The notes beneath the pieces were generated by a model. That model had not been told where the DNA came from, made no database searches, and saw only the letters and a program-made list of their open reading frames with translations. Below are positions 1 through 47,325 of a stretch of DNA of 47,325 bases, one piece after another. The stretch comes from Bacteroidetes bacterium QS_3_64_15. GTDB lineage: Bacteria > Bacteroidota > Rhodothermia > Rhodothermales > Salinibacteraceae. The stretch's first letter is position 1, and each line of letters starts with the position of its first letter. The translations under genes were made by a program, and so were the position numbers. The stretch spans positions 1-47,325 of the forward strand of contig PXTN01000021.1 in NCBI GenBank assembly GCA_003022565.1, given 5' to 3'.

Positions 1-84
1 TCACGCATCACAACCCCGAGGGTAGCCACCGGCAGCCCCCTTTTCAACCGGCATTTTCCTTCTCAACGCCTTTTCCTACGAGCC

Positions 85-330
85 ATGGAAATCTACTGCC
101 CTGAATGCGAATGGGAGCCGCCGTCGAGCGCACGGTGGACCTGCGAGTGCGGCCACTCCTGGCACACGTTCGACACGCAGGGCCAGTGCCCGGAGTGCGG
201 CAAGGTGTGGCAGGAGACGCAGTGCCATGAGTGTCACGCCTGGTCGCCCCACCACGACTGGTACCACGACCTGCCGCCCGTTGACGTCGACGAAATTACG
301 GAGGGGCGAGAAGCCGAACCCGCCGAATGA
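85..330 (+). CDS. Small zinc-ribbon protein
   Basis: An 81-residue acidic protein with four closely spaced cysteine pairs: C5/C8 (CPEC), C20/C22 (CEC), C35/C38 (CPEC) and C47/C50 (CHEC). The spacing fits two or more small zinc ribbons of the rubredoxin/zinc-ribbon type. The last 25 residues are acidic and cysteine-free, as expected of a tail. There is no signal peptide, so it should be cytoplasmic. It converges with lipB, which ends 40 bp downstream on the other strand. The specific function is not recognisable; metal binding is inferred from the cysteines only. Confidence 0.72.
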   Translation: MEIYCPECEWEPPSSARWTCECGHSWHTFDTQGQCPECGKVWQETQCHECHAWSPHHDWYHDLPPVDVDEITEGREAEPAE

Positions 331-369
331 GGACGCCGCAGCCGCCGTACGCTTCCCCTGTGTGAGTGG

Positions 370-1143
370 TCACGACTCTTGAAGCCCGCCCACCGTTTCT
401 TCCGTCAGGGTCCGCAGAAACGCCCGGGCGTCGGCCCCGTGGCGCTCCGTCACCTCTGTGTCGAACAGGTCCGCGAAGTGCTCCGCGATCGGCCCACGCA
501 CGTCGTCCACTGCCACCGACGCGTCGGTCTCCTCCGCCAGCGACGTGACGCCGCGGTCGTCGATCCCGCAGGGCACGATGTGGTCGAAGTAGTCGAGGTT
601 CGTAGTGACGTTGAGCGCGAAGCCGTGCATGGTCACCCAGCGGCTGCAGCGCACGCCCATCGCGCAGACCTTGCGCTCCGGTCCGCGATCGTCGGGCCCC
701 ACCCACACCCCGGTGCGCCCGTCGACCCGCGTGCCGGAGACGCCGTACGCGTCACAGGTGCGGATCACAACCTCCTCGAGCGTGCGCAGATAGCGGCCCA
801 GGTCGGTAAAAAAGCGGTCGAGGTCGAACAAGGGATAGCCCACGAGCTGACCGGGGCCGTGGAAGGTGACGTCGCCCCCGCGTCCGATGCGGTGAAAGGT
901 GGCGTCGAGGGCTTCCAGCTGCTCCTCGGGCACGAGCAGGTTCTCGGCGTCGCCGCTCTTACCGAGGGTGTAGACGGGTGGATGCTCCAGCAGAAGCAGC
1001 ACGTGGGGCAGGGGCTCCGGCGGCTCGGCCCGCTTGGCCGCGATGAGTTGCTCCTGCACTCGCTCCTGCATGGCTCGCGCCGGCTCGTATGCGACGCGAC
1101 CGAGGTGACATACGACAATTTTGCTTGGAGAGGAGGGGGGCAT
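370..1143 (-). CDS. lipB: Octanoyltransferase LipB
   Basis: Transfers the octanoyl group from octanoyl-ACP to lipoyl domains (2-oxoacid dehydrogenases, GcvH), the first step of protein lipoylation in the cytoplasm. The family signature [12 protein letters not shown] is at about residues 88-99, followed by the conserved Lys (RKVCAMGV, about K158) and the catalytic Cys in HIVPCGI (about C192), all counted from the ATG at 1143. A GTG 57 bases further upstream is in frame, but the family N-terminus ([16 protein letters not shown]) begins just after the ATG, so the ATG is preferred. It is about 257 aa against 213 in E. coli, with a longer C-terminus. It lies 68 bp downstream of sprA on the same strand. 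Confidence 0.93.
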
Positions 1144-1211
1144 CCCCAAAAGTGATCCGGTACGCAGGAAGTCACGTGGGCAGAGAACGCCTGTACCCAC
1201 AGTCCCCGGTC

Positions 1212-4200
1212 TTAGTTTTGCGTAATGCTTACCCGGACGTTGAAACCGCCATTGACCTCGGTATAGGAGGGACGGCGATTGTCCCCATCGAACCGCTCGT
1301 ACTTGAGCTGTAGATCTGCCGTTACGCGGTCACTGAGTCGGTAGGTGAATTCAGGTTGTATCGTAAGGCGCGTCGTCTGCTTCCGGACCGTGATGAAGTC
1401 GTTCGTCGGATCCGTCACTTGCGACGGATCGACGGCGTCGCCCGCCTCGACAGCCGCGAGGGATCCCCGAAGGTTGTAGCTTCGCTCATCGTTGACCGAG
1501 CGGGACAGCGTAAGCGAAAACCGAATCTGATTCTCGAGGCGGCCGAGTCCCAGCACGGGAATGCGGAGCCCTTGCTTCCGATACGAGACACTTCCGGACA
1601 ACTGGTTGGTCTTCACCTTCTCCACTTTCAGGCCGGCCGTCCGCAGAAACGTGTTCACCTGCTGGTTCCATTCGATGCTCGTTTCCAGGTTTCCGGGCCA
1701 GGTAATACTGACCCCGAGGAGCGGCTGAAACCGCTTGCTGATGCGGGACGATCCAATTCTGAAGTCCGGATTTTGGAATGCGAAGGATCGACCTCCGAGC
1801 GACACCTGATCCTCATCTCCTCCCCCCCTCGTGTCGGACGAGTAGCTCGACTGGTAGTCTGCGTTGTAACTGTGCTTCAGCGAGGCGCTTTTCATAATTT
1901 GGCCAAGAAGAGGCCAGTCGGCCAGCCCCGAATAGCGGATGTTCCACCCCGGCAGCGGGAAGGGGGCAAAGCCGTGCGTCCCCACACTGCCTCCCCCCGT
2001 CAGAAAGGCCGATTTGAAGTCGCTTGCGACCGACGCATTGGTGAGCGGCACCTCGCCGGCGGGACGGGCCCCCGCCCCGTTCCTAGCGTCCTGCGGGATC
2101 CGATCCGCCTGTTTCTCCATCAGTGACACGATAGACCCGAAGGCCCACACCGAGGCCGAGTTGTCTCCGCTCTCGGTCGTAAACCGATCCTCCTCGTCGG
2201 GGAACGTCACGTTGGTCTGCCGGCTCCATTCCACGTTCCAGCTGAGGTCAATCTGGAGAGACGGGCTCGGGCTCAGGGCCGTGCGTCCCTCGAAGCGGTG
2301 GCTGTTGCTGAGCGCATCCGACACCTGAAATCCCTCGTCGAAGACGCGCTCCTGCGGGTCAATTGAGCGGCTGAGACCGAGGCGATAGCCAACGGACGGG
2401 CCGTCCCCCTGTAGGGCGTCGAACAGGCGATAGTTGGCCGTTACAGTCGTGTCTGCATTGTTGTTGGTGTCTGCATTGAGCGTGCCCACGTTGGAGGACC
2501 TCGTTTCCCAGTCGCCGCTGTAGTTGATGCTGAAGTCGTTGATGTCGAGGACCATGAGGGCAAGCCCCCGCAGCATGCCCATCGGATCGGGGAGGGGCAC
2601 GTCGTCCCAACTCAGCCCGTCGTCCCCCGACGATTCGTCGTCGCTCTCCTCCTCATCCCCCTCGGAGGACCGACCGCCGCTCCCTCTGTCCTCCCCAGAC
2701 TGGCGCTGGGCCTCTTTTAGCCGCTGGAAAAACCCGAACCGTTCCCAAACTTTGTTGGGGCGCAGGGTGGTCCCTGTGCGCAGGGTGACAGAATTGCTCA
2801 CGTTGGCCCCCTGGAGGCTTCCCTTCGGCCCGTTCGACCAGTTGAACTGCGAGTCGTACGAGATGTCCTGCAGATCAATCCAGTTGAGCCACTGCCGGTC
2901 GGTCCACCCCATGCTCAGCGTGGCCGACAACCGCTGCCCGTACTCGTTCGTGCGCGGGCTGACTCGCCCCGCGAGCAGATCCCGGAAGACATCGAGTTCC
3001 GACCGACGCCGCTGCCGATCCTCCAGAAAGAGGGTGTTGTTGAGACTGTCGCGCGCCGCATAATTGTCCGGCAGGCCGTTGACAAAGTCCTGTGGGCTGG
3101 TGAGAAAAGACGACGTGTCCACGTCGGTCACGATGCGATTGCCCACCGTCGAGTTTTCCGCGAACACAACATTGGTCTGGGTGCGGGAAGAGATGTCGTC
3201 AAAGTTCTGGCGGGTGTTGGTGTTGACGCTCAGGCTCAGGAACTCGAACGGATCGTACTGGAGCCGGAAGTTGCGGCGGTGGGTGAACTGTTGTTGCTCA
3301 CGGATCGGGACCTCGATTCGATAGGGCCTGCTCAGGTTGTCCAACTGGCTCGTGGGCCGCCGTCGGCTCGTCGAGGCATTTCGTTGGGCGCTGGCCGAAA
3401 ATTCAAGGGAGCGGGGGACGTAGTTGAACGAGAGGCCGGACAGTGCGCCGAGCACCGGAACGTCGGGCAGGAACCACAGCGGCTGCACGGTCCGGGCCCG
3501 GCCGAAGTTGAGTTGATACGTGAAGTCCCCCGACCAATTCCACTCGTCACTGATCTGGCGCTGTGGACTGCGCCTCGACTGATCGAGATACGAGAAGTTT
3601 AGGGAGATCCCGTCGATGGTCTTCTGTAGCCACCACGAGTCGGAGTCCTGCTTCGACACGTTGGTCGTCACGGTGCGGCGCAGACGGCGCGTCTCGGCCG
3701 CCGTACGCACACTGTCTTTTAGCCGACTGCGGATTTCGCTGCCGGATAGGTCTTCTCTGTACTGGTCATCGTACCGGGTCTCCAGAGTCTCGGCGGGCAC
3801 GGCGTCGAACTGCCTCGCCACGCTGCTCACTTCTACGTCCCCGCGGTTGGGATCGAAGCGCGGCGAGGTGCGGCTCGACTGCATCTGCAGGGTCACGGGA
3901 ATGCGCCATCCCTGGTCCGGGGGCAGGAGCGCGCCGAGGCTGAGCTCGGTGCGGACATTCCAGCTCATGCTGTTGGACTGCCGTCGCTCGCTCAGGGTGC
4001 TGGAGAGGGACCCGAATCCATCCGTTCGGCGCTGAAAGCTTCCCTTTACCGAGGCAAAGTCGGCCAGGTCGATGGTGGCATTGGCATTGGCCGCCCATCC
4101 CTTCTCTTCGTCGAAGCCGCTCACCCGAAGCTCGTTCGTCCACACCTCAAAGTTTCGGAGCTTCACGTCAGTCTCGCCTGCGTGCCGCACGCCGATGACG

Positions 4201-7200
4201 ATGGTATTCACGCTTTTCAGAGAGGGCGTCCCTCGCACCTTGAGTACCGTCTCTGGGGGAGCGAAGTCGTCGAGATTGAGATCCACGCCCTCCCGATTGC
4301 TTGCGAATATGGTGTCGGCCCGTACGGCGCTCTGGTCGCGGAGGAGTTTTAGACGGTTGAGGCGTTCGAGCACCAGGTTCATTTCAAACTCTTGGGGCCA
4401 GAGGTCCTGCGACCCATCGGCCATCGGCACATCCCCCGGCTTGAGCTTCTGCTCGTACTCGTAGTAATCATTCGTCTCGCTAGCCCCCAGCCGCACGAAC
4501 AGCCGAAGGTTTTCGTCGAGCTTCTCTTTCACCGTGGACGTACTTGCCGACCCGTGCAGATGGGTGTACATGCGCAGGTTCGAGTACTTGAGCAGATCAA
4601 GCCCCTGCCCAAACGTCTTGAAGACGCCCCGCTGCTGGCCCGGCTCAAGCTCGTCCACGTTCAGCAGAAGCGACTGCTCGCGGCTTCGCTGCTGAACGCC
4701 ACGAGACGTACGATTCTGGCTCACCACAGCCCCGGCGGGCGACTCGTAGCTCAGGTCCTCCTCGTTGTTGATGCTTGCGACCCGGAGCTCGCCCTCCCCT
4801 CGATTCAGCATAGGATCCTCCTCGGCGGGCTGTGTCGCCACCGGTTCCGACTTCCGCCACTGACTGCCCACCAGCTCCAGGGACGCAAATCGCATCGTCA
4901 CAGGATTTTCGTGACCGGTCGTCCACAGCCGGATGGACTTGATGTCATCGAAGTTTTCGATGTTGCCGACCTGGCGCGTAAATTCCCGCACGGGAATGCG
5001 CACCTTGTACCAGTCTTTTTCCTGACCTACCTTGCTCACGACGTAGTCGGTCGGGCCCTGATCCGTCTCGGCGCGCTCGCTCAGCCGGTCGAGAGGAACG
5101 GCGTACTGGAAGTAATTATTGTCGATGTTAATTTGGCTGCCGGTCCCGTCAAGTTTCTCCCGATCAGGGGAGCGGGACACGCCTCGTTTGACGCTCGCGT
5201 CCTCGGCCAGCTCGTTTTGCGACTCAAAGCCGTTGAGCTCCTGGCCCGCCTGGTATCGACTCAGGCGCTGCTGAATCGAGGCGCCGTCCGGAAAAAACTC
5301 CGTCGTGTTGAAGTACCGGTCGTTCTCGTAGAAGTGGTAGTCGTCGGCCGAGGGATCTTCCATGGTGCGCGCGATCTCGGCCCGCAGGCGCTGCTGCTGC
5401 GCCGAGGTGAGGCCGAGCTGGTCAACGGCTCCGCGGAGGCTGTCCGCACGGTCGACGAAGCCCTTGTAGAAGTTCTGCTCAAGCAGCCGCTCGTCGTACG
5501 TGCCGTCGGTGTAGGAGACGAGCCCGTCGAGCCCCAGGTCCTGCGTTCTTCCATTTCGCAGGTCAATTCCCCCTCCTTGCTCGGCATTGGGGATGCGGCT
5601 GAGCGTGCCCAGATCGCCCTCACTGAAGTTGAGGGAGAGGCCGTCCTCCATGTCGATGCGCTGGTTGGGCACCACGTCCTCGGAGATCGTGCCGAGGTCT
5701 ACGAACAGACGGGCCCCGTCGGTCACCTGCCCGTCCTGGGGATACACCTTGACGATGAACTCAACGAACTCGACGTTCTGCACCGAAAAGTCCGTGTAGC
5801 CCTCCGGCAGGGACCGGGTGATGCCGCCCCATACCTTCGCCGGCTCGCGGAAGAAGTCGTCCAGATTCTTCATGTAGTTGTAGGGGCCCCGCTCCCAGGG
5901 ATTGAAGTAGAGGTCGAGGGTGCGGAGGGGGGGGTTGGCCTCGCCCCGCGTGTCCCGCCCCACGAAGACTTCCTGGGTGTTGATGAGCTCTGTTGCCTCT
6001 CCTCCGCCTCCGGAGTCGAGATTCTGCAGAACGTTCTCGTTGAGCCGGTACCACCCGAGGCGTCCGCGCCAGTTCGTCCGCTTCCGGTTGTCCTCGTAGC
6101 TCCCGAGCACCTCCTCGTCGAGGCCCGGGGCGTCGGCCGTCGAGTCGGGCGCTGCGCTGATTTGCCAGGCCCCCGGCTGCTCGCGGAGGGGGAACGTGTT
6201 CTCGAAGCCCTCGAAGTCGTCGATGTACGAGACCCCGTTGCGCTCGTCCGACGCGTAGCGGTCGATCTCGCTGTCCTCAACCCGATCTACAGTCTTCTGG
6301 AACGCATCGGTGGTGGTGTGCCCGGGCCGGAGCTGGGCAAACTCGCCGGACACCGACAGCCGGCTGTCCGCCCGCGTCTGTACAAGCGGAAGGGCGTCGA
6401 CCGCCTCCGTGAGCCACTGCGGCTGCAGATCCATTGAGCCATTGAGGCCCCAGATGGTGTTCTTGATCGGCTCCTGGCCGATGCGAAACTTGTCGACGGG
6501 CGACCTTTGGCTGAGCCGCATGACGGTGGCGCCGAGCGAAAACCGATCCTGAAGCGACCAGTCGGCGCGCGCCCCGAGCAGGGTCTTCTTCTGTAGATTC
6601 GTGAGGCTATTCTGCTCGTAGTCGATCTGGATGTCGCGCCCCGCTGCGAGGTAGGATTCGTTGGTGATGTTTACCGTCCCGCCCTGATAATCGACGCGGT
6701 AGTCGACCCCCTCCTGCAGGGTCTGCCCCCCCGAGGTCACCTCCACCGATCCCTCCACCAATCCGGTAAAGGCCTTCAGGTCATAAAACTGCTGGGTCCC
6801 ACCGGTGTACGAGCCCCGAAGATGATAGACGTTTTTCTGCGTGTCTTCCTTCTTGACGTTCGCCTTCTTCTTGGTGTAGAGGTTTTTGAACGCAAAGGGC
6901 GTCCCCGCGTCCCGATTTCCGTTCTCCTCGGCAGCATTCAGAATGCGCTCCCCGAACGGCTGAAGATAGGGAAAGTAGATCAGCCCCTCGTCCGAATTGA
7001 TGATCTGTCGGACAAAATCGAACTGGTCATCCGGATTCTGGGCGCCATTCTGATCAACACGGTCCAGCCCGAGGATCTCAAGAAGCCTTTTTTGCCCACC
7101 CACGTCCGACAGCGTCGTACGCGCCCCTTGCCCCGACGCCTGATATTCGACATCGAGCTCAAAATTCTCCGGCTCAAGGTCCCGCCCCGAGAGGTCGTAC

Positions 7201-9002
7201 ACGTTCCGGAGCTGCAAAAACCACGCGGCCGGGTTGACGCCGCCGTCCTGGCTGGGAGCGACCGGATTGGTGGGCCGCAGCAGCTTGAGCACGAGGCGAT
7301 CGGCGTTGATGGCTCCCGTCGTCCCCCCCTGCGAAAAGTCGCCAATCGTGCGCACCGTCCCATCGTTTGTCCGGTATCGAAATGCGACCGCCAGGGCCTC
7401 GTCGGAGCGAAGTCGCTGCTGAAGGGATAAGAAGCCCAGCCGGCGGTCGACCTGGTAGTCTTGCCCCCGCGTGAGCCGCTTAAATTCACCGGCGTGAAGG
7501 TCCTGCTGCGTGTCCAGGGTTGTTTCTACGTTGTCGGGGTCGCTCAGGTAGGTGGAGGCTCGCTGGTCGCCGTCGCGGAGATTCTCCAGATCGCTGTCGT
7601 CGTACTGATCTCTCTGATCGGTACGGGGGAGCAGGGCCGAGTCGTACGCATTCGCCTGGTCGAGCAGCGTCGCCTCTTCCCCGAGGTCGACGACCGCCAC
7701 GGCCTGCCGGGTGTCCGTCTGATCATTGATTTGGTCGGTCACCTTCCAGACCTCAATCTCGGTGATCTCGTCGAACCCGTCGAAGGTTCGGATTGTCGTC
7801 GGGTCTTCGTGGGCCCGGTTCCAGTTGTTGCGGAAGTAGTATCCGAGGAAGTAGTGCCGGTTCGCGTCGTAGTCCGTAGGCTTCAGGTCAAACTCCGTCT
7901 TTTGGGACCCGCCCTCAATGCTGAGTGTGTTGGACTGCCCCTCCTGCTGGCTCGCAATCGTGGTGAGATTCAGGTTCCCGATCTGAAACTCGCTCTTGAT
8001 GCCGAAGAGGCTCTGCCCGCCACTGATGAGCTGAGACGGGGTTTGCATCGAGACGTTGCCGGCCTCGACGCTCTGCAGGATTTCGTCCTCGTAGCCGCTG
8101 TAGTTGAGCTTGACCTGATTCTGGTAATCGAACTGGCTTTTCGTGTCCCAGTCGACGTTGATCTTCAGCTTGTCGCCGATCGTGCCGGTGATCCCGAGCC
8201 GCAGGTCCTGCTTAAAGTTGGGGTTGAGTTGGCTGGCATCCCCCGTGACGCTGACTTGCTGGTCGCTCTTTCGATACTTAAAGCCGGCGTTGATGTCCGC
8301 CTGGCCGTTGAGCCGAAGGTCGACCTGCGGCTTGCCGAAGACGGTGGAGAAGGTGCTCGACCGTCCCCCTGGCACCATCATGTTGACCCCGAGCCCGCCG
8401 CGGTTACTCTGCTGCTGTCGGCGCTGCTCGGTGAGGGTGCGCCAGTTGTCCCGGAGATTGGCACGGTAGCGTTCGCGCCGGTAGGTGTCTGCCGCCACGC
8501 GCATGCGACCATTTAGGCCCACCTCTCTATCGAGCGCCTCTCTATCGAGAACGTAATCGTACTGCGTCGAGTCGAGCGTGATGGACGGGTTTTCCGACGC
8601 GGCCGTTCGGGGACCCCGGAATGGAGACGACTGGGCGAACAGGCCCGGCAACCGCTCGCGGCGGCTCGGCAGGTACCGCCGGACGAGGGCGGTGTCACCC
8701 ACCGGGGCCACGCTGTCGACGGAAGGGCCTTGGCCCGTCTCGAGCTGCTCGACTCGCCGGGTCCGCCGGTCCGTATCTGCGGTGTCGAGGGCCGTCGTAT
8801 CGGCGGCCACCGTGCTCGCCCTCATTGTGTCCGCGGCGGTGCTGTCGGGCGAGGGCGCGTCCTGAGCGTGGGCCGGCAGGGCACCCAGGCCCTGGAGCAC
8901 CCCGGCCAGAAGGAGAATCGTCGTCGACGCGAGCGCGCAATCCGTTCTCGTCCCGTCCACGCGGGGGGGGCGAAAGAAATGAAGGAGAGCGATCAACGGC
9001 AC
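1212..9002 (-). CDS. sprA: Cell-surface protein SprA, T9SS translocon
   Basis: A very large (2596 aa) outer-membrane protein of the SprA/Sov family, the giant beta-barrel that forms the type IX secretion pore in Bacteroidota and is needed for gliding in motile members. An N-terminal signal peptide (hydrophobic [17 protein letters not shown], cleavage near AHA-QDA) is followed by a Ser/Thr/Asp-rich stretch and then long runs of alternating polar and hydrophobic strands typical of this barrel. The protein ends in an amphipathic strand ([13 protein letters not shown]). F. johnsoniae SprA is about 2400 aa, so the length is normal. The first start is a GTG; a second GTG 42 bases inside would give a neater signal peptide. 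No other T9SS gene is seen in the window. Confidence 0.92.
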
Positions 9003-9367
9003 GGATTCCGGAAGATCTCCGAAGTGCTACGGCATGCGCTGAGGCTTGACCCGGGTGCAACGGGCAGCTCCACTGGCAATTTGGGAACACCTGTAGCGAT
9101 TCGTGCCGATGTGCGACAGTGCGTCTGTAGACGAGGGTCGCGAGACGAGACCGACCGCAAATTGGCCTCTCGGACGAAGGATAAGCAGTGCGCACAACCG
9201 TAGCCTTCAAACACGGCGGGCGCGCCATTCGGTTCCCCACGAAGAGCGTGTCCCCAATAGGACCGCCTCGCTGGACGGGACCAGACCCGCGGATCGATCC
9301 CCGGCGGAGCGAGACCCAGCCCGGCGACGGGGGCCGTGCGTCATTCGGGCCCCCTTTCCACCATCTA
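9003..9367. other. Intergenic region upstream of sprA
   Basis: A 365-base gap between the sprA start and the end of the saccharopine-dehydrogenase-like gene, both on the minus strand. No credible reading frame is present. An inverted repeat, GGGGGCC at 9329-9335 and GGCCCCC at 9348-9354, lies just after the upstream gene's stop and could act as a terminator-like hairpin, although no T-run follows. The sprA promoter should be here, but no convincing promoter motif was identified. Confidence 0.5.
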
Positions 9368-10573
9368 TCAGGCCGGCTGGCCGTCGAGGGGTTGTTTGGC
9401 AGTCACGTCCCGAAACCCCTCGTGTCGCTCTCTCTGAATGCTGAGCCCCCGATCGGCCACCGCGTCGAGAAACGCGTCGCGCGGGATTACATTCTCCGGC
9501 ACGCCGGCTCCTCCCCCTCCGACTGTCTCCTCGCGGGCAAGAAAGAGTGCCGCGACGACCGTCGGGATGGCCGTACAGCGCATCATCGCCGTCTGCTGGG
9601 TGGTTGCGTCGTACCGCTCCACCATCTCGTAGACGAGCGTGGTCGGGCGCCCCTCCTGCTCGCCCCGAAGCAACACGCGCAGGAGCACGGCGTCCTCGTA
9701 GTCGCCCCCAAGGCACTTGCGCATCCGGCGCACGAGAAGATCGCGGTACGTCAGGTGCGTCTGTACCCCAATCTTCCGGTCTTCCGCGAGGCCGAGACCG
9801 ATGACGAAGCGCATCTGATGGGCGTGGCCCGGCCACCGGATGGTCTTGTGGTCGAGCGCCTCCACGTGCCCGGCCAGCGTGTCCGTCAGGGTCGAGAGTC
9901 CGCCCTGCGTGCAGAAGGCCTCCATGGTGCCGAAGGGATCCTCGAACTGGATTTCCTCCTCCCGAGAGAGGGCGTCGGCCTCGGCGACCTGCCCGTCCTC
10001 GATCAACTGGGCGGGATTCGTGTAGTCGGCAAGAATGCGCTCAGCCGACCATGAGACGCGGAAATTAAAGGGCGGGTCCCGGTGCAGCGGCACGTCGCCG
10101 ACCCGGAGGTGGGCCGCCTCGGCCCGATCGAGCCGATTGATGCCGTGCAGGCACAAGACGTTCACGAGGCCGGGCGCGAGTCCGCAGTTGGGGACAATCC
10201 AGACGGACTTCTCGCGGGCCTGCTCGTCGAGAGCCAACTCGTTCTGCACGAGGGCGTCGTTCCCTCCGAGATCGCAGTAGTGAACCCCGACGTTAAGGCA
10301 AAGCTCCGCCAGTTCAAGGTTGAAGTCCCACGGGACGCAGCTGATGACACAATCGCTGCCCTGTACGATCTGGGATAGCACGCTCGTGTCGCGCACGTCA
10401 ACCTGGAAGGAGCGGAGGGATTGGTCGTCCCCCTCCACCTGGTCGTGCAGCCGCTGTAACGCCTGTGAACGGGTGTCGCACACCTGCACCTGCGTCACGT
10501 CCCCGCTCCGCATGCAGAGCTCACGGACGACGGGGGCTCCGATTGATCCAGCACCAAGAACCGTAATCGTCAT
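9368..10573 (-). CDS. Saccharopine dehydrogenase family protein
   Basis: A 401-residue NAD(P)-dependent oxidoreductase-like protein. The N-terminal Rossmann motif GAGSIGAPVV (residues 7-16) is followed by the family features VISCVPWDFNLELAELCLNVGVHYCDLGG and NCGLAPGLVNVL, matching the saccharopine dehydrogenase / lysine 6-dehydrogenase group that acts on amino-acid imine intermediates. No signal peptide, so cytoplasmic. It is a stand-alone gene with 242 bp to recR upstream and 365 bp to sprA downstream. Which substrate it uses (saccharopine, lysine or another carboxy-imine) cannot be told from sequence alone. Confidence 0.85.
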   Translation of the reverse strand: MTITVLGAGSIGAPVVRELCMRSGDVTQVQVCDTRSQALQRLHDQVEGDDQSLRSFQVDVRDTSVLSQIVQGSDCVISCVPWDFNLELAELCLNVGVHYCDLGGNDALVQNELALDEQAREKSVWIVPNCGLAPGLVNVLCLHGINRLDRAEAAHLRVGDVPLHRDPPFNFRVSWSAERILADYTNPAQLIEDGQVAEADALSREEEIQFEDPFGTMEAFCTQGGLSTLTDTLAGHVEALDHKTIRWPGHAHQMRFVIGLGLAEDRKIGVQTHLTYRDLLVRRMRKCLGGDYEDAVLLRVLLRGEQEGRPTTLVYEMVERYDATTQQTAMMRCTAIPTVVAALFLAREETVGGGGAGVPENVIPRDAFLDAVADRGLSIQRERHEGFRDVTAKQPLDGQPA

Positions 10574-10792
10574 GTGCAGAGAAGTCGTCAGAGAGCAGGT
10601 GCGGACGAGAAAGGGGGCCGGGCCTCCGGAACGCGGAGACTACTCTACGTCGGATTTCCGGGATGGGTTTTGAGTTGGGAGTGTCCAGGAGCCAAGGCCT
10701 ACGCACCTCCATCGCCCGAGGAAGGCAGTGTGTTCTGAAGGGGTCTCCTCGCGATCGTCTCTCCTGCAACGCTCAACCTGTACCCCAACAAA

Positions 10793-10822
10793 CACTTGCA
10801 TCACTCCCACTTGCATCACTCC
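10793..10822. repeat. 15-bp tandem duplication at the recR stop
   Basis: The unit cacttgcatcactcc occurs twice in direct succession (10793-10807 and 10808-10822). The second copy contains the recR stop codon (10816-10818, minus strand), so the duplication recreates the end of recR as a short untranslated tail. It looks like a recent slippage or repair duplication. Confidence 0.85.
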
Positions 10823-11541
10823 ACATGCCCACGGCCCTCAAGGGCGCGCGACAGGGTCGCTTCGTCGGCGTATTCGAGGTCACCGCCGATGGGGAGCCCC
10901 CGTGCGATGCGCGTAACGCGGACGTCGAACGGCTCGAGGAGCTGGGAGACGTAGTACGCCGTCGTATCGCCCTCGACGTTGGGATTCACGGCGAGGATGA
11001 CCTCATCGACTTGCGTCTCGGACGCGTCCTCACCGTCCATTCGCCCATTCGTGGACGGTTCGTCCTCGTCGCCGACAGCTCCGCCGTCGGAGGAGGCCGC
11101 ACGGTCCGGCGAGGCCCCGGCCGCCGCATCCTCGAACGTCGGATCGATCCGCGTCGCCAGTTCGTGCACCCGGAGATCGTCGGGCCCCACGCCGTCGAGC
11201 GGCGAGATGACGCCGCCGAGCACGTGGTATACGCCCCGGTACTCGTTCGTCTGCTCGATGGCCGTCAGGTCGCTCGACTCCTCGACGACGCAAACGGTGG
11301 ACGCGTCGCGCTTCTCCGAGCTACAGATGGGACATGGATCCCGGTCGGCCACCACGTAGCAGGTCGAGCAGCGCTGCACGTCCTCCTTCACGGCCGTCAG
11401 CGCGCTTGCAATGGTCTCGACCTCCTCCCGGGGCATCTTCAAGACGTAGTTGGCCAGCCGCCGCGCCGTCTTTTTCCCAATCGTGGGCAGCTTCGTAAAT
11501 TGCTCCACGAGGGTTTCGACGGACTCCGAGGTAAACTGCAT
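10816..11541 (-). CDS. recR: Recombination protein RecR with acidic insertion
   Basis: Part of the RecFOR/RecOR pathway that loads RecA at gaps. The helix-hairpin-helix segment ([17 protein letters not shown], residues 18-34), the four-cysteine zinc site (C58, C61, C70, C73) and the Toprim start ([10 protein letters not shown], residues 83-92) are all present, as is the end [18 protein letters not shown]. At 241 aa it is about 40 longer than E. coli RecR (201). The excess is a single acidic, Gly/Ser-rich insertion at about residues 133-177, inside the Toprim domain where E. coli has a short turn. It lies downstream of ybaB on the same strand, the classical ybaB-recR order, although 150 bp of repeat-like DNA separates them. 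Confidence 0.94.
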
Positions 11542-11558
11542 CGTCGGACTGCAGAATT

Positions 11559-11698
11559 TGGACTGTGGAGTTCAGAGTGCGGAGCTCGGAATGCTGAGAT
11601 CGGCGAGCGGAGGGAGGCACAGCACGTTCTGCCCGTCCCTCTGCACTCGACTCTTCCCATTCCACGCTCCACATTCCCCACTCCCAGCTCATCAAAGC
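11559..11698. repeat. GGAGTG-type imperfect palindromic intergenic repeat
   Basis: The gap between ybaB and recR is nearly filled by low-complexity DNA. Its left side reads as variants of GTGGAGTTCAGAGTGCGGAG and its right side as the complement type (CATTCCACGCTCCACATTCC), giving a long imperfect inverted repeat. Similar GGAGTG/GAGTG-rich stretches occur at 34838-34900, 38694-38795 and 41990-42058. Confidence 0.6.
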
Positions 11699-12039
11699 CC
11701 GAGCTGGCTGAGGTCCATGCCCTGTGGGAGCATGCCGCCCATGGACTTCTGCATCTCCTCCTGGGCCATTTCGGAGGCGTCCTCGAGGGCCTTGTTGACG
11801 CCCGCAATGACCAGGTCTTCGAGCAGCTCCAGGTCGTCCGGGTCGACGGCCTCCCGATCAATCTCGATGCTCGTAATCTTTTGGGCCCCGTTGGCGGTCA
11901 CTCTGACCATGCCGCCGCCGGCCTCGGCCGTCACGGTCTTGTCTTCGAGCTCGTCCTGGGCGGCGTTCATCTTTTCCTGCATCTCCATCATCTTGCCGAA
12001 CATGTCCTGCATGTTCATTCCTCCTCCTGGGTTGGCCAT
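11692..12039 (-). CDS. YbaB/EbfC nucleoid-associated protein
   Basis: A 115-residue DNA-binding protein of the YbaB/EbfC family. The family core is visible: a Met-rich first helix (MQDMFGKMMEMQEKM), the central strands VTAEAGGGMVRVTANGAQKITSIEID, and a C-terminal helix (LEDLVIAGVNKALEDASEMAQEEMQK). It sits directly upstream of recR on the same strand, the arrangement conserved in many bacteria. The start is uncertain: ATG at 12039 is used, but a purine-rich GGAGGAGGA lies just before Met8 and Met10, and starting at Met10 would give the usual family N-terminus. Confidence 0.92.
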   Translation of the reverse strand: MANPGGGMNMQDMFGKMMEMQEKMNAAQDELEDKTVTAEAGGGMVRVTANGAQKITSIEIDREAVDPDDLELLEDLVIAGVNKALEDASEMAQEEMQKSMGGMLPQGMDLSQLGL

Positions 12040-12306
12040 AGCAAAGGGGTGTATCTAAATTCAAAGACTCGCGGTAGTACGAAAAACCTGCATGGGGCCT
12101 CGATCGCCAAAGCGGCGGCGGTCCCGTGCGTCATTCACGAGGAGACCCAACGGACGAAAATCGGAACCGATCCCTCTGCGGAAGACTGGGTAGATGGATG
12201 GACGTTACCAGAATTCAAGGATCTTAGTCGCATCGTCGCCTGGACCGACGCTACGAACTCGGCGAGCAGATCTGGAACCGGGGACCCGGACCGGCACGAT
12301 CGAGGG

Positions 12307-14022
12307 TCAGAGGTTATCGCGCTTCATTTCCTCCACGGCGTAATCGACGGCCCGGGCCGTGAGGGCCATGTAGGTGATAGAGGGATTCTGGCAGGCCGAC
12401 GACGTCATGCAGGCCCCGTCGGTCACGAACAGATTCGGCACGTCGTGGGCCTGGTTGTGGCCGTTCAGCACGGAGGTCTCCGGGTCCCGGCCCATTCGGG
12501 CCCCACCCATCTCGTGAATCCCCTCGCCCGGCCAGTAGCGCTGCTCGTAGGGCTCCACCTCCGTGGCGCCGGCCGCCTCCAGCATCTCGGCGGCCTGCTG
12601 CTTCATGTCCTCGCGCATCGCCTCTTCATTGTTGCCCAGCGACACGTGCGTGCGGAGAAGAGGAATGCCCCACTCGTCGGTCTCGTCGTCGAGCTCGACG
12701 TAGTTGTCCTCGTCGGGAAGCGTCTCGCCGAACCCGTAGAGGTTCATGCGCCACTGCCCGGGGTCGCGCAGGGCGTTCTTCAGGTCCGTTCCGAATCCGT
12801 CTTCGCTGAGCGCCCGTGTCCAGCCCTCGCGGTACGCTCCGCCCTGGTAGCCGTACCCGCGGAGGAAGTCGACGTCGGGATCTTGACCGTTCAGGTTTCG
12901 GAAGCGCGGGATGTAGACGCCGTTCGGGCGATTCCCGTGGTAGTACCGGTCCTCCAGCCCCGGAATAATGCCCGACGCGCCCACCTTGAAGTGGTGGTCC
13001 ATGATGCCCCGGCCGAGCGTGCCGCTGGAATTGGCCAGGCCGTTCGGGAAGCGGGAGGAGGTGGAATTCAGAAGAATCTTGGTGGACCCGAGCGCGGAGG
13101 CACAGAGGAAAACGATGCGGCCCTCATACTCGCGCGTGTCCTGGGTCGTCCGGTCCACAACGCGGACCCCGGAGGCGCGGCCGGTCTCTGCATCGTACTT
13201 CACGCTGTGGACGATGCTGTCGCATTTGAGCGTCATGTTGCCCGTGTCGCGGGCGGCGGGAAGGGTGGAACTCAGGCTGGAAAAGTACGCGCCGGCCGTG
13301 CAGCCGCGTGAGCAGGGGCCGCAATAGTGACAGGCCTGCCGGTTTTGGTCCGGCAGACTTTCGGTGAGGACGGCGGCCCGGCCGATCGTCATCATGCGGT
13401 CGTCATACGCACGTTCGAGGCTTGCTTTGATCTCCTTCTCGCCCGCATTCATCTCCATCGGCGGAAGGAACTGGCCGTCCGGCAGGTGCGGCAGACCCTC
13501 CTCGCGCCCGCTGATGCCGGCAAATTTCTCCACGTAGTCGTACCAGGGGGCAATGTCGTCGTACCGAATGGGCCAGTCCACAGCGATGCCCTCCCGGGCG
13601 TTGGCCGTAAAGTCCAGGTCGCTCCACCGGTAGCACTGGCGGCCCCATGTGATTGATCGCCCGCCCAAATGGTAGCCTCGCACCCACAAGAACGGCTCCT
13701 CCTCGTCGAAGGCGTAGGGGTACTTGCTGTCTTTGACGAAAAAGTGCTTATTGTAAGCGTTAAATGGGCCCGCCATGGATTGACGGGAGTAGTGCTCGTC
13801 GAATTCCTGGTGATTGCCCTGCCCCTGGTAGTCCATCTCCCACGAGGGCTTGTGCTCCGTCACGTAGTCCTCCCCGTGCGTGACGTTGCGGCCGCGTTCC
13901 AGGACGAGGGTATCGAGACCCTTTTCGGTGAACTCCTTGGCGGCCCATCCGCCCGTGATGCCGGACCCCACGACAATCGCGTCGTACTTCTTGCGCTGGG
14001 GGGCAATGTTGGGGGCGTCCAT
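12307..14022 (-). CDS. GMC-family FAD dehydrogenase, copy 1
   Basis: A 571-residue glucose-methanol-choline oxidoreductase of the sugar/gluconate dehydrogenase branch. The FAD-binding Rossmann motif is GSGITGG (residues 19-25); the C-terminal active-site region has HEMGGARMG and NPSITYMALTARA, containing the His and Asn of the family. Residues C231, C234, C237 and C241 form CxxCxxCxxxC, at the position where membrane-associated sugar dehydrogenases carry an Fe-S cluster. There is no signal peptide; relatives are exported by a TAT-signal small subunit. The gene just upstream, where that subunit should be, is only a remnant (14160-14502). The substrate is probably a sugar or sugar acid (inference). 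Confidence 0.88.
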   Translation of the reverse strand: MDAPNIAPQRKKYDAIVVGSGITGGWAAKEFTEKGLDTLVLERGRNVTHGEDYVTEHKPSWEMDYQGQGNHQEFDEHYSRQSMAGPFNAYNKHFFVKDSKYPYAFDEEEPFLWVRGYHLGGRSITWGRQCYRWSDLDFTANAREGIAVDWPIRYDDIAPWYDYVEKFAGISGREEGLPHLPDGQFLPPMEMNAGEKEIKASLERAYDDRMMTIGRAAVLTESLPDQNRQACHYCGPCSRGCTAGAYFSSLSSTLPAARDTGNMTLKCDSIVHSVKYDAETGRASGVRVVDRTTQDTREYEGRIVFLCASALGSTKILLNSTSSRFPNGLANSSGTLGRGIMDHHFKVGASGIIPGLEDRYYHGNRPNGVYIPRFRNLNGQDPDVDFLRGYGYQGGAYREGWTRALSEDGFGTDLKNALRDPGQWRMNLYGFGETLPDEDNYVELDDETDEWGIPLLRTHVSLGNNEEAMREDMKQQAAEMLEAAGATEVEPYEQRYWPGEGIHEMGGARMGRDPETSVLNGHNQAHDVPNLFVTDGACMTSSACQNPSITYMALTARAVDYAVEEMKRDNL

Positions 14023-14159
14023 GTTGCGAAAAGATTGGTGAGGAAAATGGAAGAGGAGAGTCGAAGCCAGGGACGCCTGCTTCGGGCCCAGGCGCGCCCA
14101 ACATCGTCGTACGGAACGTTTCCGTCGTAGCGATCGGGGGCGGAGTTGATCGCCAGTTC

Positions 14160-14502
14160 TTACGTCTTGCCAATTTCTGAGGTGGGGGGCCTGGTCACCA
14201 GCTCCTTTGCCGTGTGAAAAAGGTGCGGGCTCCCGGTCGGGCCCGGACGCGCCCGAGCCAAACGTTTGTGCGTCAAGGGGTTCGGGGAGGGCCCGCTACT
14301 ATTCAGGTGAGCGCGCCGCGAACTGGTTTCCGTACTCGTTTCGGCAACGGGCACTGGTGCCCTTGATGAGGCGTGTACGGAAGCGGTTCCGATCCTCAGC
14401 CGGATGGCTTTCGGTAAGCATGGCGTCGATGAAGCGGGTCACGTTTGCGGTGCTGGCGTCCGAAGCGGGAATAGTGATCTCGGCGGTGGTGGCACCGGTC
14501 CC
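14160..14502 (-). pseudogene. Decayed gluconate 2-dehydrogenase subunit 3-like gene
   Basis: Two fragments in different frames on the minus strand resemble the small TAT-signal subunit of GMC dehydrogenases. Fragment A (14299-14502) follows an in-frame TAG, has no plausible start, and contains EITIPASDAS, then VTRFIDAMLTE and NEYGNQFAA, then stops; this aligns in order with LVIPADERSG and VPRFMDFVMTDE of the intact subunit at 22129. Fragment B (about 14160-14235) reads FHTAKELVTRPPTSEIG, matching the conserved C-terminal FFxxxKELTxxGYYTSEIG-type motif of the family. The N-terminus with its twin-arginine signal and the middle part are missing or shifted. It lies 137 bp upstream of the GMC gene it should serve. 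Confidence 0.72.
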
Positions 14503-14722
14503 CTATCTTGCACAAAAGAGGGGGCGCTCGGCACTCTCAATGTGGCCCAAGCAAACATCCCGGGTAATGCCACCAATCTCAACCTCCGAAGGTTTCGTTT
14601 CGTCCAGCCGATACCCGAAGGCACGTCCTGAGTGACGCACCGTGAGCCTGGCCGGATCATCGTCAACGCTCCTGCCCTACAATTTTTCTCCGGCCTTCCC
14701 CGTAAATGACATCTTTTTCCAA
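14503..14722. other. Upstream of creatininase-like gene
   Basis: No intact gene. On the minus strand this DNA would be the lost 5' part of the subunit-3 pseudogene. Short open stretches exist there (for instance KRNLRRLRLVALPGM, near 14580) that faintly resemble an eroded twin-arginine leader, but this is too weak to call. The promoter of the plus-strand gene at 14723 must also lie here; no clear motif was seen. Confidence 0.3.
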
Positions 14723-15505
14723 ATGGACGCCCCTCCTTATCTGCTCGTCAAGACCAACTGGCAAACCCTCCGGGACACCGACCATGAGGTGGCCGTCCTG
14801 CCCTGGGGCTCCACGGAGGCCCACAACTACCACCTCCCGTATGCCACCGACACGATCCAGTGCGATTATATTGCGGGGGAAGCGGCGCGCCAAGCCTGGG
14901 ACGACGGCGCTCGCGTCCTTGTGCTTCCCACCGTTCCCTTCGGTGTGAACACAGGCCATCTAGAGATTCCGGGCGTCGTAAACATGCGACCCAGTACGCA
15001 GCGAGCCGTGCTTGCAGACGTGGTCGAGTCGCTCGCCACACAGGGGATTTTCAAGCTCCTCGTTCTGAACGGCCACGGGGGCAATGCCCTTAAGCCCTCG
15101 ATCCGGGAGGTGAATGTGGACTACGACGAGCTTTTTGTCTCCCTGGCCAACTGGTACGAGATTGGAGACCAGGAGGCCTACTTTGAGGCGCCGGGCGACC
15201 ATGCGGGCGAGATGGAGACGAGCGCGATGCTCCACATTGCTCCGGAGCTGGTACGGCCCCTCGACGAAGCCGGACCGGGGACCGCCCGGGTCTTCTCGAT
15301 CGATGCCCTGCGCTCAGACTGGGCATGGGCCGAGCGTGAGTGGACCCAAGTGACCGACGATACTGGGGTGGGGGACCCGCAGGCCGCCAGCGCCGAAAAG
15401 GGGGCGGCGTACCTGGGCGAGGTGACGGCCCGGCTCGCTGAACTGCTCGTGGACCTTGCCGCCGCCGACCTGGACGCCTTGTACCAGACGTCACCGGAGG
15501 ACTAG
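14723..15505 (+). CDS. Creatininase family amidohydrolase
   Basis: A 260-residue metal-dependent hydrolase of the creatininase superfamily, whose members open cyclic or linear amides (creatinine, formamides in riboflavin/F420 and mycofactocin pathways). The metal-site signature WGSTEAHNYHLPYATDT is near the N-terminus, followed by LVLNGHGGN and GDHAGEMETS, which hold the remaining His, Asp and Glu ligands. Translation could start at a GTG 81 bases upstream, but the ATG at 14723 places MDAPPYLLVKTNWQTL at the normal family start. No signal peptide; cytoplasmic. A strong hairpin follows at 15511. The exact substrate is unknown. Confidence 0.85.
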   Translation: MDAPPYLLVKTNWQTLRDTDHEVAVLPWGSTEAHNYHLPYATDTIQCDYIAGEAARQAWDDGARVLVLPTVPFGVNTGHLEIPGVVNMRPSTQRAVLADVVESLATQGIFKLLVLNGHGGNALKPSIREVNVDYDELFVSLANWYEIGDQEAYFEAPGDHAGEMETSAMLHIAPELVRPLDEAGPGTARVFSIDALRSDWAWAEREWTQVTDDTGVGDPQAASAEKGAAYLGEVTARLAELLVDLAAADLDALYQTSPED

Positions 15506-15510
15506 CCGAG

Positions 15511-15533
15511 GACCGGAGACGGGGTCTCCGGTC
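15511..15533 (+). terminator. Hairpin after creatininase-like gene
   Basis: A perfect 10-bp inverted repeat, GACCGGAGAC / GTCTCCGGTC, with a 3-base loop begins 5 bases after the stop at 15505. There is no T-run after the stem, so it may be a terminator of the GC-only kind or an mRNA-end stabiliser. Confidence 0.6.
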
Positions 15534-15628
15534 GATGGGGAACGAGGAGCATTGCCCCGGGAAGAAATGGGACCCATCAGTCGTTGGACGTTTCCGTAGC
15601 AATCGCGCTTTCAGTCCGTGCCGCATCC

Positions 15629-16138
15629 ATGATTATCGTTCTGATGGGCGTTTCCGGGGCCGGAAAGACGACGATCGGCACGCAGCTGGCCAAGGCCCTT
15701 GGCTGGGACTTTGCGGACGCCGACGATTTTCATCCGGAGGCCAACGTGGAGAAGATGGAGCGGGGGGAGCCGCTCTCGGATGCAGACCGGTGGCCCTGGC
15801 TGCGCGCGATTCGTGCGTTCATACAGGAGCGCCTGGCCAACGGCGATCCGGCCGTGGTTACGTGTTCGGCCCTCAAGGCCGCCTACCGCGATGTCATGCT
15901 TCCGGCGAGCGACGACGCGCGGCTCGTGTATCTCCGGGGCTCATACGAGCTGATTCGCCGGCGCCTGGAGCGCCGCACCGACCACTTCTTCGAGGCCGAG
16001 CTTCTTGAGAGCCAGTTCGAGGCGCTCGAAGAACCGAGCGGCGACGAGGGGCTCATCGTCGACGTCGACGCCTCCCCTGAGGCCATCGTCCGGACGATCT
16101 GCTGGGAGCTCCCAGGCATCGCCGCATCCTCAGAGTAG
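15629..16138 (+). CDS. gntK: Gluconokinase
   Basis: Phosphorylates D-gluconate to 6-phosphogluconate with ATP in the cytoplasm. The Walker A motif GVSGAGKTT opens the protein (MIIVLMGVSGAGKTT), followed by the family signatures DADDFHPEANVEKMERGEPLSDADR cut at residues about 29-53, then VVTCSALKAAYRD and VYLRGSYELI. At 169 aa it has the normal GntK length (E. coli 175). A TTG 45 bases upstream is in frame, but the ATG at 15629 gives the standard start. Its end overlaps by 9 bp the end of the convergent gntP-type gene at 16130, a natural gluconate uptake and activation pair. Confidence 0.93.
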   Translation: MIIVLMGVSGAGKTTIGTQLAKALGWDFADADDFHPEANVEKMERGEPLSDADRWPWLRAIRAFIQERLANGDPAVVTCSALKAAYRDVMLPASDDARLVYLRGSYELIRRRLERRTDHFFEAELLESQFEALEEPSGDEGLIVDVDASPEAIVRTICWELPGIAASSE

Positions 16139-17476
16139 AGCGCTAATGCCCAGGGCGACCAGGAAGCCCACCGTGCCCACGATTGTCTCCATCACCGTCC
16201 ACGATCGGAGCGTTTGCTGCTCGTCCATGCCGAGGAAGCGGCCGACGAGCCAGAATCCCGAGTCGTTGACGTGCGAGAGCACGGTGGCCCCCGCGGCGAT
16301 CGAAATGGTAACGAGCCCGGTCATGGGCTCCGAGTAGTCCCCGGCCTCGATCACCGGCGCCACGAGGCCGGCTGCCGTCACCATCGAGACTGTCGCCGAG
16401 CCCTGGGACACGCGCACGACGACGGCAATCAGAAAGGCCAGGAGCACGACCGGCAGATTGGACGCCGCCATCGCCTCGGCCAGCGCATCGCCCACGCCGG
16501 TCTCGACGAGCACGTTGCCGAGCACGCCTCCCGCGCCCGTCACCAGAATGATGAGTCCCACCGGCTCCAGAGCTTTCGTCGCCACCGTCTGCACTTTTTC
16601 CATCGGCATCCCCCCGCGCACGCCGAGGACGTAGAAGGCGAGCACGGCAGCCCCCATGAGGGCCGTAAATGGGTGCCCGACGAGCTCGAGCACCTGGCGG
16701 CTCGTAGTGCCTTCGGCCAGCACGACCTCGGACAGCGTGCCGAGGAGAATGAGCCCGAGCGGAAGGCCGATCACCGCAAGGGCCTGACCGAACGAGGGCG
16801 GAATCACGTCTACGTCGATCTCATCCTCCTCCTCGCGCATCACGTCCGGCACGTCGAGGTGAATCTGCCCGGCAATGTAGTGCCCAAAGAAGACGCCTCC
16901 GATGAGGATGGAGGGGATTCCCGCGAGGATCCCGAAGAAGATTACCCAGCCAAGGTCAGCGTCTAGGAGACCCGCCACGGCAACGGGCCCCGGCGTCGGG
17001 GGAATAAAGCTGTGGGCCACTGCGATCCCGGCCAGGAGGGGAATGGCGTAGTAGAGCAGGGACTTTCCGGTGCGCTCGGTGAGGGTGTAGACGAGCGGGA
17101 TGAAGAGGATGAGGGCGACATCAAAAAAGACGGGGATCGCCACGAGGAGGCCTGTGAGGCTGAGAGCCCACGGTGTGCGGTCGTCTCCGAAGGAGCGCAG
17201 GAGCGTGGCGGCAATCTCCTCGGCCCCGCCGGATTGTCGAAGCATTTCCCCTACCATGGCGCCCAATCCAATGACGGTCGCGATATAGCCGAGCGTGCTC
17301 CCCATTCCGTCCTCGATCACCTCGACAATGTCGGCGAGGGGGATGCCCCCGAGCAGCGCGACAAGAAGGCTCGTGAGGAGCAGCGCGACGAACGCGTGCA
17401 GTCGTACGTACAGCACCAGCACCAGGAGAAGAGCGACGGCGCACAGGACGAGGCCCGCGAGGGCAAGCGGAGACAT
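16130..17476 (-). CDS. GntP family gluconate/sugar-acid permease
   Basis: A 448-residue inner-membrane carrier with about 12-14 hydrophobic segments and the marks of the GntP family: PLADIVEVIEDGMGSTLGYIATVIGLGAMVGEMLRQSG near the N-terminus, HSFIPPTPGPVAVAGLL in the middle, and VRVSQGSATVSMVTAAGL and HVNDSGFWLVGRFLGM near the C-terminus. The family imports gluconate or related hydroxy acids with protons. It converges with gntK with a 9-bp overlap of the 3' ends, which supports gluconate as substrate, although other aldonates are possible. Confidence 0.92.
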   Translation of the reverse strand: MSPLALAGLVLCAVALLLVLVLYVRLHAFVALLLTSLLVALLGGIPLADIVEVIEDGMGSTLGYIATVIGLGAMVGEMLRQSGGAEEIAATLLRSFGDDRTPWALSLTGLLVAIPVFFDVALILFIPLVYTLTERTGKSLLYYAIPLLAGIAVAHSFIPPTPGPVAVAGLLDADLGWVIFFGILAGIPSILIGGVFFGHYIAGQIHLDVPDVMREEEDEIDVDVIPPSFGQALAVIGLPLGLILLGTLSEVVLAEGTTSRQVLELVGHPFTALMGAAVLAFYVLGVRGGMPMEKVQTVATKALEPVGLIILVTGAGGVLGNVLVETGVGDALAEAMAASNLPVVLLAFLIAVVVRVSQGSATVSMVTAAGLVAPVIEAGDYSEPMTGLVTISIAAGATVLSHVNDSGFWLVGRFLGMDEQQTLRSWTVMETIVGTVGFLVALGISALL

Positions 17477-17581
17477 GAGGGGGCCTGGTTCAGGGAGGCG
17501 CTTGCGGGGTCCGTCGCACTCGGTCCGAAGAGACGGGCTAACCGAGCAGGAAAGCGACTGCCGCTGCCCGCGGGTCGGGAT

Positions 17582-18544
17582 TTAGGTGTACTCGCTCTTG
17601 AGCTGGGTGCGGACGTCAACGAGAAGCTGCTTCGTCGCCCGGATGCCTTCACGCTCACTAAGCTCGTCGCCCTCGTATTCGATCCCGACGTGTCCGCGGT
17701 ACCCGGCGTCGAGCACGATCCGCATCAACTTTGTGTAATCGAGTTCCGCCTCCCGCCCCTGCTCGTCGAAGACGTGAGATTTTGCGCTCACGGCCTTTGC
17801 GTAGGGCATAAGTTCGCGCACGCCGTCGTACGGATCGTAGGACTCGCCCTCGCGAATCTGCCAGTTTCCGAAGTCGGGAAGGGTCCCGCAGCGCTCGTGG
17901 TCGACCTCGTCCATCACCCCGGCGAGCCACTGTCCGTGGGAGGAAAGGCCGCCGTGGTTCTCGACGAGCACGTTGATGTCGCGCTCAGCAGCAAACTCAG
18001 TAAGGCGACGGAGCCCGTCCGCAGCTCGACGTTGCTGCTCGGCGTTGGTGCCTTCCCCCTCCGTCTCGGCGTTCACGCGGATAGAGTGGCACCCGAGAAC
18101 CGCGGCCGCTTCGACCCACTTGTGATGATTCTCAACGGCTTGTGTCCGCTCGTCCGAATTCGGGTGCCCCAGGGCCCCTTCGCCGTCACACATAATGACG
18201 AGGCTCTGGACCCCGGCGTCCTCGGCGCGCTGCTTCATCTTCTGCAGGTACTGCTGGTCCGTCGCCCGGTCCATGAAGAACTGGTTGACGTACTCGACGG
18301 CTCCGATGTCGAACTCCTCGCGGGCCGTGCGGGCAAAGTCAAGATTGTCGAGGTCGCCGTCGAACAGGGTCCGGTGCAACGACCACTGCGCCAGCGAGAG
18401 TTTGTAAAGCGGGGCGGCCGAGGCCTCAGCCTCGGCGGAGCCGGGCTCGTCGTCGGACGAGGAGCAGCCCCACAGAGGAAGGGCAGTTCCAACTGCGAGA
18501 GCGGCGGAGGTCTTCAGAAACGTGCGCCGATTTGAGGTTGACAT
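17582..18544 (-). CDS. TAT-exported sugar isomerase/epimerase-like TIM-barrel lipoprotein
   Basis: A 320-residue xylose-isomerase-like TIM-barrel protein (AP endonuclease 2 family). It starts with a twin-arginine leader ([21 protein letters not shown]) ending in a lipobox-like LWGC, so it is probably a folded, metal-bound lipoprotein sent out by TAT. Barrel features include [38 protein letters not shown] and the C-terminal [15 protein letters not shown]. The ATG at 18544 is preferred over one 39 bases upstream because it starts right before the twin arginines. Location between GntP and an MFS carrier points to sugar or keto-sugar processing in the periplasm; the reaction is not known. Confidence 0.87.
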
Positions 18545-18652
18545 GTCAATTCTTAGGGGGTTGTGAGCAAACGACGAACACACCGAAGTCCACCCTGCAC
18601 CGCCGAGGGCCGAGTGTGCCGATCAGTACGTGCAATTCCACAGGCGGTGCCG

Positions 18653-19936
18653 CTATGAAGCGATTTCTTTTTCCTCGTCTGTCTCCGCGCCCATCACCGA
18701 AGCGAGCGACTCGTCGGTCACCTCCACCTCATCGTCAAAGAAGAGCACAAAGAAGGCGAGCACGACCCCGGCAAAAATGGCTGGGACCCACCAGAAGGAC
18801 ACCCACTGATCCAGGCTCAACTGGTCTCCCGTCCGGATGAAATTGAAGAGCCAGCCCGCCGACTGAGCGCCAATCAACATGCCCGCCCCGTAGGTGATCA
18901 GCACGATCAGCCCCTGGGCCTGCCCCCGAATCTCGTCGCTGGCCTTCTTGTCAACGTAAATCTGGCCGGTTACGAAGAAGAAGTCGTAGCAGATGCCATG
19001 CAGGGCAATCCCGGAAATAATCATCCACGTCACCACGTCCGGCGCGCCCAGGGCAAAGAGGGCGTACCGCAGTACCCAGGCAAACATGCCAGCGCCCAGC
19101 ATCCACTTCACCCCCAGCCGCACGAAAAACAGCGGCATCAGCAGCATGAAGACCACCTCCGAGGTCTGCCCGATGGTCTGAACCGCCGCTACGTCCTGAA
19201 AGCCGGTGTTCTCCAGGAAGGTCTGCGTGAAGTTGTAGTAGGCCGCCAGCGGAATCGAGATGAGAAAGGAGCTGAGCAAAAACACGTAAAACGAGGGGGA
19301 GCCCAGCTCCTTCAGCGCGTCGATCCCAACGATGCTCCGGATGGATACCTCCTCTCCCTTCGCCGGGGGAGGGGTGTGGGGAAGCGTAAAACTGTAAAGG
19401 CCGTACAGCGCGCTGATCGCGGCGGTCAGGTATAGCGGAAGCGTCGTCTCCTCCGGAATCGTCCCCGCCGGCACGAAATAGACGCCGGCGTAGCTCACCG
19501 AAAGCCCCGCCACGATCCAGCCGACCGTTCCGAAAACGCGAATGACCGGAAACTGCGCCTCCTGATCGGTCATATTGTGAAAGGCCAGCGTGTTGGCCAG
19601 GCTCATTGTCGGCATGTAGCACAGGTTGTAGGCCAGCAAAATCAGGATAAACACCACCGGGTAGCCGATCACCGAGGGGGCCACAAACATGAAGGCGGCC
19701 CCGAGAAGGTGGAGGCCGCCGAGCACGCGCTGGGTCGCAAAGTAGCGATCCGCCACCAGCCCGACGAAAAACGGGGCCACGAGGGCCGCCACCGGATTGA
19801 CCGTGAAGGGCCAGTGGGTGAGCCCTTCCATGCCGTGGGCCGTCATGGTGACCGCGACGGTCGTGTACCAGGCGCCCCAGACGAAGAACTCCAGGAACAT
19901 CATCGCGCTGAGGCGCGCCTGAATCGTCCGTTTCAT
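18653..19936 (-). CDS. Nucleoside:H+ symporter-type MFS transporter
   Basis: A 427-residue inner-membrane protein with about 12 transmembrane segments of the NHS branch of the major facilitator superfamily (NupG/XapB relatives). Family-like segments are MMFLEFFVWGAWYTTVAVTM at the N-terminus, PVIRVFGTVGWIVAGLS in the fourth/fifth helix region and GICYDFFFVTGQIYVDKKA in the C-half. In Bacteroidota, carriers of this branch commonly sit in sugar clusters rather than nucleoside ones, so the substrate may be a sugar derivative (inference). The ATG at 19936 matches the usual start; an upstream extension of 29 residues is unlikely. It is divergent from the GMC/small-subunit pair and may share regulation. 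Confidence 0.86.
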   Translation of the reverse strand: MKRTIQARLSAMMFLEFFVWGAWYTTVAVTMTAHGMEGLTHWPFTVNPVAALVAPFFVGLVADRYFATQRVLGGLHLLGAAFMFVAPSVIGYPVVFILILLAYNLCYMPTMSLANTLAFHNMTDQEAQFPVIRVFGTVGWIVAGLSVSYAGVYFVPAGTIPEETTLPLYLTAAISALYGLYSFTLPHTPPPAKGEEVSIRSIVGIDALKELGSPSFYVFLLSSFLISIPLAAYYNFTQTFLENTGFQDVAAVQTIGQTSEVVFMLLMPLFFVRLGVKWMLGAGMFAWVLRYALFALGAPDVVTWMIISGIALHGICYDFFFVTGQIYVDKKASDEIRGQAQGLIVLITYGAGMLIGAQSAGWLFNFIRTGDQLSLDQWVSFWWVPAIFAGVVLAFFVLFFDDEVEVTDESLASVMGAETDEEKEIAS

Positions 19937-19983
19937 GGGGGAGGGAAGAAATGGGTCGTGTTCTCGCGCGCCTACAGGGTAAG

Positions 19984-19997
19984 AAAAAGCGCTTTCT
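19984..19997. promoter_or_regulatory. LacI-type operator-like site near MFS gene
   Basis: AAAAAGCGCTTTCT has the AANCGNTT core of LacI/GalR operators (AAGCGCTT at 19987-19994) and contains a perfect 10-bp palindrome. It lies about 50 bp upstream of the MFS start. Flanking bases fit the extended consensus only partly. Confidence 0.3.
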
Positions 19998-20184
19998 TTA
20001 CCAAATTGTACACTCGGCGGCAAGAAGAGGTGAGATGAGACCTCATCGGTGCCGGGTGTGGAAAAATGGAGAATGCGGGACCCGTCCTTCTGAAGGAGCC
20101 GTGCAATCGGGCGAAGGGCTCAGGACAATACCACGTCGCTCGCGCCGAGGGCGGGGGAAGGCCCCTGCGGTAACGGGAAAATTT

Positions 20185-20198
20185 CGGAAACGCTTTCA
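20185..20198. promoter_or_regulatory. LacI-type operator-like site near GMC copy 2
   Basis: CGGAAACGCTTTCA matches the LacI/CcpA-type consensus TGNAANCGNTTNCA at every fixed position except the first. It lies about 100 bp upstream of the GMC start at 20301. No LacI-family gene is in the window. Confidence 0.42.
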
Positions 20199-20300
20199 AT
20201 TTCTGCTGCTTGTTCCCGACGCTGGCAGAAGCGCGAGTTGCGTCTCGGTCACTCTCCTGGTTACCCTACAGAAGTAAAATCTCTTCGACACGCCTCGTAA

Positions 20301-22031
20301 ATGCCTATGCCGCTCATTCAGAACACCCCCGATTCGTATGATGTTTGTATCGTTGGCTCCGGGGCCGGAGGCAGCATGGCAGCCAAGGTGCTGGCAGAAG
20401 CGGGGGCCGAGGTCGCCGTGTTGGAGGCGGGCCCGGAGTGGCGCGCGGGGGAGGACGGAGCCATGTTCGACTGGAATTACAACTCGCCCCGACGCGGGGC
20501 GGGCACCAAAACCCGGCCCTTCGGCGAGTTCGATGCGTGCCTCGGCGGCTGGGACATTGAGGGGGAGCCCTACACGACGGCCGGGGACACCAACTGGAAC
20601 TGGTTCCGGGCCCGCATGCTCGGCGGGCGCACGCACCATTGGGGGCGCATCTCGCTCCGCTTTGGCCCCGACGACTTCAACGGAAAGAGCGTCGACGGTC
20701 ACGGCGAGGACTGGCCCATCGACTACGCGGACCTGAAGCCGTACTACGACCGTCTTGACCGCCTCGTCGGCCTCTTTGGCTCGGAGGAGGGCTTTTACAA
20801 CGCTCCCGACGGCATCTTCATGGATCCGCCGGAGCCGCGCTGCTACGAGAAAGTGCTGAAGGAGGGGGCCGAATCGATCGGCATTCCCATGATTCCCTCC
20901 CGCCTCTCGATTCTGACGGAGGACCACAACGGTCGGCCGGCCTGTCACTACTGCGCGCAATGCAATCGCGGCTGCACCACGACGTCAAACTTTTCGGCGC
21001 CGCCGGTTCTCCTCGACCCGGCCCTTCAGACCGGCAACTGCACCCTCGTGACCAACGCCATGGTGCGTGAAGTGACGACGGACAAGGAAGGCCGGGCCAC
21101 GGGCGTCTCGTACATAGATACCCAGCAGCGTCGCGAGCAGAAGGTGCGCGCCGACGTGGTGGTCCTGGCGGCGAGTGCCTGCGAGTCGGCCCGCCTGCTC
21201 TTGAACTCGACAGGACCCCGCCACCCCAACGGCCTTGCAAATTCCAGTGACACGGTTGGCCGCTATCTGATGGACTCTACCGGGACGACGATCGCCGGCT
21301 TCGTACCGCAACTCGTCGACCAGCCCGCTCACAACTGCGATGGGGTCGGTGGGATGCACGTCTACGTGCCCTGGTGGGGCTACGACCAGGATCTCGACTT
21401 TCCACGCGGGTACCACTTTGAGGTCTGGGGAGGGCGCAGCATGCCGGGCTACGGGTTTGGCGGCGGGATCCAGAACCTCAACGACAAGCTGCCGGGCGAA
21501 GACCGGAAGGGGGGAGGCGGCTACGGGGCGCAGCTCAAGGACGACTATCGGCGGCTCTACGGGGCCGTCGTGGGACTCTCGGGCCGCGGCGAGTCGATTG
21601 CCCGAGAGGACAACTACTGCGAGATCGATCCGGACACGGTCGACGAGTACGGGATCCCCGTCCTGCGCTTCAACCATTCGTGGGGAGAGGAGGAGTACCA
21701 GCAGGTGAAGCACATGCAGCAGAAGGGACGCGAAATCATCGAGGCCGCCGGGGGCACCCCGTTTGGCATTATGCCCAGCGAGGGGGAGGGCTATGGCATC
21801 ACCATGCCCGGCGAAATCATCCACGAATCCGGCGTGACGCGCATGGGCGAGGATCCCGGTGAGTCAGTGCTGAATCCGTACTGCCAGGCCCACGACGTGG
21901 ACAACCTGTTTGTGGCCGACGCCGGACCGTTCGTATCGATGCCGCACAAGAACCCGACCTGGACCATTCTTGCGCTCTCGATGCGCACGTCCGAATACAT
22001 CGTGGACCAGCGAAAGAAAGGCAATCTCTGA
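20301..22031 (+). CDS. GMC-family FAD dehydrogenase, copy 2
   Basis: A 576-residue GMC oxidoreductase of the sugar dehydrogenase branch. FAD-binding GSGAGGS is at residues 19-25; the active-site region has HESGVTRMGEDP and KNPTWTILALSMR. C215, C218, C221 and C225 form CxxCxxCxxxC, a likely Fe-S site. It has no signal peptide and is followed 97 bp later by a TAT-signal subunit, the arrangement of three-subunit FAD glucose, gluconate and glucoside-3-dehydrogenases, in which the small subunit carries the flavoprotein across the membrane. It differs from copy 1 (12307) in the first 120 residues and the C-terminal third, so it is not a recent duplicate. No cytochrome c subunit is nearby. Confidence 0.9.
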   Translation: MPMPLIQNTPDSYDVCIVGSGAGGSMAAKVLAEAGAEVAVLEAGPEWRAGEDGAMFDWNYNSPRRGAGTKTRPFGEFDACLGGWDIEGEPYTTAGDTNWNWFRARMLGGRTHHWGRISLRFGPDDFNGKSVDGHGEDWPIDYADLKPYYDRLDRLVGLFGSEEGFYNAPDGIFMDPPEPRCYEKVLKEGAESIGIPMIPSRLSILTEDHNGRPACHYCAQCNRGCTTTSNFSAPPVLLDPALQTGNCTLVTNAMVREVTTDKEGRATGVSYIDTQQRREQKVRADVVVLAASACESARLLLNSTGPRHPNGLANSSDTVGRYLMDSTGTTIAGFVPQLVDQPAHNCDGVGGMHVYVPWWGYDQDLDFPRGYHFEVWGGRSMPGYGFGGGIQNLNDKLPGEDRKGGGGYGAQLKDDYRRLYGAVVGLSGRGESIAREDNYCEIDPDTVDEYGIPVLRFNHSWGEEEYQQVKHMQQKGREIIEAAGGTPFGIMPSEGEGYGITMPGEIIHESGVTRMGEDPGESVLNPYCQAHDVDNLFVADAGPFVSMPHKNPTWTILALSMRTSEYIVDQRKKGNL

Positions 22032-22128
22032 GTTCGAATGATCGGAGGAGGAAGCGACGGCTACGCCATGCGTCGTCCCCGTCTCCCCCAGTGCTCATTC
22101 TGTCCGTTTCGCTTCGACCCCAATCCCC

Positions 22129-22755
22129 ATGAGTGACATACACCGACGCGATGCGCTCAAGCTCATCGGCCTGATGGCGGCAGCGCCCACGTTTAGCTTT
22201 TCGTGTACGACGCAGGAGCCGAGCGAGTCCGACGCCGCGTCCCAGGTCGCGACCCAGCCTGCCGCCGATTACGAGCGACAGTTCTTTACCGACCACGAGT
22301 TTGAAACGGTGCGCGTACTGTCGGACCTGGTCATTCCGGCGGACGAGCGTTCGGGCAGTGCCACCGATGCGGGGGTGCCCCGGTTCATGGACTTCGTGAT
22401 GACCGACGAGCAAATGGGCGGGCGCGAGGCCATGGAGCAACGGCAGACGGCCATGCGGGGCGGGCTGGCCTGGCTCGACTATCAGTGCCGCGAGCGCTTC
22501 GACGCCCTGTTCGTCGACTGTACGGAGGCGCAGCGCCGCGAGCTCCTCGATCTGATCGCCTGGCCCGAAGACGCACCGCCGGACATGGAGGCCGGTGTCG
22601 AGTTTTTCAACAGCTTTCGGGACCTCACGGCGTCCGGCTTCTTCAGCAGCAGGATGGGGATGGAAGATGTGCAGTACCAGGGCAACACCTACGTCGAAGA
22701 ATGGACCGGGTGTCCGGACGCGGTCCACCAGCACATTAGGCTGGAGGAGGCATAA
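22129..22755 (+). CDS. Gluconate 2-dehydrogenase subunit 3 family protein
   Basis: A 208-residue small subunit of a GMC dehydrogenase. The twin-arginine leader HRRDALKLIGLMAAAPTFSF (residues 4-23) marks TAT export; in FAD-dependent sugar dehydrogenases this subunit acts as a hitch-hiker chaperone for the signal-less catalytic subunit. Family motifs are LSDLVIPADERSG, VPRFMDFVMTDEQ, a run of acidic helices, and the C-terminal FFNSFRDLTASGFFSSRMGMEDVQY. It follows GMC copy 2 in the same direction and is most likely co-transcribed. A hairpin lies about 40 bp after the stop. Confidence 0.9.
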   Translation: MSDIHRRDALKLIGLMAAAPTFSFSCTTQEPSESDAASQVATQPAADYERQFFTDHEFETVRVLSDLVIPADERSGSATDAGVPRFMDFVMTDEQMGGREAMEQRQTAMRGGLAWLDYQCRERFDALFVDCTEAQRRELLDLIAWPEDAPPDMEAGVEFFNSFRDLTASGFFSSRMGMEDVQYQGNTYVEEWTGCPDAVHQHIRLEEA

Positions 22756-22795
22756 CTCAAGCTGCGCCCCATGTGCTGGTTTCGACGAGACGGTG

Positions 22796-22840
22796 GACCG
22801 CGGAAAAACGGCGCTTTTCGGCCGTCCGTCGTCCGCGGTC
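22796..22840. terminator. Hairpin between convergent genes
   Basis: GACCGCGGA at 22796-22804 pairs with TCCGCGGTC at 22832-22840 around a 27-base loop. It sits between the ends of the subunit-3 gene (22755) and the FG-GAP lipoprotein gene (22875), so it could serve as a two-way terminator. The sequence resembles the CCGCGGTCCGCCG-type repeats at 38870 and 45010. Confidence 0.5.
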
Positions 22841-22874
22841 GTTGAGGCGAAACGGCTGTCCCCAACAACGCGGG

Positions 22875-25800
22875 TTACTCACTCAGGGCCTGGGACGCCA
22901 CTTCCGTCGAGGGGCGAGAGATCTCGAAAAGATCAAGCGGGCCGTTGTTGTTGCCGACGACCACGTGCGAAGTTTCCGGCGACGGCACGAGCAGAAGATC
23001 GCGCACATCGCCGGGGGCGAAGAAGCCGCTTTGGTGTGGCCGTTGGGCCTCGAACTCAAGGTTTCCGCGATTCAACAAGAGGACCCCTTTTCCTGCGTCC
23101 GAGGGCCCCCATGGCTGTCGGACCGTAAAGTCGTTGCCCGCAAGCAGCAGGTCGGGACGGCCGTCCTCGTTGACGTCGTGTACGAGAATGCCGCGGGTGG
23201 GAGAAAACTGAGCTTCTGTAGGCAGATCGTGCCGCGTGAAGGTCCCATCGTCCTTCTGCTCGAAGACGCTGGTCGTGAAGGTGTATGCCCGGAAGTGCTG
23301 CGCCTTCTCCCACTGCCGCTCCACGAGCACCTCCTCCATCGTCGCCTCGGCGTACGACTCGTACGTCTGGAACCGAGCTCGAAAGAGAGACAGTGCGTCC
23401 ATCATTCGATTTCGGCGTGGGATCGGATACTCGGTTCCGTCAATGTGGTGGCTCATAATGGGCTCGATATCTCCATCATCGTCAAAGTCGGCCGCGTAAA
23501 GGAAGGCCGGTTCGTCCTGCCGTGCCCGGATCTGCGCGTTCGTTCCCCAGTTGCCCGCAACGAGGTTGAGGTTTCCGTCTCCGTCGAGGTCGACGAGCCG
23601 GAGACGATTCCACCATCCGTTGGAGCGGTCCAATCCGAGGTCGCCGGTCCGTTCCGTAAACGCCCCGTTGCCCTCGCGCTGAAATACCCGGATCGGCATC
23701 CACTCGCCGGCCATCACGAGCTCCCCGGCTCCGTCTCCGGTGAGGTCGGCCCAGTGAGCATCGGTCACCATGCCAGGCCGCCGAAGGGAACCACCGGCCT
23801 CCGCAGTCACGTCCTGGAACCGGCCCCCTGTGTTCTCCAGTAGGTAGCTGCGAGGAGACAGCGGATACTTCAACGGTCGCACTCGTCCCCCGACGAAGAG
23901 GTCGACGTCCCCGTCCCCGTCGTAGTCGTGTGGGGCAACCGTTCCTCCGCTGCTCTCGATGGACGGCAGGCGGTCGAGGGCCGCCTCAAACGTGCCGGTC
24001 CCGTCGTTGAGGTAGAGTCGATCCTGATAGGCCTCGGGCCGAGCGATCGACCGTCCCCCGCTCACGACGTATAAATCCTGATCGCCGTCGCCGTCCACAT
24101 CGATGAAGGTTGCGTCCACGTCTTCATACGACCGGTCCTCCTCGAACGGCTCCACGGCAACTGACTCGAACGTCCCGTCGGTTCGCTGCACGAAGAGGGA
24201 CGACACCTGGTCTCGGGCGCCTCCTACAAACACGTCCTCCCGTCCATCGCCGTTAACGTCGCCCCGGGCCAAGGCCGGCCCGAGGCGCGCGACCATGTGC
24301 GTCATAAGCGGCTGATCCCGATAGTCCTCGTACGAATTTTCCTGGTGGGTAAAGGCCAACCCCCGACGAGCCGGGTCCACCGCCTCCAGCGATCGGTCCG
24401 GGGATTCGGGAATGGGAGTGGTCGGCTGGGCCTCCTCCTGGCGAAGCGTAAGGGTTTGATCGGTTCGGACCTCTGAGATGGACTGCTGGAGCCGATTCGG
24501 CCAAGTGACGATCACGTCCACCGTGTCGGCCTCCCCCACGCCAAACGTGAGAACCGGTTCGACCGACGACTGAAACCCCCGTGCCGGCATCATTTCCTGG
24601 AAGAGCGTGTCTCCGCTCGGGGTCGTCACTTGGACCTTCGCCCCAATGCCGAACCGGTTTTGCCCGGTTCCTTCGAGCTCAACGCGCAGGAAGCGGTGGT
24701 CTGTCTGCGTGCGAGCGTTGTTGCGGTAGATCCGGGCCTCCTCGTCGACGTTGTTGACAACGAGGTCGAGTGCTCCGTCGCTGTTGAGATCCGCGTAGGC
24801 GGCACCGTTCGAGAAGCCTTTCTTGGTCATTCCCCACTCCTCGATCTTTTTCTCGAACGTCAGGTCGCCCTGGTTCCGGAAAATGTAGTTTGGGAGAGGG
24901 GTCGAAGGCATCTTTTCGATCAGCGTATAGAGGTCCTCTGGCCCGGCCTCCTGCTTCTGGCTGGCCGGCACATAGTCAGAGAACTGAAAATCCATGTTGG
25001 TGTAGTCGTACCGGATGCCGTTCGTGACGTAGAGATCCTTGAGGCCGTCCAGGTCGAAGTCGGCGAAGAGCGCCGCCCAGCTCCAGTCCGTGCTCGAGAC
25101 GCCGGCGAGCTGCCCAATCTCGCTAAAGCTGCCGTTTTTGTTGTTCAGCTGGAGCATGTTGCGCACGAACTGAACCTGCTCCCCGACGCGGGGCCGTTGC
25201 CCAATGTTGAGCAGCTTCTGGCGCCGGTTGTCCTCGGGGAGCATGTCGGCCACGTAGAGGTCGGGCCAACTGTCATTGTTGTAATCGGCAATGTCCGCCC
25301 CCATTGCCGAGCGCGGCATGTGGTCGATCCAGTCGTGAATGGACTCGGCGAAGGTCCCGTCTCCCTGGTTGAGGTAGAGCCGGTCCTCGACGTCGAAGTC
25401 ATTGGCCACGTAGACGTCCGGCCAGCCGTCCCGATTAATGTCACTCACCGTGGCACTCAGCCCGAATCCGATCGCGTCGTGCTTGAGCCCCGCCTCTTCA
25501 GTCACGTTGACGAACCGGGGCTCGGAAGCGTCCCCGTCGTTCCGGTAGAGTTGGTCGTTCGCGAACGCCCGCCGCTGTTGTAGGGGGGTTCGGGAACTGA
25601 TTCGAGAATCTCGAATGGGGGGATTGTTGAGGAGGTACAGGTCGAGGTCCCCATCCCGGTCGTAGTCGAAAAACGTGGCGTGGACGGAGTACGCTGGGGC
25701 GTCGAGGCCGTACTCGGCGGCCCGTTCGCTGAACGTTCCGTTGCCGTCGTTTACGTACAGTTTGTTGCGACGAGGGGTGTCTCCGGTATTTCCGGCCTTG

Positions 25801-26192
25801 CAGACGTAAATGTCGAGGCGCCCGTCCCCGTTTGCGTCCGCCATCGTCACGCCCGTCGTCCATCCGAGGGAGTCTTGAACGCCTGCCTCTTCGGTAATGT
25901 CCCGGAACCGAAAGTCGCCCTGGTTCAGATAGAGCGCATTGGGCCTCGTATTGGCCGTAAAGTACAGGTCCGGCCGGTCGTCCCCAGTGACGTCGCCGAC
26001 CGCGACCCCGCCCCCATTGTAGAGGTAGGTATAATTCAAAATGTGTCGTCCGGGTCGGTCGTCCACCTCGTTGGCAAACGTGACGCCGGTCGAGTCCGAG
26101 GGCAGACGAGTAAACAGGGCGTTCGGGCTCGGCGAGTCGCACGCGACGAGGAGTCCGACCAGTGGCAGGACGAAAAGGCAGGTCCACTTCAT
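22875..26192 (-). CDS. FG-GAP/VCBS-repeat ASPIC lipoprotein (CRTAC-like)
   Basis: An outer-surface lipoprotein of 1105 residues. The leader MKWTCLFVLPLVGLLVAC ends in a lipobox (LVAC). Many FG-GAP/VCBS calcium-binding repeats follow, seen as DxNxDGxxDxY-type motifs (DANGDGRLDIYV, DYDRDGDLDLYL, DINRDGWPDVYV, DLNSDGALDLVV, DVDGDGDQDLYV), forming a beta-propeller or two. In the middle is an ASPIC/UnbV domain (FLRVELEGTGQNRFGIGAKV ... VIVTWPNRLQQ). Such proteins often accompany SusC/SusD pairs. The ATG at 26192 gives the signal peptide; an upstream in-frame start does not. It lies 153 bp downstream of susD, with two hairpins in between. Confidence 0.9.
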   Translation of the reverse strand: MKWTCLFVLPLVGLLVACDSPSPNALFTRLPSDSTGVTFANEVDDRPGRHILNYTYLYNGGGVAVGDVTGDDRPDLYFTANTRPNALYLNQGDFRFRDITEEAGVQDSLGWTTGVTMADANGDGRLDIYVCKAGNTGDTPRRNKLYVNDGNGTFSERAAEYGLDAPAYSVHATFFDYDRDGDLDLYLLNNPPIRDSRISSRTPLQQRRAFANDQLYRNDGDASEPRFVNVTEEAGLKHDAIGFGLSATVSDINRDGWPDVYVANDFDVEDRLYLNQGDGTFAESIHDWIDHMPRSAMGADIADYNNDSWPDLYVADMLPEDNRRQKLLNIGQRPRVGEQVQFVRNMLQLNNKNGSFSEIGQLAGVSSTDWSWAALFADFDLDGLKDLYVTNGIRYDYTNMDFQFSDYVPASQKQEAGPEDLYTLIEKMPSTPLPNYIFRNQGDLTFEKKIEEWGMTKKGFSNGAAYADLNSDGALDLVVNNVDEEARIYRNNARTQTDHRFLRVELEGTGQNRFGIGAKVQVTTPSGDTLFQEMMPARGFQSSVEPVLTFGVGEADTVDVIVTWPNRLQQSISEVRTDQTLTLRQEEAQPTTPIPESPDRSLEAVDPARRGLAFTHQENSYEDYRDQPLMTHMVARLGPALARGDVNGDGREDVFVGGARDQVSSLFVQRTDGTFESVAVEPFEEDRSYEDVDATFIDVDGDGDQDLYVVSGGRSIARPEAYQDRLYLNDGTGTFEAALDRLPSIESSGGTVAPHDYDGDGDVDLFVGGRVRPLKYPLSPRSYLLENTGGRFQDVTAEAGGSLRRPGMVTDAHWADLTGDGAGELVMAGEWMPIRVFQREGNGAFTERTGDLGLDRSNGWWNRLRLVDLDGDGNLNLVAGNWGTNAQIRARQDEPAFLYAADFDDDGDIEPIMSHHIDGTEYPIPRRNRMMDALSLFRARFQTYESYAEATMEEVLVERQWEKAQHFRAYTFTTSVFEQKDDGTFTRHDLPTEAQFSPTRGILVHDVNEDGRPDLLLAGNDFTVRQPWGPSDAGKGVLLLNRGNLEFEAQRPHQSGFFAPGDVRDLLLVPSPETSHVVVGNNNGPLDLFEISRPSTEVASQALSE

Positions 26193-26234
26193 TGCAGATT
26201 GGATGGGGCGTTGGAGAAATCTGGGGCGTATATA

Positions 26235-26287
26235 CGACAGCCCTCCTCGGTCCAACATCCGCGTATTCGGACCGAGGAGGGCTGTCG
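26235..26287 (-). terminator. Perfect 19-bp inverted repeat upstream of FG-GAP lipoprotein
   Basis: CGACAGCCCTCCTCGGTCC (26235-26253) and its exact reverse complement (26269-26287) enclose a 15-base loop. In the direction susD to lipoprotein the stem ends 43 bases before the lipoprotein start. There is no T-run, only TATATACG. It may be a terminator, an attenuator or an mRNA-stabilising hairpin that lowers downstream expression. Confidence 0.7.
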
Positions 26288-26314
26288 AGAACCGATCAGT
26301 GTTGTCTTCGCGGA

Positions 26315-26343
26315 CGGGGAGTGTCCAGAGGGAGCACTCCCCG
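26315..26343 (-). terminator. Hairpin immediately after susD
   Basis: CGGGGAGTG at 26315-26323 pairs with CACTCCCCG at 26335-26343, with additional tcc/gga pairing inside. The stem starts one base after the SusD stop codon (26345). Together with the stem at 26235 it makes a double hairpin between susD and the next gene. Confidence 0.65.
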
Positions 26344-26344
26344 A

Positions 26345-28297
26345 CTAGTTGTACCCGGGATTCTGTTCCAGAATCTCTTCTCCTATGACGTCGATCTGGC
26401 GCTGCGGAATGGGATATACCTCGTTCTTGTTCTCCGTAAACTCAGCCCCTCGGAGGTTTTCCTTCTTATACCCGCCGTTGTCCGAGACCTCGAAGTCGTA
26501 GTAGTCCCCGAGCTCCTGGCCGGCAGTGCCCCACCGCGCGAGGTCGTAGAAGCGGTGGCCCTCCATGCCCAGTTCCAGCATGCGCTCGAATCGAATTTTT
26601 TCAAGGGCATCCTGCTGGCCCGCAAATGACCCGTACGGCTCCACGTTGTAGTCCGGCAGCACGTACTCGTTCCAGTTGTCGACGTTGCCAGGGTCGCCTC
26701 CGAGGAAGACGAAGGTTGAATTCCGATCCGTGCGCACGACCCAGTCAAACGCGTCGGGCTCCGTGGCGAGCATGGCGTCTTCGCTGTCGACGACGGCGAG
26801 CGCGAAATCCTCGTTCATGGCGTTCGTGATTTGGCTCTCGGGATTTGCTGCCCGATTCCGCACCATATTCACGTACGAGAGGCCCAGGTCGCCTTGGCCG
26901 AGTTCGGCCTGCGCTTCGGCGGCCATAAGCAGGACGTCGGCGTACCGGATCACTTTATAGTTTATGCCCGATCCCACGGCCCCCCACGCGTTCGAGGCCC
27001 CAAATTCCTCCTCATTCCTTTGACGGTAGACGTGCTTCTTCGGCGCATACGGTCCCCCAACGGCCTGATCGCGAATCCACCGGTCTCCGGGATGCGGGCC
27101 CCAGTCGTGATAGGGAACTCCTCTGCGTCCGACCGTCCATTCGAGCCGAGGATCGAGGGGTTGCGTTCCCAGCGAGTACGGTTCGCCAGCATCCACTCCG
27201 TAGTCGTTCTTCACGTGCTGCCCCTGCGTCCGGTCGAGGATCGGGTGCCCGTCGTCGTCGACGCGAAACGAGTTCACCAACCACTGCGACGGCTGGTAAA
27301 AGCCGCAGCATCCGAACGGGCTGTTTCCTCCATGGGGGTAGTTCAGAACGGCTCCGCCTCGGGAATTTCCAATTCCCCCCGATCCGTCGTCGCCTGTGTT
27401 CTGGACGGCGAAGATTGAGCCCGAATTGTTCTCCGTGGCCGCGTTAAACATGTCCTGATACTTAGGCGTCAGCGAATAGGCCCCACTGTTGATTACGGCC
27501 TCAAGCTCGGAGAGCGCAGCGTCCCACTCCTCTTGGTACAGGTGGACCTTGCCCAGATAAGCCTGAGCGGCCAGCGCGTCGGCACGTCCAACGTCCGCCT
27601 TTCCTGCGGGACCGGGCAGATTGTTCATGGCAAACGTCAAGTCCTCCTCGATTTTCGCCCAGACGTCCGGATGGTCCGGACCTGTATTCGGCTGCCGGAA
27701 ACTTTCGGTCGTCTCGTCCACCCAGGGCACGTTCCCAAAATGACGCTTCAGGTCGAAGTAGAAGTGAGCCCGGAGGAACCGTGCCTCTCCTTCTCTTACC
27801 GCCTTTTCTTCCTCTGTCAAGTCCTCGACCTTGGGAAGCACTCGCAGAACGGCGTTCGAGCGCGAGATTCCCTCGTAGAGGGTCTTCCACTTCGAGTCGA
27901 GGAAGGTGGACGCGGCGGTGTGTTGCATCTTGGCGAAGGTGAGGATGGGGGCCTGATCGCCTCCAATGCTGCCTTTGTAGGCTTCTCCGCCGGTGACGGT
28001 CCCGTAGATCCAGTTGTCCTGGGCGCTCTCCCAAGCGGCACCTCCGCCAATCGAAGCCCCGGCCTCGTCCACCCCGGTGAGGGCATCGTATGCACCCACC
28101 AGGAGAGCATCCACGCCCCCATTCTTCCCAGCGATCACGTCTTCACTGACGGACCCGCGCGCGTCCCGGTCCAGAAAATCCCCGCTCATCAAGTCGCAGG
28201 AGACAAGCAGGAGCCCGGAGGCGAGAATGAGGAGCCCGCCCAGTACCGCGTAGTATTTTTGTGCTACCGTGTATTGTGGAGTATCGTTCATATCCAT
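26345..28297 (-). CDS. SusD/RagB family nutrient-binding lipoprotein
   Basis: A 650-residue outer-membrane lipoprotein that forms the lid of the neighbouring SusC channel and captures the oligosaccharide or peptide ligand. The leader ends in the lipobox LLVSC (around residue 34). Family landmarks are TPKYQDMFN, YKVIRYADVLLMAAEAQAELGQG, YVNMVRNRAA and the C-terminal RFERMLELGMEGHRFYDLARWG and YPIPQRQIDVIGEEILEQNPGYN. It is 96 bp downstream of susC on the same strand, as usual. The ligand cannot be read from sequence; the cluster suggests a sugar. Confidence 0.95.
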   Translation of the reverse strand: MDMNDTPQYTVAQKYYAVLGGLLILASGLLLVSCDLMSGDFLDRDARGSVSEDVIAGKNGGVDALLVGAYDALTGVDEAGASIGGGAAWESAQDNWIYGTVTGGEAYKGSIGGDQAPILTFAKMQHTAASTFLDSKWKTLYEGISRSNAVLRVLPKVEDLTEEEKAVREGEARFLRAHFYFDLKRHFGNVPWVDETTESFRQPNTGPDHPDVWAKIEEDLTFAMNNLPGPAGKADVGRADALAAQAYLGKVHLYQEEWDAALSELEAVINSGAYSLTPKYQDMFNAATENNSGSIFAVQNTGDDGSGGIGNSRGGAVLNYPHGGNSPFGCCGFYQPSQWLVNSFRVDDDGHPILDRTQGQHVKNDYGVDAGEPYSLGTQPLDPRLEWTVGRRGVPYHDWGPHPGDRWIRDQAVGGPYAPKKHVYRQRNEEEFGASNAWGAVGSGINYKVIRYADVLLMAAEAQAELGQGDLGLSYVNMVRNRAANPESQITNAMNEDFALAVVDSEDAMLATEPDAFDWVVRTDRNSTFVFLGGDPGNVDNWNEYVLPDYNVEPYGSFAGQQDALEKIRFERMLELGMEGHRFYDLARWGTAGQELGDYYDFEVSDNGGYKKENLRGAEFTENKNEVYPIPQRQIDVIGEEILEQNPGYN

Positions 28298-28393
28298 CGT
28301 TCGACGTGAGCCTGTGAGTCAGATCCGTATCTGGAGGGTGGAGAGTAGAGAGAAGAGGGCTCCCCTGGAGGAAAGCCCCCACCCGGGACGTCA

Positions 28394-31300
28394 CTAGAAC
28401 GTGAGGTTCACTCCAACGAGGTACTTCCGGGGGGTAGGATACGCTCCCTCGTCGATCCCGAAGCTGGTGACATCTTCCGCATCGCTGCCCCCAATCTCCG
28501 GCTCCGGATTGCTGTAGTTCGTGACGGTGAGGAGGTTCGAGGCCTTTACGTAGATCCGGAGGCTCTCGGCCCCAATCTGCCCGATCAGCTCGGGCGGCAG
28601 CGCGTAGCCCAACTGGAGGTTCCGGACGCGCAGGTAGTCCGCATCCTCGACGAAGTACGAGTTGGGGACTCCGTTCGTGCTAAAGGTGCGTTCGGTTTCC
28701 TGGATGGGAACCGTCGCGTTCGAGTTGTCCTCGCCGGGCTTCCACGAGTCCTCGAGGGCAGCCTCCGACTTCGCACCGTTGAAGCCCGAGAAGAAGTGGG
28801 TCCACCACTTGGTCTGGTTCCAAATCTCGGCCCCCTGCGATCCGTATAGTGCCATGCTCAGGTCCCAGTTGTTGTAGTTGAGACGCAGGTTGAGCCCGGC
28901 GGTGAAGTCAGGATTTGGACTCCCGAGGAACGTGCGATCGTCGGGGGTGATTTCTCCGTTCCCGTCCACATCCTTGTATCGGAAGCGTCCAGGAGCGGCG
29001 TCCGTCTGGTCGGGAATGTCGTCAACCAGGTTCCCATCGCCGTCAAAATCGTCCTCTCCGAAGAAACCAACCACGTCGTAACCGAAGTACGAGGACATCT
29101 CGTGTCCCACCTCATTCCGAGTGATGCTCCCATCATTAAACCGACGGGCTTCCTCCTGGAAGTTGTCCTGCGTGCCCGAAACGGAGGTAATCTCGTTGTT
29201 GTAGGAGGTAACGTTCAGGCTTGCGTCAATCTGGAGATCGCTGATCTCCGTCTGCCCGCGCACCGAGGCGTCGACGCCAGTATTCTCCATGCTCCCCACA
29301 TTCACAAAGGGCTGGGTTACCTGACCGGCCGGAGCGGGAAGTTCGGGGTCGAACAACAGGTCCTCGACGATCTTCTGGTAGTAGTCGACCGTGAACTCGA
29401 GCTGACCGTCGAGAACCGCCACGTCCACTCCAACGTTGCGGTTCTCCTGCTCTTCCCACTGGGCCTGCGGGGCCCCAACGCGGTTCGGTTCAAAGCCCTG
29501 TTGCGGAGACGAATTCGTTCCGCCGATGTCGTAGCCGTAGGTGAGACTTCCGAAGAGCGTGTACGCGTTGTTGGGGGGGACGTTGAGCTGGTTGCCCATG
29601 ATGCCCCAGCTTGCTCGGAGCTTGAGATCGGTGAGCCAAGGGAGTCCCTCTTCCATGAAGGGCTCCTCACTAATTCGCCCCCCCGCCGACGCCGCCGGGA
29701 AAACCCCAAACTTGTTCTCCAAGAAGACCGACGATCCGTCGCGGCGCACCGTTCCACTCACGAAGTACCGCCTCTCGTAGTTGTAGTCGACCTTTCCAAA
29801 CTGGGAGGCCAGCGCTCGCACGACCCGCTCGCTCAAGGCATTAGTCGTCCCCGATCCATTATCGAGCGTGGTAAAGGTCGGGTCGAAGGAGAAGTAGTCC
29901 TCCACGACCGATTGCTCGAAGCGCCAGTCGTTCCGTTGCCACTCGACCCCGGCCAGTGCCGACACGTTGTGACTCTCGGCAAAGGTCCGCTCGAAGTTCA
30001 GCGTGTTCGACCACGTCCACTCGTAGCTGTTGTAGGCATTCTCGGTCAGCGCGTTGCGGTCGTTGTTCTCCGAGTTCTCGTAGGTCGGAAACGCGAAGAA
30101 TTTGCCGAATCCCGAACTGATGTCGCCCCCGATACTGGTCCTGAAGCGAAAGTCGGTGAGGAAATCGACCTCCGCGAACATGTTTCCGAACAGGCGCTTG
30201 TCGAGCGACTCGTCGTTGCGAGTGCGGTATCGCATGGCGACAGGATTCTCGGGATTTCCGAGCCCATCTCCTCTCGAACCGGCAAAGTTCCCTTCGATGT
30301 CTCGGACGGGAACGATGGTCCGTTGGCGCATCGCCATTCCGATCGCGCTCCCCTCCGTGAGTTCGTCGTCGAGCCGGTTCTCTTCAGCGGTGTAGGACAG
30401 GTTCTCGCCCACCCGAATGTTGTCGGTCACGTCGTAAGTCGCATTGGCCCGAAGGGAGTAGCGCTCGAGAAAGGTTCGCATGACCGTGCCTTCCTCGCTG
30501 AGATATCCGACCCCGAGCAAGTAGTTGCCCGTGTCTCCCCCTCCACTCACTGTGAAGTCAGTCTTCGTCACCGTGCCCCTCTCCGTAATTTCGTCGAACC
30601 AATTGGTGCCCTGCTTATTGGCCCGGACAATTTGAGTAAACTCGGCTGGGTTCGCATCGGTGTATTCCGGGATAACAAAGTAGTTATCCTCGTTAACGTC
30701 GTCCTCGCTCGCTCCCTCGGGGAGGATGTAGTCCGGCAGGACCGCTTCGCCGCCACAGCCATTCGGGAACTCATACTGCGGATCGCTTGGCGTAATGCCA
30801 GAATTGCACTGGGCCAGCAGCTTGAGATCGGCTCGTCCCTGCGGGTCGATCATGTTCCAGGGATCCGTGTCCGGTTGCTGACTGATGCCCGTATACGTGT
30901 TCAGCGACACGGAAATGTCGCCCTCTCCCTTCTTGGTCTCGATAACAACGACGCCGTTCGCAGCCCGCGCCCCGTAAATCGAGGCTGAGCTTGCATCCTT
31001 CAAGACCTGGATGTTCTCGATGTCGCTTGGATTCAGATCCCCAATCGATCGCGTCGTCACCCCGTCGACGACGAACAGTGGCGTATTGTCACCGAACGTA
31101 TTGATCCCTCGAATTCGGATCTGCGGGTCTTGTCCCGGCTGCCCAGACGAGATCACGCTCACGCCAGCTGCGTTCCCCTGCAACTGGTCGGTGATCTGTC
31201 CTTCCGAAATTTGCTGTAGGTCCTCGGAGTCCACGACCTGGACAGCCCCGGTCAGATCGGCTCGACGCTCCTCCGTGTATCCGGTGACCACAACTTCTCC

Positions 31301-31672
31301 GCCCGTCAGGGTGGTGGGGGGAAGGGCCACGTCGACGGTGGAGCGTCCCTCAATGTTGATCGTCTGGTTTTCATAACCAACGAACGAAAAGCGAAGAGTT
31401 GCGTCTTCACTGGGGGCCATCAGCGAGTACTCCCCCTCCGCGTTCGTCGCCGTTCCCGTCTCGGTGTCGACCACCCGGACGTTCACGCCCGGAAGTGGTT
31501 CTCCTCGCTCTGCGTCCGTGACAGTGCCCGACACCGCATGTTCTTGTCCGTACGCCGTGCCCGCGAGGGATACCGCAAGGAGAACAAAGAGAACGGGGAA
31601 CCCAAGCAAGCGCCGTCCCACATCCCGATGCATCCGGAGGAGCGGCCGAAGGGATCGTACCAGCGTTTGCAT
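28394..31672 (-). CDS. SusC/RagA family TonB-dependent receptor
   Basis: A 1092-residue outer-membrane TonB-dependent channel. After a signal peptide (VLFVLLAVSLAGTAYGQ), a carboxypeptidase-regulatory-like domain (VSGTVTDAERGEPLPGVNVRV at about residues 48-68) is followed by the TonB-box region EVVVTGYTEERRADLTGAVQ, the plug with IRGINTFGDNTPLFVVDGV and SASIYGARAANGVVVIETKKG, and the beta-barrel ending in RKYLVGVNLTF. It pairs with the SusD protein 96 bp downstream. It is transcribed away from the Gfo/Idh gene; LacI-type operator-like sites lie 47-95 bp upstream. Confidence 0.96.
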   Translation of the reverse strand: MQTLVRSLRPLLRMHRDVGRRLLGFPVLFVLLAVSLAGTAYGQEHAVSGTVTDAERGEPLPGVNVRVVDTETGTATNAEGEYSLMAPSEDATLRFSFVGYENQTINIEGRSTVDVALPPTTLTGGEVVVTGYTEERRADLTGAVQVVDSEDLQQISEGQITDQLQGNAAGVSVISSGQPGQDPQIRIRGINTFGDNTPLFVVDGVTTRSIGDLNPSDIENIQVLKDASSASIYGARAANGVVVIETKKGEGDISVSLNTYTGISQQPDTDPWNMIDPQGRADLKLLAQCNSGITPSDPQYEFPNGCGGEAVLPDYILPEGASEDDVNEDNYFVIPEYTDANPAEFTQIVRANKQGTNWFDEITERGTVTKTDFTVSGGGDTGNYLLGVGYLSEEGTVMRTFLERYSLRANATYDVTDNIRVGENLSYTAEENRLDDELTEGSAIGMAMRQRTIVPVRDIEGNFAGSRGDGLGNPENPVAMRYRTRNDESLDKRLFGNMFAEVDFLTDFRFRTSIGGDISSGFGKFFAFPTYENSENNDRNALTENAYNSYEWTWSNTLNFERTFAESHNVSALAGVEWQRNDWRFEQSVVEDYFSFDPTFTTLDNGSGTTNALSERVVRALASQFGKVDYNYERRYFVSGTVRRDGSSVFLENKFGVFPAASAGGRISEEPFMEEGLPWLTDLKLRASWGIMGNQLNVPPNNAYTLFGSLTYGYDIGGTNSSPQQGFEPNRVGAPQAQWEEQENRNVGVDVAVLDGQLEFTVDYYQKIVEDLLFDPELPAPAGQVTQPFVNVGSMENTGVDASVRGQTEISDLQIDASLNVTSYNNEITSVSGTQDNFQEEARRFNDGSITRNEVGHEMSSYFGYDVVGFFGEDDFDGDGNLVDDIPDQTDAAPGRFRYKDVDGNGEITPDDRTFLGSPNPDFTAGLNLRLNYNNWDLSMALYGSQGAEIWNQTKWWTHFFSGFNGAKSEAALEDSWKPGEDNSNATVPIQETERTFSTNGVPNSYFVEDADYLRVRNLQLGYALPPELIGQIGAESLRIYVKASNLLTVTNYSNPEPEIGGSDAEDVTSFGIDEGAYPTPRKYLVGVNLTF

Positions 31673-31718
31673 GTCGTCTCAGTTTTGTTGACCGAAATTT
31701 ATCAGCGCAACTTCTCTT

Positions 31719-31732
31719 CTGAACCGATTTTC
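31719..31732. promoter_or_regulatory. LacI-type operator-like half-matched site
   Basis: CTGAACCGATTTTC contains the AANCGNTT core (AACCGATT at 31722-31729). Its outer bases do not match well. It lies 35 bp (centre to centre) from the better site at 31754, about 50 bp upstream of susC. Confidence 0.25.
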
Positions 31733-31753
31733 TTTGGACCCAAACACCAGCGG

Positions 31754-31767
31754 TAGAAGCGGTTCCA
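31754..31767. promoter_or_regulatory. LacI-type operator-like site upstream of susC
   Basis: TAGAAGCGGTTCCA fits TGNAANCGNTTNCA at all fixed positions but one. It lies about 85 bp upstream of the susC start and 255 bp upstream of the Gfo/Idh start, in the shared divergent region. Confidence 0.38.
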
Positions 31768-32021
31768 AAACACTAAGTTCGAAGTAAGATCACGAGACCT
31801 GCAAGATCAAGCGAAGAGGGGGCGCTCGAAATGTGAATATAAAAATAACGAAATCTGAGCGGTGTGTGCACAGAGAGGGTGATCGGGCGTTCGCCTCGAG
31901 CTCGTCGCCCGGGTCCGTCGATGAATCCATTTCTGCGTGCTCGAGAATGGACCCTTGATTCCATTCGGCACGCTTCGGACCTTAGGGACCATCAGCGACT
32001 GTTTCCCAAGCGCGCTTTTCT

Positions 32022-33272
32022 ATGACTCGCGATCAGCGTCTCGGCGTCGGCTTCATTGGCAGCGGCTTCATCACTCGATTTCACATCGACGCGTGGCAGG
32101 GTGTCCGCGACGCCGACGTGCGGGGCATTTGGAGCCCGACCCGCGAGCATGCCGAGGAAGCCGCCACGCTGGCCCGAGAAAAGCGGGTGGGGGAGGCGCA
32201 GGCACATCCTTCGATCGGAGACATGGTGGCGGACCCGAAAATCGACGCAATCTGGATCTGCGGGCCCAATCACGCCCGCGTCGAGAACATGGCAGCCATC
32301 GTGGAGGCGGTCGAAGCCGGGGCGGACCTCGCGGCCGTGGCCTGCGAGAAGCCGCTCGCCCGGACCGTCGCGGAGGCGGAGCGAATGGTCGAACTCGCGG
32401 AAGAGATCGACGTGCTGCACGGCTACCTGGAGGATCAACTCTTCTCGCCGGGCCTCCGCCGCGGGCGGGAGATCATCTGGGAGCGGGGCGCGGCCCTCAC
32501 CGGTCGGCCCTACCTGGCCCGCGCCGCCGAGGAGCACAGCGGCCCTCACGCCCCCTGGTTTTGGCGCGGCGACCAGCAGGGCGGCGGGGTGCTCAACGAC
32601 ATGATGTGCCACAGCGTCGAGGTCGCCCGCTTCCTGCTCACCGAGCCCGGCGCGCCCCGCGACAGCATCCGCCCGATAAAGGTGTCTGCCCAGATCGCGA
32701 GCCTCAAGTGGTCGCGCGACGAGTACGCACAGCAGCTCCGGGACCGGTACGGCAGCGAGGTGGACTACCGCACCCGTCCGTCCGAGGACTTCGCCCGGGC
32801 CACCATCGAGTACGAGGACGAGGACGGCAACACGCTCATCAGCGAAACGACCACCTCGTGGTGCTTCGTGGGCGCGGGACTGCGGCTCCGGTCCGAGCTA
32901 CTGGGCCCCGAGTACGCGATGGAGGCCAACTCGCTCCAGGCCGAAACGGAGGTGTTCCTCAGCCGCGAGGTGGAGGGAGACGCCGGGGAGGACCTCGTTG
33001 AGAAGCAGAACGCGGAACGGGGCCTGATGCCGGTCGTGGGCGACGAAGCCGCGACCTATGGCTACGAGGCGGAAGATCGACACTTCGTTCGCCACTTTCT
33101 CGACGGCACGCAGCCGGACCTCGATTTTCGTAGCGGCCGAGAGGTCACCGAGCTTCTGATGACGGCCTACTTGAGCGCTGAGCAGGAGCGTACGATCGAG
33201 TGGAAGCCCGAGGGGCTGCGCGACTTCGTGCCCGCCGTGCAGGAGGGGACGTGGAACCCGTCGGGGGCGTAG
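32022..33272 (+). CDS. Gfo/Idh/MocA family oxidoreductase
   Basis: A 416-residue NAD(P)-dependent sugar or cyclitol dehydrogenase-like protein. Rossmann motif GFIGSGFITRFHIDAW (residues 10-25), then the conserved EKPLA motif (CEKPLARTVAEAERM) and the catalytic-region GGGVLNDMMCHSVEVARFLL. No signal peptide, so it should work in the cytoplasm, unlike many TAT-exported relatives in Bacteroidota. It is divergent from susC and downstream of the sugar-oxidation genes. Typical reactions are oxidation or reduction of inositol, glucose-fructose or 3-keto sugars; which one applies is unknown. Confidence 0.9.
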   Translation: MTRDQRLGVGFIGSGFITRFHIDAWQGVRDADVRGIWSPTREHAEEAATLAREKRVGEAQAHPSIGDMVADPKIDAIWICGPNHARVENMAAIVEAVEAGADLAAVACEKPLARTVAEAERMVELAEEIDVLHGYLEDQLFSPGLRRGREIIWERGAALTGRPYLARAAEEHSGPHAPWFWRGDQQGGGVLNDMMCHSVEVARFLLTEPGAPRDSIRPIKVSAQIASLKWSRDEYAQQLRDRYGSEVDYRTRPSEDFARATIEYEDEDGNTLISETTTSWCFVGAGLRLRSELLGPEYAMEANSLQAETEVFLSREVEGDAGEDLVEKQNAERGLMPVVGDEAATYGYEAEDRHFVRHFLDGTQPDLDFRSGREVTELLMTAYLSAEQERTIEWKPEGLRDFVPAVQEGTWNPSGA

Positions 33273-33382
33273 CGCCCCGCCCACCGGCGTCTCACCATCG
33301 ACAGGCCGGCTCACGGGATGCGTCCAGACCCCTGTCGGAGCCGCCTCTCGTGCGTCGCTCTCCCTCTCGTGAGAACACCGAG

Positions 33383-34738
33383 CTATTCCTGAAAGGCAGC
33401 CTCTACGGCGTTCGTGAAGTGGACGGCCGCGTCGCTGTAGATGTTGACCTGGTACTCCCGGAAGACCTCGCTCGCGATGATTTGGGAGGCAGTGCTCCAG
33501 CTCCCGGTTACGCGCAGGCGCTCCAGTGTCTGTCGGTACGCGTCCTCGTCTCCCTGAAAGAGCTTCTGGATGTATTCCGTCCGCTTGGGGGGTGTAGATC
33601 CAAACACCTCTCGTTCGAGTGCAGAAAGGTCGTCCGTAGGGTCGCTGGAAGCGGAGGTGCTGTCTGACGGCAACGAGGAGGACGGGGATTGAGTCTCCGA
33701 CGCGGGCGGCGAGCTCGAGTCCGGGTCAGGATCAGAGGCTGGTTTTCGTTTCTGGAATTGAGTCCAGAGGGGCTGTGAGCCGTCGTCGTTCTGGTCACCG
33801 GCCTCTGTCCGAGGGGGGGAACGATCCTGAGCGAACTGCTTCCACATCGGTGCTGCCTCGCCGGCGCTCTCGCCTGAGGAGGTGTCGGTCGTCTCGGCGT
33901 GCGACGGGCCCATCGGGGCGTGGGCGTCGTCCTCCAGGGGCGACTCTGGAACCTCGCGTTGGTCGGACTGATCCTCGGTGAGGGCCTCGTCAATCAGGGG
34001 GCGGAGCGAGTCGGGGGGGACCGCGTCGCTGTCGCCCCCGAGTTCGTAGGCCGTCAGTCGATCGGCGATGCGGGCGGCATTTTTCTCCTCGAAGAACGTG
34101 CGCAGGAGGGAGAGGGGAACCTGCCTCTGGTCGGTGGCGCGCCGGGCTACGTTGAAGAGGGGATCGAGCAGGCGAACCCAGCGGTCCGCGTCGAAGTCGG
34201 CCGTCATTCGCTCGTCGACGCGACGGAGCACCTGTTCGAAGGCGTCCGGCGTGAGCGCCTCGCGGTCCCGCTTTTTCGCGAAGGCCTGCACGGCGTCGCG
34301 CAGGTACGCGTAGGGCCCGAAGAATCGCATCCGCCACCGAATCTGGGGCACCGGGACGGGGTTGGAGGACGCCTCGAAGGCGAACGACCTCAGTGTTGGG
34401 ACGGGACGGACGAGGTAGTCGGTGGTGCGGTGGGTGGCCGTGCGGAGCGTCTCAGCCCACTGGTCCGACGGCACCTGCGCGTGAGTCTCAATAGCATCAA
34501 AAAAGGTGCGGGCGGCCTGCTCCGTCTCAGGATGGTCGTAGTCGACCCAGTCGGTGCGTGCCCGCCGCAGGCGGTCGGTCTCCTGCCGTCCGTGGTGGTG
34601 CAGAAGATGGTCGAGATAGTGCTGCACCGGGCTCGGCACTGTGTCTGTGTCCCAGTCTGCCGACGTGTAGGCCTGATCGGCGGGAAACGAGCGAAGCAGG
34701 CGTTCATACAGCGGGTCGGCGAGCGTGCTCAGGGACAT
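33383..34738 (-). CDS. Unrecognised protein with acidic linker and repeated PxWxQF motif
   Basis: 451 residues, no signal peptide and no membrane segment. I do not recognise the family. Residues 1-250 look like a compact alpha-helical domain (ADPLYERLLRSFPADQAY, DYLVRPVPTLRSFAFEAS, IRWRMRFFGPYAYLRDAVQAF, DADRWVRLLDPLFNVARRA). Residues about 255-370 are Asp/Ser/Pro-rich and surely disordered, holding two copies of a short motif, APMWKQF and QPLWTQF. Residues about 370-451 form a second small helical domain (LSALEREVFGSTPPKRTEYIQKLF ... HFTNAVEAAFQE). The layout is that of a scaffold or regulatory protein. It is divergent from the ABC permease gene. Confidence 0.82.
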   Translation of the reverse strand: MSLSTLADPLYERLLRSFPADQAYTSADWDTDTVPSPVQHYLDHLLHHHGRQETDRLRRARTDWVDYDHPETEQAARTFFDAIETHAQVPSDQWAETLRTATHRTTDYLVRPVPTLRSFAFEASSNPVPVPQIRWRMRFFGPYAYLRDAVQAFAKKRDREALTPDAFEQVLRRVDERMTADFDADRWVRLLDPLFNVARRATDQRQVPLSLLRTFFEEKNAARIADRLTAYELGGDSDAVPPDSLRPLIDEALTEDQSDQREVPESPLEDDAHAPMGPSHAETTDTSSGESAGEAAPMWKQFAQDRSPPRTEAGDQNDDGSQPLWTQFQKRKPASDPDPDSSSPPASETQSPSSSLPSDSTSASSDPTDDLSALEREVFGSTPPKRTEYIQKLFQGDEDAYRQTLERLRVTGSWSTASQIIASEVFREYQVNIYSDAAVHFTNAVEAAFQE

Positions 34739-34837
34739 AGAGAAGGCGGCAAATTGCAGGAGGCGACGCGATCGTTCACGGCGTGTATACGCGGGACGGG
34801 CGAGAGGTTTTCTACGGTCTGGCGGGAGCGTGAAGGG

Positions 34838-34900
34838 TGCGGAGCGTGGGAGAAGGGGAGAGTGGGAGAAGGGGAGAGTGGGGAGTGGGTACAGCGGACG
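34838..34900. repeat. GAGAGTGGGAGAAGGG low-complexity repeat
   Basis: A purine-rich tandem stretch with about three repeats of a GGGAGAAGGGGAGAGT-like unit, in the gap between the unknown protein (starts at 34738) and the ABC permease. It belongs to the same GGAGTG-type low-complexity family as 11559, 38694 and 41990. Confidence 0.6.
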
Positions 34901-35031
34901 TCGGGGTCTGGAGAGATCCGCGTCCCTGCGCAGAACGCGACTCCCTCAATACCGCACACATGCAGGCATTTGGTCCGATTTTCCCGCGGGGGCGTGGACA
35001 CACGGAACGGCTGGCCGTATCTTTTTGCGAA

Positions 35032-36339
35032 ATGTCTTCCCTCTCGTCAACCCTCCATGCCCCACGCTCAGTTGTCGTGCCGCGTCCCTCTTCGCTTCCC
35101 CATCCGGTCCGCTACAGTGCGGGCTGGGCCTCCCGGCTGGCGTACGGACTGCTCCTCGGGCTGCTGAGTGCGGCGGCCGGGCTGCTCGCGGCCGGGGCGG
35201 ACCCGACGACACGGGCGGCCGGACTGCGGTTGTGGGCGCTCGTCGGGGCCGGGGGGTTCGCCGTGGCGCCGCCAAACGTGCTGTTTCCGGACCCAAACGT
35301 GTCGGTGCTACAGCGGCTCAACTGGTCGCCCCCGCGCCTTCTCCGCTACCAGGCCTGGCGGCTAGGGCCGTTGTTTCTGCTCGCCGCGGTGCCGGCCCTG
35401 CTCATTGCGTACGGGGATCCTGGAGGGGCCTTTCGCCACCTCGGGATCAAAACGGCGGCCCTGGGGCAGGTGCTCCTCCTGCTAGTGGGAACCGCCCTGG
35501 ACAGCTTCGTCCACTTTGCCACCCTCGGCGCCCGCTCGCAGGCCTGGCACGAGGGGCGGGCCGGGCAGTGGTACGCCCGGGCGGTGGAGAAGGGGCAAGG
35601 CCTCAGCCTGCCGCGCGGACTCGTGCCGGCCTTCTTTGCCACCACCCGCTGCTTTACGGTGGCGGTGGCCGCCGTGGTGACCACTGCGCTCGGGGCACAG
35701 GTCGGGGGCGGGCTGCTCGGGTGGATTCCGGGCCTCCTTCTGATTGGCTGGGCAGGGAGGCGCCTCTGGCGACGACGCGCCGCATACGACCGGCATTTCT
35801 ATCACACCACGGCCTTCTACGCCGAGGTGCTGGGGGGCGGCACGGTCGCGGCCTCCGACCGCGAGCCGGTGCCGCACGACGCCCTCTACTGGGTGCCCTC
35901 GCGGTGGCGCCCGGCCGTCTGGGCCAGCGTGCGACAGCTCGACCGCCGCCTGCCCCTCGGCCGCCTCGTGGCGGTGGCCCATCTCGGCCTGTGGCTCTTT
36001 TGCATCCGAGGCGTCGCACCCGCGTTCGTCACGACGTACCTGCTGGTGGTGCTCACCGGACAGGTGGCCGCCTGTGCGGTGCTGGGCACTCCCTCCGCGG
36101 CACCCCGCCCGTTCCAGATCGCCCTGCAGTCGGTGGGGGATTGGGTCGGGGCCCGCACCTTCGTCAACCTGCGCTGGCTTGGGCCGCACGTGGGAAGCCT
36201 CGCGCTCGTGGCGCTGTTCGGCACCACGTACGGCTGGGCCTGGGTCGGCACCTGGGCCGCCGTGCACGTCGGCCTGTCGGTGGCGGCGGCAGCCATCGTA
36301 ACCCTTGCGACGGAAGGAGCCGCTCGGGCCGCCGCATAA
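35032..36339 (+). CDS. Putative ABC transporter permease
   Basis: A 435-residue hydrophobic protein with about 8-10 predicted membrane segments (SRLAYGLLLGLLSAAAGLLAAGA, LLLAAVPALLIAYG, LLLLVGTALDSFVHFATLG, TVAVAAVVTTALGAQVGGGLL and more). The substrate-binding or nucleotide-binding signatures of known families are not evident; the call rests on membrane topology and on the ABC ATPase 203 bp downstream in the same direction. The ATG at 35032 is preferred; earlier in-frame starts run through low-complexity repeat DNA. The cargo is unknown. Confidence 0.72.
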   Translation: MSSLSSTLHAPRSVVVPRPSSLPHPVRYSAGWASRLAYGLLLGLLSAAAGLLAAGADPTTRAAGLRLWALVGAGGFAVAPPNVLFPDPNVSVLQRLNWSPPRLLRYQAWRLGPLFLLAAVPALLIAYGDPGGAFRHLGIKTAALGQVLLLLVGTALDSFVHFATLGARSQAWHEGRAGQWYARAVEKGQGLSLPRGLVPAFFATTRCFTVAVAAVVTTALGAQVGGGLLGWIPGLLLIGWAGRRLWRRRAAYDRHFYHTTAFYAEVLGGGTVAASDREPVPHDALYWVPSRWRPAVWASVRQLDRRLPLGRLVAVAHLGLWLFCIRGVAPAFVTTYLLVVLTGQVAACAVLGTPSAAPRPFQIALQSVGDWVGARTFVNLRWLGPHVGSLALVALFGTTYGWAWVGTWAAVHVGLSVAAAAIVTLATEGAARAAA

Positions 36340-36352
36340 GAATTTATCAACT

Positions 36353-36520
36353 GTAGAGACGTCCCGCCGGGACGTATTTGTTTAGCGTAGATGCTTTTGC
36401 CACCGAACACTCTGATCGGGGCGCATCTGGAGGTTTTATCGCTGGAGAGACGTTCCGGCGAAACGTCTCTACGGGCATGTTTTGCGACTGTGCTACATGG
36501 ATACGCCGGGACGTCTCTAC
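36353..36520. repeat. GTAGAGACGT palindromic repeat array
   Basis: Three related elements lie between the permease and ATPase genes: GTAGAGACGTCCCG at 36353-36366 within a longer palindrome, a hairpin at 36445-36472 (AGAGACGTT ... AACGTCTCT), and CGCCGGGACGTCTCTAC at 36504-36520. The first and last are 14-bp inverted copies of each other, so the array may fold as one large stem with an inner hairpin. GTAGAGACG-type repeats are known widely in cyanobacteria and some other phyla as dispersed non-coding palindromes. Confidence 0.8.
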
Positions 36521-36524
36521 AAAC

Positions 36525-36542
36525 ATTTGTTTTTAAACAAAT
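36525..36542 (+). promoter_or_regulatory. AT-rich palindrome abutting the ABC ATPase start codon
   Basis: ATTTGTTTTTAAACAAAT is a perfect 8-bp inverted repeat with a 2-base centre ending directly before the ATG at 36543. It could be a protein-binding operator or an mRNA hairpin that hides the start codon. It is strikingly AT-rich against the local GC content. Confidence 0.5.
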
Positions 36543-37235
36543 ATGGATACGAAGGGTGCCCTTACGCTGGACGGTCTCACCAAACGATACGGCGATGGGC
36601 CGCCGGTCATCGACGACCTCTCGCGGTCGTTCGCGCCGGGGTCGCTCACCCTGCTCGTGGGGCCCAACGGCGCGGGGAAGACCACGCTCCTGCGCCTTCT
36701 CGCCGTGCAGGCCTATCCCACGAGTGGCACCGTGCACTACGGCGATCTCGACGTGCACGACACGCCCTATCGCTACCTGCAAGAGGTGGGCCTCGTCCAC
36801 GCCGGGCCCGAACTGCCCGAGCACCTTACCGCCGAGGAGCTGCTCGAATGGATCCTGCGCAGCCGTGGGCACTGGACGGACGAGGAGGGGCCGTCCCGCA
36901 TCGGCGCGTTGCTCGATCGCGTTCGGCTCGACGAGCGCCGATCGAACCTCATCGGCACCTATTCGAGCGGCATGGTGCAGAAGGCGCAAGTGGCCGCCGC
37001 GTTCGTGGCCGAGCCGGCGGTTGTGCTCATGGACGAGCCGCTCCGCAGCCTCGACGCGGCCACCAGCGAGGCCACCGTCGATCTCCTGCGGGCATTCGTC
37101 GAGGGTGGAGGGCTTGCCGTCGTCGCCAGCCACCTGACGGAGCCCCTGCGTCCCCTCGCGGAGGACATGTTGCGGCTCGGCGACGCGCCGGCCGACGTAG
37201 CGTCGTCCCTCCCTACGCACCACTCCTCGCCGTAG
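36543..37235 (+). CDS. ABC transporter ATP-binding protein
   Basis: A 230-residue ABC ATPase. Walker A GPNGAGKTT is at residues 40-48, the signature YSSGMVQK at 140-147, Walker B VVLMDEP at 160-166, and the H-loop ASH near residue 195. It should power export or import by the membrane protein encoded just upstream. Its length (one domain, no extensions) fits the ABC-2 or CcmA-like exporter ATPases. Between the two genes lie the GTAGAGACGT repeat array and a palindrome that touches its start codon, so its translation may be set separately from that of the permease. Confidence 0.92.
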   Translation: MDTKGALTLDGLTKRYGDGPPVIDDLSRSFAPGSLTLLVGPNGAGKTTLLRLLAVQAYPTSGTVHYGDLDVHDTPYRYLQEVGLVHAGPELPEHLTAEELLEWILRSRGHWTDEEGPSRIGALLDRVRLDERRSNLIGTYSSGMVQKAQVAAAFVAEPAVVLMDEPLRSLDAATSEATVDLLRAFVEGGGLAVVASHLTEPLRPLAEDMLRLGDAPADVASSLPTHHSSP

Positions 37236-37278
37236 GGCCGCTCGTGTCTGCGAAGGAGGGCTCCCCCGGTGGCAGGAG

Positions 37279-37503
37279 CTACCGGGCCTCGGTAGGGAGG
37301 GCGCTCGAATTTAGCAGTGGACGGGCCGCTTCGAGCCGTCCGTCGTTCGGGGCGGGCTCGATGCCGAGCAGCGCGCACATCAGTTCGTAGAGGTGGAGCA
37401 GGGACACCTGCTCGACCGTGGCTGACGACCGAAAGGCCGGGCCGCGGGCCAGGAGGAGGGCGTGCATCGTCTCATTGCGGGGATCGGAGCCGTGGGTCCC
37501 GCC
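37279..37503 (-). pseudogene. Remnant of nucleotide pyrophosphatase/phosphodiesterase gene
   Basis: Only about 74 C-terminal residues remain: the metal-site GGTHGSDPRNETMHALLLARGPAFR, then LHLYELMCALLGIEPAPNDG, both hallmarks of the alkaline-phosphatase-like NPP family (normally about 400 aa). The His in GTHG would be a zinc ligand. Upstream the frame loses all resemblance and runs into the out-of-frame lipoprotein gene at 37539. The large N-terminal catalytic part is gone, so this is a gene remnant, not a functional enzyme. Confidence 0.8.
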
Positions 37504-37538
37504 CCTCGACCGTGTGGCAGCGGTCAGTGTAGAGAGGA

Positions 37539-38318
37539 TCAGTCTGAGGCTTGGCAGTATGCGCTCGTCATGTACGTGGCGCGGAGTTCGCCGCGCTCGC
37601 CAGGCCGTAGCACGAACTCGCTCGGGCCCACCTCGTCGGTGGTTGGGTGCCAGTCGTAGGTGTAGCCGAGGCCGGTGAAAGGATAGCCGTCCGACTCGTA
37701 GGAGGTCTGTCTCAGGGTCTGAAACCAGTCCCGATGCGCGTCGCTGACCTGCACGTGTGCGGCAGGGGCGGGCGTGGTCAGTTCGCACTCGCGGTCCGTC
37801 ACCTCAGGATCGGGGCAGGGGCGCACGAGGGCCTGCGGGCGCACCCAGAGCTCCACGAAGCGGTCGTAGTCGGCGTCCGGCGGCAGGCCGAGGCGCTGAG
37901 CGAGGCGAAGCTGAAGCGCGTCTCCACGCCGGTCGAGCCCCCGGCAAAACTGCCGAAGCTGGGGCGCAGCGGTGACCCACACGTCCTGGTCGGCCGTCAC
38001 CGTATCGCCCGCCGTCCCACTGGGGAGCGTCTCGCTGCCGCCCCAGGTGACCACCAGCACGTGCCGGGTCGAGTCGTCCACCGTTCGCCATACGAGCGAG
38101 TCGTTGTACGGCACGAGGGGCGTGAGCGTGGTCGCGATCTCCGACGGCTCGGCCGCCCGCGCGTCCGCAATAGCCGCCTGGTAGCGCGCCTCCGGATTGG
38201 GCTCCGTCACGGACTGCGCGCTTCCGCAGGCCACCAACAGACACGCAAGTCCGAATACAGCCGCCTTGTGGAGATCAATCACGGCCACAGGAGCAGGTCC
38301 CACACCACGTCCACACAT
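37539..38318 (-). CDS. Hypothetical lipoprotein
   Basis: About 259 residues. A leader KAAVFGLACLLVACGSAQ carries the lipobox LVAC, so it is probably a membrane-anchored lipoprotein facing the periplasm or outside. The mature part has conserved-looking stretches, such as VWVTAAPQLRQFCRGL, LGLPPDADYDRFVELWVRPQALVRPCPDPEV and YPFTGLGYTYDWHPT, the last rich in aromatic residues. I recognise no family. The ATG at 38318 gives a short basic n-region; the TTG 12 bases upstream is less likely. It directly follows the PLDc_N gene on the minus strand and precedes the NPP remnant. Confidence 0.75.
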   Translation of the reverse strand: MCGRGVGPAPVAVIDLHKAAVFGLACLLVACGSAQSVTEPNPEARYQAAIADARAAEPSEIATTLTPLVPYNDSLVWRTVDDSTRHVLVVTWGGSETLPSGTAGDTVTADQDVWVTAAPQLRQFCRGLDRRGDALQLRLAQRLGLPPDADYDRFVELWVRPQALVRPCPDPEVTDRECELTTPAPAAHVQVSDAHRDWFQTLRQTSYESDGYPFTGLGYTYDWHPTTDEVGPSEFVLRPGERGELRATYMTSAYCQASD

Positions 38319-38340
38319 CCGCACGTCCAACCTTCCACCC

Positions 38341-38628
38341 TTACCCGCGGCCGAAGATGAAGTAGAGAATCACGCCGCCCACAGGAAAGAAGATGATGAG
38401 GAGCGCCCAGATGACGGTACTGGTTGTCTCTCGCCCCCCGTCCCTGAGCAGGTCCACAAGCGCCACGAGATCGAGCACAATGACGATGGTGCCGCAGAGG
38501 CCCCAGTTTGCGGTGCCGAGGCGGTCGAAAAGGGTGGGTCCGCCGCAGCCGGTGAGAAGAACGGTAAGGGGCGCAAGGACGGCGACGAGGAGCGGTCGGA
38601 GCGAAAAGAAGCGATTCTCGGCGATCAT
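38341..38628 (-). CDS. PLDc_N domain membrane protein
   Basis: 95 residues with a lipobox-like leader (LAPLTVLLTGC) and the phospholipase D N-terminal domain (PLDc_N): two hydrophobic helices ending in IWALLIIFFPVGGVILYFIFGR, the hallmark of the family. Such short proteins carry only the membrane anchor domain found at the start of cardiolipin synthases and have no catalytic HKD motif. It is 22 bp upstream of the hypothetical lipoprotein gene (37539-38318), a probable two-gene unit. The role is not known. Confidence 0.86.
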   Translation of the reverse strand: MIAENRFFSLRPLLVAVLAPLTVLLTGCGGPTLFDRLGTANWGLCGTIVIVLDLVALVDLLRDGGRETTSTVIWALLIIFFPVGGVILYFIFGRG

Positions 38629-38693
38629 GGGAGGAAAGGAGTCAAGGAAAAAGAGCCCGTGCCCCCAGCCTACGTGTCAGCGGGCGGAATGGG

Positions 38694-38795
38694 TACAGGG
38701 TGCGGGATACAGAGCGTGGGGGCGTGGGAGTGGAGAGCGTGGGGGAGGAAGAGAATGAGGGAATGGGCGAAAGGGGGAATGGGCGAAGGATTGGC
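38694..38795. repeat. GGGAGTGGAG low-complexity repeat
   Basis: A purine-rich stretch built of variants of GCGTGGGAGTGGAGAGCG and GGGAATGGGCGAA, of the same kind as 11559 and 34838. Confidence 0.55.
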
Positions 38796-39004
38796 GGCAG
38801 AAAAACCTTCCAACGTTCGGTCGCACTTCAACACTGTGAGTTGAGCGCGGACGTGGCTGCGTTTATCTGCGACGACCGCAGTCGACGGACGGCAGACCGC
38901 CGAAGAACGCCGAGAAGCAGCCGTCCGCGGTCCGCCGTCTTTCCCGAGGTGGGCATACCCCGAACACATCAACTCGCAGACTTGAAATGCCACCCAACGT
39001 GTCA

Positions 39005-39040
39005 GCCTTCCAACGTTCCAACCTCCCAACGTTCCAACGC
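39005..39040. repeat. CCAACGTTCC short tandem repeat
   Basis: Tandem and near-tandem copies of CCTTCCAACGTTCC and CCTCCCAACGTTCC upstream of the dus start; another copy lies at about 38807. Each unit holds the palindrome AACGTT. Confidence 0.65.
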
Positions 39041-39122
39041 AATTCCGGAACCACCGCCCGCGTCCGATGCGTTCTCTAACTTCTCGCACCCCGCTGCCAC
39101 AAATCGGACCGACCCCGTCCCG

Positions 39123-40262
39123 ATGCGCATTGGCCACCTCGACTTCGACGACCGGCCTCTCTTCCTCGCGCCCATGGAGGACGTGAGCGACCCACCGTTC
39201 CGCATCCTCTGCAAGCGATACGGGGCCGACATGATGTACACCGAGTTCATCTCCTCAGCCGGCCTCCTCCGCGAGCAGGCGCACGAGCACCAGAAGCTCG
39301 AGATTTTCGACAAGGAGCGCCCCATCGGCATTCAGGTGTGGGGCGGGGGGATCGACGAGGTCAAGAACGCCACCCCGATGGTCGACGCCGCCGGGCCGGA
39401 CGTGATCGACATCAACTTCGGCTGTCCGGTCCGAAAGATCGTGCAGAAGGACGGCGGGGCGGGCGTGCTCCGCAACCTCGACAAGATGAAGCGCATCGTG
39501 GCGGCGGTGATGGAGGAGGCCACCCGGCCGGTGACCGTCAAGATGCGCCTCGGGTGGGACGACGATTCGATCTACGCCGTGGAGGTGGCCCGCATGCTGG
39601 AAGAGATGGGCGTGGCGGCGCTCTCGGTCCACGCCCGCACCCGCGAGCAGCAGTACAAGGGCGACGCGCGTTGGGACTGGCTCCGCCGGATCAAGGAGGC
39701 GGGCGTCCGCGACATGCCTGTCATCGGCAATGGGGACGCCCACGACCCGGCGGCCATCGAGGCCATGTTCGAAGAGACAGGCGTGGACGCCGTCATGCTT
39801 GGACGCGGCGCGCTGGGCAACCCCTGGATTTTTGAGCGGGCGAAGGCCTACCTGGAGACCGGCACGCTGCCCCCGCCGCCCTCGTGGGAGGAGCGCGTGC
39901 AGGTGGTGGCCGAGCACCTGTCCATGAAGTGCGAGTGGCTGGGGGAGCGCACCGGCGTGCTGGAGATGCGCAAGAACTACAGCAGCTACTTCAAGGGCTT
40001 CCGCAACGCCTCTACGCTCCGGCACGAGCTTATGCAGCCGGAGACGAAGGCGGGGGTGCTGGAGGTGATGCTCAACTTCAAGCCCGACGCGCCCGACATT
40101 CAGGTCCCCTCGGCCAAGCTCCCCGAACAGACCGCCGACCCGGATGCAGTGGAGACGACGAAGCCGGACGTGCCCGAGGCCCTGCCGACGCCGGGGGGCG
40201 ACGGGGCAACCAAAGAGGTGGGGACGAAGAAGGCCGAGTTGCCTGCGTCGATGGCATCGTAA
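39123..40262 (+). CDS. tRNA-dihydrouridine synthase
   Basis: FMN enzyme that reduces uridine to dihydrouridine in tRNA D-loops. From the ATG at 39123 the protein is 379 residues: the barrel start APMEDVSDPPFRILCKRYG (residues 16-34), the catalytic cysteine C101 in DINFGCPVRKIVQKDGG, KMRLGWDDDS, VHARTREQQYKGDARWDWL and IGNGDAHDP are all as in DusB-type enzymes. The last 50 residues are a Pro/Asp-rich extension (QTADPDAVETTKPDVPE ... AELPASMAS) absent in E. coli. A diverged copy of exactly this extension occurs at 41257. Confidence 0.94.
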   Translation: MRIGHLDFDDRPLFLAPMEDVSDPPFRILCKRYGADMMYTEFISSAGLLREQAHEHQKLEIFDKERPIGIQVWGGGIDEVKNATPMVDAAGPDVIDINFGCPVRKIVQKDGGAGVLRNLDKMKRIVAAVMEEATRPVTVKMRLGWDDDSIYAVEVARMLEEMGVAALSVHARTREQQYKGDARWDWLRRIKEAGVRDMPVIGNGDAHDPAAIEAMFEETGVDAVMLGRGALGNPWIFERAKAYLETGTLPPPPSWEERVQVVAEHLSMKCEWLGERTGVLEMRKNYSSYFKGFRNASTLRHELMQPETKAGVLEVMLNFKPDAPDIQVPSAKLPEQTADPDAVETTKPDVPEALPTPGGDGATKEVGTKKAELPASMAS

Positions 40263-40274
40263 TTGACTGTGGGG

Positions 40275-40292
40275 GCGGGCAAGAGAGCCCGC
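40275..40292 (+). terminator. Hairpin after dus
   Basis: GCGGGC / GCCCGC with a 6-base loop begins 13 bases after the dus stop. It is followed by no T-run. It separates dus from the convergent PIN gene. Confidence 0.5.
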
Positions 40293-40333
40293 AGACCCAG
40301 TCGCCACCTGGTTAGGATACTCGTCCCTCAGGA

Positions 40334-40822
40334 TCAGAGGGAGGAAAGCCGCTTCCGGACCCGTCGGACGAGCCCACCGGGACAAAACACCTCGATCTCA
40401 GGGTGCCCCGGCTCGTAGTCGTCGACGTTGTAGGTCGTGAGGTACGCGCAGTCCTGCTCGAGCGCCGCGACGAGGTGAGGCAGGTCCTTCCAGTCTGCAC
40501 GATCCGTGTGGGGAAGAAGGCCCTGTCGGGCAGGCGCGTCGACGATCGAGAGGGCCCGACCCACCAGCCGCTCAAAATCGCCGGTCGCCAATGGGAGCTT
40601 CGCCGCAAGATTGCGTCGGCATTCGTTGACGGCGAATTCGGACGTGATTCCCTCGATGAGCGTGATTTCCGAGAGCGTGAGCAGAACCTGACTTGCGCTG
40701 TGGTCGGAGGGAGACGCGGCGCCCGCAAAGAGCACGTCCGCGTCGAAATACACCCGGAGAGGCGATCCTGATTGAGCCCCGGACGCTCCCTGTCCGGTTC
40801 CGCCGTCCGTCTCGCTACTCAT
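40334..40822 (-). CDS. PIN-domain nuclease (probable toxin)
   Basis: A 162-residue PIN domain protein. Acidic active-site candidates are D27/D29 in VYFDADVLFAG, E62/E67 in TSEFAVNECRR, D113 in WKDLPHLVAA and D134/D135 in YNVDDYEPGH. PIN proteins are RNases; as here, they are usually paired with a DNA-binding antitoxin. The start overlaps the antitoxin gene's end by 4 bases (shared ATGA), typical of type II toxin-antitoxin operons, although the antitoxin is encoded first. The first 20 residues are unstructured. Confidence 0.85.
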   Translation of the reverse strand: MSSETDGGTGQGASGAQSGSPLRVYFDADVLFAGAASPSDHSASQVLLTLSEITLIEGITSEFAVNECRRNLAAKLPLATGDFERLVGRALSIVDAPARQGLLPHTDRADWKDLPHLVAALEQDCAYLTTYNVDDYEPGHPEIEVFCPGGLVRRVRKRLSSL

Positions 40823-41154
40823 GGGGGATCGCTCTCAGTCTCTTCCGCGCCGTCTCCCGAGCGTTCGCCGTCCGGAGGATCTCCGTAGTGCTCCCGGGTG
40901 AGCGCAGCCCGCTCGTCCCGAAGACGCGTCAAGAGTTCGTTCGTTGTACATCCCGCCTCCTCCCGGAGCCGTTCGATTTCCCGGGCCAGGCTGGGGACCA
41001 CCGGCTGCATCGGGGTGAGAACGAACGTTCCGTCCACGTCCACGAGGTGAAGAGCGTCTCCTTCGTCGAGGTCGTATTTGTCGCGGAGGGCCTTCGGGAG
41101 CGTGAGGACCCCCCGGCTCCGAAGCTGGACAGTACTACTGGCAGACCGGTCCAT
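40819..41154 (-). CDS. AbrB/SpoVT-type antitoxin
   Basis: A 111-residue protein with an N-terminal SpoVT-AbrB DNA-binding domain: VQLRSRGVLTLPKALRDKYDLDEGDALHLVDVDGTFVL fits the swapped-hairpin fold, with the typical LPKALRDKY stretch. The C-terminal half (IERLREEAGCTTNELLTRLRDERAALTREHYG, then an acidic tail) probably wraps the toxin. It is translationally coupled to the PIN gene by a 4-base overlap and probably represses their shared promoter. Confidence 0.85.
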   Translation of the reverse strand: MDRSASSTVQLRSRGVLTLPKALRDKYDLDEGDALHLVDVDGTFVLTPMQPVVPSLAREIERLREEAGCTTNELLTRLRDERAALTREHYGDPPDGERSGDGAEETESDPP

Positions 41155-41256
41155 CGAGGCTCATCATCGGGTTCAGGAGCGTGGTCGCTCTGCATTTCAG
41201 CATGGTCTGCATTTCGAAACGACTGGGACGGGTGGCGGTTTCGGGGCCTTCCGGTT

Positions 41257-41382
41257 CAGGCCGCTGATCTGGACGCCGTGGAGACGACGACCCCCAACGG
41301 GCCGGACGACGTGCCCCCGCCGGGCGGGGCGGGCGAGGAGGCCGGGACGAAAAAGGCCGAGCTTCCCGTGTCGATGACGTAG
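41257..41382 (+). pseudogene. Diverged duplicate of the dus 3' end
   Basis: This stretch encodes, in one frame, LDAVETTTP, then PGGAGEEAGTKKAELPVSMT and a stop. The dus C-terminal extension reads DAVETTKPD, then GGDGATKEVGTKKAELPASMAS (40128-40262). The DNA is clearly alike through to the stop codons (126 vs 135 bases). Upstream of 41250 no resemblance to dus remains. It is a gene tail without a gene, placed after the PIN/AbrB module. Confidence 0.82.
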
Positions 41383-41400
41383 ACGCCTGGACACGTGAAA

Positions 41401-41465
41401 GCGTGGAGGCATAGACGCGCTAATGCTCTTGCCTCCGTGCGCCCAGAGCCTCCATGCATCCACGC
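41401..41465. repeat. Imperfect palindrome GCGTGGAGGC / GCCTCCATGC
   Basis: GCGTGGAGGC at 41401-41410 faces GCCTCCATGC at 41448-41457 (one mismatch), with further TCCACGC nearby at 41459-41465. It follows the duplicated dus tail. It may be a terminator-like structure or a repeat remnant. Confidence 0.45.
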
Positions 41466-41547
41466 ATCGGGTACCGCTTGCCACTCTCCCGCCCGCACGG
41501 CTACACTACAGCTCACCCTTCTTCCAAGCGATCCATCTCCATAACCG

Positions 41548-41988
41548 ATGAGCGACGCCCCCCGCTACTGGACGCCCGCCTTCGTCGAGCGCTTCGTCGA
41601 CGCCCTCAACAATGACGAGGACTTTCAGGAGACCGCCGGATCCTTCTCCGAAACCATCGAGCTGCGGTGCCTCGACACGCCCGACGCCGAGGACGTCTCC
41701 GCCACGTATGCGTTCGAGGAGGGTCGGATCGTGGACGTGGATCTCTGGATCGACGAGGCGCCCTCCGAGCAGATGCGGGCGGAGGAGGTGGACACCGGCG
41801 CGATCATGGCCCGGGCCACGGCGCCCTACGACGTGTGGGTCCAGATGGACAAGGGCGAGATGGGGGCCGCCGAGGCGATCGCCTCCCCGGACTACCAGAT
41901 CGACGGCTCCATGATGCAGGTCATGTCAAACATGGGCGTCTTTCGGGGGATGATGTCCGTCGCGGCCGACGTGGAGAAGACGTACTGA
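41548..41988 (+). CDS. SCP2-like sterol-carrier-domain protein
   Basis: A 146-residue acidic soluble protein without signal peptide. The second half (ARATAPYDVWVQMDKGEMGAAEAIASPDYQIDGSMMQVMSNMGVFRGMMSVA) has the order of strands and the helix of the SCP2 lipid-binding fold, in which a hydrophobic pocket holds fatty acyl chains. This is a fold-level resemblance seen by eye, not a firm family match. It is followed by a repeat and then the zeta-toxin-like locus. The gene is about 160 bases after the duplicated dus tail. Confidence 0.6.
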   Translation: MSDAPRYWTPAFVERFVDALNNDEDFQETAGSFSETIELRCLDTPDAEDVSATYAFEEGRIVDVDLWIDEAPSEQMRAEEVDTGAIMARATAPYDVWVQMDKGEMGAAEAIASPDYQIDGSMMQVMSNMGVFRGMMSVAADVEKTY

Positions 41989-41989
41989 C

Positions 41990-42058
41990 TGATGCGTGAG
42001 GAGTGAAGAGTGACGCGTGAAGAGTGACGAGTGATGCGCGTGAGGCGGGTGCGACGTG
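41990..42058. repeat. GAGTGAAGAGTGACG tandem low-complexity repeat
   Basis: Repeats of GCGTGA(G/A)GAGTGA occur four to five times, imperfectly, directly after the SCP2-like gene's stop. Same family as the purine-rich stretches at 11559, 34838 and 38694. Confidence 0.65.
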
Positions 42059-42086
42059 AGGGAAAATAGGATTCGATGGAGCAACG

Positions 42087-42669
42087 ATGGCCTCGCCGAC
42101 TGTACTCATCGTGGGCGGCCCGAACGGAGCGGGCAAAACCACCCTCGCGGAGCCGTACGCCGAGCAGAAGGACCGGCCCTATCTCGCCGCCGATCGGATC
42201 GCGTCGGAGCTGAACCCGGAGGACCCGTACGCCGCGCGGGTCGAGGCCGGCCGGCAGTTTCTCCGACGGCTCAATGCGTTCATTGAGGAGCGGACCTCGT
42301 TCGTCGTCGAGTCGACGCTCGCCGGACGGAGTCTGGCCCGCTCCATCGACCGCATGAACGAGGCGGGATACATCACCCGTATCGCATTCGTCGTCCTCGA
42401 CTCGGCCGACCTGTGTGTGCGCCCGCGTGCAGGAGCGGGTGCGGAAGGGGGGGCACCACGTTCCGGACGCAGACGTTCGCCGCCGGTACACTCGGAGCAA
42501 GAAGAACTTCTGGACGTTGTATCGCCCGACGGCGGATCGATGGCATCTCCTCTTGAACGCAGAAGACGGATTCGTGGACGTGGCGACCGCAACGCCGACA
42601 GATACCTTTGTGCTAGACGACGACGCATTCGATGCCTTTCATCGAGACCTCTCGACCCGCCATGGCTAA
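42087..42669 (+). pseudogene. Zeta-toxin-like kinase, frameshifted
   Basis: Zeta toxins are P-loop kinases that phosphorylate UDP-sugar precursors or other targets. Frame 1 gives MASPTVLIVGGPNGAGKTTL (Walker A at residues 10-19), AADRIASELNP and FVVESTLAGRS. After SADLCV the reading continues one frame over: RVQERVRKGGHHVPDADVRRRY, RSKKNFWTLYRPTADRW, the conserved C-terminal part of this family. The shift falls at a TGTGTGTG run (42412-42419) and needs one base removed. Each half is undamaged otherwise, so it is a recent frameshift, a sequencing error, or a slippage switch. The last 8 bases overlap the next gene. Confidence 0.82.
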
Positions 42670-42883
42670 TAGTGTCGCTCGAAAGGAAATTCCGACGGAG
42701 GTGCTGAGGGAAATGATGGAGTTGAAGCGGATCGGTACTCGGTCGGCCCGAAAAGCGCAAGAAGAGAACCGTCGGCTCGGCATCCCGAACGCCTATTCCC
42801 GGAACGGCACCTTCTACTTCGAGCTGCCGGACGGGACGATCACGCAGGAGGATCCCTTCGTCGTGGAAAATGCCGATGAGTAG
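42662..42883 (+). CDS. Small partner of zeta-like kinase (possible antitoxin)
   Basis: A 73-residue protein starting at the ATG at 42662, overlapping the kinase stop by 8 bases, so translation is probably coupled. It begins basic (ANSVARKEIPTEVLREMMELKRIGTRSARKAQEENRRLG), then ends acidic (SRNGTFYFELPDGTITQEDPFVVENADE). No known domain is recognised. Position and size suggest an antitoxin or modulator, placed after rather than before the kinase gene; this is inference. Confidence 0.7.
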   Translation: MANSVARKEIPTEVLREMMELKRIGTRSARKAQEENRRLGIPNAYSRNGTFYFELPDGTITQEDPFVVENADE

Positions 42884-42942
42884 TCCGACGAGGGACATCA
42901 GGAACGGACAGTGCAAACTTCTGGCAACACAGCGCAAGACCT

Positions 42943-43440
42943 ATGAGCGACGACACGCCGGAGATCACCGTTACCCGCGGAAAACGACACAAGAGATCCG
43001 AACGCAGCAGGACGTCATCCTCGGCGACTCGTTCGCCGTCCTCGGGCCTAGGCTTGCCAGGATTGGGAACGGTCGTTTCGGGCGCAATCCGCAGCGCGCA
43101 CAACGTATGGCGGGCGGGACTTGGCGTCGTCGCGGTGGTCCGTGATGCCGGGACACAGGTGTTCGATGCCCTCGTTGAGGAGGGCAAATCGTGGGAGCAG
43201 GCCCAGCGCGAGCGCCGGCAGAGGACGAGCCGGCAGATGCGGCGGATGTCTGAAGAGGGCGACGCGGCGGACGCGATTGAGGAAAGGGTGCGCGACGAGG
43301 TGAACGAGGTCCTCCGGCGCATCGGGGGGCCCGATCGCGACCGAATCGATGCGCTGCGCGACCGAATCGACGCCCTCGATGTCAAGATTGCCCGTCTCCG
43401 GGAGGCAGTGTTTGAAGCGCAGCGAGAGCGGGAGCCCTAA
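42943..43440 (+). CDS. Phasin / polyester granule-associated protein-like
   Basis: 165 residues. A Ser/Arg-rich N-terminus (residues 12-36) is followed by a glycine-rich amphipathic helix region (LGTVVSGAIRSAHNVWRAGLGVVAVVRDAGTQVFDALVEEG) and a highly charged coiled coil (RRMSEEGDAADAIEERVRDEVNEVLRRIGGPDRDRIDALRDRIDAL). This layout, and the RIGGPDRDRIDALRDRIDALD pattern, resemble PhaI/PhaF-type phasins, which coat storage granules. It converges with the wax-ester synthase gene. Fit is moderate; other coiled-coil families are possible. Confidence 0.6.
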   Translation: MSDDTPEITVTRGKRHKRSERSRTSSSATRSPSSGLGLPGLGTVVSGAIRSAHNVWRAGLGVVAVVRDAGTQVFDALVEEGKSWEQAQRERRQRTSRQMRRMSEEGDAADAIEERVRDEVNEVLRRIGGPDRDRIDALRDRIDALDVKIARLREAVFEAQREREP

Positions 43441-43542
43441 GTCCGACATCCGGCTCGTGCAGTTCTGCCGTGAGTCCCACGATTGGGCTCCCTGAGGCCC
43501 CGCACGGGCGGACGCGGCCCGATAAAGCAGTAGCATTCGGCG

Positions 43543-44964
43543 TTATTCTCCGGCGGCGCTCGCGGACGAGGTTGACGAAGAGCCCTCGTCGGCATTGGGC
43601 AAGAGGCCGTCCGCGAGGCGATCGAACTCCTGCATAAACCCCTCGACGATCGGCTCTGGATCCGGGACGAGCCCCGCGTCGCAGGCGATGCCGAGCCGCA
43701 CCTCGCCGTCGTAGCTGAAGATGCTCACGCCTAGGCCCACGTGCCCGGCCCGCGGCACCCAGGGCATAATGTGCTGGATGCGGCGTCCCTCCAGGTGCAA
43801 CGGTTCCTGCGGCCCCGGCACATTTGTCATCACCGCGCTCGCCTTGTTGCTGAAGTGGCGCACGGCCCGTTCCTCCACGCTCAGGGGCACGTAGCCGAGC
43901 CCTTCCAGCACGCTGAGTGCAGCAACCGCCTCCGCCGACGCCTTGATCTCGTCCATCTGTTGCTTCACCGTGAGCACCCGTTCAAGGCGGTTATCGAGCC
44001 CAACGGGCAGGTCCAAAAACACGAGCCCGAAGCGGTTGCCGAGTTGGAAGGCCTGCTCCGGCGGACGGAGGTTGACCGGGATTAGGGCGCGCGCCGTCTC
44101 TGTGTCGCCCAAGTCGTCACGCGTCTCGAAGTAGGACCGCAGCGCGCCCGCCACGGCCCCGAGCAGCACGTCGTTCACCTTCGCGTCGACGACATGCCCG
44201 ATGCGTTTGATGCGCGCCAGGTCCAGGGGCTCAGACCACGTCGCCCGCTGCGCCACGCCGAGCTCGCCCTTGAGCAGGGTATTGGGGTCATCGGAGAGCG
44301 ACAGAAACTTCGACAGGGCCGCCCCGAAGCTGAGGCCCTGCTTCACCCGCCGCAGAGCGTGAGACGGATTGATGAGCGACCGGGCGCTCTCCGTCAGCAG
44401 GCGCCGGCCCGTCGCCACAGTGCCCTGCACGGTTTTGATTGCGCCGCGCACCGCCCCCGGCAAGAGATGGGGCTGTTTGTCGGTGTCGGGAAACCGCGAG
44501 GGATCGAAGTACTCGTCGGTAAGGGAGAGCAGCACCTGCAACAGCGCCATCCCGTCGGCAATGCAGTGATGGAGCCGCGCGATGACGACGCTGCCGCGCC
44601 GATAGTCCTCGATGAGCTGCATCTCCCAGAGCGGCTTCTCCCGGTCGAGCGGATCGCTCATCAGCTCGCTCACCCGCGCCTTGAGCTCGGTTCGTCCCGC
44701 CTCGCCGGGCAGGGCCGAGCGGTGCACGTGCCGATCGAGGTCGAAGTGGGGATCGAGCTCCCAGTAGGGGGAGCCGTCAGGGTCGCGAACCCGCTGCCGA
44801 AACCGCGTGAAGCCGAGAAAGCGCTCCCTCAGGAGCTCCTTGAGCATGGCTACGTCCATCGGATCCTCGAGCACGAGGACAGCCGTGATCGTCATCAAAT
44901 TCGTCGGCTCATCCATGCGCAGCCAGGCCGCGTCGACGCCGGAAAGAAGCTCCTGGGTTTTCAT
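43543..44964 (-). CDS. Wax ester synthase / diacylglycerol acyltransferase
   Basis: A bifunctional WS/DGAT enzyme that joins acyl-CoA to fatty alcohols or diacylglycerol to make storage wax esters or triacylglycerols. The active-site motif HHCIADG is at residues 132-138, with PLWE at 111-114. Also present are the family motifs NDVLLGAVAGALR and MTNVPGPQEPLHLEG. From the ATG at 44964 (MKTQELLSGVDAAWLRMDEPTN) it is 473 aa, the normal size; in-frame starts 18 and 102 bases earlier are less family-like. It converges with a phasin-like gene, consistent with lipid or polyester inclusions. Confidence 0.93.
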   Translation of the reverse strand: MKTQELLSGVDAAWLRMDEPTNLMTITAVLVLEDPMDVAMLKELLRERFLGFTRFRQRVRDPDGSPYWELDPHFDLDRHVHRSALPGEAGRTELKARVSELMSDPLDREKPLWEMQLIEDYRRGSVVIARLHHCIADGMALLQVLLSLTDEYFDPSRFPDTDKQPHLLPGAVRGAIKTVQGTVATGRRLLTESARSLINPSHALRRVKQGLSFGAALSKFLSLSDDPNTLLKGELGVAQRATWSEPLDLARIKRIGHVVDAKVNDVLLGAVAGALRSYFETRDDLGDTETARALIPVNLRPPEQAFQLGNRFGLVFLDLPVGLDNRLERVLTVKQQMDEIKASAEAVAALSVLEGLGYVPLSVEERAVRHFSNKASAVMTNVPGPQEPLHLEGRRIQHIMPWVPRAGHVGLGVSIFSYDGEVRLGIACDAGLVPDPEPIVEGFMQEFDRLADGLLPNADEGSSSTSSASAAGE

Positions 44965-45009
44965 TGCGGGGAGCAGGGCCATGAAGGAAAGATGAGCGGG
45001 GGGCCAGCC

Positions 45010-45026
45010 GTCGGCGGACCGCCGAC
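45010..45026. repeat. GTCGGCGG/CCGCCGAC palindrome
   Basis: A perfect 8-bp inverted repeat around one base, followed by CCGCAGTCGGCCGTC. Elements with the same words (CCGCAGTCG, CCGTC, TTCCCG) occur at about 38874-38945, and a related GACCGCGG hairpin at 22796. Confidence 0.55.
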
Positions 45027-45101
45027 CGCAGTCGGCCGTCCTTCCCGGGAGTAGGTTGCGTCCCACAGAAATCGATCAGAGGGATTTCCTCCACGCACTC
45101 A

Positions 45102-46289
45102 TCACGAGGATGTTGCGGGGGACCGGGAGCGGTACAGAATCTCGTCCACGGCGTAGACGGCGAGGCCGAGCGTCGTGAACGCGACGAGTGCGACGGCCGG
45201 GGCCCAGATGATGAAGCCGCCGACAATGCCGAGCGCCGCGCCGAGGTATTTGATGTAGTTGAGTTGTTTGTTGGTCGTGCGCCGGAGGAGCATCTCAAGC
45301 TGGCGCTCGTCGTATGCTCGCACGTTGTCGTAGATCATGGTCTCCACGTCGAGGGTGTCCACGAGACGGAGGATGATCCCGGTCAGCAGCTCCTCAACTT
45401 CTTCACTGCGGCGTTCGAGCTCGGTGGGGAGGCGGTCGAGCAGCGGATCGACTTCCTCAACGAGTGGGTCGATCGACGTTGGGAGGCGTCGGACGGTCTC
45501 GTGCAGCCGAGCGTGGAAGTCCTCCTCCCCGAAAAACCGATAGGCCCGCAGGGCCAGCCCCGACAGGCCGTCGCCGGCATGGGCCTCCACCTGCTGGGCG
45601 GTGAGGGCAACGATCCGCTCTTGCACTGAGGGCGTGGAGAGGATGTCTCGCAAAATCTTGCGGAGCAGGGCTTTGATCTCCGAGCGCACCGCCTCGTCGG
45701 TCATCACGTTGCCGGCCGCCGCCACGAGCCGATCGCGATACTGAGTGACCAAGCCGCTCTCACGGATTTTTTCTTTGATGATTCGCTTGTTGATGAGCTC
45801 GTCGCTCACCGCTTGGGCGAGGCGGTAGGCCACCCGCTCCCGCTGGGCCGGCACGAGCCCCTGGCCCACGAGGGGCCGCGGCTCTCGGGGCTGAAACAGC
45901 ATCGTGATAGCAAGCCAGTTCGTCCCGAACCCCACGAGGCCGCTGACGGCGGTGAAGCGCAGCAGGTTCTCCAGGGGCACGGTGTACCCGACCACCGTCA
46001 CGGTGACGCCGGGAAAGTCCCACACGAACGACACGGCGAAGAGTGCCCCCAGCGCCCACGGCAGGATCCGCAGGACGGGCAGCCAGCGGGCGTAGCCATC
46101 GACTTGGCGGGACGGCGGATCGATGGCCGTCCCATCCCCACGATCGCCGGGGCGGAGCAGATGACGCCCTGCCCTCCGGATCACCTTCCGCTGGAGGCGA
46201 GACCACGAGGCCTCGGCCGAGTCGGCCACTCCGTCCGACGCTTCCGCCTCCTGCGGGCGAGCGTCCGAGCCGGCGTCGAAATCAGCCAT
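45102..46289 (-). CDS. DUF445 family membrane protein
   Basis: 395 residues from the ATG at 46289. After an acidic N-terminus come two membrane segments (LRILPWALGALFAVSFVWDF, LLRFTAVSGLVGFGTNWLAITMLF), with the DUF445 signature GFGTNWLAITMLFQPREPRPLVGQGLVPAQRERVA. Then there is a long helical middle (ISDELINKR-type, RLPTSIDPLVEEVDPLLDRLPTELERR) and a C-terminal pair of membrane helices (YLGAALGIVGGFIIWAPAVALVAFTTLGLAVYAVDE). In other bacteria the family is linked to cell-envelope or sporulation membrane functions; the job here is unknown. It lies 137 bp upstream of the WS/DGAT gene on the same strand. Confidence 0.9.
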   Translation of the reverse strand: MADFDAGSDARPQEAEASDGVADSAEASWSRLQRKVIRRAGRHLLRPGDRGDGTAIDPPSRQVDGYARWLPVLRILPWALGALFAVSFVWDFPGVTVTVVGYTVPLENLLRFTAVSGLVGFGTNWLAITMLFQPREPRPLVGQGLVPAQRERVAYRLAQAVSDELINKRIIKEKIRESGLVTQYRDRLVAAAGNVMTDEAVRSEIKALLRKILRDILSTPSVQERIVALTAQQVEAHAGDGLSGLALRAYRFFGEEDFHARLHETVRRLPTSIDPLVEEVDPLLDRLPTELERRSEEVEELLTGIILRLVDTLDVETMIYDNVRAYDERQLEMLLRRTTNKQLNYIKYLGAALGIVGGFIIWAPAVALVAFTTLGLAVYAVDEILYRSRSPATSS

Positions 46290-46396
46290 GTGCGGGGAAC
46301 GGCTTCGTGCTGGGGAGTACACACGCTAGCCGAATCGAGGAAGGGGTAAGCCGCGATTGGCACCCGAGGCGCAAACCGCTCAACGCAAAATCCTCA

Positions 46397-46589
46397 GAGT
46401 CTGTTTGGTGGATCGATGTGCAGCTAAGACACAGTGGTCGAAGCCGCAAAAAGGTGCCCAAACGAGCCCTGTAGTGGGGGCCGAGCGAGAGCGAGGTCAT
46501 GCCCCTGGTGAACTACCGGGCAAGTGTAGAAGGCTTTTTGCGCGAGGTCCACGAAGTCGCAGGCCACAGAACGTCTGCCAAACAGACTC
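46397..46589. mobile_element. MITE-like element with 12-bp terminal inverted repeats
   Basis: GAGTCTGTTTGG (46397-46408) and its exact complement CCAAACAGACTC (46578-46589) bound 193 bases, flanked on both sides by TCA (46394-46396 and 46590-46592). A 3-bp TNA target duplication and termini starting GAG are features of IS5-family (IS1031 group) elements. The interior holds no transposase; short open stretches are not recognisable. It fits a non-autonomous element mobilised by a related IS elsewhere. Confidence 0.62.
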
Positions 46590-46602
46590 TCAACGCACAA
46601 CG

Positions 46603-47325
46603 CTAAAACACCTTCATGAGGGTCATGTCGTCCAGGTAGTGGTCGGGATTTCGCCGAACGTCCCGCAGCAGCGCATTGGTCTGAACCGCGACCGAATCGA
46701 GGCGCCGGTAGAGCCCGGGATCGTTGAGGAGGCGCCCGGCCGTGCCGCGGCCCTCGTTCAGCTTGGTCGCGATCGTGTCGAGGGTGGCCGAGGTGCGTTC
46801 GAACGACGCGAGGCTTCGATTGAGGCGGTCGAGCGACCGGTTGAGCCGCCCCACGGCTACGTCCAGCGAGTCGCCGTTTTCCTCCATGAACGCCTCCAGG
46901 TCGCTCGACACCGACCGCAGGTCCTGGAGGAGCGCGCGAATGGTTTCTTTCTCCGCGTCGGTGACCGACTCGATATCGCCCGTGATCTTCTGGACGGATG
47001 CCAGGGACCGACGCAGGTCGCTGTCGGGACTTCGGAGTTGCTGCCTCAAAGCCGCCAGGCTCGAATTCGCGCTCGTAAGCACGCTGTCCGTCTTGTTGAT
47101 CAGCGCCGGGGCTTGCTCGGTAAGCCGGCTCAGGGAGGAGGTCGTCTCAGGGGGCGAGAGGGTCGTGCCGGGAGGAAGCCGTGGGTTGTCCCGTGGACCG
47201 GGGAGGATGGTGACGTGGACGCCCCCGAGCGCACTGAACCCCGAGACCTTAGCGTGCGACCCCTTCGGAATGTAGGAATCAGGCTTGAGTCGGAGTTGGA
47301 CGCGCACTGTCTGCGACTTCGGGTC
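46603..47325 (-). CDS. MCE/MlaD family protein, N-terminus cut by window
   Basis: The open frame continues past the window edge (DPKSQTVRVQLRLKPDSYIPKG is in frame with it). It starts in an MCE domain, ending SHAKVSGFSALGGVHVTILPG, and continues with a long alpha-helical stretch (LSRLTEQAPALINKTDSVLTSANSSLAAL ... TATLDTIATKLNEGRGTAGRLLNDPGLYRRLDSVA). Such proteins are the substrate-binding part of Mla-type ABC lipid transport systems. The ATPase and permease would be expected upstream, beyond 47325. The MITE-like element lies 13 bases after its stop. Confidence 0.88.
   Translation of the reverse strand, partial: DPKSQTVRVQLRLKPDSYIPKGSHAKVSGFSALGGVHVTILPGPRDNPRLPPGTTLSPPETTSSLSRLTEQAPALINKTDSVLTSANSSLAALRQQLRSPDSDLRRSLASVQKITGDIESVTDAEKETIRALLQDLRSVSSDLEAFMEENGDSLDVAVGRLNRSLDRLNRSLASFERTSATLDTIATKLNEGRGTAGRLLNDPGLYRRLDSVAVQTNALLRDVRRNPDHYLDDMTLMKVF

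What the first reader, a model, noticed from the sequence alone, without database searches (positions are those of the whole stretch)
42087..42883. Zeta-toxin-like kinase broken at a TG run with an overlapping downstream partner
Two otherwise undamaged halves of a zeta-type kinase meet at TGTGTGTG, where slippage is plausible. If real in some cells only, this could be an on/off switch; a lethal toxin would be kept silent this way. The 73-residue protein overlapping its end is a candidate antitoxin with reversed gene order.
Basis: partly seen in the sequence, partly recalled or inferred. Interest (0 to 1): 0.6.

Follow-up and report, generated by a model that had tools for sequence, protein, structure and literature searches.

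The report
Broken zeta-like kinase with surviving partner
This is a two-gene, probably toxin-antitoxin, cassette that this bacterium acquired; its kinase gene has been knocked out of frame by one base while the small partner gene is intact, which looks like ordinary decay rather than an on/off switch, although the unnamed partner turns out to sit behind such kinases in many bacteria.

Summary
A zeta-like P-loop kinase lies in two frames that meet at TGTGTGTG (42412-42419), and a 73-aa ORF starts 8 nt before the kinase stop. The switch reading does not hold. In 79 of 83 homologous loci the halves are separated by exactly 9 nt; the window has 10. One extra base is not a whole TG unit, relatives lack the TG run, and such a run is expected by chance here (0.74). 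About eleven conserved neighbouring genes are unbroken. The module is an insertion: its flanking genes lie side by side in nine same-genus genomes. One of these has a more decayed kinase remnant elsewhere, with an intact partner. The partner reading gains support: 54 of 77 intact kinase loci, and 27 of 30 in a second set, have a homologous small ORF directly downstream, often overlapping the kinase stop by 4 or 8 nt; controls give 1-3. No Pfam, NCBIfam, PHROGs or PADLOC family names it. The kinase fold matches AvrRxo1-ORF1, polynucleotide kinase and zeta toxin. Best reading: a laterally acquired, toxin-first zeta-like module whose toxin has died and whose antitoxin remains. Toxicity and neutralisation are untested; an assembly error is not excluded.

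The parts
42087..42413 (+). N half of zeta-like P-loop kinase (Walker A, conserved Asp, ESTL motif)
42412..42419 (+). TGTGTGTG run at the frame break; the one-base excess against relatives lies within about 42414-42423
42415..42669 (+). C half of the kinase in the other frame (R..R..GGH.VP...RRR lid region and C-terminal strands and helix)
42414..42707 (+). out-of-frame continuation of the N-half frame (ORF 42087-42707, 206 aa), ending 45 nt inside the partner gene; codon-position GC not coding-like
42662..42883 (+). 73-aa partner, probable antitoxin (predicted long helix plus beta-hairpin), intact
41548..41988 (+). left flanking gene (SCP2-like, weak match), adjacent to the phasin-like gene in relatives without the module
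42943..43440 (+). right flanking gene (phasin-like)

Best explanation
A laterally acquired bicistronic cassette, kinase first and small partner second, was inserted between two conserved genes. Intact members most likely act as a type II toxin-antitoxin module: a zeta-like kinase phosphorylates a small molecule and stops growth, and the helix-hairpin partner, translationally coupled through the 4- or 8-nt overlap, binds and blocks it. In this genome a one-base frameshift has split the kinase and cut the lid and second half off the catalytic core, so no active kinase is expected; the partner stays intact. Shown: the break in the assembly, the insertion, the conserved pairing, the fold of a relative, decay of the kinase with an intact partner elsewhere. 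Inferred: toxicity, substrate, binding, coupling, and that the break is in the living cell and not in the assembly.
For: Frame: 79 of 83 loci have 9 nt between the anchors, window 10; one extra column in the alignment with six relatives. Insertion: flanking genes 53-255 nt apart without the module in nine same-genus genomes. Pairing: 54 of 77 and 27 of 30 kinase loci have the homologous downstream ORF, controls 1-3; start offset -3 in 16 and -7 in 10 loci; kinase and partner fused in L073, the tail matching the separate partner of L094, E 7e-22. Mobile contexts: same pair with 8-nt overlap on a Persephonella marina plasmid, a related pair with 4-nt overlap on Synechocystis pSYSG, 299 plasmid records with a relative of the kinase. 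Decay: G009 (same genus) has only a broken C-half remnant with differences spread over codon positions 24/28/33, while its partner shows 11/12/25 and is intact; broken kinases with intact partner ORF in L032, L052, L063, L105, kinase fragments after the partner in L029, L030, partners without a kinase in L025, L026, L028. Fold: pLDDT 96.6; AvrRxo1-ORF1 E 2e-8 and Z 15.2 over 183 residues, polynucleotide kinase Z 16.4, zeta 1gvn Z 14.9 over 175. AvrRxo1:Arc1 is a published zeta-superfamily pair with the antitoxin gene second, whose toxin gene is repeatedly inactivated with arc1 intact (PMC4938570).
Against: No toxicity or neutralisation data for this branch. The top Z scores are polynucleotide kinases, so the substrate could be a nucleic acid end. 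The partner is short, so six of six spared partners has a chance probability of about 0.15 if damage falls at random (own estimate from gene lengths). The partner clusters are single-linkage at E 1e-3; distant members may differ in role. An assembly error cannot be excluded without reads.
Confidence: 0.6

Rival explanations
1. Assembly or sequencing error: the living cell has one unbroken kinase gene and a working module.
For: Single base difference at a short repeat next to a GC-rich stretch; both halves otherwise undamaged with all invariant residues; draft genome of 131 contigs, 84% complete.
Against: The other genes of the window that have relatives in G003 and G011 are unbroken. The only other same-genus copy found is also decayed.
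Confidence: 0.25
2. Phase-variable switch: TG copy number varies between cells and turns the toxin on and off.
For: A (TG)4 run lies exactly at the break.
Against: Run length is at chance level; the run is absent in relatives; the offset is one base, not a whole unit; no (TG)4 or (CA)4 in 200 kb of two related genomes, so no sign of a repeat-based habit; known contingency repeats are usually longer (own knowledge).
Confidence: 0.05
3. Programmed ribosomal frameshifting joins the halves.
For: Both halves look selected as coding.
Against: No relative needs it: the halves are in one frame in nearly all loci. No conserved slip site.
Confidence: 0.03
4. The kinase is a metabolic or nucleic-acid-end kinase and the partner an accessory subunit, not a toxin and antitoxin.
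For: Bacterial polynucleotide kinase has the highest Z (16.4); AAA_33 scores above Zeta_toxin in L038.
Against: Patchy occurrence (strong kinase hits in 2 of 59 other relatives), plasmid carriage, small partner overlapping the gene end, partners left alone beside other TA-type genes, repeated loss of the kinase first.
Confidence: 0.15

Closest known systems
AvrRxo1:Arc1 (zeta-superfamily toxin-antitoxin pair; PMC4938570)
   Same: P-loop kinase of the zeta fold first, small antitoxin second; toxin gene repeatedly broken with antitoxin gene intact; its kinase is the best Foldseek match.
   Different: The kinase here is about 190 aa against 421 aa, about 20% identity; the partner is about 70 aa, predicted as one helix plus a hairpin, and no sequence or fold match to a solved partner chain was found. 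No secretion or host role is implied.
epsilon/zeta and PezAT type II toxin-antitoxin systems
   Same: Pfam Zeta_toxin domain above cut-off; fold match to 1gvn and 2p5t.
   Different: The antitoxin gene precedes the toxin gene there (own knowledge); here the partner follows, and no sequence likeness to epsilon or PezA was found.
Mycobacterium sp. MHSD3 zeta-like pair (PMC5728571)
   Same: 195-aa kinase with AAA_33 domain, shown toxic and relieved by its neighbour.
   Different: Its antitoxin is a 119-aa ParD-like protein encoded upstream.
Synechocystis pSYSG 'zeta toxin family protein' gene and its small downstream gene
   Same: Same kinase family (profile E 1e-68), same order, 4-nt overlap.
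   Different: Intact. PMC4963859 lists genes of this stretch as TA-related but not meeting its criteria (mapping by gene order is my inference).

Membership tests
Zeta toxin (Pfam PF06414) kinase superfamily | profile score over the curated cut-off | tested here: met
   N half 35.5 bits against 22.3; all 27 intact relatives match at E 0.001
Zeta toxin (Pfam PF06414) kinase superfamily | zeta kinase fold | tested here: met
   model of intact relative L038: 1gvn Z 14.9 over 175 of 187 residues; AvrRxo1-ORF1 Z 15.2 over 183; polynucleotide kinases tie or exceed in Z
Zeta toxin (Pfam PF06414) kinase superfamily | phosphorylates UDP-N-acetylglucosamine or another small molecule | not testable with these tools
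   needs biochemistry
epsilon/zeta TA system | epsilon- or PezA-type antitoxin gene upstream | tested here: not met
   upstream gene is a conserved chromosomal SCP2-like gene found next to phasin without the module; the partner lies downstream
type II toxin-antitoxin module (general) | two-gene unit of toxin and small protein partner conserved together | tested here: met
   54 of 77 and 27 of 30 loci
type II toxin-antitoxin module (general) | toxicity neutralised by the partner | not testable with these tools
   needs expression tests
AvrRxo1:Arc1 pair | Arc1-type antitoxin downstream of the kinase | tested here: inconclusive
   order is the same; partner profile and partner model found no solved Arc1 chain, but a missing match does not exclude kinship
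phase-variable (contingency) locus | repeat tract whose unit number sets the frame, longer than chance or conserved | tested here: not met
   chance level; one-base offset, not conserved
phase-variable (contingency) locus | mixed repeat lengths in reads | not testable with these tools
   no reads held

The most novel reading that the evidence does not exclude
The kinase and its unnamed downstream partner are a widespread, undescribed toxin-first family of zeta-like toxin-antitoxin modules, with a helix-hairpin antitoxin unlike epsilon, PezA, ParD-like or Arc1 antitoxins; the kinase family is present in about a fifth of the sampled genomes of the phylum (75 of 395) and repeatedly loses its toxin while the antitoxin persists.
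Probability: 0.45. Interest if true: 0.55.

Novelty: new variant of a known kind. Interest (0 to 1): 0.36.

Why it matters
The break itself is most likely ordinary decay. What matters is the partner: a small unnamed protein family conserved behind a common class of genes annotated only as 'zeta toxin family protein' or 'AAA family ATPase'. If it is the antitoxin, many orphan-looking zeta-like genes gain a partner, and naturally toxin-less copies such as this one offer a way to ask why antitoxins outlive toxins.

Tried and rejected
Viral contigs: a scan with the kinase alignment found no relative; phage records hold no partner match. PADLOC, PHROGs, NCBIfam and Pfam name no family for the partner. 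PDB search with the partner profile gave only designed helical proteins and chance matches, and the partner model has no fold match, so no fold-based function. Literature: no paper found on this pair; the library is not complete. No sigma-70-like promoter in 41900-43000, which says little for this phylum. The Synechocystis pSYSG kinase as a proven TA pair: rejected, since the pSYSG pair tested in PMC4963859 is a PIN-domain system.

Full report
What is there. The window (contig C21 of a 2.62-Mb draft genome in 131 contigs) carries, on the + strand, a zeta-like kinase in two frames: 42087-42413 and 42415-42669. The N half scores over the Pfam cut-offs for Zeta_toxin and AAA_33. Every residue that is invariant in 27 intact relatives (the GPNGAGK loop, the Asp, the E.T pair, the two Arg, GGH and the later Arg) is present in the two halves. 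GC by codon position is coding-like in each half in its own frame (0.68/0.49/0.86 and 0.68/0.46/0.74) and is lost when the C half is read in the N frame (0.69/0.65/0.48). The break is therefore recent or not real. A 73-residue ORF starts 8 nt before the kinase stop.

The break compared with relatives. A scan of genome contigs with the N half gave 80 loci from many phyla. Measured between fixed anchors, the halves are 9 nt apart in 79 of 83 loci and 10 in the window; of the three other exceptions only L063 is out of frame. A DNA alignment with six relatives shows one extra column in the window. The offset is one base, whereas TG slippage changes length by two. None of the relatives shown has the TG run, 0.74 such runs are expected by chance in the window, and 200 kb of two same-genus genomes hold none. 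In the same window, the genes that have counterparts in G003 and G011 are matched in single frames (about eleven real genes by my reading; the few split matches there are antisense or non-coding ORFs or second copies). This argues against a generally error-prone assembly, though a local error remains possible. In keeping with the rules I did not build or describe a mended reading frame; intact copies exist in relatives.

Where the module sits. The SCP2-like gene 41548-41988 and the phasin-like gene 42943-43440 are neighbours with gaps of 53-255 nt in nine same-genus genomes (G003-G011), with no module between them. In G001 and G012 an unrelated ORF occupies the same gap. So the module is an insertion at a tolerant site. 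Strong kinase and partner hits are rare among 59 other relatives: G045 and G056 have both, side by side; G009 has the partner, at another place.

The partner. It is not a chance ORF. Around 77 intact kinases, small ORFs ending 100-400 nt after the kinase stop fall into one homologous cluster in 54 loci; the same procedure on the antisense strand, further downstream and upstream gives clusters of at most 3 loci. A second set of 30 kinase loci, found in the window's phylum by a kinase profile alone, has the partner in 27. Starts overlap the kinase stop by 4 nt (16 loci) or 8 nt (10 loci). In L073 the kinase ends in a domain that matches the separate partner of L094 (65% over 54 residues, E 7e-22). 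No family library names the partner. The model of the window's partner is one long helix and a hairpin (pLDDT 85, low at both ends) without a match among solved structures. The aligned core reads AQ.ENRRLGIPNVY..NG..Y.E.P.G.

The kinase fold. The model of intact relative L038 (pLDDT 96.6) matches AvrRxo1-ORF1 (best E-value), bacterial polynucleotide kinase (best Z) and zeta toxin; the zeta-type chains are aligned over nearly the whole length. So it is a zeta-superfamily kinase; the substrate is open.

Decay elsewhere. G009, same genus, keeps a C-half remnant in two frames and an intact partner. Partner differences between G009 and the window fall mostly on third positions (11/12/25 in 50 codons), remnant differences are nearly even (24/28/33 in 61): this fits selection on the partner but not on the remnant. 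L032, L052 and L105 have in-frame stops and L063 a frame change plus stops, all with an intact partner-type ORF. L029 and L030 have kinase fragments after an intact partner. L025, L026 and L028 have the partner with no kinase in the flanking 1.5 kb; L028 lies beside a nucleotidyltransferase and its companion, L026 beside a RelE/ParE-like pair (these names are from my reading of the translations). Because the partner is short, sparing alone is weak evidence (about 0.15 for six of six by length, own estimate); the codon-position contrast and the lone partners are stronger.

Mechanism. Most likely, intact members are toxin-antitoxin modules with the toxin gene first. Precedent: AvrRxo1:Arc1, in which the antitoxin gene is second and the toxin gene is often inactivated with the antitoxin gene intact (PMC4938570). 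Coupling by overlap would make partner synthesis follow kinase synthesis. In the window the N-half frame runs on to 42707, 45 nt past the partner start, so coupling may be weakened; this is inference. The product of the broken gene lacks the lid and second half, so kinase activity is not expected.

Taxon. The 3,551,823-bp contig of G003 suggests to me Salinibacter ruber, hence a Salinibacter relative for the window; this rests on memory, not on a tool.

Verdict. Observation right; switch not supported; partner supported as a conserved companion and probable antitoxin. The local case is most likely ordinary decay; the partner family deserves a name and a test.

Noticed in passing
window 40334-40822 (-) and 40819-41154 (-): VapBC-like pair: PIN_3 protein and AbrB/MazE-type antitoxin, overlapping by 4 nt, 1 kb from the kinase module.
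   Followed up: partly
window 40119-40253 and 41248-41376: The 3' end of the tRNA-dihydrouridine-synthase-like gene is repeated in direct orientation (73-77%) on the far side of the VapBC-like pair, as if the pair had been inserted with a duplicated gene tail.
   Followed up: no
L124 and L123 (G001, G012), between the SCP2-like and phasin-like genes: A different ORF of about 250 codons fills the same gap that holds the kinase module in the window: an insertion-tolerant site.
   Followed up: no
window 41989-42050: Degenerate GTGATGCGTGA-type repeats between the SCP2-like gene and the kinase; similar repeats fill this gap in G008 and G009.
   Followed up: partly
L025, L026, L028: Intact partner genes without a detectable kinase, two of them beside other toxin-antitoxin-like genes.
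   Followed up: partly
L160 1188-2183 (Synechocystis pSYSG): A nucleotidyltransferase-family gene overlaps the start of the kinase gene, whose partner overlaps its end.
   Followed up: no
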